A stretch of 64,000 nt of DNA from Candidatus Neomarinimicrobiota bacterium (GTDB lineage Bacteria > Fidelibacterota > SORT01). The notes below the pieces were generated by a model, which saw only the letters and a program-made list of their open reading frames with translations, was not told where the DNA came from and ran no database searches. The stretch's first letter is position 1; each line of letters starts with the position of its first letter. A program made the translations under genes and the position numbers. Location: positions 62,001-126,000 of the forward strand of contig JACZTG010000005.1 of NCBI GenBank assembly GCA_022573815.1, in the 5' to 3' direction. Shown piece after piece: positions 1 to 64,000 of this stretch.

Positions 1-915
1 TTCTATCCAATCGTTCAGCTGCCCATCTTCTCTGGCCATTCCACTCGTGAGAACCACCAAATTTTTTGTGATTACTTTTAACGTTAACTGGGTGCCGCGA
101 GTTATTAGAGGTGGATTTCTAAGCATATCAGATCTTAGTATCCTGTTCGCACTGACTCCCCTGACTAATCTTTTGTCTTTCACTTCATCAAACGAATTTA
201 TGTATTTGTTTGAAGAGGCTTTAGTTGTTTCTCGTAACTCGACTCTAAAATCATCATCCCTGATATTTGAATTCCTGTATAATTGTCGATTTGTCACAAG
301 GACATCTTCAAATGTTCGAATGTTTACTGAAAAGGGAATAATTTTTTTGAAATTATTTCCGGATCTTAAAACAAGTTGTATTGTCACTCTTCCTCTGGAT
401 AATATTCCAATTGGTATGCTGAAATTCAGTGACGTATCATCTGAAGGTAGGATAATCTCGGCTGGCGGATTGATTACTTCCACTTGTAATTTTCGTACTG
501 ATGACGGAAAATTATCTCTCACATATTGCCGCAATAATTCTGCGACGAATTGACCTGAAATTGCGTTATAGACACGCTTAACCTTTACTTTTGCCGCTCC
601 GTCCAGAATTACCTTTTCACTGAGTTTCTCTTTGGCAAGGCGCAGCATCACAATACTCTTAGGTATATTTCTTGATCGTCCCGGAAGGGGCGCCGGACCT
701 ATCAAAACCCGCTCTAAATTTGATAACAATGGTTCCGCTATTTCCGATAAATTTGCAATATCCTCCAAGTAGATCTTTTCAGATGATATGGAAATATCTT
801 CAAGGAGTGTGACTGTGACGGTATTCACCTGAGCAATTGCAGGAAAGCCACCAAAAATTACTATAAAAAATGTTATCGAAAATAGTTTAGTCAAATTTCT
901 GAAATATGATTTCAA
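1..915 (-). CDS. flgA: FlgA, P-ring assembly chaperone (3' end outside window)
   Basis: FlgA is the periplasmic chaperone that helps FlgI polymerise into the P ring around the flagellar rod. I translated this frame directly from the minus strand: it is open from a TTG at 915 to the window edge (305 codons, no stop reached). The N-terminus is a signal peptide (basic start, a hydrophobic run, then a PAIAQ cleavage region at about residues 25-30). The C-terminal part has the SAF-like pattern of the family, with VTNRQLYRNSNIRDDDF followed by a second strand region ending in LVVLTSGMAREDG. It lies 3 bp after the flgG stop, so it is the last visible gene of the flgF-flgG-flgA unit. The TTG start is chosen because no ATG precedes the signal peptide; GAAGAG lies upstream. 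flgH/flgI would be expected beyond the edge. Confidence 0.85.
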   Translation of the reverse strand, partial: MKSYFRNLTKLFSITFFIVIFGGFPAIAQVNTVTVTLLEDISISSEKIYLEDIANLSEIAEPLLSNLERVLIGPAPLPGRSRNIPKSIVMLRLAKEKLSEKVILDGAAKVKVKRVYNAISGQFVAELLRQYVRDNFPSSVRKLQVEVINPPAEIILPSDDTSLNFSIPIGILSRGRVTIQLVLRSGNNFKKIIPFSVNIRTFEDVLVTNRQLYRNSNIRDDDFRVELRETTKASSNKYINSFDEVKDKRLVRGVSANRILRSDMLRNPPLITRGTQLTLKVITKNLVVLTSGMAREDGQLNDWIE

Positions 916-918
916 CAG

Positions 919-1707
919 TTATCTCTTCAGGTTTGTTGCAGTAGTCAGCATTTCTTCTGCCGCTTTTACCGCTTTAGAATTTATTTCATATGCACGTTGT
1001 GCAACTATCAGATTCACCATCTCCTCCACCACGTTTACATTTGAAGTTTCAAGAAATCCCTGATGGAGAACTCCTATATTGAGGGAATTACCGAAGTTCG
1101 TTAGGGGATCTCCCGATGCTGCGGATTCGCGATAAAGATTTTCACCTAAATTTTCAAGACCGGCTGGATTTATGAAATTTACCAACTCTATCTTGCCCAC
1201 TTCCACAGGTAGATCGTCGCCATCTACTATAACTGAAACAGTCCCGTCTTTGTTAATGGTAATTGCTACCGCATCCGAAGGTATTATCACTTCCGGTTCA
1301 AGTCTATATCCATGAGTAGACACCACTGACCCGTCGCTTGATAGTTTAAAAGAGCCATCCCGTGTATAGACGTCATTACCATTTACAGCTAAAAGTCGAA
1401 AGAATCCTCGTCCTTGTATTGCTAAATCAAAAGTATTATCCGTCTGAACCATCTCACCTTGTATAAAAATCTTTTGCGACGCAATAGCTCTGGTGCCGTA
1501 ACCTATTTGGAGGCTCGTTGGATCGGTAACACCATTATCTTTCGCCACGCCGATTGCTTTTATTGTATGATAAAGCAAATCCTGAAATTCAAGTTTTGTC
1601 TTTTTATACGCTGTTGTATTTACATTCGCTAAATTATTAGCGATTGTATCCACATAAAGCTGTTGGGCATACATTCCCGAAGCAGCAGTTTTCAATGCTC
1701 GAATCAA
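919..1707 (-). CDS. flgG: FlgG, distal rod protein
   Basis: FlgG forms the distal rod of the flagellar basal body. The 262-residue length is normal for the family. The N-terminal helix (MIRALKTAASGMYAQQ) carries the rod/hook signature with NNLANVNTTAYKK at about 24-36. The centre has the FlgG/FlgE/FlgF barrel pattern (FDLAIQGRGFF, VYTRDGSFKLSSDG). The C-terminal helix has the ETSNVNVVEEMVNLI and AQRAYEINSKAV motifs typical of FlgG rather than FlgF. It follows flgF by 28 bp and precedes flgA by 3 bp, so the three are co-transcribed. A GGAGGAAT Shine-Dalgarno sits before the ATG. Confidence 0.96.
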   Translation of the reverse strand: MIRALKTAASGMYAQQLYVDTIANNLANVNTTAYKKTKLEFQDLLYHTIKAIGVAKDNGVTDPTSLQIGYGTRAIASQKIFIQGEMVQTDNTFDLAIQGRGFFRLLAVNGNDVYTRDGSFKLSSDGSVVSTHGYRLEPEVIIPSDAVAITINKDGTVSVIVDGDDLPVEVGKIELVNFINPAGLENLGENLYRESAASGDPLTNFGNSLNIGVLHQGFLETSNVNVVEEMVNLIVAQRAYEINSKAVKAAEEMLTTATNLKR

Positions 1708-1735
1708 TTCCTATTCCTCCATTTTATATATAACA

Positions 1736-2476
1736 TTACCGGACTCTTCCCACTTCCCGCGCTTCTTTCTGCATTAATTCATCGTTGGTTTGAATGATTT
1801 TCTGATTAGCATCAAATTCTTTTCCGAGCGTTATCATCGTAATCATCTCCTGAACGAGATTTACGTTAGATGTTTCAAGATATCCCTGGGATATTATGTA
1901 TTTTTTTTCAGGTTCTATGGGATATACGCTTGCATCACGTGGGACAAATAAGCTATTGCCTATTTTCTTTATTTTTGTCAAATCCTCGAATGTTACAATG
2001 CGTAGCTTGGCGACTTCGCTACCGTCTACTTCTATCTCCCCATTTCTGTTTACATTTATTTCGAAGCCGTTTATAATAATTTCACCTCTATCGCCCAGAA
2101 TTTTATTGCCATTGTAATCTACAAGTGTATGATTTTCGTCGAGAGTAAATGACCCGTTTCTTGTGTAAGCAACGCCAGTCATAGTTTGGACTACGAATAA
2201 CCCTTCTCCGCTTATTGCCATGTCCAGTCTGTTCCCTGTTTCTGTCAGCTCTCCTTGAGAAAAATCAGTGTACTGAACTTGCACTAAAGATTTTACCGGT
2301 TCGCCATCCGGTCTTCTATTTTGTAGTTCTATTTGTTTATCCGACAGCAAACGTAAAAACTGCAAATCGCGTTTAAATCCTGTCGTTCCGGCATTGGCTA
2401 AATTATTTGCAATGGTTTCGAAACGACTCATACCTGCAACCATCCCGGCTGCGGCTTGGTATATTCCTTTAGGCAT
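1736..2476 (-). CDS. flgF: FlgF-type proximal rod protein
   Basis: A 246-residue rod protein of the FlgF/FlgG family. It shows FETIANNLANAGTTGFKRD near the N-terminus, DMAISGEGLFVV and AYTRNGSFTLDEN in the middle, and a C-terminal ETSNVNLVQEMITMI helix. The final helix diverges from FlgG (EFDANQKIIQTNDELMQ), which together with its position upstream of flgG favours FlgF. It is the first gene after a 270-bp non-coding stretch containing a sigma-54 promoter, so it heads the flgF-flgG-flgA unit. Its ATG is preceded by AAGAGGAATGAGGAG. Confidence 0.92.
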   Translation of the reverse strand: MPKGIYQAAAGMVAGMSRFETIANNLANAGTTGFKRDLQFLRLLSDKQIELQNRRPDGEPVKSLVQVQYTDFSQGELTETGNRLDMAISGEGLFVVQTMTGVAYTRNGSFTLDENHTLVDYNGNKILGDRGEIIINGFEINVNRNGEIEVDGSEVAKLRIVTFEDLTKIKKIGNSLFVPRDASVYPIEPEKKYIISQGYLETSNVNLVQEMITMITLGKEFDANQKIIQTNDELMQKEAREVGRVR

Positions 2477-2510
2477 ATTACGTTATTCTCCTCATTCCTC
2501 TTGATGATTA

Positions 2511-2526
2511 AGCAAATATAATGCCA
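2511..2526 (-). promoter_or_regulatory. Sigma-54 promoter for flgF-flgG-flgA
   Basis: On the minus strand the sequence reads TGGCAT-TATAT-TTGCT: GG and GC separated by exactly 10 nt, matching TGGCAC-N5-TTGCW at all but one of the specified bases. The predicted start of transcription is near 2500, about 25 nt before the flgF ATG at 2476. That no ORF covers this stretch and that two RpoN activators are encoded in the window support the call. Confidence 0.82.
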
Positions 2527-2638
2527 GAGTAAGAACTGAATTTATATTATTGACATATACCAAGTAATATCAATATCTTAGATGACGTTCTAATTTAAGA
2601 TTTGAATTGCTTATCGAGCGTTACCCTTTACGGAGAAT

Positions 2639-2686
2639 GGGTAATTATTTCCCTTTTTAATCACATTTGCGGAACCATTTTCCGCA
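2639..2686 (-). promoter_or_regulatory. Two inverted repeats upstream of the flgF promoter, candidate activator sites
   Basis: A perfect 7-bp inverted repeat TGCGGAA-CCATT-TTCCGCA lies at 2668-2686, and an imperfect one, GGGTAATTATTTCCC, at 2639-2653. They sit about 115-160 bp upstream of the -24 element, where NtrC-family activators usually bind. The core GGAA-N5-TTCC also occurs upstream of the flgD sigma-54 promoter. It could instead be a transcript-end hairpin for the response-regulator gene at 2747, but no T-run follows it in that direction. Confidence 0.35.
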
Positions 2687-2746
2687 TGGCGATTAATCCT
2701 TTTTCGTGAGTAATTCTGATTCAGGCAGTAGAATAAATCGGTATCG

Positions 2747-3130
2747 CTATAAATTTTCAAGAGATACTTTTTGCAACAAATCTCTGACTTTTGTTATCAG
2801 GATGGAACTTTGGAAAGGTTTGATGATATAGTCATCCGCACCCAGCTTGGATGATTCAATTACCATCTTACTTTCTGCAACAGCTGTAAACATTATAATA
2901 GGTATTTTTGAAACTTCTGGTACTTCTTTTATTCTTTTTAAAACTTCTAAACCATCTACGATTGGCATCATTATATCTAATAATATTAGGGCAGGTTTTT
3001 GTGTTATTGTTGCATGAATCCCTTCGAATCCATCAGAAGCGGTAAGAACCTCAAACCCGAGATTACTGAAAGTTTTTTTTATGAGTGTTCGAATAATCGG
3101 ATCGTCATCTATTGCTAATAATTTAATCAT
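2747..3130 (-). CDS. Single-domain response regulator (CheY/DivK-like)
   Basis: A stand-alone receiver of 127 residues starting at the ATG at 3130 (MIKLLAIDDDP), which overlaps the upstream stop as TAATG. A longer reading to 3202 would run 24 codons into the previous gene and add no receiver sequence, so it is rejected. It has the acidic pair DDD, the phosphoacceptor in LILLDIMMP, the conserved T in IIMFTA and the K in YIIKPF. There is no output domain. It is the second of two adjacent receivers at the end of the signalling block, just before the flgF promoter, and may serve as a phosphate sink or motor/kinase modulator. The target is unknown. Confidence 0.88.
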   Translation of the reverse strand: MIKLLAIDDDPIIRTLIKKTFSNLGFEVLTASDGFEGIHATITQKPALILLDIMMPIVDGLEVLKRIKEVPEVSKIPIIMFTAVAESKMVIESSKLGADDYIIKPFQSSILITKVRDLLQKVSLENL

Positions 3131-3489
3131 TACGATACATATTGCTTTATCTGTTCGAATAACGTTCGCGTATTCACCGGTTTTTCTATAAACCCCTCGC
3201 AACCGGCTTCAATCGCTTTCATCTTATCAGCTTCCCGTACATTAGCGGAGACTGCTATCAACGGAATATGTGCCGTACTTTCATCAGCCTTTAGAGTTTT
3301 TGCTACTGTACAACCATCTATTTCCGGCAGCTGAAGATCTAACAATATTAAATTAGGGATCTGATTCCGCGCTTTTTCAATTCCTATTTTCCCATTTTCA
3401 GCCTCCAAAACATCAACTCCATGATGACTAAGTATCTTTTTCAGAAGCAATCTATTTATGGGGTTATCTTCTATAATTAGTACTTTCAT
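3130..3489 (-). CDS. Single-domain response regulator (CheY/DivK-like)
   Basis: A 119-residue stand-alone receiver. Conserved positions are the acidic cluster in IIEDNPINR, the phosphoacceptor Asp in LILLDLQLPE, the Ser in IAVSAN and the Lys in FIEKPV. The EDNPINRLLLKKIL N-terminus resembles DivK and the receivers of hybrid kinases more than motor-binding CheY. It starts 9 bp after the hybrid kinase (3499-5601) and overlaps the next receiver by one base, so the three are translationally linked. It is probably phosphorylated by one of the neighbouring kinases. Confidence 0.88.
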   Translation of the reverse strand: MKVLIIEDNPINRLLLKKILSHHGVDVLEAENGKIGIEKARNQIPNLILLDLQLPEIDGCTVAKTLKADESTAHIPLIAVSANVREADKMKAIEAGCEGFIEKPVNTRTLFEQIKQYVS

Positions 3490-3498
3490 AATCTTTTT

Positions 3499-5601
3499 TT
3501 ATTGGGTAACCATTACTCCGATATCTTCGGAATATTCTATTATATCCTCACCCGGCGCTGATTTTTCCTCTACAGGGACAATTGCTTCTTTCGGGAGAAG
3601 AATTATGATATTTGTTCCTACATTTTGTTCACTCTGAACTAATATTTTACCGCCATGCAGTGTGATAAATTTTTCCGAGATAGGCAGACCCAATCCCGTA
3701 CCTCCATTGTCCCTCGTATAGGTTCCGTCAATCTGCCTGAACTCATCAAACATCACTTCAATTTCACCTCCGGACAATCCGATACCCGAATCCTGAATGT
3801 GATATGAAACAGCATTTCCCTCATCCATCTTGGCTTCGGTTGCTTCAGGGTTTTCCCAATCCGTTATATTAACTTCTTTAAGAGTCAATGTTATCACTCC
3901 GTTATCCGGAGTAAATTTGAATGCGTTTCCTATAATGTTTATTAATACTTGCTTGATTTTCATCGGATCCACTTTTACCTCAATTTCGTAATCCGGCAAA
4001 TTAACGTTCCATTCAATATTCTTCTTGGTAGCTTGTGGGAGAAATGTTCCACATATTTCTTTGCTTAGAAAACATAGGCTAACATCCGTTGGGAATATGG
4101 TCATCATCCCGGCTCTGATTTTGCTCAGGTCTAATATATTATTTATGAGATCTAAAAGATGAAGTCCACTGCTTCTGATATTTTCCACAAATTCTGACTG
4201 TTCTTCGTTCAAGTCACCTGTCAGACCGTCCACCATTACTTCTGAGAATCCTATAATTGAATTAAGAGGAGTTCTCAATTCGTGGCTCATATTAGCTAAA
4301 AACTCATCTTTTAATATGTTCACTTCTTTGAGCTGACTGTTTTTTTCCTTTAGTGCTTGCGTAAATTTTTCTCTTTCCCTTTCAAGAATCCAGCGCTCAG
4401 TTATATCTTTTATACTCCCTGATATATACGGCTCTGTCCCATATTCATCTATTACTACTTTCGAGGAACCGATGATATAAATTTCATCCCCGTTTTTCTT
4501 TCTGAATGGTTTTTCGTACCTCGACTCCGTTTTAGTTTCCAATAAATTGCTAATATATTCATTCCAGCTTTCAGGGTTATTATAAATGCTTTCTTTTATA
4601 TCATGATTTAAGAGTTCTTCTTTTGAATCATAACCTAATATCCGGATTAATGCCGGATTCACCATAGTCAAAATTCCATCCAAATTACACTGGTACATAC
4701 CCTCACTCGTGCTCTCGATTATTTGCCGATACTTCTCTTCCATAAGTTTTCTATTACTAACATCTTTTATTAGAGAGAACGTGCCGGTTAAGATTCCCTC
4801 TTCAATAATTGGGTGTCCGGTTATAATTGTCTGTTTTTTAATTCCTCTATAGTCTGTAAAGGTCAGTTGATAGCTGGAAGGTACTAAATTTTCTATTCTT
4901 TTTTTATCCTGTTTCCTGTATATTTCCCTGTTCTTTTCATCAAGAAAATCATTTACATTACTTTTCATTAATCTCTCTTTGCTGCACCCGAGAAATCGTT
5001 TAAGAGCCGGGTTGAAATCAATCGTATTACCGTTTAAGTCAAGCACCCAGAGAGGATCCAGCATATTTTCTATATATGCATCTCGCTTAGCCATCTCCTT
5101 GTTTAAATCGGTGATTTTTTGATTTGTTTCCGTGAGATTATCTATCTGCTCATATAGCCTGCTTACCAATCTTTGAGATTGTTCTCTGAGGTAACCTTCC
5201 TTCTTTTCTATAGATATATCAACCTCTAAAATTTTTCCATGAATAAAATCTTCGATTATTGAAGGTAGGTTCGTAAGATTCAGCGGCTTACTCAGAAATC
5301 CGCTTGACCCCGCACACACGGTTTTTTCCAGTCCTTCCGCATCAGTATCTCCCGTGATAACCACTATAGGAACATCCTTTAAAAGACTGTCTCCCTTCAA
5401 CATCGAGATAACTTCCCAGCCGGAGATATTCGGCAGATTTAAATCGAGCAAAATAAGATCCGGCATCTCCGCTTTCGCTATTTTGATACCTGATAATCCA
5501 TCAGTTGCTCCTATAGCATCATAACCTGCATTTGTCAACACTTCTAATACCAGATCAAGGAGGTTTTGCTCGTCTTCTATGTAAAGTATTTTTTTGTTCA
5601 T
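3499..5601 (-). CDS. REC-PAS-PAS-histidine kinase
   Basis: A cytoplasmic sensor kinase of 700 residues without membrane segments. Domains: receiver 1-120 (phosphoacceptor D53 in LLDLNLP); a charged coiled-coil 130-175; PAS 175-290; PAS 290-405; a second coiled coil; HisKA with H440 in FLANMSHELRTP; and HATPase_c with the N box (IIGNAFKF), SGIGL and GGTGLGL. The last 30 residues are acidic and look disordered. The first 4 bases overlap the preceding GAF gene (ATGA). A receiver at the N-terminus of a kinase suggests input from another phosphorelay, possibly the ATPase-less DHp protein just upstream. The signal is unknown. Confidence 0.9.
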   Translation of the reverse strand: MNKKILYIEDEQNLLDLVLEVLTNAGYDAIGATDGLSGIKIAKAEMPDLILLDLNLPNISGWEVISMLKGDSLLKDVPIVVITGDTDAEGLEKTVCAGSSGFLSKPLNLTNLPSIIEDFIHGKILEVDISIEKKEGYLREQSQRLVSRLYEQIDNLTETNQKITDLNKEMAKRDAYIENMLDPLWVLDLNGNTIDFNPALKRFLGCSKERLMKSNVNDFLDEKNREIYRKQDKKRIENLVPSSYQLTFTDYRGIKKQTIITGHPIIEEGILTGTFSLIKDVSNRKLMEEKYRQIIESTSEGMYQCNLDGILTMVNPALIRILGYDSKEELLNHDIKESIYNNPESWNEYISNLLETKTESRYEKPFRKKNGDEIYIIGSSKVVIDEYGTEPYISGSIKDITERWILEREREKFTQALKEKNSQLKEVNILKDEFLANMSHELRTPLNSIIGFSEVMVDGLTGDLNEEQSEFVENIRSSGLHLLDLINNILDLSKIRAGMMTIFPTDVSLCFLSKEICGTFLPQATKKNIEWNVNLPDYEIEVKVDPMKIKQVLINIIGNAFKFTPDNGVITLTLKEVNITDWENPEATEAKMDEGNAVSYHIQDSGIGLSGGEIEVMFDEFRQIDGTYTRDNGGTGLGLPISEKFITLHGGKILVQSEQNVGTNIIILLPKEAIVPVEEKSAPGEDIIEYSEDIGVMVTQ

Positions 5602-6434
5602 GCACTTAAGCTTTTGTCAATATCCAGCATATGCACCCCGTCACTTGTGTATTCAGAAAGAGCTATTTTTTTCACTTTTTGCAGATTTCTTAAAACATCT
5701 GATATCCTATCTACCTCTTTCATCACAATATGCAGCCGCTCAATTACTCTGTCCGGTATACCTTCAGGGTCCATTTCGAGAAGTTGTATATGCCCTGATA
5801 TCACAGCTAATGGATTGTTTATTTCATGGTTTATGCCAGCTGTAATGTGACCGAGCGTAGCCATTTTCTCCGCCTCAATCAGTTTTTCTTGAGCCTCTTC
5901 AAGAGCTATGTTGGCATCTTTAAGCTTTTGGTTATTAGCCTTTAATTTTGTGGTATACTCCAACTGGAGAATTATACCGGCAAGTTGAGTTGCGACAATT
6001 TCAAGATATTCTACGTGTGTTTGATTGAACATTTCAGGCTCACTATGCCCAAAATTAATCACTCCCACTAAATTGTCTTCTACCACCATCGGCACGGATA
6101 AAAACGACTTTAGGGAGCCATGATTAAATCGGGGGCCATCATGCAAATTTGAAAGAAGAATAGTTCGTTTTTCTTCGGCAACGTAAGAAGAAAGTCCCAT
6201 CCCTTTTCCGAACGAAAAATTCTGTGCTAAATCTACTCCTCCCCCGAAATCGCCTACTTTACCCAATTCTTGTGAGTCACCGCTATAAACGAATAAGGAT
6301 GCTGATTCGAATGGAACTAATCGGGATAATAACTTAAATATTTCCTCGAATTTTGTTTCGCCTTCCGTATTTGAACTGATAAGTTTAGAGATGGAACCAA
6401 GGATTTCGAATTCGGCTATGTTATTGTCATTCAT
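5598..6434 (-). CDS. GAF-DHp protein lacking a kinase ATPase domain
   Basis: A 278-residue protein with a GAF domain at about 15-160, a coiled coil at 160-195 and a HisKA-type dimerisation/phosphotransfer helix pair containing H203 in the H-box GINHEINNPLA. After the second helix (ending about 257) the protein stops at 278; there is no N, G1, F or G2 box, so no HATPase_c domain. The reading frame ends with a normal stop that overlaps the start of the next kinase, so this is not a sequencing truncation. The C-terminal tail YTSDGVHMLDI closely resembles that of the similar protein at 10569-11906. It may be a phosphotransfer or kinase-regulating partner; see findings. Confidence 0.85.
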   Translation of the reverse strand: MNDNNIAEFEILGSISKLISSNTEGETKFEEIFKLLSRLVPFESASLFVYSGDSQELGKVGDFGGGVDLAQNFSFGKGMGLSSYVAEEKRTILLSNLHDGPRFNHGSLKSFLSVPMVVEDNLVGVINFGHSEPEMFNQTHVEYLEIVATQLAGIILQLEYTTKLKANNQKLKDANIALEEAQEKLIEAEKMATLGHITAGINHEINNPLAVISGHIQLLEMDPEGIPDRVIERLHIVMKEVDRISDVLRNLQKVKKIALSEYTSDGVHMLDIDKSLSA

Positions 6435-6732
6435 AATCTTGGACAGAGGTTTTATTTTCAGCTTTTTTCGCTTTTAGGTTCATCTCGTAAATAAAGGCAA
6501 AAACCTCTGCGACAAGCGCATACGCTTCAGGTGGAATTTCTTCCATAACTTCAATATGCATGAGCATTTCCATCAGCGCAGGGTCTTCTTTTATTGGAAT
6601 GCCATATTCTTTGGCTATTAGAATTATTTCTTCAGCAGTAACATCATTGCCGCTGGCGATAATCTTTGGAATTATGCTTTCATCCAAATCATACTTTATT
6701 GCTGCTGCTGATAAATCAGTCTTTTCTGCCAT
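6427..6732 (-). CDS. FhlB, FlhB C-terminal-domain-like protein
   Basis: A 101-residue soluble homologue of the cytoplasmic FlhB/YscU C-terminal domain, downstream of the autocleavage site. Matching features are AAIKYD near the start, PKIIASG, AEEIILIAKEYGIPIKEDPAL and the closing PPEAYALVAEVFAFIYEMN, which parallel the FlhB of this window (18184-19248). The family (FhlB; YlqH in Bacillus) is known from flagellar operons and can partly replace the FlhB domain in export. In Bacillus it follows a FliK-like gene (YlqG). Here the FliK-like gene at 8005-9234 is separated from it by one kinase. It overlaps both neighbours. Confidence 0.88.
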   Translation of the reverse strand: MAEKTDLSAAAIKYDLDESIIPKIIASGNDVTAEEIILIAKEYGIPIKEDPALMEMLMHIEVMEEIPPEAYALVAEVFAFIYEMNLKAKKAENKTSVQDYE

Positions 6733-8008
6733 TGGGGTTTACCGGTAAGTCAATTATAAATTTTGTTCCTTTACCAAGTTCGCTTACTACTCGTATTTCC
6801 CCCGAGTGCTCATGGATAATTCTTTTACAAATATTGAGTCCTAATCCTGTTCCTTCGTCTTTGGTGGTATAAAAAGCTTCAAATATTTCATCAAGTTTGT
6901 CTTCGGGTATTCCAGGTCCTGAATCTTCTAACGTCACTCTCATAAACCCATCAACGGATTTTGTACTAATGATTAGTTTGCCATTTGTATCCATAGCCTG
7001 AACAGCATTCTGAATCAGATTTGTAAACACTTGCTCCAATTGATTTGGTTCACCCCAGACATATGCCGAGTCTTTTTCATAATTTTCTTCTACTACTACA
7101 GTTTTCATTTTTATAGATTTTGAAAACATCAATAAAACTTCCTGGAGTACTTCTTCTATGTTAAAATGCTTGAATTCCGTACTGCTTTTTTTCGCAAAAC
7201 GCGTAATACTTGTTATTAACCTGTCAATTTTCAGAGAATTTCGCACAATTATATTAAGATTTTCGGCTAACGAATCCTCAATATCATCTTTCATTAATAT
7301 CATGCGAGCCCTTGATAGCACTACTGTCAGCGGATTCGCTATATCATGAGCGATTGTTCCTGCCATTAATCCCATTGTTGACAGCTTATCGGATTGCAAA
7401 AGGTGCAGATATGACTGGGAAATGGTATCATTTGCTTCCTGAAGCTCTTTGATGACTTTATCCAATTCGGATGTTCGTTGTAATACCTTTACCTCAAGTA
7501 TATCATTTTGTTTTTGGAGTTCCGACTCAAGTTCTCTTCTGATTTTTTCAGAGTAGCTATATTCAATTGCCAATTTTATTTCCTGCAAAAGATCAAATGG
7601 ATCCCAGGGTTTTTTAAAGAGTTTATAAGCTCCCCCTTTATTTATAGCTTCAATAGCAATATTTACATCAGCATAACCTGTGGCTATTATCATGGGTACG
7701 TCTTTGTGTGATTTATTAAGTTCGGATATCAACTCTATTCCATTCATTCCGGGCATTCTGTAATCACTAATTACGACCGATAATGACTTCCCCTTTGCTA
7801 TCTTTAAAGCTTCTTCTCCACTTTCCGCGCGTAAAACTTTAAATCCTTCCATATCAAGCAGATTTTCCATCAGATCAAGAATTTCGGGTTCATCATCTAC
7901 GATAAGCACTTCGCCCTCTGAATGGATTACTTCCTCATTCTCCCAAGATTTTTCTTCTGCTGAAGAATCCATATCCCTTCCTTTTTGAAGTAGACCAATA
8001 CTCATCAT
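6716..8008 (-). CDS. REC-histidine kinase (NtrB-like)
   Basis: A soluble 430-residue protein: receiver at about 32-150 (phosphoacceptor D82 in VISDYRMPG), a coiled coil at 155-205, HisKA with H221 in AGTIAHDIANPL, and HATPase_c with NLIQNAVQAM, SGPGI and GTGLGL. The H-box and ATPase are of the NtrB/FlgS/FleS class that phosphorylates NtrC-type activators, so it is a good candidate partner for the sigma-54 activators at 38746 or 43730 (inference). The start forms an ATGA overlap with the upstream FliK-like gene, and the end overlaps fhlB by 17 bp. An alternative start four codons in cannot be excluded. Confidence 0.88.
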   Translation of the reverse strand: MMSIGLLQKGRDMDSSAEEKSWENEEVIHSEGEVLIVDDEPEILDLMENLLDMEGFKVLRAESGEEALKIAKGKSLSVVISDYRMPGMNGIELISELNKSHKDVPMIIATGYADVNIAIEAINKGGAYKLFKKPWDPFDLLQEIKLAIEYSYSEKIRRELESELQKQNDILEVKVLQRTSELDKVIKELQEANDTISQSYLHLLQSDKLSTMGLMAGTIAHDIANPLTVVLSRARMILMKDDIEDSLAENLNIIVRNSLKIDRLITSITRFAKKSSTEFKHFNIEEVLQEVLLMFSKSIKMKTVVVEENYEKDSAYVWGEPNQLEQVFTNLIQNAVQAMDTNGKLIISTKSVDGFMRVTLEDSGPGIPEDKLDEIFEAFYTTKDEGTGLGLNICKRIIHEHSGEIRVVSELGKGTKFIIDLPVNPNGRKD

Positions 8009-9234
8009 GCTAACTCTTCGCTGCTGACCCGCGCTGTAAATCCAATGCTTTCTAATTTTTTAGAAAACAATGAGATCCTCTCAGAGGCGATTTTTGCCGC
8101 ATTATGATTTGACACCTTAAAAACCACTTTAGCTTCTTTATTTTTTATTTCCAAAGTCACTTCAGTCTTTCCTAAAGGTTCAATGTTAAATTCCAGTACT
8201 GCTTTCCATTCATTTTCAATTTTTTCATTATCAGGAAATTGCCAGAGAGAAGTGCCGTCATCACTGTTATCTATAGGAGCAAATAACAGCGCCAATTGCA
8301 TGCCATATTGGCTACTCATTCTAAGGACATCCATTTCCTTAACTATCTTATCGGCAGAAGTCAGTAGTTTGTTTAATATTTGAATATTATAACCAAGGCT
8401 AATTAGGTCTTTTATCCTTCTAATCATTCCTATCAGCGAGCTTTTCAAATTCAGAGATTTTGTGCCGGATGTTGATAAGTTATTTTTCTTTATAGATTGA
8501 TATACAGATGCTTCGTGACTCAATCCGAAATTTTTCCCTATCCTGGATATTGTATCAAAATCTCTATCATTTTTAATTCCATTTCGGCTTAATAAATATA
8601 TTTTTATAAATTTTAGATTCTCATCATCTGTTAACCCGCTAACAGGCAAATTCGCTGACAGAATCATTAAATTGCGGTTAATAACGCTCATACTTTCTCG
8701 GACAGTTTTTGGGTGATCTTCAATATTCTGTCCTTGTGTTACATTGCTAACGCCTATAACACTGTTAATAACTTTCTTTAATTCCTCTTCATTTTCGTTA
8801 TCCGTCATTTTCGCACTTACTTCTTCAACCATATGAACTATTTTTTCTGATGTTATAGAATCTTCAAGTTCAAACAGACGTTCTGCGATTAGTTTATTGG
8901 CAAGATTGGAGTTTACGCCTAATTTTTTAAGACCATTCTTTAATCTGTTCTTTTCAGTTTTCCCTTTCGCCCATTTCAATATTATCTTTGGAGATGTTTC
9001 TGATACAAACGCGTACACAATCATTCCTATCTTCATTTGCACTGATGATTGCGCAATTAAGTTTAAACCATTAAGACGAAAGACATACTTATTCCCAGGT
9101 AATACGTCTATTACCTTACCTCGAACCAGCTGTCCGACTTTTAACCGGGATTTTAAACCATTAATCTTATCTGAAGAGAGTAGATTATAATTTGAAAGAG
9201 TTCTTCCTAACCCCGTGATTACGGGATTATCCAT
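8005..9234 (-). CDS. FliK-like hook-length-control domain protein
   Basis: A 409-residue protein. Only the C-terminal 80-100 residues are recognisable: EPLGKTEVTLEIKNKEAKVVFKVSN followed by a helix and a short strand (SIGFTARVSS), the pattern of the FliK/Flg_hook C-terminal domain that interacts with FlhB. The N-terminal 50 residues contain a small beta-barrel-like segment (RGKVIDVLPGNKYVFRLNGL). The bona fide FliK is at 29303-31231, so this is a second FliK-type protein, comparable to Bacillus YlqG, which also neighbours the FlhB-like protein. It overlaps the membrane protein upstream by 8 bp. Confidence 0.7.
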   Translation of the reverse strand: MDNPVITGLGRTLSNYNLLSSDKINGLKSRLKVGQLVRGKVIDVLPGNKYVFRLNGLNLIAQSSVQMKIGMIVYAFVSETSPKIILKWAKGKTEKNRLKNGLKKLGVNSNLANKLIAERLFELEDSITSEKIVHMVEEVSAKMTDNENEEELKKVINSVIGVSNVTQGQNIEDHPKTVRESMSVINRNLMILSANLPVSGLTDDENLKFIKIYLLSRNGIKNDRDFDTISRIGKNFGLSHEASVYQSIKKNNLSTSGTKSLNLKSSLIGMIRRIKDLISLGYNIQILNKLLTSADKIVKEMDVLRMSSQYGMQLALLFAPIDNSDDGTSLWQFPDNEKIENEWKAVLEFNIEPLGKTEVTLEIKNKEAKVVFKVSNHNAAKIASERISLFSKKLESIGFTARVSSEELA

Positions 9235-10561
9235 TTCCCTTCTCGTCTGCGAGAATGGCTAACATTAAACCTTCTTCATCTCTGTGCAATTCTTTCGCTA
9301 ATTCCCTTGAGCTTAAATGTGTGTCCGGTAATCTTCCGAGAGACGTAATCCCCTCTAAAATTGAATCATAAGATGTTTCATTCATTCCCTGGATTATTTC
9401 GACTTCGCTTTCGCTTATCAGGAGTTTCTGAGCTATCAATTTCGTAGAATTATTTTCTTCTGAAAGAGTCCTGATAGTTTTAATTATTTCATGACTATTC
9501 TGTTTATATTTGTGTGGAATCGATTTCAGATGAATATCAATGTCTGTATAGTCATCAATATATTTATCAGATAACTCATTTCCAGCGGCTTCTGTTTCTC
9601 TTTCAAATCGAACACCCTCAACTGTTTTCGCAGTGATAGAAGGCTGCAGTTGTTTTTCCAACTCTTCTTTGAATCGTTTACTTACCGGAATTACTTTGTT
9701 TTTACCCCTTGATCTCCAGAATATTACTACAAGCATCATTAAGGGACTCAGTAAAACTACTGCCAATAAAATTGCCCTTACGGTTTCCCATGAAATTTTC
9801 AAACCAATTAACTGATTCACCCAGAAATCAATGGATTTTAATTCAGGTGATTCAATTACCTCACCCTTCGATAAGGAAAAATGTAATTCCTGCAGATCAA
9901 ATCTTTCAATTTTGCCATAAAGCTCGGCAAGATGAAGATGGGCATTTTCTTTTAACTCGCTATCTTGTAGAGAATTGCTAAAACTTATTATGGCTAAGTC
10001 ATATTGGTTGTTTTGTTTTCTTACCTGCCCGATACCGAAATACGCTTTTGGATAGTCACCGTTACGTAAACGTATAGCCGTTCTATAGTTTTCTAAAGCT
10101 GCGGCGCTGTTTCCTGCGCGTCTATGTTTTTCGGCCACTTCGTATTTCTCAAAAGCTGCATAATCGACAAATTCGCCGCTCAGCACTACCGTTAATTTAT
10201 CGCCATCCACTTCCGGCAAGATGTCGAATGAAAATGGTCCATTCATACTAATGGTAACTTTACCGATCTCAGCGGATAAGTTTTGAATCGTGATAGACCG
10301 AATAAAAGGAATTTTCTTGAATTTATGAGTAATCGAACGGCGAACAGAAAGATTTTCCACATCCAACACAATACTGCTGTCCTCAGAAAATAAAGAGAGA
10401 ATGTTCAGGTTTTTATCCGAACTGATGGATATTTCGAATGCTCCGGGTAAAATATTTTCCTCAATTGATATATTGTTGTATCTTGAAGCAAGCGTTATTT
10501 GAGAATAAATCAATATAAGATTGAGTATGAACGTTGCCTTATAAATCAATTTGTTTTTCAT
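9227..10561 (-). CDS. AMIN-like/TPR membrane protein of unknown function
   Basis: A 444-residue single-pass protein. Residues 1-26 are a signal peptide. Residues 35-130 are strand-rich with the AMIN-domain pattern (FEISISSDKN, SIVLDVENLSV, a repeating amphipathic beta layout). Residues 135-225 contain two to three TPR-like repeats (AEKHRRAGNSAAALENYRTA, YFGIGQVRKQNNQYDLAI). A membrane helix spans about 259-282. The tail of 160 residues is cytoplasmic, with two HTH-like stretches (LIAQKLLISESEVEIIQG and SSRELAKELHRDEEGL). AMIN domains usually localise envelope machines. Its place between two signalling genes in the flagellar cluster suggests an envelope-to-cytoplasm role. No named family recognised. 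Confidence 0.6.
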   Translation of the reverse strand: MKNKLIYKATFILNLILIYSQITLASRYNNISIEENILPGAFEISISSDKNLNILSLFSEDSSIVLDVENLSVRRSITHKFKKIPFIRSITIQNLSAEIGKVTISMNGPFSFDILPEVDGDKLTVVLSGEFVDYAAFEKYEVAEKHRRAGNSAAALENYRTAIRLRNGDYPKAYFGIGQVRKQNNQYDLAIISFSNSLQDSELKENAHLHLAELYGKIERFDLQELHFSLSKGEVIESPELKSIDFWVNQLIGLKISWETVRAILLAVVLLSPLMMLVVIFWRSRGKNKVIPVSKRFKEELEKQLQPSITAKTVEGVRFERETEAAGNELSDKYIDDYTDIDIHLKSIPHKYKQNSHEIIKTIRTLSEENNSTKLIAQKLLISESEVEIIQGMNETSYDSILEGITSLGRLPDTHLSSRELAKELHRDEEGLMLAILADEKGNG

Positions 10562-10568
10562 AAGATTA

Positions 10569-11906
10569 TTATTCCAAATTTAACATTTCTACGCCATTAC
10601 CGTATTTTGAAAACTCTATTTTATTAATATTCGTAAGTTTATTAGTAACGTCCTCGATTCTTTTACTTGCTTTGACAGCAGCCCCGAGGATTTTTAATGT
10701 CTTTTCGTCCTCACTGCTTAGCAGTGTTTCAAGTAGCATAAGATTACCGTTCATCACGGTTAGCGGATTATTGATCTCGTGATTTAGGGCAACAACCGTG
10801 TTATATAGAACCCGCAGTTTTTCTGATTTAATTCTTTCGTCATCAAGAGCATCTTTTTCTTCAAGACTTTCGCACAACCAGAGAAAATTATTCGATTTTA
10901 TATCATTACTCACGAGCTCCGTTGCTGTTAACGATACGGGATAAATCTTCCCATCCGTATTTATAAGATTTATGCGAATTCCTACCACGCTCCCCTCTGA
11001 CTCTATTGTATTTCTAACCTCGTTAACCGACTCTATACCTCCTTCAAAAACATTTGCAATATTTTTCCCTTGAAAATCGTCAGGAGAAATACCTAAAAAT
11101 TCTCCCGCGCTTGGATTGATGAACATAATATTATCATTATCAGAAGTAACGAATATTGGTAGCGGAGAACTTCCTATCAAACCTTCTAAAAAGACTTTTG
11201 TGCGCTCCGTTTCTAAATTAAGACGTATATTATCTATCGCGATAGCTGCATGATTCGCGAGAACCGAAAGCACTCTAATATCAATTGCGCTAAAATAATT
11301 AGCCGGTTTTGCTAAACTCAACACTACTGTCCCGATTTTCACATCACTCGTAGCCAGAGGAATAATCACTATCGAACTTTCGTTATTTTTACTCGAATTA
11401 CCCATATCAGGAATGATAATCGGATTTGCTTCCGATAAAGCCCAATCAATTATTCCATCTTCTTTGAGCTTATTTATCGTTTTATATATATGTTGGGATT
11501 TATACATTTTCACTGATTTATCTGAAAACAGGTCTTTAACTTTTATCTGAAACCCGAACTCCTTAGGGCTTAGGAGATCTTTCAGAAACGACATAAGCAC
11601 CAATATAACGCTTTCTGGGTCTCTACTTGATTGGATAGCTTCTGAAATTCTTTGAGTCTCAATGAGTTCAGAGATAGAATTTTGAAAATCCGTTCTGTCA
11701 GATTGGAACTGAACAACTTTTTCCTTAACTAAGCCCAAATCCCTTTCCAAATTTTCGATTTGAATGTTTTTCGAGACGATTTCCTGAAACATGGTTAGAA
11801 AATCCGCGTTTGTTAAGCCGCTCTGCGCGTTAGGATTTTCTCCCTTGGAAATCTTTGATAGGAGAGATTCTATTCTTTCTTTTCTGGTTTTTTGCTTTAC
11901 GGTCAT
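10569..11906 (-). CDS. GAF-PAS-DHp protein lacking a kinase ATPase domain
   Basis: A 445-residue protein: coiled coil at 40-90, GAF at about 90-235, PAS at about 240-350 (LPIFVTSDNDNIMFINPSA), and HisKA-type helices with H376 in ALNHEINNPLTV. The protein ends at 445, only about 20 residues after the DHp helices, with no HATPase_c motifs. The tail YGNGVEMLNLE matches the tail of the GAF-DHp protein at 5598-6434 (YTSDGVHMLDI). The stop codon overlaps nothing downstream, and a 7-bp gap separates it from the next gene, so it is a complete gene. The start overlaps the HDOD gene by 4 bp. Function unknown. Confidence 0.85.
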   Translation of the reverse strand: MTVKQKTRKERIESLLSKISKGENPNAQSGLTNADFLTMFQEIVSKNIQIENLERDLGLVKEKVVQFQSDRTDFQNSISELIETQRISEAIQSSRDPESVILVLMSFLKDLLSPKEFGFQIKVKDLFSDKSVKMYKSQHIYKTINKLKEDGIIDWALSEANPIIIPDMGNSSKNNESSIVIIPLATSDVKIGTVVLSLAKPANYFSAIDIRVLSVLANHAAIAIDNIRLNLETERTKVFLEGLIGSSPLPIFVTSDNDNIMFINPSAGEFLGISPDDFQGKNIANVFEGGIESVNEVRNTIESEGSVVGIRINLINTDGKIYPVSLTATELVSNDIKSNNFLWLCESLEEKDALDDERIKSEKLRVLYNTVVALNHEINNPLTVMNGNLMLLETLLSSEDEKTLKILGAAVKASKRIEDVTNKLTNINKIEFSKYGNGVEMLNLE

Positions 11907-12784
11907 TTATTTGCAGTCAAATTGAAAAACGCTTTTGAATTTTCCAGTTCATTTTCGTATTCAACAACTATCTCATCGATATTGATCTCTGATTGAGCGA
12001 CTCCGATATCAGAGTATAATTTAGTCACTTCTTTTTCAAAACTGGTAGGAACATAATTTCCTGAATTTCCGATTTTCGCATGATGCGCGAGAGAATCCGC
12101 TGACCGTAATATTTTATATAACGGATTATCATGAATTCCGTTCGAGCTATGATGATTTGCGATCGATTCTACTAATTCAGGTGGAAGATTCCACCGTTCA
12201 ATCAACCATCCCCCCACCTGATCATGCCCAACTCCCAGCATATCCTCCTCAATTTCGGAAAGAGAGATTTCCTTCTTTTCGGATTCTTTTAAAACATCCT
12301 GATATTCATCCACTAAATCATTTAATAATAATTTTCCGATATCATGAATTAGACCGGCGACAAATGCTTCTCCAGGAATTTCATACCTTACTTTTCTTGC
12401 AAGCAATTTAGCCGCTACACCTGTAGCTATCGAATGCGACCAAAACCCGTTCATATCTAATCCGGATTCGTTATCCGATCCGTCCCATAAATTCATAACC
12501 CCGACACTAAGACAAAGATGTTTCAGTGAACTGAATCCTAAAATGACAATTGCGAGATTCAGGGTGCTTATTCTTTTAGGAAATCCGAAAAATGCTGAAT
12601 TTGCTACTTTTAAAACCTTCGCCGCGAGAACAGGGTCAGTGTTAATCAAATCGCTCAACATACCTGCTGTAGTTTTCGGGTTATCAACCAATTCGAGTAT
12701 CTTGGCTACCGTAGATGGTAATGTGGGCAGATCTTCCGTGTTGAGGATTTTTTCCTTTATTGCTTCTTTTCTGCTTATGTCCAT
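11903..12784 (-). CDS. HDOD-domain signalling protein
   Basis: A 293-residue protein spanning a whole HDOD domain: LPTLPSTVAKILELVDNP at the start, LINTDPVLAAKVLKVANSAFFG, the central ILGFSSLKHLCLSVGV helix, and the degenerate HD helix FVAGLIHDIGKLLLNDL with H168 and D169. HDOD proteins are non-catalytic adaptors found in chemotaxis and flagellar regulation (for example Campylobacter and Xanthomonas). It follows a small disordered protein and fliA and overlaps the GAF-PAS-DHp gene by 4 bp. This puts it at the head of the signalling block, where it may couple kinases to the FliA stage (inference). Confidence 0.88.
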   Translation of the reverse strand: MDISRKEAIKEKILNTEDLPTLPSTVAKILELVDNPKTTAGMLSDLINTDPVLAAKVLKVANSAFFGFPKRISTLNLAIVILGFSSLKHLCLSVGVMNLWDGSDNESGLDMNGFWSHSIATGVAAKLLARKVRYEIPGEAFVAGLIHDIGKLLLNDLVDEYQDVLKESEKKEISLSEIEEDMLGVGHDQVGGWLIERWNLPPELVESIANHHSSNGIHDNPLYKILRSADSLAHHAKIGNSGNYVPTSFEKEVTKLYSDIGVAQSEINIDEIVVEYENELENSKAFFNLTANK

Positions 12785-12785
12785 A

Positions 12786-13091
12786 TTAAATTTTTATATC
12801 TATTGCTTTACCCATTGAACCCGGCGTTTCTTCATTAGCCTTATTCTTTGGAGTAACAGATTCCTTTTTTTCTTCAGTTGAAAGATCATTTTCTTCATTT
12901 CCTAATTTCACTTCATCCGGCTTGTAAAAATCATCGCCATCATGCTTTTTTCCGTGATGACCTGATTTTTCTTCAACTTCCTTGAAAAAATCTCCCTTAT
13001 CTCCTGATTCGGGCGGTTTCCTCACCTTATAAGCTTTCTTTAAATCAACTGACTTATTTAAATTGCCTTTCACTATAGGAGAACCAAACAT
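12786..13091 (-). CDS. Small charged protein, unknown
   Basis: A 101-residue protein made almost entirely of charged and polar residues, probably intrinsically disordered, without membrane or signal segments. The only patterned piece is the tail GKAIDIKI, which matches GILVNVKV at the end of the other small unknown in the cluster (37360-37686). It lies between fliA and the HDOD gene with 1-23 bp gaps and is clearly part of the operon. Its position beside fliA might suggest an anti-sigma or chaperone role, but no FlgM signature is visible. No function is assigned. Confidence 0.6.
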   Translation of the reverse strand: MFGSPIVKGNLNKSVDLKKAYKVRKPPESGDKGDFFKEVEEKSGHHGKKHDGDDFYKPDEVKLGNEENDLSTEEKKESVTPKNKANEETPGSMGKAIDIKI

Positions 13092-13114
13092 CGCTAATCT
13101 CCTTGATTAATTGT

Positions 13115-13885
13115 TTACAGGCTTAGCCTGTTTTTTAAATCCTTCACTACCTTGGAATGGATTTGTGATACTCTGGATTCTGATAAATTTAATATCTCTC
13201 CAATTTCTCGTAAAGTAAGTTCTTCGTAATAGTAGAGCGCAACAACCAATTTTTCTTTTTTGGGAAGTTTCTCGATTTCACTGACCATCTGAGCCTTTAA
13301 TTCTTTATCCTCCATATCTTCAACGGGAGAAATGACATCTTTATCCGGAATTATGTCATACATATTGGTTGTTTCTCCTTCGCCCGAAGTCATTTCCTGG
13401 TCAAGAGAGATGGGATTAATAGCGCTGATTTCCTTTGAAAGTTGGTAATATTTTTGCAAAGGAATGTCAAGCTCTTCTGCTAACTCAGAATTACTCGGCT
13501 GTCTGCCGTTCTTTTCCACCAATCTCTTTTTGGCTTCTTCAACTCTTTTACTTTTATCTCTCAAGGACCTTGGAGCCCAATCCATTTTACGAAGTTCGTC
13601 CATCATAGCTCCGCGCACTCTTGTGAAAGCATAGGTCTCGAATTTCACTTCTGCCTTTTTATCGAATCTATCAATGGATTCCAACAACCCTATGACACCT
13701 GCATCAATCATTTCGTCTACAGATACGCTTGAAGGCAATTTACCGATGATGCCGCCGGCGATTTGCCGAACAAGGGGAAGATAATTCAAGAGAAGCCTTT
13801 CCCTGATTTTTTCACTTTTTGTCTCTTCATATGTTTCCCACAAAGTGTCATGAGAATTTTCAGTTGTTTCCGCCCACGAAGACAT
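13115..13885 (-). CDS. fliA: FliA, flagellar sigma-28 factor
   Basis: A 256-residue sigma factor of the FliA/WhiG class with regions 2, 3 and 4. Region 2 contains NYLPLVRQIAGGI, VSVDEMIDAGVIGLLESIDRF and FETYAFTRVRGAMMDELRKMDWAPRSLR. Region 3 shows GRQPSNSELAEEL. Region 4 ends with YYEELTLREIGEILNLSESRVSQIHSKVV, the -35-binding helix-turn-helix. FliA directs late flagellar (flagellin, capping and often chemotaxis) transcription. No FlgM is recognisable in the window, and no convincing sigma-28 promoter was found, so its targets probably lie elsewhere. Confidence 0.96.
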   Translation of the reverse strand: MSSWAETTENSHDTLWETYEETKSEKIRERLLLNYLPLVRQIAGGIIGKLPSSVSVDEMIDAGVIGLLESIDRFDKKAEVKFETYAFTRVRGAMMDELRKMDWAPRSLRDKSKRVEEAKKRLVEKNGRQPSNSELAEELDIPLQKYYQLSKEISAINPISLDQEMTSGEGETTNMYDIIPDKDVISPVEDMEDKELKAQMVSEIEKLPKKEKLVVALYYYEELTLREIGEILNLSESRVSQIHSKVVKDLKNRLSL

Positions 13886-13900
13886 AATTATTCCGCCTTT

Positions 13901-14134
13901 TTAAGTTGTTTCATTTTCTTCCGTTTCCTTGTTTACTTTCCCGCCAGACTTTAAAATCATTCGCGTAAACGATAGGTAGATTAAAACCGTGAAGTATACT
14001 GCCAGTGCTGTGAGAGTACCTTTTATTAGCATGTTCACAATGGATGCTTCTTTCAATAATCCCCAGAAGATTACTGAAAGAAAGCTCAGCAATACCGCCT
14101 TAAACAAAAACTGATTTACCATTCCATCCATCAT
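13901..14134 (-). CDS. Small two-TM protein between flhG and fliA
   Basis: A 77-residue protein with two predicted membrane helices (about 8-25 and 36-60), a short loop between them, and a charged C-terminal tail (KSGGKVNKETEENETT). Its ATG overlaps the flhG stop codon, so it is translationally coupled to flhG; fliA follows after 15 bp. A small membrane protein here could anchor or regulate FlhG/FlhF at the pole or the sigma factor, but nothing in the sequence proves it. No family recognised. Confidence 0.6.
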   Translation of the reverse strand: MMDGMVNQFLFKAVLLSFLSVIFWGLLKEASIVNMLIKGTLTALAVYFTVLIYLSFTRMILKSGGKVNKETEENETT

Positions 14135-14991
14135 TCACCTGTTGTTTCCATTAAATCCAATTCCACTATATTTCCCCTTTCGTTCTTTCGAAGATTTTCT
14201 AATACCTTTGTAAACATTTTGTTTATAACCCCGAATTTATCGCTGAGAACGGCCGGATTTTGATTTTCTACAGATTCTCCGAATTCATTCATTGAGCTTA
14301 CAGAGCCGGCGTAGGATATTTTTTGTTGCAAAAAATTTTCAGTCATTAAATTGAGCCGCGACGCTATTTCTCTGCTTTCGTCTTCATTTCGCGACTTATT
14401 GATTATTACCTGAATATCAATATCATCGCCGAGCTTTATTATTAAATATTTTGCAAGAGCATAGGTATCTGTGATAGAAGTAAGTTCAGGCGTACTGATA
14501 AGTATTATTGATGTGGATATTCTCGAAAATAATTCGAGATTCTCCAGTTCTGACGAGCCACCATCAATAATTACGAATGGATATTCTGAAGTAAACCGGT
14601 TCATATTATCGCACACTATCCTTCGCATTTCAATGTCAAAATTCCTATCTAAAGGAAACCCGTCCGCTCCGGCTATCAGATGTACTCCCGCATATGACCT
14701 ATCAATGACGTTTAGGATTGATTCCCTACCGTACACCACATCATCTAATCTTTTCGAAGGATTGCTTCCAATCATCATATCAAGGTGAGAGCCATGCGAA
14801 TCGGCATCGATGAGCAGAACGGGGGAATCCGCAGAACCCAATGTGTATGCCATATTCACTGACAGTAAACTTTTTCCTACGCCTCCCTTACCGCTCGCTA
14901 TCAGATACACTCTTCCTCCGGAATTTGGAGATATGGAAAAGCTCATCTCGCTTTCCCTAAATTCGTCTCTTAATGAAGTTGCCTGATCCAT
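14131..14991 (-). CDS. flhG: FlhG (MinD-like ATPase), flagellar number regulator
   Basis: A 286-residue ParA/MinD-type ATPase. It begins with the FlhG-specific activator helix DQAxxLR (DQATSLRDEF), which stimulates the FlhF GTPase, and continues with the deviant Walker A motif SGKGGVGKSLLS, the switch DADSHGSHLD, and VIIDGGSS. The C-terminal part gives the MinD-like INKSRNEDE loop. Directly downstream of flhF (5-bp gap), as in other polar or numerically controlled flagella. FlhG usually limits flagellar number together with FlhF. Confidence 0.95.
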   Translation of the reverse strand: MDQATSLRDEFRESEMSFSISPNSGGRVYLIASGKGGVGKSLLSVNMAYTLGSADSPVLLIDADSHGSHLDMMIGSNPSKRLDDVVYGRESILNVIDRSYAGVHLIAGADGFPLDRNFDIEMRRIVCDNMNRFTSEYPFVIIDGGSSELENLELFSRISTSIILISTPELTSITDTYALAKYLIIKLGDDIDIQVIINKSRNEDESREIASRLNLMTENFLQQKISYAGSVSSMNEFGESVENQNPAVLSDKFGVINKMFTKVLENLRKNERGNIVELDLMETTGE

Positions 14992-14996
14992 TCTCT

Positions 14997-16145
14997 TTAG
15001 TCTTTTATAATTCCGTCAACAAATCCGTTTACATTCCAAACCTTAATATCCTGAGGCACATTTTGTCCATTAGTCAGATATGAAATTGGTTTCCGGCTTT
15101 CTAATGCTACATCTAATATTGACCCCGGCTTGGCTGACTCGTCGAGTTTTGTGAATATCAGACTGTCAATATTCATTTTTCCGAATCCCTTTAAAGCCCG
15201 ATGCTGTGAATCCTTATCAGTAGAGGAACTGAGAACCATATGAACATGATGTGGTTTGGCTGAACTTACTATTTTGAGTAAATCGTTTATATTATTTGCG
15301 TCTTCAGGACTTCTGCCCGTCGTATCAATAAATATTGCGTCCTTCTCGGCATGCACTCCTATAGCCTTACGCATTTCACTGTCGGAGTAAACAACCTCCA
15401 TCGGTATCTTGAGGATATCGGCGAAAGCTCTAAGCTGGTCTGTGGCAGCAATCCTGAAAGTATCCGTTGTTATCAGCGCAACATTTAATTTTTTGTATAG
15501 CCTTGCCGACGCGGCTAACTTGGCGATTGTAGTTGTTTTACCAACTCCTGTTGGACCGATAACGACTGTTTTATAAGGCTCTTTAACACTTAGCTTTTTA
15601 GGCACCTTTGTTTTTAATAGATTCGCTATGTTTGATTTTATTCTTCTCTCAATGGCGGGTATATCCGCTAAATCTTTGCCGCCCATACTTTCGTATGATT
15701 TTATCAAAACTTTGCTGATAGTGTCCAATTCCATACCGCTGTTAGCCATTTTAGTGTAATAGACACCGAACGGATCAGGTAGGGCGGGAGTATTAGGATA
15801 CTGAAGACGATTTGACATCTCAAACAATGTACTTTGCAAACTCTCCACTTGATTTACCAATCCGATAAGCCTTAGCTCCTGTTTTTTATTTTGCTCGTCG
15901 TTAGCTGGAGCGATCGGAGCAGGCGGAATAAATCCACTGCTGCCTGTTCGGACTGACCTGTTACTGCCCGGAAAATTTTTATCGAGTGCGGCAGTGACTT
16001 CAACTAAATTCCGGGTTCCAAGTCCCATCAAACCTCCTTCAGTTACCTTTCTTGATTGAAGGATAACAGCTTCTTTGCCCAATTCTTTAGTTACCTCTAA
16101 AAGGGCTTCTCTCATTGTACTACCTGTAAATTTTTGAACTTTCAT
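14997..16145 (-). CDS. flhF: FlhF, SRP-type GTPase for flagellar placement
   Basis: A 382-residue SRP-family GTPase. The B domain at 1-110 starts with MKVQKFTGSTMREALLEVTKELG and VILQSRKV, the family entry signature. The NG domain has G1 (VIGPTGVGKTTTIAKLAA), ALITTDTFRIAATDQLR, FIDTTGR and the TKLDES guanine-specificity motif. FlhF marks the site of flagellar assembly. It follows flhA by 2 bp and is immediately upstream of flhG, the usual order. Confidence 0.95.
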   Translation of the reverse strand: MKVQKFTGSTMREALLEVTKELGKEAVILQSRKVTEGGLMGLGTRNLVEVTAALDKNFPGSNRSVRTGSSGFIPPAPIAPANDEQNKKQELRLIGLVNQVESLQSTLFEMSNRLQYPNTPALPDPFGVYYTKMANSGMELDTISKVLIKSYESMGGKDLADIPAIERRIKSNIANLLKTKVPKKLSVKEPYKTVVIGPTGVGKTTTIAKLAASARLYKKLNVALITTDTFRIAATDQLRAFADILKIPMEVVYSDSEMRKAIGVHAEKDAIFIDTTGRSPEDANNINDLLKIVSSAKPHHVHMVLSSSTDKDSQHRALKGFGKMNIDSLIFTKLDESAKPGSILDVALESRKPISYLTNGQNVPQDIKVWNVNGFVDGIIKD

Positions 16146-16147
16146 AA

Positions 16148-18187
16148 TTATCCACTCACCATTCCTATTGATTGTAATTCAGTCTGAGGCGTTAATTCAC
16201 TGTAAGACAGAACCGCCATCGTTGGGAAAGTTGGTTCCACAAGCGCCCTGAAAAATGGCCTCGCTTGTGGGCTGCAAATTACTATTGCCTGCCTACCTTC
16301 CATATTCATCCTCTTAACCAGAGGCCTTAATTCTTTGTAAATATCCCTAATTCGATCCGGAGGTAATCCTATTTCATTTGGGCTCCCCGTCTTAGGTACT
16401 GCGGCAGCTACTATCTCGCTTTCCACGGAAGGATCCAGAGTTATGGCATATAGTCTACCATCTTCATTTCTGAATGTTTGACTTATCGTTTCTGCTAAGT
16501 ATGTCCGCAAATACTCCGTTAGCAGCTCGGGATCTTTTGTTTGAGGAGCGAAATCAGCGAGAACTTCAAGTATATATACAAGGTCTTTCAGCGGAACTTT
16601 TTCCTTGAGTAAATTCTGAAGAACCTTTTGAATTGTACCTACATTCAGCAATCCGGGAATTAATTCATCCACCACGGTTGGATTTGTTTCTTTAACGTTG
16701 TTAATCAAAACTTGTACGTCTTGCCTGCTTAAAAGCTGATTCGCATTTAATTTGAATACGTCCATTAAATGTGTTGCTAATACCGTTTCAGGATCTACCA
16801 CAGTTGCTCCGACAGCTTCGGCTAAAGTCTTTTGACTTTCAGGAATCCATTTTGCCGGCATACCGAAGGTAGGCTCGGTCGTATCCTCGCCGGGCATAGA
16901 CGAATCAAGCACTTCAGGATTCAGCACTAATAGGTGATTCGGAAGTATTTCGCCTTTGGCAACATCATTTCCTCTTATGCGAACCATATAATCATTGGAA
17001 GCCAGTTTTAAATTATCTCGGATTCTGATTGGCGGAACAATAATTCCCATTTCCATGGCCATCTGTTTTCGGATTGAACTCACTCGATGAAGGAGATCCC
17101 CTCCCTGACTTTCATCTACGAGATGAATTAGCCCATACCCGATCTCCAATTCAAGCGGATCGACTTGTAAGAGAGCTTTTATTTCATCATGTGGCCCCTC
17201 ATCTGTAACTTCTTCTTCTATTTCTTCCTCTATTTCTGCCTTATCAGTTTGCATTTGCGTATATGCCAATCCTCCCGTGACTATAGAGAGTATGAAAAAT
17301 GGGAGAGTCGGCAATCCAGGGGCCAAGCCGAATATGAATATTACTACAGCAGCTGAACCCAGCGCTCTTGGTTTTGATAAAAGCTGGGTTATTATCGCCT
17401 GACCCACATTTGAGTCCGATGCCGCTCTTGAAACAATCAGACCTGATGCTGTTGAAATTAAGAGTGCGGGGATTTGAGTTACCAATCCGTCACCGACAGT
17501 GAGCTTGGTATATGTTGTGACCGCCTCCGATAACTCCATATTATTCTGGCCCACTCCAATGATAAGACCACCGACAATATTTATTATAGTAATTATCAAC
17601 CCGGCAATTGCGTCCCCTCTTACAAATTTACTTGCTCCGTCCATAGCTCCATAAAAATCCGCTTCACGTGAAATCTTTTCCCTTCGCTCACGAGCATCAC
17701 GGTCGTCTATCAAGCCTGCGTTCAAGTCAGCGTCAATTGCCATCTGCTTTCCGGGAAGCGCATCAAGAGTAAATCTCGCCGACACCTCCGCAATCCTGCC
17801 GGCTCCTTTGGTAATTACCACGAAATTTATTATGACAAGAATGAGGAAGATTATGAATCCAACCACATAATTCCCACTAATTACGAAAGTACCGAATGCT
17901 TCAATTACGTCGCCGGCGTATCCTTCCGATAAAATCAATCTTGTGGATGCGATATTGAGCGAAAGCCTGAATAGCGTCATAATAAGTAACAACCCGGGAA
18001 ACACAGAAAATTGAAGCGGTTCGCTGGTGTACATAGAAACCATAATGACGATTAATGCGAGCGTTATATTCAAGGCGAGAAGAATATCGAGCAAGTAAGA
18101 AGGTAGGGGGATAATCATAACACCGATTATACCGATTATTCCGACTGCCGCTATCACTCCGGAAAATTTTTCTACTGCTTCTTTCAT
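16148..18187 (-). CDS. flhA: FlhA, flagellar type III export gate
   Basis: A 679-residue export-gate protein with about 8 N-terminal membrane helices (to about 310) and a large cytosolic domain. The FHIPEP-type loop at about 145-215 is present (FTLDALPGKQMAIDADLNAGLIDDRDARERREKI), with the conserved proton-route acid in FTLDALPGKQ. A linker rich in Glu/Asp lies at 320-335. The soluble part carries the chaperone-substrate docking domains. The start overlaps the flhB stop by 4 bp. Confidence 0.96.
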   Translation of the reverse strand: MKEAVEKFSGVIAAVGIIGIIGVMIIPLPSYLLDILLALNITLALIVIMVSMYTSEPLQFSVFPGLLLIMTLFRLSLNIASTRLILSEGYAGDVIEAFGTFVISGNYVVGFIIFLILVIINFVVITKGAGRIAEVSARFTLDALPGKQMAIDADLNAGLIDDRDARERREKISREADFYGAMDGASKFVRGDAIAGLIITIINIVGGLIIGVGQNNMELSEAVTTYTKLTVGDGLVTQIPALLISTASGLIVSRAASDSNVGQAIITQLLSKPRALGSAAVVIFIFGLAPGLPTLPFFILSIVTGGLAYTQMQTDKAEIEEEIEEEVTDEGPHDEIKALLQVDPLELEIGYGLIHLVDESQGGDLLHRVSSIRKQMAMEMGIIVPPIRIRDNLKLASNDYMVRIRGNDVAKGEILPNHLLVLNPEVLDSSMPGEDTTEPTFGMPAKWIPESQKTLAEAVGATVVDPETVLATHLMDVFKLNANQLLSRQDVQVLINNVKETNPTVVDELIPGLLNVGTIQKVLQNLLKEKVPLKDLVYILEVLADFAPQTKDPELLTEYLRTYLAETISQTFRNEDGRLYAITLDPSVESEIVAAAVPKTGSPNEIGLPPDRIRDIYKELRPLVKRMNMEGRQAIVICSPQARPFFRALVEPTFPTMAVLSYSELTPQTELQSIGMVSG

Positions 18188-19248
18188 TTTGATTCTTTCA
18201 ATTTGTATACATATGCGAGTACTTCAGCCACAGCTTTATAAAGATCAAAAGGAGTTTCTTCACCGATTGCGGCTGTTTTATAAAGCGCTTTCGCTAACCA
18301 TTTGTTTTCCACAACTGGAATATTGTTCTCTTCTCCGATTTCCTTTATCCTCTCTGCCACTTTCCTCATCCCTTTTGCTACGACCGTTGGTGCGGACATA
18401 GTTTCGATATCATATTTAAGGGCTATGGCATACGTTGTGGGATTTGTAATTATCACATCCGCTTCCGGTACTTCTTGCAGCATCCTCTTACGTGCGCCCT
18501 CTTTTTGAATTGTTCTTATTCTCGATTTTATAGCCGGATCACCTTCAGTCTGCTTGTATTCTTCTTTCACCTCTTCTTTGGTCATCTTCAAATCTTCGCC
18601 ATGTTTCCATTTTTGGTATGCAAAATCCAATATTGCGAGAAACATCAACGCTATCGTGATATTTAGCGTTATATCAAACATCATTGACCCGAGAAAGCTT
18701 ATATAAAAGGGTACTTCTTTATCTGCGAGAAGTATGAACTCGCCGAAATTAGATGAGATGGTCAGATATCCTATAACTCCTACTACCAATACTTTGAAAA
18801 TACTCTTAGCAGCTTCCACGAGTGAACGCTGTGAAAACATTTTCTTAAACCCTTTGAACGGATTAATCTTTTCAAATTTTGGAGTTAACGATTCTATAGC
18901 AAATATTGAACCCACCTGTGCGTAACTTATCCCCACACCTACAACCAAAATTGTTAACGCAACAGGAGCCACTAATCTGGCGTATAAATTCAGTCCGATC
19001 TCCAGGTAGGGCATTGCTAATGATGGGGTTATTTCGAATGTTCCTGCCTCTTTATAGACAGCTCTGAATACGCTTGTAATTATAATGAAAAAATCTTCAA
19101 TTATAAAATTAAGTGTGAGTAACGCTGTAAGCAAAACGAAAGCGGAGTTGAGCTCCTGGCTCTTAGCCACCTGCCCTTTTTTACGCGCATCTTCTAATTT
19201 TTTTGGTGATGCTTGTTCTGTTTTCTCTTGAAAACTGCCTTCTGCCAT
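18184..19248 (-). CDS. flhB: FlhB, export switch protein with NPTT instead of NPTH
   Basis: A 354-residue protein with the FlhB layout: N-terminal KTEQASPKKLEDARKKGQVAKS, four membrane helices (about 38-60, 88-112, 145-165, 185-208) and the cytosolic domain with GDPAIKSRIR. The autocleavage motif, normally N-P-T-H, here reads N269-P270-T271-T272 (codon 272 at 18435-18433 on the minus strand gives ACG). The cleaving N and P are kept; the His is not. Together with FliK it switches substrate specificity from rod/hook to filament. A free FlhB-C-like protein (6427-6732) is also present. Confidence 0.95.
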   Translation of the reverse strand: MAEGSFQEKTEQASPKKLEDARKKGQVAKSQELNSAFVLLTALLTLNFIIEDFFIIITSVFRAVYKEAGTFEITPSLAMPYLEIGLNLYARLVAPVALTILVVGVGISYAQVGSIFAIESLTPKFEKINPFKGFKKMFSQRSLVEAAKSIFKVLVVGVIGYLTISSNFGEFILLADKEVPFYISFLGSMMFDITLNITIALMFLAILDFAYQKWKHGEDLKMTKEEVKEEYKQTEGDPAIKSRIRTIQKEGARKRMLQEVPEADVIITNPTTYAIALKYDIETMSAPTVVAKGMRKVAERIKEIGEENNIPVVENKWLAKALYKTAAIGEETPFDLYKAVAEVLAYVYKLKESK

Positions 19249-19251
19249 TCC

Positions 19252-20028
19252 CTAAAGTAACCTGAGTAATATGTTAAGATTTTCGCCCATTTCTACTACA
19301 AGCGTTCCGATTAACCATGGAAATGACGAGAGAGTAACTATTATAAGTATCATTCCGATGCTTATCTTCAGCGGTAGACTTACAAAAAATATATTCATTT
19401 GTGGTACGGTTCTGGCGATAATTCCCATCATTACATCTGTGAGATAAAGTGTCGCCAGGATTGGGCTGGAAATTTTCATCGCGAGGGTGAATACTTTTCC
19501 TCCCAATAAAATCAATGAATCCGTTAATTCTTTATTTATCATTCCCGACCCGATAGGCACTAAATTGAAACTTTCTCCGAGAGCGCTCAATACCAGATGA
19601 TGACCATTTATTAAAAGGAATATGAGTATTGTCATAATAAAATAGAATTGCCCTATAATTGGAACTCTTTCCTGTGATTGAGGATCAATAAGCTGAACCA
19701 TGGCAAATCCCATCTGAAAGCTGATAAAATGACCGGCAAACTGAATGGCGAAAAACATAATTCCGGTGACAAATCCGAACATTAATCCGACGATCCCTTC
19801 TTTCAAAATTAAGATGAGCAGACCCAAAAGAGGCAAATTTTGCGGAACCACACTTTGGTCAATTATAGTATAGGTAATCAAAGATATGAACAACGATAGA
19901 CCAATTTTAATAGGAACGGGAACGTTTGTAGAACCAAAAATGGGAACAACAGCTATCACCATTGATACTCTTGCAAATACCAACATAAAAACCTCAAAAG
20001 ATCGTTCGGTGATTCCAAATAATTCCAT
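19252..20028 (-). CDS. fliR: FliR, flagellar export apparatus
   Basis: A 258-residue, very hydrophobic export component. It begins MELFGITERSFEVFMLVFARVSMVIAVVPIFG and contains IDPQSQERVPIIGQFYF, the conserved FliR loop, with several membrane helices. It forms the export channel with FliP and FliQ. It sits between fliQ and flhB with gaps of 0-3 bp. Confidence 0.95.
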   Translation of the reverse strand: MELFGITERSFEVFMLVFARVSMVIAVVPIFGSTNVPVPIKIGLSLFISLITYTIIDQSVVPQNLPLLGLLILILKEGIVGLMFGFVTGIMFFAIQFAGHFISFQMGFAMVQLIDPQSQERVPIIGQFYFIMTILIFLLINGHHLVLSALGESFNLVPIGSGMINKELTDSLILLGGKVFTLAMKISSPILATLYLTDVMMGIIARTVPQMNIFFVSLPLKISIGMILIIVTLSSFPWLIGTLVVEMGENLNILLRLL

Positions 20029-20292
20029 TTAAAATGTTCCGATCATTGTGATTACTTTTATCATAAACTCCATCATTTCTTGCAGCATCCAAGGCATAAG
20101 CAGTAGTAGTATGAATGCAGTTGCAAATATCTTCGGTACAAACGTTAATGTCAGTTCATGGATCTGCGTAACAGCCTGGAAAATACCAACTCCGAGCCCT
20201 ACAATAAGCCCTAAACCAAGAATGGGTGAAGCAATCTTGATAGCAACAATCAATCCTTCTCTTCCTATTTCAACTGCCATAGATTCATTCAT
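20029..20292 (-). CDS. fliQ: FliQ, flagellar export apparatus
   Basis: An 87-residue two-helix membrane protein beginning MNESMAVEIGREGL, with GLGLIVGLGVGIFQAVTQIHELTLTFVPK, the conserved FliQ loop, before the second helix (IFATAFILLLLMPWMLQ). Four FliQ copies wrap around FliP/FliR. The order fliP-fliQ-fliR is conserved. Confidence 0.95.
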   Translation of the reverse strand: MNESMAVEIGREGLIVAIKIASPILGLGLIVGLGVGIFQAVTQIHELTLTFVPKIFATAFILLLLMPWMLQEMMEFMIKVITMIGTF

Positions 20293-20301
20293 TTAATCAG
20301 C

Positions 20302-21066
20302 CTAATATTTTATTCCTGTTATCAAAGAGCCTATCAGTAAATTCCAACCATCAACCAGCACAAACAGCAGAATCTTAAAAGGAAGTGAAATCATTACCGG
20401 TGGCAGCATCATCATTCCCATTGACATGAGAATACTTGCCACCACCAGATCAAGTACAAGAAGTGGAATATATAAGATGAACCCGATCTGAAATGCTTTT
20501 CGAAGTTCACTAATAATGAAACTGGGAATCAACACTTTATTTGATATTTCCCCCATATTTGCTGGTTTAGTAGCGTTGGACATCTTCAGAAAGAGTGAAA
20601 GATCTTTTTCCCGCGTCTGAGCGAACATAAAATTTCGTATCGGTTCCATTCCCTTATCTATAGCATCTTTATAATTTATTTCCTTGGCTAAATAAGGCTG
20701 AAGCGCGTCATCATTTACTTTTGTCCAAACAGGCGTCATTACAAATATGGTTATGAAGATAGCCAGTCCTAACAGAAGTTGATTTGGTGGCATTTGCTGT
20801 GTTCCCAGCGCCTGCCTCATAAAATGGAACACAACTATTATTCTTGTGAAAGAAGTCATCATAATTAAAATGGACGGTGCCAGCGACAGAACCGTCATCA
20901 TGGCGAGTATCTGTAATGTGAGCGCTACTTCTTCCGGTTCATCAGTTTCCTCAACACCGATAGTTATTTTTGGAAAACTTTGAGCGTTTATGCCGTCCGA
21001 ATTACTGATTATTATCCCGCCGACGATAACAGATAATAAAATCAATTTTCTGAGTTTCTTGTCCAT
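20302..21066 (-). CDS. fliP: FliP, flagellar export channel protein
   Basis: A 254-residue protein with an N-terminal signal segment (about 1-29) and four membrane helices. Signature pieces: SLAPSILIMMTSFTRIIVV, FHFMRQALGTQQMPPNQLLLGLAIF and, near the C-terminus, MGMMMLPPVMISLPFK. It forms the core pore of the export gate. It shares one base with fliO at 21066. Confidence 0.96.
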   Translation of the reverse strand: MDKKLRKLILLSVIVGGIIISNSDGINAQSFPKITIGVEETDEPEEVALTLQILAMMTVLSLAPSILIMMTSFTRIIVVFHFMRQALGTQQMPPNQLLLGLAIFITIFVMTPVWTKVNDDALQPYLAKEINYKDAIDKGMEPIRNFMFAQTREKDLSLFLKMSNATKPANMGEISNKVLIPSFIISELRKAFQIGFILYIPLLVLDLVVASILMSMGMMMLPPVMISLPFKILLFVLVDGWNLLIGSLITGIKY

Positions 21067-21605
21067 TACCTTTTATTTCCTCTGATGGGGAATCCCTTTG
21101 ATATATTTTCTTTCAATGTTTTTGAAAGTTTTTGAGCGAAACTGCTTTCGCTGCCTTTATTATCCGTAGCATCCGTTAAAAGCTCTTTCCATCCCGATTC
21201 CTCGTCGAGTTCAATCAGCGCGTCCATTGAATTTTCTGATATTCCGATCAGTACCGCCTTATCGTAAACTTGCAGTAACGCCACCGATTTTTTAGGCGCT
21301 ATATATGTTGTAGAAATAACACGAATTGAACTTGCCGCAAAACTCCCCGGATTTTTTTTATTCATGAAATATCTTAATAACCAGACAACTCCGTAAATCA
21401 TCAACACTATCAGCAATAGTGCTCCGATTCCCTTTCCGAGAACCGTAAGGAGACTTATTTCACCTGTATTCTGCGGAATCTCCCAGCCGGACTTAGGCGT
21501 AAGGTTTGCTACCGTAACGCTATCATCGACCTGCCCATACGAAACTACAGGAATTCCCAGGAGGAAAATAAGGGCAATGATAATATTCAGAATTAATCTA
21601 ATCAC
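21066..21605 (-). CDS. fliO: FliO, export-gate assembly protein
   Basis: A 179-residue protein with an N-terminal signal or membrane segment (about 3-24), a short periplasmic stretch, a second membrane helix at about 57-73 (GIGALLLIVLMIYGVVWLLRYF), and the cytosolic FliO domain with ISTTYIAPKKSVALLQVYDKAVLIGISE. FliO stabilises FliP during assembly. Its first codons overlap the fliN/Y gene by 8 bp. Confidence 0.92.
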   Translation of the reverse strand: MIRLILNIIIALIFLLGIPVVSYGQVDDSVTVANLTPKSGWEIPQNTGEISLLTVLGKGIGALLLIVLMIYGVVWLLRYFMNKKNPGSFAASSIRVISTTYIAPKKSVALLQVYDKAVLIGISENSMDALIELDEESGWKELLTDATDNKGSESSFAQKLSKTLKENISKGFPIRGNKR

Positions 21606-22500
21606 TAAGCTTCTCCACTCGCTCGCTGGGAGAAACTAAATCTGTTATACGAACACCAAAATTCTCATCCACTACTACTACTTCCCCTTCAGCGAATTTT
21701 TTATCATTAACATAAATATCCACAGGATCTCCCGAGAGCTTATTAAGCTCAATTACCGAACCTTGTCCAAGTTCGAGAATATTTTTTATATATAACCTTG
21801 TCCGACCTAATTCGATTGAAACTTGAAGCGATAGATCCATCAACATATCCATATTTTCAGCAGATTCTTTAGCGGAAGATTTCGTATTCGGAAAAGATTC
21901 AAATTCAACGTTTTCAGGCATTACATCAGGCTCTGAAGTCTCCTCTTCAATCGATATTTCAGCCAATTTAATCGCTTGATCAGTAGAAATACTAAATGTC
22001 CATTGGTATTTTTCTTCACCGAGAGTTCCGGTTATGACCGTCGTAACAAGCGACGATAAGTCGGTTGCTACTTGACTTGATTCTGCCAGCCCCGCTTCCG
22101 GTGTACTAAATTCAACTTTGTCCTCCAAATTATCGCTGAGATGGGTAGCGATCGGTCCCAATATCTGCGATGCTATCTCCTGAATCGCATCTATATGCTC
22201 CTCAGAATTAAATTGGGCTGTTCCGTCTCCGGCTAACATTAAATCGGCCATTTTCGCTACGAGATCGGTGGGCCATACAAAAGTGAATGAGCCTTCTAAT
22301 CCTTGGGCTATCGGTACATTAGCCCTAACGACATCCCCACTTAATATGGAAATTAACTCTTCCTCTTCTAATTGATCGACCTTACTAACAGAGAAAGTTG
22401 TATCTGCGTTTGTAATCGTATTTATGGTTTTTTCAAAGGAACTGACATACTCCTCCATAAGAAGTTGTAAGTTTTGTAATTTTTCAGCGCTAAGACTCAT
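21598..22500 (-). CDS. fliN: FliN/FliY-type motor switch protein
   Basis: A 300-residue C-ring protein. Only the last 85 residues are the SpoA/FliN domain (MDLSLQVSIELGRTRLYIKNILELGQGSVIELNKLSGDPVDIYVN... VRITDLVS is the visible pattern). Residues 50-195 form a CheX/CheC-like domain, as in Bacillus FliY. The CheC phosphatase active-site motif is not obvious, so activity is uncertain. Downstream of fliM by 26 bp and overlapping fliO. It could be called FliY; the symbol fliN reflects the C-terminal domain. Confidence 0.88.
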   Translation of the reverse strand: MSLSAEKLQNLQLLMEEYVSSFEKTINTITNADTTFSVSKVDQLEEEELISILSGDVVRANVPIAQGLEGSFTFVWPTDLVAKMADLMLAGDGTAQFNSEEHIDAIQEIASQILGPIATHLSDNLEDKVEFSTPEAGLAESSQVATDLSSLVTTVITGTLGEEKYQWTFSISTDQAIKLAEISIEEETSEPDVMPENVEFESFPNTKSSAKESAENMDMLMDLSLQVSIELGRTRLYIKNILELGQGSVIELNKLSGDPVDIYVNDKKFAEGEVVVVDENFGVRITDLVSPSERVEKLSD

Positions 22501-22526
22501 TATTAATTTCTCCTAATATCATGGAT

Positions 22527-23519
22527 TTAATTTATGTAATATCCTTCGTTCTCAGATGACACGATTTCATTAATTTCTACTGCTTTATGATTCTTAATAT
22601 TTCCGGGGGATCCTAAAAATTTAATTTTTTCGTTAATCAGAATTTGTAAGGGTGAATCCAATCTTTCGTTCAATCTTATCATATCCCCCTTTTGTAAATT
22701 CACAAACTCGCTGATGGTGATATCAGCCGTACCCAAGTTTGCGATTAGGTTCACTTTTGACTGTAATATATTATCTCTTATTTTATCAGTCTTGTCCTCT
22801 GCGTCACCATGTTGAGTAAGAGATAGCCAGGTTTGCGCGCTGAGATTCTGCATAACCGGCTCTATTACATAGTATGGAATCGCGAGATTAATACTATAAG
22901 TTTTATCTCTTATAAAGACGTCAAATATAACAATCACAACCGTTTCACTCGGGGGGGCAATCTGTACGAATTGAGCGTTAGTTTCGAATGATTCAAGCTC
23001 GCTTCCCAGTGGGGTTATTGTTTCCCACGCTTCATTAAGAAATGAAAGAGCACTAATAACTACTTTTTCCAAAACCTTTTGTTCAATGATAGTTACTTCG
23101 CGATTTTCTATCACTGAATTCCCTGAGCCTCCTAATTGCCTATCGAGTAAAGTAAAAAACAAATCAGAAGAAAATTCGATTAACCCACTTCCGCCAAGCT
23201 TAGAAAAATTGATAACATAAATGCACGCGGGAGTCGTAAGGGACATTGCGTATTCTGAGTAGGTTACCTGATCAATTGAATCTATTTTAATATCTACCAT
23301 CATTCGAAGATTACTTGAGAGATATGTTGCGAACATTCTTCCAAACCGCTCGTGAATTGTTCTTAATGCTCTCATCTGATCTTTTGATACTCTGTCGGGA
23401 TGACGAAAATCATACACGCTCACCATCTTCTGGGTTCCCGCAGATGTGATGTTTGAATCCCCTAAATTGTCACTTGTAAGTAGAGCATCAATCTCTTCCT
23501 GTGATAACAATTTTGTCAT
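22527..23519 (-). CDS. fliM: FliM, motor switch protein
   Basis: A 330-residue FliM beginning MTKLLSQEEIDALL, the conserved N-terminal motif. The longer reading to 23576 would overlap fliL and is discarded. The middle CheC-like domain includes YDFRHPDRVSKDQMRALRTIHERFGR, LGSELESFETN and PPSETVVIVIFDV. The SpoA/FliN-like C-terminus includes LIANLGTADITISEFVNLQKGD. No conserved EIDALL-adjacent gaps are evident, so it can bind the switch and probably a CheY-like partner. No cheY proper is in the window. Confidence 0.95.
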   Translation of the reverse strand: MTKLLSQEEIDALLTSDNLGDSNITSAGTQKMVSVYDFRHPDRVSKDQMRALRTIHERFGRMFATYLSSNLRMMVDIKIDSIDQVTYSEYAMSLTTPACIYVINFSKLGGSGLIEFSSDLFFTLLDRQLGGSGNSVIENREVTIIEQKVLEKVVISALSFLNEAWETITPLGSELESFETNAQFVQIAPPSETVVIVIFDVFIRDKTYSINLAIPYYVIEPVMQNLSAQTWLSLTQHGDAEDKTDKIRDNILQSKVNLIANLGTADITISEFVNLQKGDMIRLNERLDSPLQILINEKIKFLGSPGNIKNHKAVEINEIVSSENEGYYIN

Positions 23520-23532
23520 AATAATTTTCCCA

Positions 23533-24138
23533 TTATTGAAGTACGTATTTGGTGAAATAAACTTCTCGTACTTCACCTTTAGTTATTACACCGTTCAAAA
23601 GCGCTATTATATCTTTTTTAATCTTTCGTTTCGAAATGATGTTGGTAAGTTCAGCAATAGTTTTTCTGCTTAAAAGGGTGTTTAATTTGTCTCTTAATTC
23701 TGCATCGCGTTTCTCAAGATCTTTAACAGCAGCAGCACTGGTGGTACCTATACTTAGATCTAAAGCCAGAAACCTTCGACCATTCGTTCCATAGGGATTA
23801 ATGACGATATGATTCACTACAACAAATTTCATCTCCTCTGTAACAGGTTTTCTTTCTGTCTTATCTGCTTTTTTACTTGGTTTAGCCTTCACTTTTTTCA
23901 CTACAGGTTCTATAGCTGCAACAATTTCTTTCTCGTCTGCCGCCATTACAGGGCTATCAAAATATCTCGGGATTACATACGACTTAGTAATGTAGTATGC
24001 CAAGAATCCGTGTAGCGCCAACCCGGCAACAGAACCGATGAGAATGGTTAATAATTTTTTCTTGCCATCAGGAAAACTATCTACCGTTTCTTTTAATTCT
24101 TCTGTTTCATTTAGTGAAAGGGCATCGCCGCCTTCCAT
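23533..24138 (-). CDS. fliL: FliL, basal-body-associated protein
   Basis: A 201-residue single-pass protein: cytoplasmic N-terminus, one membrane helix at about 29-52 (LTILIGSVAGLALHGFLAYYI), a Lys-rich linker at 70-96, and the periplasmic FliL domain with HIVINPYGTNGRRFLALDLSI and the C-terminal GVITKGEVREVYFTKYVLQ motif. FliL encircles stator units. It lies between motB (1-bp gap) and fliM. Confidence 0.93.
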   Translation of the reverse strand: MEGGDALSLNETEELKETVDSFPDGKKKLLTILIGSVAGLALHGFLAYYITKSYVIPRYFDSPVMAADEKEIVAAIEPVVKKVKAKPSKKADKTERKPVTEEMKFVVVNHIVINPYGTNGRRFLALDLSIGTTSAAAVKDLEKRDAELRDKLNTLLSRKTIAELTNIISKRKIKKDIIALLNGVITKGEVREVYFTKYVLQ

Positions 24139-24139
24139 A

Positions 24140-24943
24140 CTAAAAACTCCTCAATGTGTCAGAAATTGTTTCTCCTTCTTCATCTTCCGGCTCGATAAAT
24201 CTTAACAGCAAATCAATTTCCTTATCTGAATAATCTTTTGGTGGCTCATGTAATTTGATCATTATTTCCACCCTCCGATTTATTGCTCTATTTTCCGCAG
24301 AAATATTTGGTACACGTGGTTTGAATTCAGAATATGCCGCAATATGAAATATGTCTTTTTTAGCATTCTTATTTGTAGAGAGAAAATTCACTACTGAAAT
24401 GGCTCTGGCTGAAGAAAGGTCCCAATTAGACTTGAATTTACCATTAGGATCAGTCATTGGAAGATCATCCGTATGACCCTCAACAACAACATGTGTTGCG
24501 AATCTGGCTGTTAAGTAACTGATATTTTCAAGAAGATCGCTTGCTACATCAGAAAGTTCCGCTTCGCCTGAACCGTATAATAATGCGCTATTCAGCTTGA
24601 ATCGTATCCCTTCACCCGTCAGTTCCATTTCCACCATTTTTTCTAATTTATTTTTTTTCAAAAATGCTCTTATCTCTCCCGTGGCTTTTAATATTTCAGC
24701 TTTGGTAGGAATAGATCCGGTGACATTCGCAGGCGAATACATTACCGATTGAGAGCCTTTAAATACGCCAAGAGCTTCCTTGAGCGATCCCATTGCCGCT
24801 ACAAAACTGTCCATCTCAATCGCAGAGAACGACAACAGGAGAACAAAGAATGTCAATAATAAAGTCATTAAATCACTAAATGTAACAATCCATGCTGGCG
24901 CACCCTCATTACCTGATTTGACTTTTTTATCTCTGATTCCCAT
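24140..24943 (-). CDS. motB: MotB-type stator protein
   Basis: A 267-residue stator subunit: short cytosolic N-terminus, one membrane helix (about 18-43) carrying the essential Asp24 in FSDLMTLLLTFF, a plug region, and an OmpA-like peptidoglycan-binding domain (VVEGHTDDLP, SSARAISVVNFL, NRRVEI). The helix pattern SDLMTLLLTFFVLLLSFS resembles the sodium-type PomB more than E. coli MotB, so ion use is open. It overlaps nothing and is 2 bp from motA. Confidence 0.94.
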   Translation of the reverse strand: MGIRDKKVKSGNEGAPAWIVTFSDLMTLLLTFFVLLLSFSAIEMDSFVAAMGSLKEALGVFKGSQSVMYSPANVTGSIPTKAEILKATGEIRAFLKKNKLEKMVEMELTGEGIRFKLNSALLYGSGEAELSDVASDLLENISYLTARFATHVVVEGHTDDLPMTDPNGKFKSNWDLSSARAISVVNFLSTNKNAKKDIFHIAAYSEFKPRVPNISAENRAINRRVEIMIKLHEPPKDYSDKEIDLLLRFIEPEDEEGETISDTLRSF

Positions 24944-24945
24944 GA

Positions 24946-25731
24946 TTATAAACCTCCGCCCGTATTCGCATTCAATATCTCTGCTCTGAAATTTGGAGGA
25001 ATGAATGATATTAATTTTTCCTGAATCATTCGGGGGTTATCACCTTGTTGGATAGAAAGTATTCCTTCGAGAATCATCTCCATTTGCAGAACTTCTTGAG
25101 TGGATATAGTCTCTAATTTACCCGCAATCGGCAAAAAGATTAGATTTGCCAACATTGCACCGTAAAAAGTAGTAATTAACGCAACGGCCATACCACTACC
25201 GATCTGTGACGGATCTTCCATCGCGCTCAACATCTGAATCAGACCGATTAGAGTTCCAATCATACCAAGAGCCGGTGCATAGGTACCCATCGCTCTCATA
25301 ATACTTGCTCCGAGAGAGTGTCTCTCCTCAGTATTAGAGAGTTCTGCACCAAGAATTGCCTTTATCATTTCCGGCTCGGTACCATCTACTGCAAGTTGAA
25401 TTCCTTTTATTAAAAACTCTTCTTCTTCGTGTTCCATCTCGGTCTCAAGCGCTAAAATTCCTTCTCTTCGAGCTTTTATAGCGAGATCTACTATTCTTTC
25501 TAATTTATGCTGAAATACTGGTGCAGAATTGAAAAACGCTTTTTTCAAAACGCCCAGTACGCGTATTACGTCTTTTAACGGAAAATTTGTAAAAGTAGCT
25601 GCTGCTGTGCCACCAAATACAATTATCATTGAATTTATATCTATGAATACTATCGGATCCGCTCCGCGGACGATAGCATAAACAACGAGGGAAATCCCCG
25701 AAAATATCCCAATAAGTGTGGCAATATCCAT
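24946..25731 (-). CDS. motA: MotA-type stator protein
   Basis: A 261-residue four-helix stator subunit. N-terminal MDIATLIGIFSGISLVVYAIV is like PomA. The second helix region has SMIIVFGGTAAATFTNFP. The cytosolic loop is long and charged, and the C-terminal pair of helices includes MGTYAPALGMIGTLIGLIQML and MAVALITTFYGAMLANLIFLPIAGKL. It precedes motB and follows flgE after a 75-bp spacer with two hairpins. Confidence 0.95.
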   Translation of the reverse strand: MDIATLIGIFSGISLVVYAIVRGADPIVFIDINSMIIVFGGTAAATFTNFPLKDVIRVLGVLKKAFFNSAPVFQHKLERIVDLAIKARREGILALETEMEHEEEEFLIKGIQLAVDGTEPEMIKAILGAELSNTEERHSLGASIMRAMGTYAPALGMIGTLIGLIQMLSAMEDPSQIGSGMAVALITTFYGAMLANLIFLPIAGKLETISTQEVLQMEMILEGILSIQQGDNPRMIQEKLISFIPPNFRAEILNANTGGGL

Positions 25732-25742
25732 CTGCCTAAAGT

Positions 25743-25788
25743 CTGCTCCTTCCTAGAGCAGGAGTCAGGGCGGACATTAGTCCGCCCT
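25743..25788 (-). terminator. Tandem hairpins between flgE and motA
   Basis: A perfect 9-bp inverted repeat AGGGCGGAC-ATTA-GTCCGCCCT occupies 25767-25788. Immediately 3' on the minus strand there is a second stem CTGCTC-N7-GAGCAG (25743-25761). Neither is followed by a U-rich run long enough for a strong intrinsic terminator. It may be a partial terminator, an RNA-processing or a stabilising element at the 3' end of the flgE message. Confidence 0.5.
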
Positions 25789-25806
25789 TCACTCACTCTA
25801 GATTAC

Positions 25807-27876
25807 TTACTGTTTTAGTCTTACAACTTCCTCAAGAATCTTGTCACTCACCGTAGTAACCCTGGCGTTTGCCTGGAAACCTCTTTGAGCAATAATCATC
25901 TTCGTGAATTCTTCCACCAACTCCACATTAGAGAGTTCCAACGCTCCTGATGTGATAGTAGATTGAATGGTCGTGCCCGCTTCTCCTATCACAGGCTGAC
26001 CGGAGTTTCCGGATACGTTATACAGGTTATCGCCAACGCGAACCAGACCAGTCGGATTGTTAAATGTGGCCAGGACTACTTGAGCCAAATCCTGAGTAAC
26101 ACCATTGGTATAGACTCCAGAAATTACTCCGGTAGCGTCTATTGTAATGTTGCTGAGTTCACCTACAGTGTTACCATCCTGTTCATTGGCAATGGCGTTA
26201 GGCGAACCGTCAAACTGTGATAGTCCGTTGATTTCACCGAACGTACCGGCATCAAACTTTATTTCTACAACGTTTGAGCCATTATCCGGTAAAAACCTGA
26301 ATGCAGCAGCGCCACCATCGTAACTGAATGTTTTAAGATTACCTTCACTATCAAATGTCAGTTCACCGACATTGCCGCTTAACTTATCGTTAGATAACCC
26401 TGCAATTTCCGATTCCCATCTCCATTTATTCGCCTCTACGGGATCTTTGATAAACTTGATTGAGACAATATGCGATTCACCTTTTGAATCGAATACTGTT
26501 ATCGATGCGCTCTGAGTGTAATCAGATGCCTCTTTAGCCTCGAACCAATTTCCAGCTGAATCATCGAATATTGAATTAAACGATGCTCTGGGTGTGCCGC
26601 CGCTGTCCTCTGCGGTAATTTTTAAATTAGTGAGCTCGTTTATTAATCCACCATCGCCGTTTATCGAAAGACCACCGCCTTCAGAATCAATAGTGACACC
26701 GTCTGAATTTTTGATTCTGAAAATGTTTTCGAGACTCTCAGCCAATTCACTGTAGGTCGTCGCTGCTGTTACAGTCACAGTTCCTTCAGAGATTGCCGTT
26801 CCGCCGATGGATGCGTTCGCTCGAATTACATCTGTTGCCGTAATACCAAGAGAGGTACCCGTGGAGTTCCGTAAATCAATCAACAGATCTGTTGTTTTAG
26901 CAACGTGACTGAATTCATCTGTATCGCTGGTAGCTGCTGCTGCCAATGTTGCGTCTGCCGCTGAAAGCGCTTTGTCCAGATTTATATTTGTGCTTGTCAC
27001 AGCAAGATCGATGCTTCCTCCCGAGTCATTAGTAAATCTGATTTCTCCCGTACTGGCAACCATTGCAGCACTCAATGATCCCGAAAAATCACTGTTTATA
27101 TTGCTTATTAGATCTGCAAGTGTGTGAAACTCACCAGAGGCAGCGGTTCCTTCAACATACGTATATGTTTTAGATGTAGAACCATCCGTGACAGCAACCT
27201 GTGTCGAATTGTTGGTCATACCGGTAATTGACGCATCTGCTGCTCCATTAGCATACAGATTGTTCACATCGCTGGAGCCGTCTGTTTCTATTGCGTTTAG
27301 TGAATCGCTGGTTAGAAGCGTTCCCCCTGAGATACCACCCGCATCAAGGTTTCCGGCAAACCCTACCTCTGTTGTCGCTTGAGCAGGTGTTTTCTGTCCG
27401 AACGGAAGAGTAATGTTTGTGATAGGGGTTCCTTCAAGAATTCCGCCTTTAGCATTAGCCATCTTCCCTTGCAAGACATAACCTGTGGATGGACTTACTA
27501 TCCTTCCTTTAGCGTCAAGCTGAAAGTTACCTGCTCGGGTGTAGAATTGTCTTGCACCGTCTCTGACGACGAAAAAGCCGTCACCCTGGATCGCAAGGTC
27601 AGTTGCCTGTCCCGTGGCTTCCAAGTTTCCCTGTGAAAATATCTGATCGATACTTCCTACCGTCATTCCTAATCCGATTTGCATTGGATTTATTCCACCC
27701 AACTCAGCAGTAGCGCTTTGTGCGCCCCTTATGAGTAGTGCTAAGGATTCTTTGAAAGTAATTCTACTTCTCTTGAATCCGACTGTGTTTACGTTTGCTA
27801 TATTGTTCGCGATTACATCCATAAATGATTGATGATTTCTCAATCCCGAAACGCCAGCAAATAAGCTCCTAATCAT
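25807..27876 (-). CDS. flgE: FlgE, flagellar hook protein (long version)
   Basis: A hook protein of 689 residues, longer than the usual 400-500. The N-terminus has MIRSLFAGVSGLRNHQ and NNIANVNTVGFKRSRITF. The barrel region has ATDLAIQGDGFFVV and FYTRAGNFQLDAKG, and the C-terminal helix ELSNVELVEEFTKMIIAQRGFQANARV and LKQ. The extra length is in the surface-exposed domain at about 160-570, rich in Ser, Thr, Asp and Gly. The size, the VEFT motif and the cluster context (TIGR02530 protein upstream) support the call. An upstream hairpin is described separately. Confidence 0.95.
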   Translation of the reverse strand: MIRSLFAGVSGLRNHQSFMDVIANNIANVNTVGFKRSRITFKESLALLIRGAQSATAELGGINPMQIGLGMTVGSIDQIFSQGNLEATGQATDLAIQGDGFFVVRDGARQFYTRAGNFQLDAKGRIVSPSTGYVLQGKMANAKGGILEGTPITNITLPFGQKTPAQATTEVGFAGNLDAGGISGGTLLTSDSLNAIETDGSSDVNNLYANGAADASITGMTNNSTQVAVTDGSTSKTYTYVEGTAASGEFHTLADLISNINSDFSGSLSAAMVASTGEIRFTNDSGGSIDLAVTSTNINLDKALSAADATLAAAATSDTDEFSHVAKTTDLLIDLRNSTGTSLGITATDVIRANASIGGTAISEGTVTVTAATTYSELAESLENIFRIKNSDGVTIDSEGGGLSINGDGGLINELTNLKITAEDSGGTPRASFNSIFDDSAGNWFEAKEASDYTQSASITVFDSKGESHIVSIKFIKDPVEANKWRWESEIAGLSNDKLSGNVGELTFDSEGNLKTFSYDGGAAAFRFLPDNGSNVVEIKFDAGTFGEINGLSQFDGSPNAIANEQDGNTVGELSNITIDATGVISGVYTNGVTQDLAQVVLATFNNPTGLVRVGDNLYNVSGNSGQPVIGEAGTTIQSTITSGALELSNVELVEEFTKMIIAQRGFQANARVTTVSDKILEEVVRLKQ

Positions 27877-27927
27877 TGTTTTGACCTCCTTGACCCGTAG
27901 ATTATTTCGCGTCTGTCAATCGGCGAA

Positions 27928-27962
27928 ATAGAGCCCCCTATGGATAAAAGGTCCGGCTCTAT
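27928..27962 (-). repeat. Hairpin in the flgE leader
   Basis: A perfect 8-bp inverted repeat ATAGAGCC/GGCTCTAT with a 19-nt spacer lies about 52-86 nt upstream of the flgE ATG. The 115-bp gap between the TIGR02530 protein and flgE otherwise holds only an AGGAGG ribosome binding site. It has no T-run on the minus strand, so it is unlikely to terminate; it may mark a processing site. Confidence 0.4.
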
Positions 27963-27991
27963 ACGGTTGTTTGTTTTGTTGTTTTTATTTA

Positions 27992-28393
27992 TCATGCGAT
28001 AATTGCTGAATCTATATTGGTAAATACTCTTCCTTTGTTCTCATCATTATTTAATGCCGTTACAACAGTGCGATTGTTCACGCTCACTATGAATGCGTTA
28101 TTATTCAGCAATACAAGTGCGTCTTTTGAGCCTTTCAGATCCGCAATGTTAACTGCGTTTTTAAGTCTTTGCATTTCAGACGGATCTAAAATTATCTGCC
28201 TGTCTTTAAGACGATTTATCGCGTGACTCGAAAATTTTAAATCCACTTCCCGGCGAAGCACATTCGAAAAACTTTCAATGCCTTCAGGCTTATCAATCGG
28301 TAATTTCGGTTTATTGAGTTGATTGCCAATCGAGGAGACTTTTCTTGTCAAGTTCGATGCGGCTATGCGTTCGATTATGCCACTATCAGACAA
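27992..28393 (-). CDS. TIGR02530-type flagellar operon protein
   Basis: A 133-residue protein recognised by the motif SSHAINRLKDRQIIL, the patterned ALVLLNNNAFIVSVNNRTVVTALN and the end VFTNIDSAII, typical of the small family between flgD and flgE in Firmicutes and other flagellar operons. The biochemical role is not known; the hook-gene context is the only hint. It follows flgD directly. Confidence 0.85.
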   Translation of the reverse strand: MSDSGIIERIAASNLTRKVSSIGNQLNKPKLPIDKPEGIESFSNVLRREVDLKFSSHAINRLKDRQIILDPSEMQRLKNAVNIADLKGSKDALVLLNNNAFIVSVNNRTVVTALNNDENKGRVFTNIDSAIIA

Positions 28394-29086
28394 TTAGCTA
28401 CCCTCCGCTTCAACTATCCTTACAACGTCTGACACGCTTATTTTTAAGAATCCGATTAAGAAAGTAGTAGGATTATCATCGCTGAACTCTACACCGGAAA
28501 TGTGTCCTCCCATAAAGAATGCGACAGGTATAGTATTGCCACTATTACTTAATGCTTTAACTTCAAAAGTATATTTGCCGTCAGGCATTAAAACGCCTTC
28601 ATCGTTTTTTCCATCCCATGAAAAAGTATGGTCACCCGTAGTGAACGCACCTGCTTTTTCTCTTTTTATTAAAGTTCCATTAGAGTCAAAAATATTTATG
28701 TTAACATTCGGGGCGCTTTCCTTTAGGGTCAGGAAAATATCACTGGTCTTACCGTCTAAAAGGCTTATCTCATTCCCGATAGCCATCATGTTTTTACCAA
28801 CAATAGTGGTCGCTAACGTATTTCCTATGGATTGGCTGAGGTTGATATCTATTTGAATACTCTTGTCCAATTTATCATTTAAATTAAAAAGCTGCTCCAC
28901 CTGAGTAAACTGAGCTAACTGACTGGCAAATTCGTGCGATTTAAGAGGATTTTGAGGATCCTGATTTCTTAATTGCGTTAAAAGAAGCCTCATAAATCCA
29001 TCTTTTCCAATGGAGTTTCTATCTTCCTTCTCTTCGAACGTGGGACTGTTTTGCTGCCCGTTTAATACCGATATAGTTTCAACCAT
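28394..29086 (-). CDS. flgD: FlgD, hook scaffolding protein
   Basis: A 230-residue hook-cap protein. Residues 28-65 carry the FlgD signature GKDGFMRLLLTQLRNQDPQNPLKSHEFASQLAQFTQVEQL (shown here only as landmarks: GKDGFM, QDPQNP, FTQVEQ). The FlgD FnIII-like/tudor region follows, with TFSWDGKNDEGVLMPDGKYTF. It is the first gene downstream of the best sigma-54 promoter in the window. Ribosome site AGGGAG lies before the ATG. Confidence 0.95.
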   Translation of the reverse strand: MVETISVLNGQQNSPTFEEKEDRNSIGKDGFMRLLLTQLRNQDPQNPLKSHEFASQLAQFTQVEQLFNLNDKLDKSIQIDINLSQSIGNTLATTIVGKNMMAIGNEISLLDGKTSDIFLTLKESAPNVNINIFDSNGTLIKREKAGAFTTGDHTFSWDGKNDEGVLMPDGKYTFEVKALSNSGNTIPVAFFMGGHISGVEFSDDNPTTFLIGFLKISVSDVVRIVEAEGS

Positions 29087-29116
29087 TTATTTCTCCCTAT
29101 ATTTCAGCTCTCTAAA

Positions 29117-29132
29117 AGCAAGATGCGTGCCA
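29117..29132 (-). promoter_or_regulatory. Sigma-54 promoter for the flgD-TIGR02530-flgE hook genes
   Basis: On the minus strand TGGCAC-GCATC-TTGCT: an exact match to the consensus TGGCAC-N5-TTGCW, with GG-N10-GC spacing. Predicted transcription starts near 29105, 19 nt before the flgD ATG at 29086. It lies in a 216-bp gap between fliK and flgD. Hook genes under sigma-54 are the classical class-II arrangement of polar and epsilon-type flagella. Confidence 0.9.
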
Positions 29133-29250
29133 ACGCTTAATTTATTTTCATCCATCAACGCATTATCGGCTAAATCCAATAGTAACAATGCTTTTACAGA
29201 TTCAAGGATTTGGAAAAAGGATAATATAGAAATTTGTCTGACTATGTTGT

Positions 29251-29287
29251 GGGAAGTTTTTTCCGACCTTATAGGGGAAGTTTTTCC
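29251..29287 (-). promoter_or_regulatory. Tandem repeats upstream of the flgD promoter, candidate activator sites
   Basis: Two near-identical direct repeats GGGAAGTTTTTTCC (29251-29264) and GGGGAAGTTTTTCC (29274-29287) are spaced 24 bp apart and lie about 120-155 bp upstream of the -24 box. They contain GGAA-N4/5-TTCC, the same core as the inverted repeat upstream of the flgF promoter. The distance fits NtrC-type enhancer sites. They also lie just after the fliK stop and could be a leftover of a transcript-end structure. Confidence 0.4.
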
Positions 29288-29302
29288 TTACGATATTTAG
29301 CC

Positions 29303-31231
29303 TTAAGCTAAATATTCGATCGTACTATTAGGACTATGAATCAGAGTCTGCTTCTGAGAAAGTAATTCAAGGGGTACTTCCATCTCATGATTTATTACCG
29401 GGGTTCTGTGGCTGTTGTTCTTTTGATATTTACCTTCAAAATTACCGGTATTTTTCCCATTAAAATAATGTGCGGATTCTTCTTTTCTTGAAGAAACATC
29501 ACTCTCATCAAGTTTTATACCCTGCTGCGAGAGAGCTTCCTTGAGCTCGGGTAGCGCATCTTTCAATAATTTCGCGATTTCAGGAGTTTCTACAAAAAAT
29601 TTCGCTACCAATGCGTTCCCGTCTTGCTGAAGGTCGATTTTTATACTACCCAGTCCCTTGGGTGTTATCCGTAGTTGAATTTGACTTAATCCTTTATCGA
29701 TCTCCTTTATCGTAAATTTCATAAGATTGTTATCCAGGAGCTTAGTTTGATCAAGCAATACTCCGTTCTTAACGAAAGTTGTTTTCAATTTAGGAAGTGA
29801 TGTATCTTCTTTTGTAATTCCCATTTGTGCGTTGAATAAGTTCTTTGTATCAGAATCCAATAATGTGTTTGATTTCTTATTGCTGAAGTTCAATAAATTA
29901 TTGTAGTTTTTCTCAACCGATTTATTGCTCATTTCCTGCTTGGTATTTTTTGATGCTTTTAAAAAGCTGAGAGTGGGAATCTCTCTCTTATTACTTTCAC
30001 TGATTACCCGTTTTGCTGAGGATTGCAGAATATTTATTTTATTGCCAATTGATTCAGCTGCCACAGGCTGCATATTATAAATAACGCTATTTCGCACTCC
30101 TCGAATTAATATCGAATTCTTTTGTTTAAATACATCCACATTGCCCTGTCGGTTCTGCGTCGCCGGAGTAATTTCATCAGATGCCGATTTTTCAACAATT
30201 GCTAAATTCCTAAGCACTATATCTGTTTTAAGTTTTACCCCGCTATCAGCTGCTTTCGGATTTAATAAGGTTGAATTGACTGATTTATTCGCGATTAGCC
30301 GTGCGGCAGACTTTTCTATTTTACGAATTAGCGGTTCAGATTTAATATTATCTTTTCTTGAATTGAAATAAGACTCTTTTTTTAATTCACTGTCTTTCAC
30401 CGGTAATAATTCGGCGCTAATTTTCAATTCAGACTTTAACTTGGGAGTAATCTTTACCTTTTTCACATCTGCAGAGCTATTCACAGTTATTTGTTTATTA
30501 TTCGATTGACCGGCTAATAGATTTCTATCGCTCTTTTCAGCTACCTTCTTACTTGATTGAACAGGAGATACTTTATTCAGAACAACATTTTTGCCGGTAC
30601 CCAATGATATAATATTATGACTACCTTTTTCTGCCGCTTTCAATGGCTTTGGCTGCATTTTCTCTATTTTTACATCTTTTTCGTCTATTGATTTAATTCC
30701 TAAACCGTTCGCTACCTTCAAGTGACTTTGGACTATCTTCCCATTTTTTACGACTTCTATCTTACTTATCTCGTTTTTTTCCGCACTTTTCATAGTCTTG
30801 GAGATAACATTAAATTTCGTTATTTTATTTACGCCGGTAGAAAAAATATTTTTAATATCTTTCTGAGCTCCCGCTTTATTTTTCCCGGTAATGGTAGCTA
30901 TTAGATTATTTTGGGGTCCAATTCCATCTTTTAGAGTCTCGACATTTGCATTAATTTGTTTTTGAATGGTACCTCCAGCTAATCTCTTAGTTTTTCCCGC
31001 CAATGTCTTAACCTCTGGAAATGAGAATGGAAGAATAACAGGCACTTCTTCTTTTAATACGTTAGATGTTAATTTTTTATTTTTTAGTTCAGCCTTTGAA
31101 GTTAAACTTTTTAGAAGGGCTATAAAATCTTTTTTATCTGTTTTGGCGGTACTCGATTTCCCAACACCCAACCCTTCACTTCCGCCTGAAAGTAAATTAG
31201 CAATATTTAATATTTGAGCGCTTGATGCCAT
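29303..31231 (-). CDS. fliK: FliK, hook-length control protein
   Basis: A 642-residue protein, long for FliK. The first 500 residues are low-complexity, rich in Lys, Ser and Asn, as usual for the secreted ruler. The conserved C-terminal domain spans about 500-590: FTIKEIDKGLSQIQLRITPKGLGSIKIDLQ, then VAKFFVETPEIAKLLKDALPELKEALSQQGI, the Flg_hook motif. It lies between the MotE-like gene and the flgD promoter gap. Confidence 0.9.
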   Translation of the reverse strand: MASSAQILNIANLLSGGSEGLGVGKSSTAKTDKKDFIALLKSLTSKAELKNKKLTSNVLKEEVPVILPFSFPEVKTLAGKTKRLAGGTIQKQINANVETLKDGIGPQNNLIATITGKNKAGAQKDIKNIFSTGVNKITKFNVISKTMKSAEKNEISKIEVVKNGKIVQSHLKVANGLGIKSIDEKDVKIEKMQPKPLKAAEKGSHNIISLGTGKNVVLNKVSPVQSSKKVAEKSDRNLLAGQSNNKQITVNSSADVKKVKITPKLKSELKISAELLPVKDSELKKESYFNSRKDNIKSEPLIRKIEKSAARLIANKSVNSTLLNPKAADSGVKLKTDIVLRNLAIVEKSASDEITPATQNRQGNVDVFKQKNSILIRGVRNSVIYNMQPVAAESIGNKINILQSSAKRVISESNKREIPTLSFLKASKNTKQEMSNKSVEKNYNNLLNFSNKKSNTLLDSDTKNLFNAQMGITKEDTSLPKLKTTFVKNGVLLDQTKLLDNNLMKFTIKEIDKGLSQIQLRITPKGLGSIKIDLQQDGNALVAKFFVETPEIAKLLKDALPELKEALSQQGIKLDESDVSSRKEESAHYFNGKNTGNFEGKYQKNNSHRTPVINHEMEVPLELLSQKQTLIHSPNSTIEYLA

Positions 31232-31990
31232 TTATATTTGAGCCATTTTATTACTCATTTGTTTGCTGATTCTTGCGGCTTTACCCGGTTTAAATGAGCT
31301 TAATATCTTAGCGGCATTTCTGTTTTTCATATTAGTAAGCAAATTAACCACAAGTGTGCTTTCCATTTTTTCTAAAATTTTCGCTGCAGCATTTGGTTTC
31401 ATGGATTCATATATTTTAGCAAGTTGCTTGAAGTCTTTTGCGGATTCTTTAACTTCTTTTTTACCTGAAATGTTTGAGCTATTATCTGTATCACTCAATT
31501 TTGTGGCGACCACCCTTGGCTGAGGTCTGGCGGATATGATCTTTGCAGCTTCGAGTTTAAGTTTTTCAAGCTTTGCTTCAGCAATCTTTGTTTCCCGTTC
31601 CGCTAAAATTCGAGCAACAGAATCTTGCTCCATTTTATAGCGAAGTCTGCTCTTGTATTCGATTTCTTTTAGCTCATTTACCAAATCACTGATATCTACA
31701 TTAGCAGGATCATCTAAACTTAATTCTTTCGGCGCGTTTACGACCGGTTCTTCGGGCGCAGCGGTCTGATCGATTTTAGCTGCTTCTTCGAATACTTTTG
31801 ATTTTATTAACGGAGGCGCATCAGGTTTTAAAAACATAACTATACCAGCCATCATCAGTCCAAATACCAAAACATATCCCACTATGCCAAGTAGGATCAT
31901 TTTTATTGGTAGCTCTTTTTTACCGGCTGGCTTTTTTATTTTTTCCGTGCCTACATTATTTTCTTCTGTTTCAGGCAATATTTTCCTCAT
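31232..31990 (-). CDS. motE: MotE/MgtE_N-type membrane protein between fliJ and fliK
   Basis: A 252-residue single-pass protein. One membrane helix at about 28-50 follows a basic, charged N-terminus. A long charged coiled coil (about 115-150) precedes a C-terminal MgtE_N-like helical unit: AKIYESMKPNAAAKILEKMESTLVVNLLTNMKNRNAAKILSSFKPGKAARISK (a repeat rich in AAKIL). The family (MotE, also called YlxF-like) chaperones MotC or supports the stator in other bacteria and is regularly placed between fliJ and fliK. It overlaps fliJ by 20 bp. The exact name is provisional. Confidence 0.75.
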   Translation of the reverse strand: MRKILPETEENNVGTEKIKKPAGKKELPIKMILLGIVGYVLVFGLMMAGIVMFLKPDAPPLIKSKVFEEAAKIDQTAAPEEPVVNAPKELSLDDPANVDISDLVNELKEIEYKSRLRYKMEQDSVARILAERETKIAEAKLEKLKLEAAKIISARPQPRVVATKLSDTDNSSNISGKKEVKESAKDFKQLAKIYESMKPNAAAKILEKMESTLVVNLLTNMKNRNAAKILSSFKPGKAARISKQMSNKMAQI

Positions 31991-32447
31991 TTAGGAGATT
32001 ATACGGAAAAACTATCCCTCTATGTTGGTTAGCGATATCATCCGTTTTTGACTGTTCGATTTTTTTATATGCTGATAAATAATCCGCCTTTTGATTTTTC
32101 TTTAATTTTTCTAAGGTCTTACGTTCCACGTTTAGTTTCAGCAATTCACCACGCAGTATTTTCATACTTTTTTCTGAATTCGAAATGAATTGCATTTGTT
32201 TATTTATCTCAAGTTCCAATCTTTCTTCATAGGCTAATGTCCGCCTTAATACAAGGCTTTGAGTGGTTCCTGAACGTTGAGTGGTAATTGAATTTAGGGT
32301 TTTATTCAATAGCAAATCAATCTCATCAAGTTTTTCTCGATGCTTGATTAATTCGTATTCTACTTTCGTCATTTCTTTCAATTTTATTTTCTCTTTTATC
32401 TCTTTTGCTCTCAGGACTTTGTCGAGTCTAAACTTGAATTTCTTCAT
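31971..32447 (-). CDS. fliJ: FliJ, export ATPase stalk protein
   Basis: A 158-residue coiled-coil protein beginning MKKFKFRLDKVLRAKEIKEKIKL, the FliJ start pattern, followed by long charged helices. FliJ couples the FliI ring to FlhA. Position fliI-fliJ-motE-like is normal; it overlaps fliI by 20 bp and the next gene by 20 bp. Sequence conservation is low, so the assignment leans on length, coiled coil and context. Confidence 0.85.
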   Translation of the reverse strand: MKKFKFRLDKVLRAKEIKEKIKLKEMTKVEYELIKHREKLDEIDLLLNKTLNSITTQRSGTTQSLVLRRTLAYEERLELEINKQMQFISNSEKSMKILRGELLKLNVERKTLEKLKKNQKADYLSAYKKIEQSKTDDIANQHRGIVFPYNLLNEENIA

Positions 32448-33783
32448 TTACTTGACTCTTTTCAGTAGCGTTTAAATGCAATATTTGTGCCAAAACATCC
32501 AAGTCCTCATTTAAATTCGAACTTTCATCGATTTTTTGCCGCATAAAATCGACTAACGGATTAATTACTCGTATTGCTCTGTCGATTTTCGGATCGTTCC
32601 CATTGACATATGCTCCGATATTAATCAGATCTTCAGCTTCTTCGTAATTTGCCATATTGCTTTTGGAGTCATTGGCTAAATTTAAATGCTCCTCAGAAGA
32701 TACATCGCTCATTAACCGGCTGGTGCTTTGTAGAATATCTATAGCAGGATATTGATTCCTCTCTGCTAATTTTCTTGATAAAACGATATGGCCGTCAAGA
32801 AATGAACGACAGGCATCTGCGATAGGATCATCCATATCATCCCCATCTACCAAGACTGTATAAAATCCGGTTATACTTCCAATTGAATTGTATCCGGCTC
32901 GTTCAATTATTTTTGGGAGTAATGAAAATACCGAAGGAGTATAACCTTTTGTAGTAGGAGGCTCACCAACCGCTAAGCCTATTTCTCGCTGTGCCATCGC
33001 TAATCTGCTTAACGAATCGACAAGAAGCATAACATCCAAAGATTTATTTCTGAAATATTCCGCAATACTGTTCGCCACTAAAATTCCCTTAACTTTTAAT
33101 AGGGCCGGTTCATCGGAGGTTACAACAATTACAACTGATCTCTTCAGACCTTCTTCTCCCAGGTCATTTTCGATAAATTCCCTGACCTCTCTTCCACGCT
33201 CTCCTATTAAAGCTATAACGTTAATATCTGCATTGGTATTTCTCGCGATCATTCCCTGTAATACGCTCTTGCCTACGCCACTGCCGGCGAATATTCCCGT
33301 TCTCTGTCCTTTTCCGCATGCCATGAAAACATCTATCGTTCTAACTCCGGTGTATATTTGTTCACTAATTTTTATTCGGTCCATAGGGTTGGGAGGATCA
33401 TTGTGAACAGTACTCCATTCGTTGGCATTCAGCGGGCCTAATCCGTCTATCGGTTCACCAATACCGTTAAGAACTCTGCCCAGAATCCCATTACCCACCT
33501 GAATAGTGAATTTTTCGTCTTCCATGAATACTTTATCCCCGAGTTTAATAAGCGGCATTTTACCAAGAGGCATAATAATCAGAAAATTATTCCGAAATCC
33601 GACTACTTCTCCTTTTCCTCTCTCATCCCCGTTTTCTGATATAAAGCTGCAAATTTCTCCTATAGCAGCTTTTGGTCCTTTGGATTCAATAGTTAAACCA
33701 GCCACATTTGTGACAATTCCGGTTGTCCTTTCAGGTGAAATAGAGTCGAGTTTTTCTATATATTTATCAAGAGACAGATTCAT
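32428..33783 (-). CDS. fliI: FliI, flagellar export ATPase
   Basis: A 451-residue F1-like ATPase. Walker A GIFAGSGVGKSVLQ, the Walker B region VMLLVDSLSRLAMAQREIGLA, GEPPTTKGYTPSVFSLLPKIIERAG and SITGFYTVLVDGDDMDDPIADA are all intact. The N-terminal part starts TTGIVTNVAGLTIESKGP. It energises export with FliH and FliJ. It overlaps fliH by 17 bp. Confidence 0.96.
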   Translation of the reverse strand: MNLSLDKYIEKLDSISPERTTGIVTNVAGLTIESKGPKAAIGEICSFISENGDERGKGEVVGFRNNFLIIMPLGKMPLIKLGDKVFMEDEKFTIQVGNGILGRVLNGIGEPIDGLGPLNANEWSTVHNDPPNPMDRIKISEQIYTGVRTIDVFMACGKGQRTGIFAGSGVGKSVLQGMIARNTNADINVIALIGERGREVREFIENDLGEEGLKRSVVIVVTSDEPALLKVKGILVANSIAEYFRNKSLDVMLLVDSLSRLAMAQREIGLAVGEPPTTKGYTPSVFSLLPKIIERAGYNSIGSITGFYTVLVDGDDMDDPIADACRSFLDGHIVLSRKLAERNQYPAIDILQSTSRLMSDVSSEEHLNLANDSKSNMANYEEAEDLINIGAYVNGNDPKIDRAIRVINPLVDFMRQKIDESSNLNEDLDVLAQILHLNATEKSQVNEEIQV

Positions 33784-34447
33784 CTGTCTCTTCTTTTATT
33801 AAATCCTTTTCAATCACTTCAAGCTGTGTCTTTACCTGTGCGTCAATCAATCCCAAATCAGTTTCTATCATACAACCACCGGCTTCAACATTCTCATCCG
33901 GTGCGAACAATACATTCTCATTTTTAACCGATGGTTGGTCTGATAAATTAAATATGAATTCATAGTCAGCAGGATTGACTCTGACAGTTACCTTTAGGCT
34001 GTTTTTTGCTTTCCGGATAGAATTATTAACCATATCGAGAGTAAAATTTTCGTCTTCGCTTATTTTTTTCAATAATATCTTTTCAGCTATTTTTACTGAC
34101 AGACTAACTATTGATTTTTCTATATCCTCAAATGCTTGCTTAATGTTCTCGGAAAATGAATCAACTGTCTTTTTAAAAGAATGAACTTCATTTACCAATT
34201 CGATTTTATATTCTTCAATTCCTGCCTGTTTTCCTTCTTCATAACCTGTTGTTTTTGCGTTTTCTGAGATTTTCTTAATGTGTTCCTTAACTTTTAACCA
34301 AACTTGCCCTATATAGCCGTTACTGGTAATAGCGTCATTCAATTCGTCAATAGGATTATCATATTCTCTGTTTTCTGAAATTAAATATCTCGAAAGTTGC
34401 CGGACAGCAATGCTCTTTGCAGCCGATTTGATTATAGTCTTATACAA
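33767..34447 (-). CDS. fliH: FliH, FliI regulator
   Basis: A 226-residue protein with a charged N-terminus, a long helical region (AKTTGYEEGKQAGIEEYKIEL, with the spaced G-E motif of FliH) and the C-terminal V-ATPase-E-like domain ending with APDENVEAGGCMIETDLGLIDAQVKTQLEVIEKDL. FliH dimerises on FliI and links it to the C ring. It overlaps fliG by 8 bp. Confidence 0.9.
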   Translation of the reverse strand: MYKTIIKSAAKSIAVRQLSRYLISENREYDNPIDELNDAITSNGYIGQVWLKVKEHIKKISENAKTTGYEEGKQAGIEEYKIELVNEVHSFKKTVDSFSENIKQAFEDIEKSIVSLSVKIAEKILLKKISEDENFTLDMVNNSIRKAKNSLKVTVRVNPADYEFIFNLSDQPSVKNENVLFAPDENVEAGGCMIETDLGLIDAQVKTQLEVIEKDLIKEETDESVS

Positions 34448-35468
34448 CTATTTCTTCGCCCTTTGTGCCCATATTAATCACAATTTCTCCTTCATCTTCC
34501 AAGTGACGAATCGATTCTACTATTCTTTGCTGTGCTTCTTCAACTTCTCTGAGTCTTACAGGTCCCATAAATTCAATCTCTTCATTCACCATTTGCGCTG
34601 CTCTTTCGGACATATTCGATAATATTTTCTGCTTCACTTCTTCAGTGACGGCTTTTAATGCAAAAGCGAGCTCTTTACTATCCACTTCCTTAAGAACTCG
34701 TTGAATTGACCTGTCGTCAAGTATAATGACATCTTCAAATACGAACATTAAATTTTTTATTTCCGTTGCCAATTCGGGATCAGATTTACTCAGACCTTCG
34801 AGAATGTTTTTCTCTACTGAGCGTCCTACCATATTCAATATTTCCGCCGTAGTTTTCACTCCCCCGAGTTTGCTTCCACCCTGTCCAAAATCAATTCGTG
34901 ATTCGAGAATTTTCTCTATTTCGGTTACCATATCCAGTGGAACAGTATCCATCGTAGCAAACCTGTAAATTACATCTCTTCTGAGATCGTTTGGAAGATC
35001 GCTCAATATGCTTGCTGCCTGTTCAATTTCGATTTGCGTTAAAACGAGCGCTATTGTTTGAGGATGCTCTTTTTGGATGAACGCTAACAACTGAGTTGAA
35101 TCTACATCTTTTAGTATGTTAAATCCTTTGACTTCCAACGAACGTTGAACCTTTTTAAGGACTTCAGCAGCTTTTTCCTTATCAAGAGCTGCCTCAAGAA
35201 TTTTTTTAGCATAACTAGGGCCACCGGCAGCAATATAGTTTTGTGCCAGCACCATATTATAAAATTCCTCCGTGACTTCAGAGATGATGTCCGCAGAGAC
35301 ATTACTCAGTATAGAAATTTCTTTGGTAAGAAGTTCAACCTCAGAATCAGTAAACTGTTTGAAAATACTCGCTGACGCTTCCTCGCCCATAGCTACCAAA
35401 AGAATTGCCGCTTTTTTCAATCCCGTAAGATTTGATATAGATAATCCTGTGTTATCATATCCTGGCAT
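34440..35468 (-). CDS. fliG: FliG, motor switch protein
   Basis: A 342-residue FliG. N-terminal GLKKAAILLVAMGEEASASIFKQFTD, middle QKEHPQTIALVLTQIEIEQAASILSDLP (EHPQ motif), and C-terminal torque domain with FVFEDVIILDDRSIQRVLKEVDSKELAFALK, including the charged residues that face the stator. It connects the MS ring (FliF) to the C ring. Confidence 0.97.
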   Translation of the reverse strand: MPGYDNTGLSISNLTGLKKAAILLVAMGEEASASIFKQFTDSEVELLTKEISILSNVSADIISEVTEEFYNMVLAQNYIAAGGPSYAKKILEAALDKEKAAEVLKKVQRSLEVKGFNILKDVDSTQLLAFIQKEHPQTIALVLTQIEIEQAASILSDLPNDLRRDVIYRFATMDTVPLDMVTEIEKILESRIDFGQGGSKLGGVKTTAEILNMVGRSVEKNILEGLSKSDPELATEIKNLMFVFEDVIILDDRSIQRVLKEVDSKELAFALKAVTEEVKQKILSNMSERAAQMVNEEIEFMGPVRLREVEEAQQRIVESIRHLEDEGEIVINMGTKGEEIVV

Positions 35469-35471
35469 ATA

Positions 35472-37034
35472 TTAATCCTCCATAAGCCAGCTTCTTAACA
35501 AACTGGTGGCCTCTGGTGACTTTTCACGGGAGTAACTTGTAATTTGATTATGCATTTTGGTACGCTCAGCAGCTTCAGGGAGAACGGATTCCCCCAATTT
35601 CGGAAAATCGGAATCTGATGGTAACGCTACCGTTCCTGCGTTGGCGGAAGATAATACGGGATAATTCCCTTGATTGGATGTCATTCTTATCGGTCCAGCG
35701 TTTTTAGACATAGATCTTAGCACTAACAGAACCGCAATGGCGACAACGATCATACCTACGCTTTTTGCCGCACTTATATAATCTATAGAAAATCCTGAAT
35801 CTTCCATTTCCTCGAAATTTGCCATAAGGTTTTTCGATGCAAATTGCATTCCGATAACTTCAATCTTATCCCCTCGTCCTTCTTGAAACCCAACCGCAGT
35901 TTTTACGATATTTGATAATTTCGTCATTTCTTCATCACTACGCTCTTCATATTTCATTTCCGGATTTTCATTGTCTTCGCTTCCCTCGACAGCTAGATAT
36001 TTTCCATTGATGAGGACGGCTATTGTCAATCTCTTGATACCACCTGCCGAATTTATAAGCGTTTCAACAGTCCTGTTAATTTCATATTTTGTCGTGGCTG
36101 TCTCTTTGCTAGTTTGCGAAGTGTCTGTTCCAATTGCTGAAGTAGTTGTAAATTGCTCACTCCTGATAACTTGTCCATCGGGGTCAAACGATTCTGTTGT
36201 TCTTTCAATACTCTCAAAATCCAATTCTGCCGTTACCCTTGTAATTGCATTCCCTACGCCAACAACACTTTCAAGCATTTTCTGAGATTTTTCTATCAAT
36301 TCAGATTCGACAGCTTTTTGTAATTCCATCTGGCTGGTACTGCTGGCTATAAGATCATCAGATTCTTCGCCTTTTGAAAGCGTGTTTCCATGTGAATCAA
36401 TGATAGTGATTTGACCTGATTTTAGACCCTCTACACTGCTTGCAATCAATCGGGTAATACCTGAAATCTGGCTTTTCGATAAACTCGTGGCACTTTTCAA
36501 TATCAATATTATTGATGCTGTTGCGAATTGCTTATCCTCCTTGAAAAGTTTTTCTTCCGGTAAGACGATATGAACCCTTGAGTCTTTCACTTCGCTCATT
36601 TGATTCAGTGTGCGCGCCAGTTCACCTTCTAAAGCTCTCTTATAATTAATTTTTTGTACAAAAGTTGACATTCCAAAATTTGATTTATCGAATATCTCGT
36701 ATCCTACATGTCCTGATTGCGGTATACCTTGCTGGGCAAGAGACATTTTTAGTTCATGAACATTACTTCTGGGAACCAGTATCTTTGTTCCCCCGTTCTC
36801 TAATTTATATTCCACATTATCTTCTTTCAGTTTCTCTACTATTAATCCCGCTTCTGAAGATTCCATATCGTAGAATAATACTTCAAATTCTGTTTGACCT
36901 GCCCACAGCGCAATTACCACAAATACTACAACCGTTATAATGCTAATCATTAATAATTCGGCTTTCTGGCGTCCCGTCATTTGCCAGAATACACCTGATA
37001 GACCTGAAAATAGATTTCCGAACTGTTCAGCCAA
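35472..37034 (-). CDS. fliF: FliF, MS-ring protein
   Basis: A 520-residue MS-ring protein. A membrane helix at about 24-46, the YscJ-like ring-building motif with GIPQSGHVGYEIFDKSNFGMSTFVQKINYKRALEGELARTL (residues 97-137, landmarks GIPQSG and ALEGELARTI), a second ring domain, a second membrane helix at about 425-443, and the C-terminal FliG-binding tail (ATSLLRSWLMED). It directly precedes fliG. Confidence 0.97.
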   Translation of the reverse strand: MAEQFGNLFSGLSGVFWQMTGRQKAELLMISIITVVVFVVIALWAGQTEFEVLFYDMESSEAGLIVEKLKEDNVEYKLENGGTKILVPRSNVHELKMSLAQQGIPQSGHVGYEIFDKSNFGMSTFVQKINYKRALEGELARTLNQMSEVKDSRVHIVLPEEKLFKEDKQFATASIILILKSATSLSKSQISGITRLIASSVEGLKSGQITIIDSHGNTLSKGEESDDLIASSTSQMELQKAVESELIEKSQKMLESVVGVGNAITRVTAELDFESIERTTESFDPDGQVIRSEQFTTTSAIGTDTSQTSKETATTKYEINRTVETLINSAGGIKRLTIAVLINGKYLAVEGSEDNENPEMKYEERSDEEMTKLSNIVKTAVGFQEGRGDKIEVIGMQFASKNLMANFEEMEDSGFSIDYISAAKSVGMIVVAIAVLLVLRSMSKNAGPIRMTSNQGNYPVLSSANAGTVALPSDSDFPKLGESVLPEAAERTKMHNQITSYSREKSPEATSLLRSWLMED

Positions 37035-37053
37035 TTTATTTATCTCCCATTAA

Positions 37054-37347
37054 CTAAAAGCGCATTCTCATTATTTCGTGATACGTTTCTAATAGTTTAT
37101 TTCTTAATTCCAACATTAATCGAAAGCTTAATCCCGCCTTTTCCGAAGCCACCATCGCCGAATGTAAATCTTCTTCTTTTCCGTTTATTACGCTAATAAT
37201 TTTTTCGCCGGCTTCCTTTTGAGCCTGGTTTACTTCTCTCATAAAACTTCCAAATGATACTCTATCTCCTGATTTTTCAGCTTTGGCTATTTCAGGGATC
37301 GGTTTTAATCCGGGGATATTTGAAGTAATTCGATTTATTTGAGACAT
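37054..37347 (-). CDS. fliE: FliE, MS-ring/rod junction protein
   Basis: A 97-residue FliE with the conserved C-terminal half: FGSFMREVNQAQKEAGEKI, GKEEDLHSAMVASEKAGLSFRLMLELRNKLLETYHEIMRMRF (landmarks DLHSAMVASEKA and LELRNKLLETY). It anchors the proximal rod to FliF. It lies between the small unknown and fliF. Confidence 0.95.
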   Translation of the reverse strand: MSQINRITSNIPGLKPIPEIAKAEKSGDRVSFGSFMREVNQAQKEAGEKIISVINGKEEDLHSAMVASEKAGLSFRLMLELRNKLLETYHEIMRMRF

Positions 37348-37359
37348 TATAGAAGCCCT

Positions 37360-37686
37360 CTATACTTTAACGTTAACAAGAATGCCACGAGGGAGCTCGC
37401 CTATTTTCATTCCATTAGTGTCCAATAATTTATTTATTTGAGCCATACTTTCAGTCCCAAACAAATCTTTTAGAGTCTTTTTTTCATCCTTCGTGAGTAT
37501 CTCCCTTAGCTTAGGATTTGATACCTGGAAACTTTCATTCGGCTCCTTTGCACGGGAAACATCCTTATTACCTTGCAAATTATTTTCCGTACTGTTTCCA
37601 CTATCCTTACCGGTATCAGGCACCGGATGAAAATTTGATCTTGGATAAAGTTTTAGATACTCTGCTGCAACTGAGTTAACTTTCAT
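37360..37686 (-). CDS. Small unknown protein between flgC and fliE
   Basis: A 108-residue protein: a polar, probably disordered N-terminal half, then LTKDEKKTLKDLFGTESMAQINKLLD with a helical pattern, and a tail GELPRGILVNVKV. The tail matches GKAIDIKI at the end of the unknown at 12786-13091 in length and alternation. Tightly packed (15 bp after flgC, 12 bp before fliE), so co-expressed with the early rod genes. It may be an accessory rod, cap or chaperone protein; no family recognised. Confidence 0.65.
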   Translation of the reverse strand: MKVNSVAAEYLKLYPRSNFHPVPDTGKDSGNSTENNLQGNKDVSRAKEPNESFQVSNPKLREILTKDEKKTLKDLFGTESMAQINKLLDTNGMKIGELPRGILVNVKV

Positions 37687-37701
37687 TATTGGCTGTCTCC
37701 C

Positions 37702-38157
37702 TTAAATTTCAAGAGATTGGGATATCATCTCTTTAGCAGTGTTGAATACGGTAAGATTTGCTTCAAAAGATCGCGAGGATATAATCATATTCACCATTTC
37801 TTCTATGATATTTATATTTGGATAACTTACCATTCCCTCATCATTTGCTTCAGGGTGATTAGGTTCATATATCATCTTCGGACCATCGTCAATTTCCATT
37901 ATCCTGAGAACTTCCACTCCCGAGAATTCACTTCCTGCCAGATTTCCCATAATTCCACTTAAAACGCTGCTGAAGTTAATATTATCTTGTTGTTCTCTCA
38001 GAATCACAACTTTTCTTTTGTAATATGATCCACCTTCAATTTTTGTAGTATGAATGTTAGCAACGTTTGATGAAATAGCATCAATCCTTGCTCTCTGCAC
38101 ATTCATTCCACTCGAACTAATCGCCAGTGACCCGAATATTCCGCTTAGTTTTGGCAT
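37702..38157 (-). CDS. flgC: FlgC, proximal rod protein
   Basis: A 151-residue rod protein beginning MPKLSGIFGSLAISSSGMNVQRARIDAISSNVANIHTT, with the C-terminal VSYPNINIIEEMVNMIISSRSFEANLTVFNTAKEM, both characteristic of FlgC (the YPN-IN-EEM motif). It follows flgB by 2 bp. Confidence 0.96.
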   Translation of the reverse strand: MPKLSGIFGSLAISSSGMNVQRARIDAISSNVANIHTTKIEGGSYYKRKVVILREQQDNINFSSVLSGIMGNLAGSEFSGVEVLRIMEIDDGPKMIYEPNHPEANDEGMVSYPNINIIEEMVNMIISSRSFEANLTVFNTAKEMISQSLEI

Positions 38158-38159
38158 AT

Positions 38160-38546
38160 TTATAAACTCCTGCCTGAAATACTTGATTTAATTGAGTTAA
38201 ATTGTCTTTTCATTAGATTCACAGCAAATTTATAGTACAGTTGATTTTTTGCCAAGTCAGCCATTTCCTGGCTTAAATCGACATTGTTTGGAGCCCCGAC
38301 ATCCGGTTTTTTAGATGATTCAACAATTTTAAATTCTTCTTGCTGGACCATACCGTCTGTCATCCCGATTGAACCGTCAATCATCGATTGGAGACTATCT
38401 TCAAACTCCACGCTCTTCTTTCTATATCCAACCGTGGAAGCATTAGCAATATTTTGTGCTATAACTCTGTGTCGAACAGCGCCGAGATCGAGAATCCGCT
38501 TCAGTAAGGGAATTAAAGTCTTACTGCCCAGTATATCATTTATCAT
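38160..38546 (-). CDS. flgB: FlgB, proximal rod protein
   Basis: A 128-residue rod protein. N-terminal LKRILDLGAVRHRVIAQNIANASTVGYRKKSVEFEDSLQ and C-terminal NNVDLSQEMADLAKNQLYYKFAVNLMKRQFN, both FlgB signatures. It heads the flgB-flgC-unknown-fliE-fliF-fliG-fliH-fliI-fliJ-motE-fliK run, behind its own sigma-54-like promoter. Confidence 0.95.
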   Translation of the reverse strand: MINDILGSKTLIPLLKRILDLGAVRHRVIAQNIANASTVGYRKKSVEFEDSLQSMIDGSIGMTDGMVQQEEFKIVESSKKPDVGAPNNVDLSQEMADLAKNQLYYKFAVNLMKRQFNSIKSSISGRSL

Positions 38547-38578
38547 TCAAGTCTCCCTATCTATATGTATTGGTTTAG

Positions 38579-38594
38579 TACAATAAGCGTGCCA
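38579..38594 (-). promoter_or_regulatory. Sigma-54-like promoter for flgB (GG-N10-GT)
   Basis: On the minus strand TGGCAC-GCTTA-TTGTA: the -24 hexamer is perfect and the spacing is right, but the -12 element has GT instead of GC. Predicted start near 38568, 22 nt before the flgB ATG at 38546. It sits in the 199-bp gap after the RpoN activator gene, which otherwise holds no ORF. The altered -12 weakens the call. Confidence 0.65.
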
Positions 38595-38745
38595 TACTCT
38601 TTTCTATTGATTATATAGTTTATAAGTATCTGTGGTATAGGCATTTATGGGATATTCCTGCGAGTAAGAACTATTCGTGGAAATTTTAATAAGGAAAAAT
38701 TTGCCTTTTGAAAGTGAAAAATATTCCGATGAAAAATTAGAAAAC

Positions 38746-40095
38746 TTAGATTATACCTTCTTGCTTATACCTATTAATTTTATTTCTTAAAGTACGCGCG
38801 GTAATTCCAAGTTCGTTGGCGGTCTTTGCCTTATTCCCATCATTAGTACTCAATGAACTTAATATTAATTCTCTTTCCACATCCTCAATGGTTCCAAATG
38901 TTGATGGAATTTGAGTTTTCTTCGAAGAAGGATAGGAATTATTGACAGCGTCAATTAAGTCTTTAGGGGTTATCTCATCATTTTTACAAAGGACCACGGC
39001 TCTTTCAAGTTTATTTTCCAATTCTCTGACATTACCAGGGAAACTCATTTTTAGCAATGTGTCAACAACTTCTTCTGAAAGTCTTAGTTCAGGCTTTCCA
39101 TATTTAATTGACACTCTTCGGACAAAATAATGAGCCAATAACGGTATATCATCTTTTCTTTTGTCCAATGCCGGAAGGAATATCGGTACGACATTCAAAC
39201 GGTAGAATAGGTCTTCTCTGAAATTACCATCGTCAATTTCTTTCTCAATATCTCGGTTAGTCGTGGCAATAACTCTAACGTTTACTTTCTTGTAACTTTC
39301 ATCCCCGATTCTTTGGATTTCACCTGTTTGTAAAACCCGAAGTAATTTCGCCTGTAAAGATAATTCCATTTCACTTATTTCATCTAACAGTATTGTTCCA
39401 CCGTCCGCAAGCTCGAACATTCCTTTTCTTTCTCTAATGGCGCCAGTATACGCGCCTTTTGCATGGCCGAACAGCTCACTTTCCATAAGCCCGGCAGGCA
39501 GTGCCGCACAATTTACTTTGATATACGGCTTGTCTTTGAGTTTGCTTCTCTCCTGTAAAGCGTTTGCGACCATCTCTTTACCTGTTCCGGTCGGCCCTTG
39601 AATAAATACGGTTACATCGGTTGGAGCAATATGATCAATTGTGGAAAACACTTCTTTCATCTCTTCGCTTCGCCCGAGCATATCTCCAAAATGAGTCTCT
39701 CTCGTGTTGTATGCCCGATTTTTGTCCTTAGAATATGATTTGAAATAACTTTTAGTTAATTCCGTTATCTTTTTGATGGTAAATGGTTTTGTAATAAAAT
39801 CGTAAGCCCCGACTTTAATAGATTCCACAGCGTCCTCAATGGTGCCGTAGCCGCTCATTACAATGACACCTACATCAGATTTTTCCTCTTTTATCTTTCG
39901 GAGCAGCTCCATTCCTGTAATCTCCGGCATCTTTAAATCTGTAATAACAAGATCAAATTTGTTTTCCTTCATCATATTCAAAACTAAATTGCCATCAGTA
40001 GTAGATTGAACATCAAAATTTCTCATTTTCAAGGCTTTGGTAAGATATTCTCCAATTTTCGGTTCATCATCCACTACTAATATTTTTTTCTTCAT
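38746..40095 (-). CDS. NtrC-family sigma-54 activator (FlgR/FleR-like)
   Basis: A 449-residue response regulator: receiver 1-120 (D53 in VITDLKMPE), AAA+ sigma-54 activation domain 135-375 with Walker A GPTGTGKE (167-174), GAYTGA (214-219, a Tyr variant of the RNA-polymerase-contacting GAFTGA loop), Walker B GGTILLDEI, and a Fis-type HTH at 410-445 (NKAKTANELGITARTLRNKINR). It stands directly upstream of the flgB promoter and downstream of the REC-GAF-GGDEF protein, so it is the likely activator of the sigma-54 flagellar promoters (inference). Confidence 0.93.
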   Translation of the reverse strand: MKKKILVVDDEPKIGEYLTKALKMRNFDVQSTTDGNLVLNMMKENKFDLVITDLKMPEITGMELLRKIKEEKSDVGVIVMSGYGTIEDAVESIKVGAYDFITKPFTIKKITELTKSYFKSYSKDKNRAYNTRETHFGDMLGRSEEMKEVFSTIDHIAPTDVTVFIQGPTGTGKEMVANALQERSKLKDKPYIKVNCAALPAGLMESELFGHAKGAYTGAIRERKGMFELADGGTILLDEISEMELSLQAKLLRVLQTGEIQRIGDESYKKVNVRVIATTNRDIEKEIDDGNFREDLFYRLNVVPIFLPALDKRKDDIPLLAHYFVRRVSIKYGKPELRLSEEVVDTLLKMSFPGNVRELENKLERAVVLCKNDEITPKDLIDAVNNSYPSSKKTQIPSTFGTIEDVERELILSSLSTNDGNKAKTANELGITARTLRNKINRYKQEGII

Positions 40096-40110
40096 ATTAA
40101 ATTATGTCCC

Positions 40111-41490
40111 TTAATTTATCAATTTATTGTCGTGAAGTGTCGAGGTATAATCATAAACTATATTATGAAATAGTTTGTTGATGTCGGTATCGTCTTCCGG
40201 ATAGGTCACTGCTATTACTTTTATTTCTATTCCTCTTAAGATAGATTCTGATAATATTGATTGAAACTCGTAGCTCATGCTGTCTGCATTCAACACAGCT
40301 TCGATTTTACTCCCGCCGTATAACGTCATAAAATATCCATCGATACCTATCTGCATTGCTTCATCGCTATCTGAGAGTTTTTCTTGTATCAATGATCCTA
40401 ATGTCTCTACGCTGCTCAATAGCGAATAGCCGTCAAATTCACTGTTCGGCCCGGGAATCACTCTGAAATATATAAATGATACTGAACCACCATACTTATC
40501 CACTTTCTCTTTTGATTCTATCAATCTTCTCTTCAGTCTCACCAATGTCCCCTGCTTAAATGAGGGCGTTTTATTTTCATTTTCGATAATCCTTAGTTGT
40601 GGTCCCAATTGATTAGCCAATACTTTTAATAATTTGGACATTTCATTCGATAAAATTTCTTTTCCTTTTTCCGGTATTATCATTATAAATCCAATGATAC
40701 TTGAGCTGACCGCCATTGGAATAATCCACATTTTACCATTAGGATGTCCGTTCCCATTCTCGTTGGAATTAAAATTTAAGTATTCAGAAAAGTCGCCAAG
40801 TTCAATGATTCCCGCTTTTTCAAGTAATTCTCTCAACATTTCTATATTTACAGGCTTCGTCATTTCGGGATATAAACTCTCAAAATTCCCTACTCCCCGA
40901 GCGAAATGATACTCAGGTTGATCTGATTCAGCTAACATTATTCCTGCAGTTTTAATCCCGATTCCGACATTTAAAGTGTCAGCGGCAAAACTTAGTACGG
41001 TATCACGATTTGATGATTTTACCACTATATCATTTATTTCATACAGCGTATTCAGTTCTTTTATGTGCTTTTCACGCTCCGCTGTTAATTTTATGTTTTC
41101 TTTTATCAACCGTCTTCGCTCTAAAGCCTTATTAATCGTATGAAGTAATTCGTCATATTTAAAAGGCTTTAAAATAAAATCAAAAACGTTTTGATGTAAT
41201 GACTCTATTGCGAGATCCATTGTGCCATAGCCTGTGATAATTATCACATCCGTCTCGAGTTCCAAATCACTTACTTTTTTTGCAATGTCAAGTCCCGTTA
41301 TTTTGGGCATCCTGAAGTCCGTGATTATTATATCAAAATGATCTTTGCCTATTCTTTTTAAGAACTTTTCTGAATCAGTCTCTCCGGTTGCACTGATTCC
41401 GTTGGCTACTAATAAATCCACTAAACTTGTGACGACCTCTCTTTCATCGTCGATTACAATGATACGTTCAGTTGCTGTTTGTGTGCTCAA
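40111..41490 (-). CDS. REC-GAF-degenerate GGDEF response regulator
   Basis: A 459-residue protein. Receiver 1-125 with phosphoacceptor D58 (IITDFRMPK), a coiled coil to about 150, a GAF-like domain at 150-300, and a C-terminal domain at 310-455 with the diguanylate-cyclase fold pattern. Where the cyclase has GGDEF, it reads GIDGYF (382-387); the catalytic acid pair is lost, so it is likely inactive as a cyclase. The start at a TTG (41490) overlaps the FapA gene by 23 bp; no in-frame ATG near the receiver was found. It precedes the sigma-54 activator gene by 15 bp and may feed it. Confidence 0.72.
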   Translation of the reverse strand: MSTQTATERIIVIDDEREVVTSLVDLLVANGISATGETDSEKFLKRIGKDHFDIIITDFRMPKITGLDIAKKVSDLELETDVIIITGYGTMDLAIESLHQNVFDFILKPFKYDELLHTINKALERRRLIKENIKLTAEREKHIKELNTLYEINDIVVKSSNRDTVLSFAADTLNVGIGIKTAGIMLAESDQPEYHFARGVGNFESLYPEMTKPVNIEMLRELLEKAGIIELGDFSEYLNFNSNENGNGHPNGKMWIIPMAVSSSIIGFIMIIPEKGKEILSNEMSKLLKVLANQLGPQLRIIENENKTPSFKQGTLVRLKRRLIESKEKVDKYGGSVSFIYFRVIPGPNSEFDGYSLLSSVETLGSLIQEKLSDSDEAMQIGIDGYFMTLYGGSKIEAVLNADSMSYEFQSILSESILRGIEIKVIAVTYPEDDTDINKLFHNIVYDYTSTLHDNKLIN

Positions 41491-42883
41491 CCTTGATTGT
41501 TCCTTCTTCGAGTTTAAATATTGATCCCAACAATTCTTGCTGTACTAATAATTCTTCCGTATCGATATTTATTATTACACCTGGAAATACTTTAGACGAT
41601 ATTTTAATTCGTTTTTCCATTTCCTTAGTCATTGAGTCCGAAAGTAATGCCGTTTTCTCTTCGTTCAATTTTCTCAGCTCTTGATTTATTTCTTTGTTAG
41701 CGTATAGGAGAAGTTCTTTTTCTGCTTTTTTATTTTCAGGTAATTCGTCCACTCTTTCATTTAACAAATCAATAAACTGAACCTGTTTACTGTTCATACT
41801 TTCCTTCGAAGAAAGCTCTCCTACATGTCTGTCTATCTCGAGTACCCTCTTCAAAGTTTCGCCATCAAGGTTTCTACCAACTTTCAATCGAGTGGGAATC
41901 ATATTTGTTGAGCCTGCTACCTTAGCTTGAATGCTGTCTTTTGAACTTATTTTTCCGCCTCTGATAGTTCCTTCGCTGTCTAACACTTTTATACAACCTT
42001 CAGCATTAAGGTCACTATTTAAAATATACCTTCCGGCTATAACATCTTTTCCTACGGTGATTTTTGCGTCTTGAATGAATCCGGCTTCTAAATTTTTAGC
42101 AGCGATAATATGTGAAATGTTTTTACCGATTATTCCTAAAAGGACTTTAATGCTACCTTTTCTTGAAGTTAAATTTGCGCCTTCCGAGCAGCCCGTTATT
42201 TCAATATTTCCGTCTGCTTCTAATTTGAATCCAGGCTTAACGTCTCCGTTTATTTTTAAATTACCTAAAAATTCTATATTGCCCGTATTATATCCCACAT
42301 CACTATTAATTTCGAATGTTTCCTGAATACTTACCAATTCGTCTCGATACACTAACATTCCACTCGCTGTTGATATTAATGACAACCCATCAACCGAGAT
42401 TTTAGTATTCTTACCCGCCGGAAGATCAAAATCAGTGGGATGAAATTCGATTGTTTCTCCTCTCAAAGTAGTGCCTGGTAATCCTTTTGCGGCAGGTAAT
42501 TTTTGAGCGATAAGATCGCCTTTCCTTACTTGTATAACATCTTTCAGATTTAAAGGAATTACCGGTTTATCATTTGCACTATGAGAATGTTCAGCAGAAG
42601 TCACATCCAGCTCGTATAATATTTTTGCATCAAAACCGTTTTTAGGAAGAATCCCCTCCGCAATTAATATGTGACTGAACGCTTCATTATCAATAAAAAA
42701 TGAATCAAGATTTTCATTGAGAAATTCTTCTTTTACTTTGAGTTTACGTGTAAGAGTTAATACATTTTCCAACTCCGGCCTATCTTCACCGTCTTTCGGC
42801 TCATATGACATATAAAGACGCATTCCATCCGAGGATAATAAAATAGAAAGGGAATTATAGCTGACGGACGTTTCCTTACTCAT
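41468..42883 (-). CDS. fapA: FapA (DUF342), flagellar assembly protein A
   Basis: A 471-residue protein of the DUF342/FapA family. Start is the ATG at 42883 (MSKETSVSYN), behind a GGGAGGGGGA ribosome site; the GTG 12 bp upstream lies inside that site. The family's central beta-helix is clear: GTTLRGETIE, DVGYNTGNIEFLGNLKINGDVKPGFKLEADGNIEITG, KGSIKVLLGIIGKN, VGKDVIAGRYIL, followed by a coiled coil at about 370-435. FapA occurs in polar-flagellum clusters and has been linked to polar localisation of FlhF-type systems in Vibrio. It heads the long flagellar transcript. Confidence 0.85.
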   Translation of the reverse strand: MSKETSVSYNSLSILLSSDGMRLYMSYEPKDGEDRPELENVLTLTRKLKVKEEFLNENLDSFFIDNEAFSHILIAEGILPKNGFDAKILYELDVTSAEHSHSANDKPVIPLNLKDVIQVRKGDLIAQKLPAAKGLPGTTLRGETIEFHPTDFDLPAGKNTKISVDGLSLISTASGMLVYRDELVSIQETFEINSDVGYNTGNIEFLGNLKINGDVKPGFKLEADGNIEITGCSEGANLTSRKGSIKVLLGIIGKNISHIIAAKNLEAGFIQDAKITVGKDVIAGRYILNSDLNAEGCIKVLDSEGTIRGGKISSKDSIQAKVAGSTNMIPTRLKVGRNLDGETLKRVLEIDRHVGELSSKESMNSKQVQFIDLLNERVDELPENKKAEKELLLYANKEINQELRKLNEEKTALLSDSMTKEMEKRIKISSKVFPGVIINIDTEELLVQQELLGSIFKLEEGTIKVEHTNSN

Positions 42884-42980
42884 TCCCCCTCCCACAGCAT
42901 CTATTCATCTCAACTACATTTTTTGTAAGAAAAATAATTTTCTCCCATATCCCTTAATCGACAGTTTCGATGACAAAGAT

Positions 42981-42996
42981 TGCAATTACTATGCCA
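42981..42996 (-). promoter_or_regulatory. Sigma-54 promoter upstream of fapA
   Basis: On the minus strand TGGCAT-AGTAA-TTGCA with GG-N10-GC spacing; only the last base of the -24 hexamer deviates. Predicted start near 42970, about 85 nt before the fapA ATG. It probably drives fapA, the REC-GAF-GGDEF gene and the NtrC-type activator gene, which would give autogenous control of the activator. Confidence 0.78.
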
Positions 42997-43318
42997 GCAA
43001 TTTATTGGCTAACAATATTTATAAAATATTTCGGTGACAAATATTTTTCATATTCCGAATCTGCTACTATATAGCAACTTATTCGTATTCGAATTATTTA
43101 GTATTTTTTTATTCCTAATAAAGAGACTTTTATTTACGAATTCGGCTGGCTAATCCTACACCATTTTAATTAAATTTTAGACAATAATGGCAAAATACCG
43201 CCGACTTTCGGATAAGAATTCGTGTATTTTCTGGAAGCATATGTTTTAGAAGGCGATGCCTAAAAGGATTCCTATCCCGATAAATGATGTTTTATTTCAA
43301 ATTCAGGGGTAAAAGTTG
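42997..43318. other. AT-rich intergenic region with GAATTCG-type palindromes
   Basis: About 320 bp without a credible gene between the divergent fapA and the small gene at 43384. It contains CGAATTCG (43137-43144), AGAATTCG (43215-43222) and a TTCGAA at 43088-43093, at roughly 90, 140 and 220 bp upstream of the fapA sigma-54 promoter. These could be activator sites but may be chance in AT-rich DNA. Confidence 0.3.
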
Positions 43319-43347
43319 TTGACTTATAGCAACGACATTTTTATTTT
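43319..43347 (+). promoter_or_regulatory. Sigma-70 promoter for the small helical gene
   Basis: TTGACT at 43319-43324, a 17-nt spacer, and TATTTT at 43342-43347 on the plus strand. Predicted transcription start near 43354, about 30 nt before the TTG at 43384. The same bases form a weak hairpin (GTTGTTG/CAACGAC) followed by T-rich sequence, so a leader terminator is an alternative reading. Confidence 0.5.
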
Positions 43348-43383
43348 TCTGTAACTGTTTACTTGGGGTGGAGGATTTTCGGA

Positions 43384-43701
43384 TTGGACGCGGATAACAA
43401 ACGAATCAGCGAGCGAAAAAAAATACTTGAAGACCACCTGGAAAAATTTCACTCTCTTAGGAAGCAAGGTAAATTTAAAGAAGCTATGGAGCAATATTCG
43501 AAGACTATAGAATACGCCCGTAGTTCAATTGATCACTCCCTTGAAGTATTGAATAAATCAATTTCTAAGATTAAATCATTAGAACCCGATCAGCAGGCTC
43601 GCATAAATAAGATCGTTTCAGAGACAGCGGAACGTATCGGTAATAGAGACATCATAAAAGATTTAATTAAGGACAGTATTTTCTACCGTTCAAATGATTG
43701 A
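43384..43701 (+). CDS. Small all-helical charged protein, unknown
   Basis: A 105-residue protein, highly charged and predicted fully helical (DHLEKFHSLRKQGKFKEAMEQYSKTIEYARSSIDHSLEVLNKS), with a TPR-like or four-helix pattern. The start is the TTG at 43384, with GGAGG 9 nt upstream; the open frame extends further to a TTG at 43363, but that would place the ribosome site within the gene. It is divergent from fapA and convergent with the second activator gene, and size and helicity fit a flagellar chaperone (FlgN/FliT/FliS-like) or small regulator, but no signature proves this. Confidence 0.6.
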   Translation: MDADNKRISERKKILEDHLEKFHSLRKQGKFKEAMEQYSKTIEYARSSIDHSLEVLNKSISKIKSLEPDQQARINKIVSETAERIGNRDIIKDLIKDSIFYRSND

Positions 43702-43729
43702 GATTATCGCGTTGTTCTCCGGCTGAATT

Positions 43730-45148
43730 TTATTCTTCGCCTTCAGAGCCTTTTTTAAGATAAAACCGTAGCGTACTTCTTGGAATTTTCAACAGTTTTG
43801 CCGCTTTACTTTTATTTCCGTTTGTAACTTCAAGAACCTTTCCAATCACCTCTTTACGCGCTTCCCATAATGGGTTATCACTGTTCAATAAATCCAAATT
43901 CAGGTTTATTTTTATAATGTCAAAATTTCCCTCAGAAAGTTGAGTGTCCACGTCCTCAAATGATATATAATTACCATCGCTGATTATTATGGCTCTCTCA
44001 ACCAAGTTTTTTAGTTCCCTGACGTTTCCGTCCCAGGGTAACGCTGTCAGATATGCTTTGACCCGTTCCTTAAAACCTTTGATGTGTTTGTTGTATTTAC
44101 GATTAAATACTTCGAGAAAATAATCCGCAAGACGTATAATTTCGTCTTTACGTTCGGCAAGCGTCGGCATCGTGATATATACAACATTAAGTCTGTAATA
44201 AAGATCTTTTCTGAATCTTCCTTCCTTTACCGCCAATGCTAGATCGGAATTAGTTGATGCCATTATTCTCACATTGGATGAGCGAAGCTCGGCGCTCCCA
44301 AGATGATAATATTCTTTAGTTTCTAAAAACCGCAGGAATTTTGTCTGAAGTTCGTGTGGAAGTTCTCCCACTTCATCAAGCAAAAGCGTTCCGCCTTCTG
44401 CCTGTTCTACTAATCCGATTTTTCCTTTTATTCTCGCTCCCGTAAATGCGCCTGAATCGTAGCCGAACAGCTCGCTCTCCATCAATTCTTTTGGTAGGGC
44501 AGCACAATTTATCGGGACGAACGGAGCATCTTTTCTGGAAGATTCTCCGTGAATAAATCTTGCCAATAACTCTTTGCCTGTACCGCTTGGACCCTGAATT
44601 AATATAGTTGAATCGCCGGCTTTGGCTGCTTTTCTCGCTAATTTAATAGTAGGATTTAGTGAAGGACCGTATAAAAATTGTTCCCGTCTTTTCCCAAGAG
44701 AAATATTTATGCTCTGGAGCTTTTCTTCTTCATCAGGCAATTCAGTATCAAAAGTAACTCTTTTGATAATATCAATTATTGTTTTTGAACTCGCCGGCTT
44801 TTCAATAAACTGGTAAGCGCCTTTTCTCATTGCCTCCACAGCAGAACTAACATCGCCATAACCCGTGACAACAATTACAACAACATTGGGAGCCAATTCT
44901 CTTACTTTTTCTAAAACATCAAACCCGCTTTCCTTACCGAGCTGCAAATCCAGAAGTATTACATCCGTACTGGCGAGTAATTCTCCTTTGAATACTTCTT
45001 TGCCGGATGAAACGGATTTTACGCCATACCCTTCTTTCTTCAATATTCGGGTCATAGTTTTCCGAATCATCAAATCATCATCAACTATCAGAAGAGATGG
45101 TTTTACAAGAGTCTCTCTTTGATGAGAAATTATGTTCGCCATTTTCAA
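43730..45148 (-). CDS. NtrC-family sigma-54 activator
   Basis: A 472-residue response regulator: receiver 17-135 (D67 in VILLDLQLGK), AAA+ domain about 150-400 with Walker A GPSGTGKE (186-193), canonical GAFTGA (233-238), GGTLLLDEVGE and a Fis-type HTH near the C-terminus (NGNKSKAAKLLKIPRSTLRFYLKK). The TTG at 45148 is 8 nt from TAAGG; the ATG at 45142 is an alternative. The gene is 65 bp downstream of tRNA-Glu. Distinct from the activator at 38746 and outside the flagellar transcript, so its targets may be other sigma-54 promoters. Confidence 0.93.
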   Translation of the reverse strand: MKMANIISHQRETLVKPSLLIVDDDLMIRKTMTRILKKEGYGVKSVSSGKEVFKGELLASTDVILLDLQLGKESGFDVLEKVRELAPNVVVIVVTGYGDVSSAVEAMRKGAYQFIEKPASSKTIIDIIKRVTFDTELPDEEEKLQSINISLGKRREQFLYGPSLNPTIKLARKAAKAGDSTILIQGPSGTGKELLARFIHGESSRKDAPFVPINCAALPKELMESELFGYDSGAFTGARIKGKIGLVEQAEGGTLLLDEVGELPHELQTKFLRFLETKEYYHLGSAELRSSNVRIMASTNSDLALAVKEGRFRKDLYYRLNVVYITMPTLAERKDEIIRLADYFLEVFNRKYNKHIKGFKERVKAYLTALPWDGNVRELKNLVERAIIISDGNYISFEDVDTQLSEGNFDIIKINLNLDLLNSDNPLWEARKEVIGKVLEVTNGNKSKAAKLLKIPRSTLRFYLKKGSEGEE

Positions 45149-45189
45149 TTAATTAACCTTAAAATCCGGCAATTTATCAGTTCCAGCAT
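45145..45189 (-). other. Possible 14-codon leader ORF before the sigma-54 activator
   Basis: On the minus strand an ATG at 45189 preceded by AGGGAGGAA opens a 14-codon frame that stops with TGA at 45147-45145, two bases before the ATG at 45142 of the activator gene. The arrangement would allow translational coupling. Its Shine-Dalgarno is unusually close to the ATG (2 nt), so it may be chance. Confidence 0.3.
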
Positions 45190-45212
45190 TTCCTCCCTCT
45201 ACCTTCAATATG

Positions 45213-45287
45213 TGTCCCCAAGGGGATTTGAACCCCTGTTGCAGGGATGAAAACCCTGAGTCCTGGACCTGGCTAGACGATGGGGAC
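45213..45287 (-). tRNA. tRNA-Glu (anticodon UUC)
   Basis: A 75-nt cloverleaf: acceptor GTCCCCA/TGGGGAC with discriminator A, a D arm with CGTCTAG...AGG, an anticodon stem CAGGG/CCCTG with loop TTTTCAT (anticodon UUC), and a T arm CAGGGG/TTCAAAT/CCCCTTG. No CCA is encoded. It lies 65 bp upstream of the sigma-54 activator on the same strand. Confidence 0.95.
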
Positions 45288-45472
45288 TCGTTTACAACGG
45301 GGCAAAGTTAATAACCTTAAAATGATATTCCAAATAAATTTTTCTTATATTTCTTTATCTATTTACTATATTGGAAGTGATTCATTTTAGTAATCTAACA
45401 TAACAAATAATAACGTATCACGCTAAAGAAAAATTGATTATGTATTGTAATCAAATATATATTTATCCACAC

Positions 45473-45546
45473 GCTGGAGTAGTTCAGATGGATAGAACGC
45501 CTGATTGTGGATCAGGAGGCCGTGGGTTCAAGTCCCGCCTCCAGTA
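45473..45546 (+). tRNA. tRNA-His (GUG) without encoded G-1, with U72 and A73
   Basis: A 74-nt cloverleaf: acceptor GCTGGAG/CTCCAGT, D arm GTTCAGATGGATAGAAC, anticodon stem CCTGA/TCAGG with loop TTGTGGA (anticodon GUG at 45507-45509), and T arm GTGGG/CCCGC. The acceptor ends as G1:U72 with discriminator A73, and the preceding base is C, so the usual G-1:C73 pair of tRNA-His is absent. CCA is not encoded. It lies 116 bp upstream of hisS. Confidence 0.93.
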
Positions 45547-45662
45547 CAGGACAAAAGATTTAACATAGTCGAAAGTTACTGCTATCTGACTTGAATCCGT
45601 CTTGGTTTACCGGGTAATAGCCATTGTGAATTTCATCAAATTAAAAAGGTCGCCAAATATAG

Positions 45663-47159
45663 TTGCGAAACGAAAATAAACATAACAGACCGAAACCAAG
45701 AACTGTAAAAGGTTTTAAAGATTCGCTCTGGATTGAATCACTTTCTCGCCGGAATATGTTGGAAAGCATCAGAGGCGTTTTTGAAAATTATGGGTTCATG
45801 CCCCTTGAAACACCCGCACTCGAATATGTGGACGTTCTTGGTAAATTTCTTCCTGACAGCAACGAAATTGAAGAAGGAATATTTGCTTTTGAGTCTGAAG
45901 AAGAATGGGTGGCATTACGATACGACCTCACAGCTCCTCTTTCGAGGGTAGTGGCTCAATACCAGGAACTACCTTTACCATTTAGAAGGTATCAGGTCGG
46001 TCGGGTCTGGCGGCGTGAAAAACCCGGTCCCGGCAGGTTCAGAGAGTTTACGCAATTTGATATCGATACGGTTGGCAGTTCGTTGATGTTGGCGGATTGT
46101 GAAGTCTGCGCCGCGCTTGCTGATGCATTACTGGCGCTTGGAATCAAGCGGAATGATTTCGAAATAAAAATAAATAACCGTAAAATAGTCAACGGGGTTT
46201 TAGAACTTGCCGGTATCAATTTAAATGATTCTGACGGAAACCCTTCTGCCTTATCTGTTAACGTTTTGAGATCAATTGACAAGCTTGACCGGTTAGGTAT
46301 TCGCGGAGTATCGGAACTGCTGACCACAGGGAGAAAAGACAAATCAGGTGCGTTTACAAAGGGAGCCGGCTTAGACAGTGAAAAGGCAGACATTATCTTA
46401 GAGTTTCTTCAATCCCCGAGAAAATCCCGGAGCGAAGTATTAAGCTCTCTTTCTAACCTGATGAAAAACTCTTCTGTCGGTATGGAAGGCGTTGAAGAGA
46501 TGACAGAAATGGATTCACTCTTTTCAGCAATGGGATACGATGATACTTCAATTATTTTAGACCCCACTGTTGTAAGAGGAATGTCTTACTATACCGGACC
46601 TGTTTTTGAGGCTAATTTAACATTTGAGATCAAAGACGAGAAAGGTCGGAAAAAAGAATTCGGCAGTATAGCCGGCGGTGGAAGGTATGACGATCTCATT
46701 GGCAGATTTAAGGGACAAAAAGTTCCCGCCACCGGTATCTCAATCGGCGTAGATCGTTTACTCGCCGCCTTATCTTTAATGAATCCCGATTCTCCAAAAA
46801 ATCTGCAGGTTCCTGTGGTGGTAACCGTTATGGATAAAGAGAGGATTGAAGAGTATTTAAAAATAACATCTGAACTAAGAGGTGCCGGTATTTCTGCTGA
46901 GATGTTTCTTGGCGGCGGAGGCTTTCAGAAACAGATGAAATACGCTGATAAGCGGGAAGCGCTAATTGCGATAATCGCCGGCTCCGATGAGTTTGATAAG
47001 AACACTGTCACAATAAAAGACCTTATGTTAGGAAGAGAGCTTTCCAAAGACCTCTCCAATAGGAAAGATTGGTTAAGCAAACAACCTTCACAGGTAACGG
47101 TCCCAAGATCAGATCTCATAAAGGCAGTTAAAGAAATTATTTCGAGATATAAAGAGTGA
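45663..47159 (+). CDS. hisS: Histidyl-tRNA synthetase, alphaproteobacterial type
   Basis: A 498-residue class II synthetase charging tRNA-His. The start TTG at 45663 is the only one that leaves the KGFKDSLWIESLSRRNMLE entry helix intact. Motif 1 covers YGFMPLETPALEYVDVLGKFLP. Motif 2 reads FRRYQVGRVWRREKPGPGRFREFTQFDIDTVG, matching the alphaproteobacterial form (EKPGPGRF) rather than the E. coli form ERPQKGRY. The HisA signature is VRGMSYYTGPVFE and motif 3 is GISIGVDRLL. The C-terminal anticodon-binding domain is intact. The HisRS type agrees with the unusual tRNA-His upstream. Confidence 0.95.
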   Translation: MRNENKHNRPKPRTVKGFKDSLWIESLSRRNMLESIRGVFENYGFMPLETPALEYVDVLGKFLPDSNEIEEGIFAFESEEEWVALRYDLTAPLSRVVAQYQELPLPFRRYQVGRVWRREKPGPGRFREFTQFDIDTVGSSLMLADCEVCAALADALLALGIKRNDFEIKINNRKIVNGVLELAGINLNDSDGNPSALSVNVLRSIDKLDRLGIRGVSELLTTGRKDKSGAFTKGAGLDSEKADIILEFLQSPRKSRSEVLSSLSNLMKNSSVGMEGVEEMTEMDSLFSAMGYDDTSIILDPTVVRGMSYYTGPVFEANLTFEIKDEKGRKKEFGSIAGGGRYDDLIGRFKGQKVPATGISIGVDRLLAALSLMNPDSPKNLQVPVVVTVMDKERIEEYLKITSELRGAGISAEMFLGGGGFQKQMKYADKREALIAIIAGSDEFDKNTVTIKDLMLGRELSKDLSNRKDWLSKQPSQVTVPRSDLIKAVKEIISRYKE

Positions 47160-48991
47160 GCAAGCCCGGCAGTGAAATCGTCGAAGTATTAGAAATAAAA
47201 ATCTCATCACCTATAGTTCTAAGCCATCTCCCTGATAAAAAATTAACCCTCTCTCAGCTTGTTGCTGTTGCTCGTGGCGGGTCAAACAAAAAATTTGCCA
47301 GAGTCGAAATCGACAGCGATAGTATTGATCGGTGTAAGCGAAGCTCGGATTATATTAGCGAAGCAGTAATTCGTGCGGCAGAATTATCCAAAAGCGCCAA
47401 GGAAGTTGATGAAATAGACTACCGCCAACTCATATACGGCGTGAACACGGGTTTTGGAAATAATAAAGACAAACCGATAAACAGCTATTATGACGCATGC
47501 AGACTTTCAGAAAATCTGATTTACAGCCACCTAACAGCGGTAGGATCACCTCTTTCCACAGAAATTGTCCGTGCGGTTATGTTGATAAGATTAAGGGCAT
47601 TTGTTGAAGGTCGCTCCGGCGTCAGACCGGAACTGATTTTTCTTCTAAGGGATATGCTAAATAATTGTGTTCATCCATTGATTCCTTCGCAGGGCAGCCT
47701 CGGCTCCTCCGGTGATCTATGTCAATTGGCTCATCTTGCCGTAGTCATGATTGGTGGAGGAAAAGCATTTCACGAACCAGATTTCATCTCTAATAAGAAT
47801 AAACCTGCTGAATTGCTGTCCGGATTGGAAGCTTTAGAATCCGCTGACTTGAAACTTCTTCCCACTCCAGAAAATTTAGCGGATAATGGTGACCGTACAA
47901 TTCATTTAGCGCCTAAGGAGGGACTTGCACTGACAAACGGAGCTGCCGTATCGGCAGCTATGACTGCATTGTCCGTCTTTAATGCTGCCATTCTGCTTAA
48001 AACGGCTAATATAATCGGATCGCTCTCCTTACAATCGTTAGGCGGATTCAGCAGAGCTTTTGATCCGAAGGTGCATAAAGCCAGACCATATAAAGGCCAA
48101 ATCAGTGTGGCGGCGGATATTAATAAATATATTGAGGGCTCGAATCTTATCAACGCCGCTGCTGAAGGACATCATCAACAGGACGAATATTCTATCAGGG
48201 CGATTCCACAAGTTCATGGCGCTGTTTTGGATGCAATAGATCATTGCAGAAAATTGATCGAAATTGAAATTAATTCCGCCACTGATAATCCGCTTATTTT
48301 TATTGAACCAGAGGATATATCGCATGAGGTTCACGAAAGGGATAAGGTGAGCTATTGGGAAACTTATTCAGCTGCCAATTTTCACGGTGAACCTGTGGGA
48401 CTTGCGGCAGACTATCTGAAAATCGCCGTCGCTGAAATAGGAAATATTTCTGAAAGACGGATGCAGCTGCTCCTTGACACAAAAAACAACAGAGGCATGC
48501 CCTCAAATTTATCTTCCGGTGAAGGAGGTCTCGATTCGGGACTTATGCTTTACCAATACACTGCGGCGAGCCTCGTTTCTGAGAATAAAGTTCTCTGCCA
48601 TCCTTCTTCGGTTGACAGCATTCCGACGTCTGCTAATATCGAAGACCATAACGCAATGTCCACTACGGCTTCCCGACATCTCACTTTTGTGGTAAAAAAT
48701 GTCACCACGGTACTTGCCGCCGAGCTCCTTGTTGCTTTACAGGCTCTTGACCTCAGAATAAGCGGCAAATATCCGATAACTTCACATAGCGGGAAAATTC
48801 TAAATCAAAAATATGAATTAAACGATGTTGCAAAACACGTTTATCAGCTGATTAGAAATGGCTCTGAGGATGAGACGGGAATTTCGTTCATCGGCACCGA
48901 TCTGGATTTTTATTCAAACCCTCCCAACGAATCAATCGAAAAAGCCGCAAGAATAATTCATATGGGAAAAGTAGTATTAGCTGTTACTTAA
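47156..48991 (+). CDS. Aromatic/histidine ammonia-lyase (MIO enzyme, SSG variant)
   Basis: A 611-residue lyase. The start GTG overlaps the hisS TGA as GTGA, so the genes are coupled. The MIO prosthetic group normally forms from Ala-Ser-Gly; here the motif is S184-S185-G186 in QGSLGSSGDL. Active-site Tyr is present (Y94 in IYGVNTGFG), as are QDEYSIRAIPQVHG, ANFHGEPV, and PSSVDSIPTSANIEDH. The enzyme releases ammonia from His, Phe or Tyr; adjacency to hisS hints at histidine (HutH-like), but other hut genes are not in the window. The protein is about 100 residues longer than typical HutH (N-terminal 30 plus an insert near 200-235). Confidence 0.82.
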   Translation: MSKPGSEIVEVLEIKISSPIVLSHLPDKKLTLSQLVAVARGGSNKKFARVEIDSDSIDRCKRSSDYISEAVIRAAELSKSAKEVDEIDYRQLIYGVNTGFGNNKDKPINSYYDACRLSENLIYSHLTAVGSPLSTEIVRAVMLIRLRAFVEGRSGVRPELIFLLRDMLNNCVHPLIPSQGSLGSSGDLCQLAHLAVVMIGGGKAFHEPDFISNKNKPAELLSGLEALESADLKLLPTPENLADNGDRTIHLAPKEGLALTNGAAVSAAMTALSVFNAAILLKTANIIGSLSLQSLGGFSRAFDPKVHKARPYKGQISVAADINKYIEGSNLINAAAEGHHQQDEYSIRAIPQVHGAVLDAIDHCRKLIEIEINSATDNPLIFIEPEDISHEVHERDKVSYWETYSAANFHGEPVGLAADYLKIAVAEIGNISERRMQLLLDTKNNRGMPSNLSSGEGGLDSGLMLYQYTAASLVSENKVLCHPSSVDSIPTSANIEDHNAMSTTASRHLTFVVKNVTTVLAAELLVALQALDLRISGKYPITSHSGKILNQKYELNDVAKHVYQLIRNGSEDETGISFIGTDLDFYSNPPNESIEKAARIIHMGKVVLAVT

Positions 48992-49424
48992 CGATAAAAA
49001 ATTTAGTCCTGAGATACGGCAAAAGTTTTTCCTGAATTTCCTCTCTTAGCTCCCGAAATTTCAGTCTTACTTCCGCATCAGTTCCGTTGAATAAAGCAAT
49101 ATCCTTAAATCCCATATGAATCATTTCAACATTTCCGGGAAACACCGGACAGCTTTCACGGGCATTATCACACAGAGTCAGAACAAGATCAAATTCATCC
49201 ATCAAAAGCTCATTTATATTGGTTGATTCGTTCTTTGAAATATCAATCCCTATTTCATTCATAGTCTCGACAGCTCTCAAGTCAACGGTTTTCGGCTCCG
49301 TGCCGGCTGAGAATACATCAAGATGAACTCCAAGCTGTTTCTTTACTAAGCCTTCCGCTATCTGACTTCTACACGAATTTCCTGTGCACAACAGAAGTAT
49401 TTTTTTCTTTGAATTTATCGCCAC
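48984..49424 (-). CDS. arsC: Arsenate reductase (low-MW phosphatase family, ArsC)
   Basis: A 146-residue LMW-phosphatase-fold reductase: C13-X5-R19 in LLCTGNSCRSQIAEG, D-x-V loop, and the Cys pair C85 and C92 in LCDNARESCPVFPG, as in thioredoxin-linked ArsC that reduces arsenate to arsenite. It overlaps the lyase gene tail-to-tail by 8 bp, with no ars regulator or efflux gene adjacent. Confidence 0.88.
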   Translation of the reverse strand: MAINSKKKILLLCTGNSCRSQIAEGLVKKQLGVHLDVFSAGTEPKTVDLRAVETMNEIGIDISKNESTNINELLMDEFDLVLTLCDNARESCPVFPGNVEMIHMGFKDIALFNGTDAEVRLKFRELREEIQEKLLPYLRTKFFIVK

Positions 49425-49533
49425 TGTTTGATACCTGACTGTTATACGAAAAGATGCTATGAATAGATAACCTTTTCAATAGAAATATTTAGCTCGTCTA
49501 TTTAAATCGGTTTTTCTATCATTACTTTAGCAT

Positions 49534-49546
49534 TATACTTTGTATC
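49534..49546 (+). promoter_or_regulatory. -10 element next to the EamA start; possible leaderless transcript
   Basis: TATACT at 49534-49539 is followed after 7 nt by the ATG at 49547. A weak TTTTTC lies 17 nt upstream of it. If this is the promoter, transcription would begin at or next to the start codon, and no ribosome binding site is visible there. Confidence 0.35.
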
Positions 49547-50422
49547 ATGATTGATAACGTCTCAAATACGCCATCTAAGTTCAGGGCAGATTTATATCTT
49601 CTCGGCATAACGCTGATATGGGGGTCATCGTTTATAGCCGTGAAAATTGCTCTCTCTTTCACCACGCCTTTTCTATTCCTTGCAATCAGATTTCTTATAG
49701 CCTCTCTGATATTACTAATCGTTTTCAGGAAAAAATTATTGAAATTTGATGCGGATACTATCAAAGCCGGCGCTGTTTTAGGAGTCTTATTGGCGACAGG
49801 ATTCGGAGCTCAGACTTATGGTCTTGTATTTACGACAGCGTCTAAGTCAGCTTTTATTACCGGTTTATTTGTGATATTGGTTCCCATATTTTCGATGATA
49901 TTCGAAAAAATAATCCCCCGAAAATTACTCTGGCTGGGCGTGATGTTTTCCTTTACAGGTCTTTATTTTCTTACTTCTCCGGAAGGAAATTCATTTAATA
50001 TAGGAGATGGTTTTACGTCAATAGGAGCTGTCGCGTTTGGAGCCCATACGGTAGCAACACAAATTTATACAAAAAAGTATGACTTCATTCAACTCACTTT
50101 TCTTCAAATACTAATAACCGGGTGCGGTGGATTACTTTCAACTTTAATTTTAGAAACGCCTAAATTCGATGCTAATCCACAACTGATTCTAATTATTTTA
50201 GGGACGGCGATTTTCCCCACCGTAATAAATTTTTATATCCTAAATAAGTACCAGCGACATACTTCATCAACTCGCGCAGCTATAATCTACTCATTTGAAC
50301 CGGTTGCTGCCGCTGTGATAGCGTATATCTTTCTCAATGAAGTATTGGGAGTTCGCGGAGCAATTGGCGGAGCGCTAATCATGCTGGGAATGTTAGTCGC
50401 CGAACTAAAAAAGAGAAAATAG
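49547..50422 (+). CDS. EamA/DMT-family transporter
   Basis: A 291-residue protein with about ten membrane helices in two EamA repeats: ITLIWGSSFIAVKIAL at the start and ATQIYTKKYDFIQLTFLQILI around residue 160. Motifs of the drug/metabolite transporter family, RAAIIYSFEPVAAAVIAYIFLNE and GGALIMLGMLVAE, are present in the second repeat. The substrate is unknown (amino acids, nucleotides or metabolites). No Shine-Dalgarno is visible. It ends 10 bp before the convergent cusA gene. Confidence 0.85.
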   Translation: MIDNVSNTPSKFRADLYLLGITLIWGSSFIAVKIALSFTTPFLFLAIRFLIASLILLIVFRKKLLKFDADTIKAGAVLGVLLATGFGAQTYGLVFTTASKSAFITGLFVILVPIFSMIFEKIIPRKLLWLGVMFSFTGLYFLTSPEGNSFNIGDGFTSIGAVAFGAHTVATQIYTKKYDFIQLTFLQILITGCGGLLSTLILETPKFDANPQLILIILGTAIFPTVINFYILNKYQRHTSSTRAAIIYSFEPVAAAVIAYIFLNEVLGVRGAIGGALIMLGMLVAELKKRK

Positions 50423-50432
50423 TGAAAAAATA

Positions 50433-53400
50433 TTAATCGTTATTTGTCTCTTTCTTTAGTAAATACCCTTTCCACATTACATATATTACGGGAATGAGTA
50501 ACAACGTCAGCAGAGTTGACGAAATCATACCGCCCACCATTGGAGCAGCGATTCTTTTCATAGCCTGTGAACCTGTTCCATGTCCCCACATAATCGGAAG
50601 AAGACCTGCCGTTATTGCCGTAACGGTCATTATCTTTGGTCTTAATCTCAGAGCGGCTCCCTCATAAACACATTTCTTGAGATCACTTATAGTTTTAATT
50701 CTGCCGCTTTTTTTCCATTTTTTATACGAGATATCAAGATAGATGAACATTATTACGCCGGTTTCTGCCGCAACACCCGACAAAGCGATAAATCCTATCC
50801 ATACAGCAACACTAAAATCGTATCCAAGTAAATAAATAAACCAAAATCCTCCTACCGGAGCAAGAAATATCACGAGTATCATTACGAAACTTGCTTCCAC
50901 TACGTTCTTGAAATTAAAATAAAGTAGCAGAAATATAATTATTAAAGTGAGAGGAATAACAACTTTCAATCTCTCATTCGCCGCTTGCATATACTCGTAT
51001 TGACCGCTCCAAACAAGACTGTAACCTTCCGGAAGATCAATTTCTTTTTCTACAATTTCTTTGGCGTTTTTTACATAAGTTCCTATATCAATTCCCTTTA
51101 AATCAATATAGACAAATGCCGTTGTTCTTGCATTTTCACTTTTTACAACGGGAGGACCTTTTGATATTTTAATCTCGGCAACTTGTCTCATCGGAATTTG
51201 GGCGCCGGTCGGTGTCGGTATCAATATCCTTTCCAACTTTTCGATATCGTCCCTAAACTCCCTTCCGTAACGAACATTCACCGGGTATCTTTCACGACCT
51301 TCCACAGTATAAGTAACGTTCATTCCGCCGACAGCAGTCATTATAACATCCTGAATGTCTCCAACAGTCAGACCATATCGCGCCGCTTCCTTTCTATTGA
51401 TTTCGTAATCGAGGAAATTTCCGCCTACCACCCTTTCTGCGTACACACTCAAAGTCCCGGGTATATTTCTGACAAGCGCTTCAATCTTTTCTCCAATTGA
51501 ATTTAAGACCGATAAGTCATCACCCATAATTTTGATTCCTACCGGCGTTTTTATACCGGTACTCAACATATCGATTCTTGTTTTAATGGGCATTGTCCAG
51601 GCGTTGGTCAAACCCGGGAATTGAATGGCATTGTTCATCTCTTCGATGAGCAGTTCTGTGGTCATTCCCTCCCGCCATTCATCTTCAGGTTTTAATGTTA
51701 TTGTTGTTTCTATCATTGAAAGAGGTGCCGGGTCCGTAGGAGTGTTTGCTCTGCCTACCTTTCCGAAAACAGTTTCTACTTCGGGAAAAGTTTTTATGAT
51801 TTTGTTTGTTTGTTGCAGCAGCTCTTTAGCTTTGGATATTGAGATTCCAGGTAACGTGGTCGGCATATAAAGCAGATCACCTTCGTTCAGAGGCGGCATA
51901 AATTCCGAACCCATTTGACTGAAGGGGATATATGTAACCATCACTAATATTACCGATACTAAAACAGTTAGTTTTCTATATTTTAATACTGTATTTATAA
52001 ATGGTCGATACAGAAACAATAAAAATCTGTTTACGGGATTAACTTGCTCGGATATTATTTTTCCTCTGATTAGATAGCCCATGAGTACGGGAACAATGGT
52101 AATTGACAGCAGCGCTGCTCCCGCCATAGCGTAAGTTTTCGTGAAAGCAAGAGGCGCGAAAAGTCTTCCTGATTGTCCCGTGAGAGTAAAAACAGGAATG
52201 AACGATACCGTAATAATCAGCAAAGAATAAAACAGCGGCGGCCCCACTTCTTTGGAAGCGTCTAAAACTAACTGCCACCGTTCTTTTCCGCTGTCCTCCT
52301 CGATATGTTTATGAACGTTCTCTATCATAACGATTGCAGCATCAATCATTGCCCCGATTGCGATCGCTATTCCACCCAGAGACATTATATTTGCGTTCAA
52401 TCCCTGTTTGTTCATAATTATAAATGCGAATAGTATCCCCACCGGCAGAGTGAAGATGGCTACAAAAGCACTCCGAAAATGAAGGAGAAATATCAGGCAA
52501 ACCAGCGCAACAACAATCGTTTCTTCTATCAGCTTCTCTTTGAGAAAGCCGATTGCATTCAATATAAGACCGGACCGATCATAGACAGTCTTAATCGTAA
52601 CGCCGTCCGGCAAACCGCTTTTGAGACTTTCGAGTTTTTCCTTGACCCGATCAATTGTTGCTAATGCATTCTCGCCGAATCGCATGATTATTATACCGCC
52701 GACTACTTCTCCCTCACCGTCCAGTTCGGCAACTCCTCTTCTCATTTCAGGACCGAGATGAACGTTCGCAACATTACTGATTAAAATTGGAGTTCCGTTT
52801 TCCGTCACGCTCAGAGGTATGTTCTCTATATCTTCAATGCTTTTAATGTAGCCTAATCCGCGCACCATGAATTCGGTTTCCCCCATTTCGATCACACGAC
52901 CGCCTACATCATTATTACTGCGTTTTATGGCATCCCTTACTTTGTTCAGAGGAATGTTATATGCCAACAACTTATTGGGGTCTACTTCTACCTGATATTG
53001 TTTAACGTATCCGCCGATACTCGCTACTTCGGACACTCCCTCCACACTGGAGAGTTCATATTTCAAGAACCAATCCTGAATCGAACGAAGTTCCTGAAGA
53101 TTATGTTTATCGCTTTGAAGTACATATTCATAGACCCAACCTACTCCGGTTGCATCCGGTCCGAGATTTGGTGTGACTCCTGCAGGTAATTGGCTCGACA
53201 CAAAATTCAGCTGTTCGAGAACTCTGCTTCGCGCCCAATAGAGATCGGTTCCGTCTTCAAAAATGATGTAAACAAAGGAGAGACCGAAGAAAGAATATCC
53301 GCGCACAACTTTTGCAAATGGAACGGAAAGCATCGCAGTTGTCAGTGGATATGTGATTTGATCTTCTACTACCCTTGGTGTCTGTCCCGGAAACTCTGTA

Positions 53401-53549
53401 AACAGAATAACTTGAACATCGCTTAGATCGGGTATAGCATCGAGAGGTGTATTATATACGCTGTATGCGCCTATCAGGATTATAAGCAGGGTGCCAAGTA
53501 TGATGATAAACCTGTTGTTAATCGAATATTCTATTACTTTTTCTATCAT
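50433..53549 (-). CDS. CusA/CzcA-type heavy-metal RND efflux pump
   Basis: A 1038-residue HME-RND inner-membrane pump with 12 membrane helices. It shows the paired periplasmic repeats, the proton-relay helix AIAIGAMIDAAIVMIENVHKHIEE and the family motifs ENARTTAFVYIDLKG and GRERYPVNVRY. A Met in RIDMLSTGIK and one in AVGGMNVTYTVEG fit CusA's copper/silver methionines, while the third site is less clear (TPTGAQIPM). No periplasmic adaptor (CusB) or outer-membrane channel (CusC) gene is next to it in the window. It is divergent from the SRPBCC gene. Confidence 0.88.
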   Translation of the reverse strand: MIEKVIEYSINNRFIIILGTLLIILIGAYSVYNTPLDAIPDLSDVQVILFTEFPGQTPRVVEDQITYPLTTAMLSVPFAKVVRGYSFFGLSFVYIIFEDGTDLYWARSRVLEQLNFVSSQLPAGVTPNLGPDATGVGWVYEYVLQSDKHNLQELRSIQDWFLKYELSSVEGVSEVASIGGYVKQYQVEVDPNKLLAYNIPLNKVRDAIKRSNNDVGGRVIEMGETEFMVRGLGYIKSIEDIENIPLSVTENGTPILISNVANVHLGPEMRRGVAELDGEGEVVGGIIIMRFGENALATIDRVKEKLESLKSGLPDGVTIKTVYDRSGLILNAIGFLKEKLIEETIVVALVCLIFLLHFRSAFVAIFTLPVGILFAFIIMNKQGLNANIMSLGGIAIAIGAMIDAAIVMIENVHKHIEEDSGKERWQLVLDASKEVGPPLFYSLLIITVSFIPVFTLTGQSGRLFAPLAFTKTYAMAGAALLSITIVPVLMGYLIRGKIISEQVNPVNRFLLFLYRPFINTVLKYRKLTVLVSVILVMVTYIPFSQMGSEFMPPLNEGDLLYMPTTLPGISISKAKELLQQTNKIIKTFPEVETVFGKVGRANTPTDPAPLSMIETTITLKPEDEWREGMTTELLIEEMNNAIQFPGLTNAWTMPIKTRIDMLSTGIKTPVGIKIMGDDLSVLNSIGEKIEALVRNIPGTLSVYAERVVGGNFLDYEINRKEAARYGLTVGDIQDVIMTAVGGMNVTYTVEGRERYPVNVRYGREFRDDIEKLERILIPTPTGAQIPMRQVAEIKISKGPPVVKSENARTTAFVYIDLKGIDIGTYVKNAKEIVEKEIDLPEGYSLVWSGQYEYMQAANERLKVVIPLTLIIIFLLLYFNFKNVVEASFVMILVIFLAPVGGFWFIYLLGYDFSVAVWIGFIALSGVAAETGVIMFIYLDISYKKWKKSGRIKTISDLKKCVYEGAALRLRPKIMTVTAITAGLLPIMWGHGTGSQAMKRIAAPMVGGMISSTLLTLLLIPVIYVMWKGYLLKKETNND

Positions 53550-53717
53550 AAATTCATTATCCCCATTTATTAAATCAAATAAATCTTACTGAATGTTATA
53601 GTGTAATTCGTAATTAGTCAAATTGAATTATTTATTTACCAAAAATCACAATTAAATATTAATTTACTATATATTGATTTTTATCCAAATGAGAATTAAG
53701 ATTCAAAGCTACTTCCA

Positions 53718-53746
53718 TTGAATAATTATTAGCCGAGTAATAAATA
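53718..53746 (+). promoter_or_regulatory. Possible sigma-70 promoter for the SRPBCC gene
   Basis: TTGAAT (53718-53723), a 17-nt spacer, and TAAATA (53741-53746) give a predicted start near 53753, 16 nt before the ATG. The match is moderate and the surroundings are AT-rich, so the call is tentative. Confidence 0.35.
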
Positions 53747-53768
53747 GAAAAATTTAGGAGAGTTGAGT

Positions 53769-54248
53769 ATGACTGAAGTAATCAAAGAAATAGAAATTAA
53801 TGCCTCAAAAGATAAAGTCTGGCCAATCTTGGCGGATATCGGTTCGATTCAGAATTATAATCCTGGAGTCACAAAATCCCTAAGCACTTCAGAAGCTAAA
53901 ACCGGAATCGGAGCGAGCCGCCACTGTGACCTTCTTCCAATGGGTAGTGTGGAGGAAAGAGTAATCGAATGGGACGAAGGGAATAGTTACAAGATTGAAA
54001 TTTATGATGGAAAAATAGTCCCGTTTTTAGGCACAGCTGTTTTTGAAGTATCAGAAAACGGTGAGAATACTCATGTCAAAATGACTATGAACTACGAAAT
54101 GAAAAGTGGAATAATGGCTTCAATGATGGGTATGATGATGAAAGGTAAAATGGATAAAGCCGTTGAAAGCATTTTAGTTGGTTTAAAACATCACGTAGAA
54201 ACAGGCGAAGAAGTGTCTATGAAAGTTTATAAGAACTTGAGTGTTTAA
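53769..54248 (+). CDS. SRPBCC-family (START/polyketide-cyclase-like) protein
   Basis: A 159-residue helix-grip protein. The ATG at 53769 is chosen because AGGAG (53756-53760) is 8 nt away; the upstream TTG at 53763 would be only 2 nt away. The SRPBCC pattern is seen in the first strand-helix (TEVIKEIEINASKDKVWPILADIGSIQNYNPGV), the central strands and the C-terminal helix (KMDKAVESILVGLKHHVETGE). It binds a hydrophobic ligand in other members; no specific function can be given. Stand-alone gene with its own promoter. Confidence 0.85.
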   Translation: MTEVIKEIEINASKDKVWPILADIGSIQNYNPGVTKSLSTSEAKTGIGASRHCDLLPMGSVEERVIEWDEGNSYKIEIYDGKIVPFLGTAVFEVSENGENTHVKMTMNYEMKSGIMASMMGMMMKGKMDKAVESILVGLKHHVETGEEVSMKVYKNLSV

Positions 54249-54275
54249 TACGCATAATATTTGATATTATGTCAT

Positions 54276-54313
54276 AAATTAGTGCATGACTTTAATAAGC
54301 CATGCACTAATTT
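54276..54313. terminator. Bidirectional intrinsic terminator between the SRPBCC and cold-shock genes
   Basis: A perfect 13-bp inverted repeat AAATTAGTGCATG-N12-CATGCACTAATTT with A/T-rich flanks on both sides, lying between convergent genes. An additional 8-bp AT palindrome CATAATAT-TTG-ATATTATG sits just before it at 54253-54271. It can end transcripts from both sides. Confidence 0.8.
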
Positions 54314-54354
54314 TCATAGCGAATCTATACGATAAATTAATATGTACTTAATAT

Positions 54355-54567
54355 CTAACTTACAGATATTACGTTCTCGGCCTGTGGGCCTTTCTCACCG
54401 TCGGTGACAGTGAACTCCACTTTTTGTCCTTCTTCAAGATTCTTGAATCCGTCACCACCAATTGCACTAAAGTGAACGAATACATCATCACCGCCTTCGC
54501 GTTCAATGAAGCCAAATCCCTTCCTCGAATTGAACCATTTTACTGTACCTGTTTCACGATCTGCCAT
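54355..54567 (-). CDS. cspA: Cold-shock protein (CspA family)
   Basis: A 70-residue OB-fold RNA/ssDNA-binding protein: [46 protein letters not shown] (landmarks RNP1 KGFGFI, RNP2 VFVHF). It binds cold-induced RNA structure. GGAGGAG is found upstream of the ATG. It is separated from the SRPBCC gene by the shared terminator. Confidence 0.95.
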
Positions 54568-54927
54568 TTTTATTGTACTCCTCCGTTTGTGCTTTTACTG
54601 AAAACAATAAATATTAAATGATTTTTGATAATATGCTTTAAATTAGAATGAAATTTCCGACAAGTTTGAAAATGTGCTTTACTAACTGTTTCCTTGATTT
54701 GTTGCTGTACTGTAGCATTTAAGGTTGCCCCGCTTCAGCTCTAATGTCAAGCTAAAAATTATTGCGTCTTTTAATTTGATTATTCTGAAGAATGACTATT
54801 TAACCAGAGATTAGCCAATAGTTCTTTTATTTTCTTATTAATCATCCGCTATTCCGATTCACAATTCAATTATTTTCATTTATTGTCTCCCATCTTACAT
54901 AAGGTTAGATTTTACAATTATATTCTC

Positions 54928-54957
54928 TTGACAATAAGTGTAATGTGGTGGTAAATT
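54928..54957 (+). promoter_or_regulatory. Possible sigma-70 promoter for the hybrid kinase
   Basis: TTGACA (54928-54933), an 18-nt spacer and TAAATT (54952-54957). Predicted start near 54964, giving a leader of about 140 nt to the ATG at 55105. Confidence 0.45.
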
Positions 54958-54988
54958 TTCTCAATACCTGACACAGATAAGCTTCCTT

Positions 54989-55008
54989 TGCAGAACCGGT
55001 TTTCTGCA
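54989..55008 (+). repeat. Hairpin in the kinase leader
   Basis: A perfect 7-bp inverted repeat TGCAGAA-CCGGTT-TTCTGCA. It is not followed by a T-run, so no terminator. It lies in the predicted leader of the hybrid kinase and may be a protein-binding site or RNA element. Confidence 0.35.
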
Positions 55009-55104
55009 GAAAAACGAAAAACTTTTGAAAGTTGAATGACTTATGCGTGCTAATAGTCACATACAAACTGCCTCCTTTGATTTAACAAGCTTATCCATTT
55101 CATA

Positions 55105-58100
55105 ATGAAATCTCGACCAAAGAAAAAGAAATCAGCAAAGAAAAATAATCTTACGCATAGAGCAGCCTCAGTTACCACTAAGTCACCCGTTTTGATCAAT
55201 GATAAAAGATTAAAAACATATATTGAGATCGCCCCGGATCCGATAATTATTTTCGATAACCAGGCAATAGTAACTGATTTTAATCCTGCCGCCGAAGATT
55301 GTTTTGGAATTTCATCAGAAATAGTTATAGGAAGACATCTTTTAGAGTTGAAAGGTATTCCTGTCAAAACGCTTAAACGTTTTAAAAATGAGTTCTCTCT
55401 GGTTATCTCCGGCGAAGTTAAAACTCCGCTTGATTTTGAATTTAAACGAACAGGGTTACCTGAAATCAATCTTGAGATGAATTATCGCTTGATTCAAACT
55501 GATGATCAAACCTCAGGATTATTGGTTACGTTGCGTAACATCACCGAAAGGAAACGAGCTGAATTAGCCCTAAGATCCGAAAGAGATTATCTTGACAAGA
55601 TTCATGATTCAGTTGAAGAAGCGATATTTACTGTCAGCTTGCCGGACAGGACTATCGAGTATGTTAATCGCGCAGTTGAAAAAATATTTGGTTACACCCC
55701 TGAAGAATGCATAAATCAAAATACTCTGATTTTTTATCCTGATAAGGAAGCATATATTAATTCCGGGGATATTTTAAGTGAACGGATGCAGAACGATGAT
55801 GACAATATAAGAATCAAACGCATTCTTAAGAAGAAAAACGGCGAACTGTTTACAGCAGAAGTCTCTTCAACCATTATGAGACTCGACAACGGTAAAGTTC
55901 AACTAATAAGCATTGTGCGTGATTTATCCGATCAAAATCGAGCTAAATATGCTATCCGGGAAAATAGAGAACGATATCAAACTTTTTTTCAGGGCTCAAA
56001 AGATGCTATTTATGTTATAAATGTAGATGGCACTTTTGAGGACGTCAATGAATCTACACTTGAATTATTCGGTTACACAAAAGAGGAATTATTATCCACA
56101 AACGTTAAACATCTATATAAATACCCTGCCGACAGGATAAGATTTCGAAAACAGATAGAATTAAACGGATCGGTAACTGATTTTCGTCTCACTTTGATAA
56201 AAAAGAACGGTAGCGAGATACAATGCCTGCTTACAAGTAATATCAGATTAGACGAAGACGATAATATTATAGGCTACCAGGGAATAATCAGAGATATCAC
56301 CGCCAAGCTGCAATCTGAAGAAAAACTTCATAAACTGTCCAATGCAGTGGAGCAAGCGGCTGAGATTATAATGATCTCTGATTATAAAGGAGTAATTGAA
56401 TATGTAAATCCGGAATTCGAAAAAATCACCGGATATAGCAAAAACGAAGTATTAGGTAAAACGCCCCAAATTCTAAGTTCCGGTAAACACCCTAAGGAAT
56501 TCTATCGGGAATTGTGGAATATCATTCTTGCGGGAGAAACTTTTCGCGGTTTGATAATCAATAAGAAAAAGAACGGTGAAATTTTTATGGAAGAAAAAAC
56601 TATTTCGCCACTGAAAGACGCCGACGGCAATATTACTCACTTCGTTTCAAATGGAAGAGATATTACCGAAAGGATAAATGCGCAGAAAAAAATAGAGGAG
56701 CAAAGAAAATTTCTCCGGCAGGTACTTGATATTAATCCTAACATCATATTTGCAAAAAACAGAAAGGGGCGCTATACCTTAGTTAATAAAGCAGCAGCGG
56801 ATCTTGCAGACACATCAGTGAAAAATATGATAGGAAAGACAGATTATCAGCTATTTCATGACATTGCGGGTTCGGATCAAGCCATATTGGACGATAAAAC
56901 TGTATTCGAAACGGCTATGGAAAAAATAAATCCTAATACTACTATTATTGACTCAAAAGGCAATGAACGGATTTTTTACACTATCAAAAGGCCAATATTT
57001 GATGAAAAGGGCAATGTCAGTCATGTTTTAGGCGTATCCATGGAAATTACGGAACAACAAAGAACCGCTGATGAAAACATAAATCTTGAAAGAAAGCTTG
57101 AAAGAGCGCGAAGAATGGAATCGCTGGGTATTCTTGCCGGCGGCGTTGCGCACGACCTCAATAACATTCTCGGTCCTATACTCGGTTATCCTGACCTAAT
57201 CCTTGAGATGCTTGCCGATGACAGTCCCATTCGCGAAGACATTAAGATGATTCAAGCATCTGCCGAAAGAGCTTCTGAGGTAGTTCAAGATCTTCTTACT
57301 TTAGCCCGTAGGGGCAAATATGAAATGAAACCTATGGCTTTAAATAATGTGATTAATGAATATATTGATTCATCAAATTTTACGTTGCTTCAATCAAGAC
57401 ACCCTGATGTAAAATTTAACGCTATTCTTGATGATAATATTAATCTTATCAACGGTTCCGGGGCGCATCTTTCAAAAACAATAATGAATCTCATAATGAA
57501 TGCTTTCGAGTCTATGCACCATGGTGGCACAATTACTCTGAAAACATATAACAAAACATTCAGAAAAAACGTGCATTTTTTAAATGAAATTCCTAAAGGA
57601 AAATACACGGTCTTTGAGGTTCAGGACACAGGATATGGAATTTCAGAGGAAGATCTGCCACATATTTTCGAACCGTTCTATACAAGAAAAGAAATGGGGA
57701 GAAGCGGCTCCGGGCTTGGATTGTCAGTAGTATTCGGAGTTATAGGAGATCATGGTGGTTATATAGATGTTAGAACTGAAACCGGTGTCGGGACTTCATT
57801 TTATCTTTATATTCCTCATGCTACTAAAGATGACATAACGAAAAAAATTGATGACACAACACTTAGAGGCACAGAAAATATACTTGTTGTAGACGATGGC
57901 AAACAGCAAAGAAAATTAGCAAAAAGATTACTCTCCTCTCTTGGTTACAATGTATCCACCGCTAAAAATGGAAACTTGGCGGTAGAGTACATAAAGAAAA
58001 AGAAAATCGATCTGGTGATCCTTGATATGATAATGGAAGACGATTTTGATGGGTTAGATACTTATAAAGAGATGATAAAAATCGTGCCTAAGCAAAAAGC

Positions 58101-58236
58101 GATTATTGTTAGCGGATATGCCGAAACGGATAGGATTAAAGAAGCTAAAAAACTTGGGGTGGGACATTATTTGAGAAAACCCTATACTCTTAAAAAAATC
58201 GGCTCTGTCATCCGCTTTGAAATAGACAATAAATAA
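55105..58236 (+). CDS. Multi-PAS hybrid sensor histidine kinase
   Basis: A 1043-residue cytoplasmic kinase with no clear membrane helix. It contains about five PAS domains from residue 30 to 650 (landmarks: GYTPEECINQNTL, GYTKEELLSTNVK, GYSKNEVLGKTPQ), then HisKA with H683 in GGVAHDLNNILGPI, HATPase_c (LIMNAFESMHHGG, DTGYGI, GSGLGLSVV) and a C-terminal receiver with phosphoacceptor D974 in LVILDMIM. A hybrid of this form usually passes phosphate through a separate Hpt or receiver. Weak ribosome site before the ATG. The stimulus is unknown, but several PAS domains suggest redox, light or small-molecule input. Confidence 0.88.
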   Translation: MKSRPKKKKSAKKNNLTHRAASVTTKSPVLINDKRLKTYIEIAPDPIIIFDNQAIVTDFNPAAEDCFGISSEIVIGRHLLELKGIPVKTLKRFKNEFSLVISGEVKTPLDFEFKRTGLPEINLEMNYRLIQTDDQTSGLLVTLRNITERKRAELALRSERDYLDKIHDSVEEAIFTVSLPDRTIEYVNRAVEKIFGYTPEECINQNTLIFYPDKEAYINSGDILSERMQNDDDNIRIKRILKKKNGELFTAEVSSTIMRLDNGKVQLISIVRDLSDQNRAKYAIRENRERYQTFFQGSKDAIYVINVDGTFEDVNESTLELFGYTKEELLSTNVKHLYKYPADRIRFRKQIELNGSVTDFRLTLIKKNGSEIQCLLTSNIRLDEDDNIIGYQGIIRDITAKLQSEEKLHKLSNAVEQAAEIIMISDYKGVIEYVNPEFEKITGYSKNEVLGKTPQILSSGKHPKEFYRELWNIILAGETFRGLIINKKKNGEIFMEEKTISPLKDADGNITHFVSNGRDITERINAQKKIEEQRKFLRQVLDINPNIIFAKNRKGRYTLVNKAAADLADTSVKNMIGKTDYQLFHDIAGSDQAILDDKTVFETAMEKINPNTTIIDSKGNERIFYTIKRPIFDEKGNVSHVLGVSMEITEQQRTADENINLERKLERARRMESLGILAGGVAHDLNNILGPILGYPDLILEMLADDSPIREDIKMIQASAERASEVVQDLLTLARRGKYEMKPMALNNVINEYIDSSNFTLLQSRHPDVKFNAILDDNINLINGSGAHLSKTIMNLIMNAFESMHHGGTITLKTYNKTFRKNVHFLNEIPKGKYTVFEVQDTGYGISEEDLPHIFEPFYTRKEMGRSGSGLGLSVVFGVIGDHGGYIDVRTETGVGTSFYLYIPHATKDDITKKIDDTTLRGTENILVVDDGKQQRKLAKRLLSSLGYNVSTAKNGNLAVEYIKKKKIDLVILDMIMEDDFDGLDTYKEMIKIVPKQKAIIVSGYAETDRIKEAKKLGVGHYLRKPYTLKKIGSVIRFEIDNK

Positions 58237-58355
58237 ATCCTATTTCCACTTCTATATTCTGATTAAATCGTAACTCCCAATTATTATTGAAATTGACAGT
58301 TTGGTAGTGATATTTTTCTGTTAGATTCGCCACAACGCCAATATTGTTATTTGAT

Positions 58356-58365
58356 GATAATTATC
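58356..58365 (+). promoter_or_regulatory. Palindrome upstream of preT, possible operator
   Basis: GATAATTATC is a perfect 10-bp palindrome at 58356-58365 (with partial TTTGAT/ATCAAA flanks), 44 bp upstream of the preT start. It may be an operator for the pyrimidine cluster, but it is short and AT-rich. Confidence 0.25.
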
Positions 58366-58408
58366 AAAATATAGCCGTACTATCTTCATTGGCAGGTAAG
58401 GAGATTAT

Positions 58409-59758
58409 GTGACTGGTTCAGAAATAAAAATTACACCTTCAGAATACCAATCAAATTTCTCGGATATCAAACCGGCATTATCCGAATCAGCCGCAATTGT
58501 AGAAGCAAGTAGATGCCTATTTTGTTATGATGCTCCGTGTACTAATATTTGCCCGACTCATATTGATGTACCTCGTTTTATAAAAAAGATAATGACCGGG
58601 AATTATCTCGGCTCGGCGCAGACCATTCTTGAAGAGAATATTCTCGGCGAATCTTGCGGTAGAGTCTGTCCTGTCGAGGTTCTTTGCGAGGGCGCTTGCG
58701 TTATGCACGATAAAGATGAGCTGCCGATAAAAATCGGCCAGCTTCAGCGATTTGCCACAAGCTGGAGCCGGGAAAATAATAAAAAGGTTTTCACTCTACC
58801 ACCTCCCACCGGAAAATCGATAGGACTGGTTGGCTCCGGACCCGCAAGTCTTTCCTGCGCAGCAAATCTTGCTCTGAAAGGCTATAAAACAATTATTTAT
58901 GAAGCAGACAAAATTCCCGGGGGATTGAATGCGGTTGGCGTAGCCGAATACAAAATCAAATTAAAAGATGTTTTAAATGAAATCGCTCTTATTGAAGAAA
59001 TGGGTGTGGAAATTCTTACCGGCACTGAAGTCGGAAAAGACATATCAATCGAAGAACTACTTGAAAAATATGACGCTTTATTCATCGGCATAGGTCTTGG
59101 AAAAACCAAAAAGATTTCAATACCGGGTGAAAACCTCAATGGAATCTATGATACGATAGATTTTGTTAAAGAATATAAAACGAAACCGCCGGGTGAAGTG
59201 GGTGTCGGAAAGCGCGTCATCGTAATCGGCGGAGGCAATACCTCCGTGGATGCGGCTACCGCTGCCAAACGGCTCGGCGCAAAAGAAGTCACCGTTATAT
59301 ACAGGCGTTCAGAATCGGAGATGCCCGCATTTGAGCATGAGTATGACCTGGCTAAAGCCGATGGAGTTCTTTACCGCTGGCTCACAAATCCGGTTGAATT
59401 CTTAGGAGACGAAAATATTGAATCTGTCAAGTGTGTTCGTATGGAATTGGGTAAGCCTGACGATTCCGGCAGAAGACAGCCAAAACCTGTCAAAGGCTCT
59501 GAATTTACCATACCGGCGGATATGGTGTTACTCGCTCTCGGACAAACGGCTGATGAAGAATTTATAAATAAGATTCCCGGAGTTACTGTCTCAAACGGAA
59601 CTATCGCGGCAGACCCGCTCACCGGAAAAACTTCCAACCCTAAAATTTTTGCCGGCGGGGATGCCGTCCACGGCGCAAAAGAAGTAGTTGATGCCGTCCA
59701 AGCGGGAAAATTAGCGGCATATGAGATAATCAAACAGCTGTCTGAAGAGGAGAACTGA
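58409..59758 (+). CDS. preT: PreT, dihydropyrimidine dehydrogenase flavoprotein subunit
   Basis: A 449-residue subunit with a GTG start after AAGGAG. The N-terminal Fe-S domain has C36-X2-C39-X4-C44-X3-C48 and C83-X3-C87-X5-C93-X3-C97, as in the GltD-type partner of PreA. The FAD Rossmann motif is GSGPAS (142-147) and the NAD motif is IGGGNTSVDAATAAKRLGA. With PreA it reduces uracil and thymine to dihydropyrimidines with NADH. It is followed by preA after 2 bp, the typical preTA operon. Confidence 0.94.
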   Translation: MTGSEIKITPSEYQSNFSDIKPALSESAAIVEASRCLFCYDAPCTNICPTHIDVPRFIKKIMTGNYLGSAQTILEENILGESCGRVCPVEVLCEGACVMHDKDELPIKIGQLQRFATSWSRENNKKVFTLPPPTGKSIGLVGSGPASLSCAANLALKGYKTIIYEADKIPGGLNAVGVAEYKIKLKDVLNEIALIEEMGVEILTGTEVGKDISIEELLEKYDALFIGIGLGKTKKISIPGENLNGIYDTIDFVKEYKTKPPGEVGVGKRVIVIGGGNTSVDAATAAKRLGAKEVTVIYRRSESEMPAFEHEYDLAKADGVLYRWLTNPVEFLGDENIESVKCVRMELGKPDDSGRRQPKPVKGSEFTIPADMVLLALGQTADEEFINKIPGVTVSNGTIAADPLTGKTSNPKIFAGGDAVHGAKEVVDAVQAGKLAAYEIIKQLSEEEN

Positions 59759-59760
59759 TA

Positions 59761-61068
59761 ATGGCTGACCTAAGCATTGATTTTTGCGGTATAAAATCTC
59801 CAAACCCATACTGGCTCGCATCGGCTCCTCCAAGCAATTCTGCTTATCAGGTGCATAAAGCTTTTGAAGCCGGCTGGGGCGGAGCCGTTTGGAAGACCAT
59901 CGGCGCGCCTGTAATGAATACTTTCAACAGATACGGCGGGCTTGACGGACCCGAACAGAAACTCATTGGTTTGAATAATATTGAACTTATCAGTGACCGA
60001 AATATCGAAGTAAACTTTAAAGAGATTGCCGAAGTGAAAAAAGAGTGGCCTGACAGAGCTGTAATCGCTTCCCTTATGGTTGAATCGGACAGGGATGTTT
60101 GGCACGATATCGTGAAAAAAACTGAGGACACGGGCTGTGATGGTATCGAACTGAATTACGGATGCCCGCACGGGATGAGCGAAAGAGGAATGGGCGCCGC
60201 TGTGGGGCAGGTGCCTGAATACTGCGCAATGATTACAGAGTGGGTCTCGGAAGTATCTTCCATCCCGGTCATCGTAAAACTTACTCCCAATGTTACAGAT
60301 GTGGTGATGCCTGCCAGAGCCGCTGTCAAAGGCGGAGCAGATTCGCTCTCTCTTATAAATACTATAAATAGCATAATCGGCGTTGATTTGGACACTTTTG
60401 AGACCGTTCCTTCTGTCGGCGGAAAAGGAACTCACGGAGGTTTTGCCGGACCTGCTGTGAAACCCATCGCCTTGCATATGGTATCAGCCATTGCAAGAGA
60501 CAGTGAAGTCGGCGTTCCAATTTCCGGTATCGGTGGAATCTCTACGTGGCGCGACGCCGTAGAATTTATGCTCCTCGGCGCTACAAGTGTGCAGGTATGC
60601 ACCGCTGTTATGCATTACGGATTTCGCATTATTGAAGATTTAACTGACGGAATGAGCAATTGGCTTGATGAAAAAGGCATCTCTTCAATCACTGAAATAA
60701 TCGGAAAAACGGTTGAAAAGTTAACAGATTTCTCACAGCTGAATTTGCTGTACAGGACTACTGCGCGCATAGACAAAGATAAATGTATCTCGTGCAATCT
60801 CTGCTACATCGTATGCGAAGATACCGCGCACCAATGTATTGACCTTAATCCTTATAACGGAGGAGTCAAACCCGAGGTACGTGAGGATGATTGTGTCGGC
60901 TGCCGACTTTGCGCAATGGTATGTCCCGTCCACGAATGTATTGATATGGTCGAACTGGATAAGTCGAATAGCAAAACCTGGAAAGAACTCGAAGGAGAAC
61001 TCTCTCAACCGATGAGCTGGGACGATTTACGTCAATTCCAGAAAAAACACGGAATTGAAATACACTGA
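59761..61068 (+). CDS. preA: PreA, dihydropyrimidine dehydrogenase catalytic subunit
   Basis: A 435-residue protein: FMN-binding TIM barrel resembling dihydroorotate dehydrogenase with the catalytic Cys135 in LNYGCPHGMSERGMG, and a C-terminal ferredoxin-like module with two CX2CX2CX3-5C clusters (CISCNLCYIVCED, CVGCRLCAMVCPVHEC). It reduces uracil or thymine. It partners PreT and is followed by a dihydropyrimidinase. Confidence 0.94.
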   Translation: MADLSIDFCGIKSPNPYWLASAPPSNSAYQVHKAFEAGWGGAVWKTIGAPVMNTFNRYGGLDGPEQKLIGLNNIELISDRNIEVNFKEIAEVKKEWPDRAVIASLMVESDRDVWHDIVKKTEDTGCDGIELNYGCPHGMSERGMGAAVGQVPEYCAMITEWVSEVSSIPVIVKLTPNVTDVVMPARAAVKGGADSLSLINTINSIIGVDLDTFETVPSVGGKGTHGGFAGPAVKPIALHMVSAIARDSEVGVPISGIGGISTWRDAVEFMLLGATSVQVCTAVMHYGFRIIEDLTDGMSNWLDEKGISSITEIIGKTVEKLTDFSQLNLLYRTTARIDKDKCISCNLCYIVCEDTAHQCIDLNPYNGGVKPEVREDDCVGCRLCAMVCPVHECIDMVELDKSNSKTWKELEGELSQPMSWDDLRQFQKKHGIEIH

Positions 61069-61092
61069 ATTAAAATGTAAGGATCTGATAAT

Positions 61093-62478
61093 ATGGGAAC
61101 TCTCATAAAAAACGGAACAGTTATAAACGCCGATGGTTCGCAAAAAGCTGACGTTCTGATAGAAAACGAAATTATATCTAAAGTCGGAAATAACATCACG
61201 GAAGATTCTCACACTGTTATTGATGCGGAGGGGAAATATATCATACCCGGCGGAATTGACGTTCATACTCACCTTGATATGCCTTTCGGCGGCACCGTTT
61301 CATGTGATAATTTTGAAACAGGTCACAAGGCTGCCGCTCACGGGGGAACAACCTGTCACATAGATTTTATTATTCAGGGGAAGGGACAATCCTTGGCTGA
61401 AGCGATTGATATCTGGCACGGCAAAGCAGAAGGAAAAGCGTGTGTTGATTACGGTTTTCATATGGCTATTACCGATATGACGGACTCCGTAATGAATGAG
61501 CTGCCTACTCTTATACACTCCGGTATCAGCAGTATCAAGCTTTTCATGGCGTACAAAAATGTTCTTCAGGTGGACGACGAGACTCTTTTCAGATCCTTAC
61601 AGAGTGCCGGAGAGAACGGTTTGCTTACGTGCGTTCATGCTGAAAATGGGGATGCGATTGATGTGCTTATAAAGCAGATGCTGGCAGAGGGCAACACTGA
61701 CCCGATTTATCATGCTAAATCCAGGCCTCACTGGGCGGAAGCGGAAGCGACTTCTCGGGCAATATATCTCGCCGCTATTGCCGATGCTCCCCTGTTCGTA
61801 GTTCACCTCACCTGCGCTTCGGCTCTTGCGCAGATTAGATTAGCCCGCTCGAACGGTATTAAAGCTATGGCGGAGACTTGTGTTCAATATCTATTTACAA
61901 CTGAAAATGACCTTGCTCGACCCGATTTCGAAGGAGCGAAATACGTCTGTTCCCCTCCACTCAGAACTGAAGAGGATCAGCAAGCATTATGGGAAGGACT
62001 TATTGACGGTAGCCTTGCGAGTATATCAACTGACCATTGCCCGTTTAATTTTAAGGGACAAAAAGAATTGGGTAGAGAAGATTTTTCAAAAATTCCCAAC
62101 GGAATGCCCGGTATTGAGGATCGGATGATGGTAATGCACCATCACGGAGTTGGTGGTGGCAAATTTTCTCTTGAGCGGTGGGTGGAAATAACATCTACTA
62201 ATCCCGCAAAAACATTCGGTATGTATCCACGGAAAGGAATTATCGCCCACGGAAGTGACGCCGATCTTGTTATTTGGGACCCGGAAAAAGAGCATACAAT
62301 AAGCGCTGAAACTCATCATATGAATATAGATTATAATATTTATGAGGGAATGGAAGTTAAGGGAATGCCCGAGATAGTGTTTTCCGCCGGACGATTGGTA
62401 GTGGAAAATGGTGAGTTCAAAGGGAAAGTCGGTGATGGAAAATTTATCAGACGGGAAGCAGTAACAGACGTAATATGA
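61093..62478 (+). CDS. hydA: Dihydropyrimidinase/hydantoinase
   Basis: A 461-residue cyclic amidohydrolase. Metal ligands: H58 and H60 in GIDVHTHLD, carbamylated K149 in SSIKLFMAYK, H182 in CVHAEN, H238 in VVHLTCAS, and D314 in STDHCPF. It opens dihydrouracil to N-carbamoyl-beta-alanine, the second step of the reductive pathway begun by PreTA. The last step (beta-ureidopropionase) is not in the window. Confidence 0.92.
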   Translation: MGTLIKNGTVINADGSQKADVLIENEIISKVGNNITEDSHTVIDAEGKYIIPGGIDVHTHLDMPFGGTVSCDNFETGHKAAAHGGTTCHIDFIIQGKGQSLAEAIDIWHGKAEGKACVDYGFHMAITDMTDSVMNELPTLIHSGISSIKLFMAYKNVLQVDDETLFRSLQSAGENGLLTCVHAENGDAIDVLIKQMLAEGNTDPIYHAKSRPHWAEAEATSRAIYLAAIADAPLFVVHLTCASALAQIRLARSNGIKAMAETCVQYLFTTENDLARPDFEGAKYVCSPPLRTEEDQQALWEGLIDGSLASISTDHCPFNFKGQKELGREDFSKIPNGMPGIEDRMMVMHHHGVGGGKFSLERWVEITSTNPAKTFGMYPRKGIIAHGSDADLVIWDPEKEHTISAETHHMNIDYNIYEGMEVKGMPEIVFSAGRLVVENGEFKGKVGDGKFIRREAVTDVI

Positions 62479-62498
62479 AGCTGTGCGGGTTAGGGCTT

Positions 62499-62524
62499 GC
62501 CTGCCTGGTGTAAGTCAGACAGGC
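62499..62524 (+). repeat. Hairpin between dihydropyrimidinase and permease
   Basis: GCCTGCCTG-N8-CAGACAGGC forms a 9-bp stem with one mismatch. It lies in the 112-bp gap between the two genes. It is followed by CTTTAC, not a strong U-run, so it may attenuate or protect rather than terminate. Confidence 0.4.
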
Positions 62525-62590
62525 CTTTACAGCGCCTCAGAATAACCAGAAGATAAATAAACAGTTGAATTGTAACTAAATGGAGCAATT

Positions 62591-63991
62591 ATGAGCGATT
62601 CTCCAATGGGTATGATCTATTCTATTGAGGATAAACCTCCTATGGGTAAACGGATTGTCCTCGCATTACAGCACGTTCTTACGATGTTCGGATCCACGGT
62701 AAGCGTACCGCTTCTGCTCGGCCCGGTTATGAATATGACGCCCGGTGAAATCGCTATTCTTGTCAGCTCGGTGATGCTTTGCTCAGGTGTGGCAACGCTT
62801 CTTCAGGTCACGATAGGAAGCAGGCTGCCTATCGTACAGGGAGTATCGTTCAGTTTTCTTGCTCCTTTCTTCGCAATAATTGCTTTTGCGAAAACCGGCA
62901 CACTTAGCATGCAATATATAGCGGGAGCTATAATTCTCGGTTCGTTTGTTGAGATTGCAGTTGGGCATTTCAAGCTTATCGGGAAACTCAGAAAAATAAT
63001 CAGTCCCGTAGTCATCGGCCCTGTAATTATGCTAATTGGGCTCTCTCTGTTTAAAGTCGGAGCTCCAAAAGCTGGTACTTATTGGCCTGTCTCCGGGATT
63101 GTAATTCTGGGCATCGTGCTGTTCAGTCAGCTGTTTTCAAAGAAAAATAAGTTTTTCAGGCTCTTTCCCATATTAAGCGCAATAGTACTCGCATATTTAG
63201 TCTGTGTTGTTTTTACATTTTTGGGCGTATTCGGACCCGAACACCCCGCCCATATCAATTTTGCGGTTGTCAACAGTTCAACATGGTTCAAACCGCTCAA
63301 CACCATAATATTTCCGTGGGGATTACCGAAATTCCATGTCGGTTTTTTCTTTGCCGTCCTCGCCGGCTATATGGCGAGTATGATTGAATCATTCGGTGAT
63401 TATCACGCAGCGGCGTATATGTCGGGTGCGGGCGACCCCACTGAAGAAATGTTGAACAAAGGAATTCGCTCGGAAGGATTGGGCTGTCTGGCTACCGGAA
63501 TTCTCGGCGGTTTTGCCAGCACTTCGTATTCGGAAAATATCGGACTTGTGGGGATAACTAAGGTCGCTTCGAGGCATGTCGTTTTTCTCGGAGCTATCTT
63601 CTTACTCTTGCTTGGATTTTTCAGCAAATTCGGAGCTCTTGTATCCACAATACCCGAACCGATAGTAGGCGGTCTTTATACCGCTTTATTCGGATTGATC
63701 TCTGCGGTAGGTATTCAGCAGCTTGCGCGGGCAGACCTTTCCAGCGACCGGAACTTAATGATAGCAGGTTTAGCATTGTTTATGGGACTTTCCGTTCCCG
63801 CTTATATAGAGGGTGTTCCTGCTTTCGGATATTTACCGGGTTCCGAAGCAATAGCTGATTTACTCCCAAAATCTCTCGCAGACATAGTGACATCGGTTCT
63901 CTCCACCGGAATGGCGGTGGCAGCCATAATCGGGTTAACTTTTGATAACTTGATTCCCGCGTCCGATGAAGAACGTGGTATTATCAGCTAA
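62591..63991 (+). CDS. NCS2 uracil/xanthine permease
   Basis: A 466-residue NCS2 transporter with about 12-14 membrane helices. Family signatures: LALQHVLTMFGSTVSVPLLLGP near the start, GVSFSFLAPF in helix 3, MASMIESFGDYHAAA (the conserved substrate-binding region) and the later TSYSENIGLVGITKVASRHVV. Context next to preTA and dihydropyrimidinase suggests uracil or thymine uptake; xanthine is an alternative. It ends 10 bp before the window edge. Confidence 0.9.
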   Translation: MSDSPMGMIYSIEDKPPMGKRIVLALQHVLTMFGSTVSVPLLLGPVMNMTPGEIAILVSSVMLCSGVATLLQVTIGSRLPIVQGVSFSFLAPFFAIIAFAKTGTLSMQYIAGAIILGSFVEIAVGHFKLIGKLRKIISPVVIGPVIMLIGLSLFKVGAPKAGTYWPVSGIVILGIVLFSQLFSKKNKFFRLFPILSAIVLAYLVCVVFTFLGVFGPEHPAHINFAVVNSSTWFKPLNTIIFPWGLPKFHVGFFFAVLAGYMASMIESFGDYHAAAYMSGAGDPTEEMLNKGIRSEGLGCLATGILGGFASTSYSENIGLVGITKVASRHVVFLGAIFLLLLGFFSKFGALVSTIPEPIVGGLYTALFGLISAVGIQQLARADLSSDRNLMIAGLALFMGLSVPAYIEGVPAFGYLPGSEAIADLLPKSLADIVTSVLSTGMAVAAIIGLTFDNLIPASDEERGIIS

Positions 63992-64000
63992 CAGCTCAGT

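Follow-up and report, generated by a model that had tools for sequence, protein, structure and literature searches.

Our analysis of a 64,000-nucleotide stretch of DNA from a Candidatus Neomarinimicrobiota bacterium, here called the window, indicates that a linked tRNA-His/hisS pair was very probably brought in by horizontal transfer and took the place of the native one. The data show the replacement, the covariation of synthetase type with tRNA end, the linkage and the foreign origin of the two genes; charging and 5′ processing of the tRNA are inferred. In this view, the ancestor of one small Marinisomatota family of marine bacteria would have acquired a tRNA-His without G-1 (with G1:U72, A73 and its anticodon) together with the adjoining gene for its histidyl-tRNA synthetase (HisRS), and the acquired pair would have displaced the native G-1:C73 tRNA-His and the canonical HisRS. 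In motif 2 of the synthetase, the Gln that recognizes the G-1:C73 pair is missing, and the enzyme is predicted to read the A73/U72 end and the GUG anticodon instead, a mechanism inferred from the identity set published for the Caulobacter enzyme, for which a review (PMC9976931) gives A73, U72 and the anticodon. RNase P would be expected to cut the tRNA at +1, because no G-1:C73 pair can form and the base at -1 is C or U. U-1, the commonest base at that position here, fits ordinary RNase P cleavage. The data show a clear case of a tRNA and its synthetase replaced together within one family.

The tRNA-His gene and hisS of the window

The tRNA-His(GTG) gene lies at 45473..45546 on the forward strand, as found by ARAGORN and by direct reading, and its acceptor end consists of G1 (45473), U72 (45545) and A73 (45546), with C at -1 (45472) and no encoded CCA. 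The hisS gene, at 45663..47159 on the same strand, begins 116 bp downstream with a TTG start codon and encodes a protein of 498 amino acids that scores 365 bits against NCBIfam TIGR00442 (cut-off 286.75), matches Pfam PF13393 and PF03129, and is placed by trees in what we call the A-type, our label for the HisRS type of this pair (motif 2 REKPGPGRFREF). HisZ, the regulatory subunit of ATP phosphoribosyltransferase, was ruled out as its identity, since the hisS cut-off is passed and the anticodon-binding domain is present. Motif 2 reads WRREKPGPGRFREF, with Gly in place of the canonical Gln, the change known to characterize G-1-less enzymes (PMC3937112). The pair thus lacks both features of a canonical bacterial system, G-1:C73 in the tRNA and the motif 2 Gln in HisRS, and has those of the G-1-less alphaproteobacterial type, namely a tRNA-His without G-1 but with A73 and G1:U72, and Gly for Gln in motif 2. 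The sequence-only reading had described this tRNA end, the position of hisS and a motif 2 of the EKPGPGRF kind, as in alphaproteobacteria whose tRNA-His also lacks G-1, and all of these descriptions held.

A sigma-70-like promoter match lies directly 5′ of the tRNA gene (45434..45463, forward strand), and is suggestive only, such matches being no commoner in the real sequence than in shuffles. Together with the lack of a terminator-like site between the two genes, it provides weak evidence that they could be co-transcribed.

Replacement in one family and covariation across phyla

A search of 199 Marinisomatota genomes with the window HisRS returned full-length, high-scoring matches only in the window's own family, f1 (G001, G008 and G019, with 71-73% identity). 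No HisRS match came from a fifth f1 genome, G014, which is 69% complete, and most of the remaining genomes gave only weak partial matches, as expected of a canonical HisRS of ~425 amino acids. When tRNA-His genes were located by a pattern search over 100 Marinisomatota genomes and then read, every one of the 54 non-f1 genomes read had G-1, G1:C72 and C73, and the four f1 genomes had U or C at -1, G1:U72 and A73. The combination is not a product of chance, because it is conserved in all four f1 genomes that have hisS, one of which is the single-cell assembly MT.SAG.2. The f1 loci share the gene order tRNA-Glu / tRNA-His / hisS / lyase; wherever a locus extends far enough, a gene for a sigma-54 regulator precedes these genes, and a canonical hisS was not seen in any of the four genomes.

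The host genome is a Marinimicrobia/Marinisomatota MAG of 2.39 Mb in 65 contigs, 96% complete, whose nearest relatives carry the database titles Candidatus Marinimicrobia/Neomarinimicrobiota. It contains one tRNA-His among 44 tRNA matches and one hisS. The sequence-only reading had named two outcomes that would refute it, a second, normal tRNA-His with a canonical HisRS in the same genome and a tree placing this HisRS among canonical sequences; the former was looked for and not found in this MAG, and the latter did not arise, as the enzyme groups apart. A canonical copy could have been overlooked, given the incompleteness of the MAG, but four family members agree. Addition of G-1 by Thg1 was considered and rejected, no Thg1 having been found in any of ten genomes, all of them members of the family or carriers of the pair; this absence is indirect support for a mature tRNA-His without G-1, whose 5′ end and charging remain inferences. 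The idea that U72/A73 marks only tRNA-His in this genome was also rejected, since G1:U72/A73 is found as well on tRNA-Arg, one tRNA-Glu (CTC) and one tRNA-Met. Because the same end occurs on these other tRNAs, the anticodon must contribute to recognition, and the proposed orthogonal-like His system remains a hypothesis.

Across all the genomes compared, HisRS type and tRNA end covary completely. This was read from 107 comparison genomes and from 70 distinct genomes of the A-type whose tRNA-His was readable, after removal of two duplicates and leaving out two further genomes with A73 in which no HisRS was found. Position 73 is A in 67 of the A-type genomes, U in three and C in none; U72 is present in 69/70 and G occupies -1 in 9/70, whereas every comparison genome (107/107) has G-1, C72 and C73. 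The canonical motif 2 Gln is replaced by Gly or Asp in every A-type enzyme aligned, following the same split as the tRNA end, and both type and end contrast within single phyla in Marinisomatota, Zixibacteria and alphaproteobacteria.

The three genomes with U73 (L267/G374, L371/G344 and L232/G218) combine it with G-1 and G1:U72 beside an A-type HisRS. They possibly represent an intermediate state of the identity rule, and such U73/G-1 genomes could reveal how the rule changes.

Origin of the pair

The body of the f1 tRNA-His, compared with positions -1, 1, 72 and 73 left out, is foreign to the phylum: its best identity is 0.87-0.90 to A-type tRNAs of other phyla versus 0.75-0.79 within Marinisomatota, and A38 and C2:G71, common to f1 and A-type tRNAs, are missing from the canonical tRNA-His of the phylum. 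Linkage, defined as a tRNA-His gene that precedes hisS in the same orientation and no more than 300 bp away (with 600 bp allowed in the subclade around L397), is frequent in the A-type family but not universal, being found in 29 of 66 A-type loci outside alphaproteobacteria, in none of 14 alphaproteobacterial loci and in none of 49 control loci. The suggestion that the altered identity rule and its synthetase were gained together is supported by the family-only distribution, the foreign tRNA body and the conserved linkage in other phyla.

A-type enzymes form one clade in the tree (support 100/98). The clade extends over Zixibacteria, Planctomycetota, Bacteroidota/Ignavibacteria, Krumholzibacteriota, Hydrogenedentota and alphaproteobacteria. 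A GTDB scan and surveys of Zixibacteria, the class of L037, Planctomycetota and the class of L055 showed that about two thirds of the Zixibacteria genomes searched have the type, which occurs in only some members of the other groups. Within the clade, f1, the alphaproteobacterial enzymes and Zixibacteria fall together in a subclade (100/100), so the window HisRS groups with the alphaproteobacterial enzymes and yet lies outside their own branch, which is joined by L034 (99/97). Once sequences from planctomycetes are included, the alphaproteobacterial branch pairs with the planctomycete L397 (99/95), and f1 becomes sister to this group with support of only 91/88; topology tests rejected f1 with L397 (p-AU 0.03) but not f1 with L035 (p-AU 0.33). 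The alphaproteobacterial enzymes are thus a nested branch of a wider family, their nearest sampled relative being planctomycetal. The link to the alphaproteobacterial type drawn by the sequence-only reading is refined accordingly: the pair apparently does not come from alphaproteobacteria, and belongs to a multi-phylum family that encloses their enzymes.

Other planctomycete HisRS (L398-L402) fall outside the A-type clade, as far as they were included in the tree, and some lack the motif 2 Gln, with EKPGPGRY and EKPARGRF as examples. Full-length matches listed in a plasmid search (43-52% identity) were all on alphaproteobacterial replicons, one being a hisS on a 21.9-kb Cereibacter sphaeroides plasmid (NZ_CP015293.1, 14008-15486; hit H5) and the remainder lying on large secondary replicons. 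No viral carriers of the pair were found in viral_contigs.

Several alternatives to co-transfer must be weighed. The HisRS alone could have been transferred, with the native Marinisomatota tRNA-His then adapting in place, a course that Ardell and Andersson reportedly proposed in 2006 for alphaproteobacteria (cited in PMC3937112 and PMC5370408), where the tRNA bodies do not decide: some canonical alphaproteobacterial tRNA-His bodies are equally close, leaving co-transfer or adaptation in place unresolved for that group. For f1 this is unlikely, as the closest matches to the body of the tRNA, and not to its ends alone, are A-type tRNAs from other phyla, and the tRNA gene adjoins hisS as in those phyla. 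A binning artefact, in which a foreign contig was placed in the MAG, would account for a gene pair foreign to the phylum, but it is all but excluded by four independent f1 genomes, the single-cell assembly included, that share the gene order and of which none has a canonical hisS.

Direct transfer from an alphaproteobacterium to Marinimicrobia would agree with the identical kind of motif 2 (EKPGPGRF) and tRNA end and with the proximity of alphaproteobacteria in the tree. It is nevertheless very improbable, since f1 falls outside the alphaproteobacterial branch with L397 between them, no adjacent tRNA-His was seen in the sampled alphaproteobacterial loci, and f1 tRNAs are nearer on average to those of Zixibacteria type than to alphaproteobacterial ones (mean identity 0.80 versus 0.69). 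We therefore favour co-transfer of the linked pair from a donor that has not been identified and that is likely not to be alphaproteobacterial, because the alphaproteobacterial enzymes are nested and closest to a planctomycetal one. A bolder reading, which we hold to be more likely than not, is that a multi-phylum U72/A73 HisRS family, often with an adjacent tRNA-His, moves between phyla as a linked pair and that the alphaproteobacterial loss of G-1 came from this family via a non-alphaproteobacterial source.

Known systems and the adjoining lyase gene

The G-1-less pair of alphaproteobacteria (Rhizobiales, Rhodobacteraceae, Caulobacterales and Hyphomonadaceae) shares with the window pair G1:U72, A73, the absence of G-1 and the motif 2 Gly, and its enzymes are 43-51% identical to the window HisRS and belong to the same clade; the window pair differs in its occurrence in Marinisomatota, in the adjacency of the tRNA gene to hisS and in a tRNA body unlike theirs. 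The eukaryotic cytoplasmic tRNA-His also has A73, but eukaryotes add G-1 with Thg1, which was not found in the genomes of the window pair, and human HARS, without PGPGR, is a weaker match (157 bits) than the Bacteroidota-type structure 6nhi (198 bits). The archaeal-type tRNA-Tyr/TyrRS and tRNA-Trp/TrpRS of candidate phyla bacteria (PMC5370408) likewise join a foreign identity rule to a matching synthetase, but concern other amino acids and are of archaeal origin.

Loss of G-1 has been viewed as probably having one bacterial origin, confined to a single alphaproteobacterial clade (PMC3937112), and whether it arose there by transfer of a eukaryotic-like HisRS or by convergence is disputed (PMC5370408). 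We found no description of the U72/A73 rule in Marinimicrobia, or with an adjacent tRNA gene, in the literature searched, which included few subscription journals. In the literature found, the rule is restricted to alphaproteobacteria with a single origin, and its presence in several other bacterial phyla is new here. Our data point to a source outside alphaproteobacteria for the enzyme of that group, and provide a large number of natural HisRS/tRNA pairs that are candidates for building orthogonal translation systems.

Overlapping hisS by 4 bp is a histidine ammonia-lyase-like gene (47156..48991, forward strand; Pfam PF00221, 509 bits). The substrate of the lyase is uncertain, because SSG replaces the ASG triad of histidine ammonia-lyase, which L055 keeps, and because its score is below the curated hutH cut-off. 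A lyase gene lies directly 3′ of hisS in many loci (L032, L033, L127, L035, L042, L055, L265-L267, L389, L390, L397 and L416-L419, and also L066, L082, L105 and L109). The adjacency is found as well in some Bacteroidota whose HisRS is of a different type, and this recurrent linkage is unexplained. In L154, from another Marinisomatota family with a canonical tRNA-His, a histidine ammonia-lyase-like gene follows about 800 bp after the tRNA-His.
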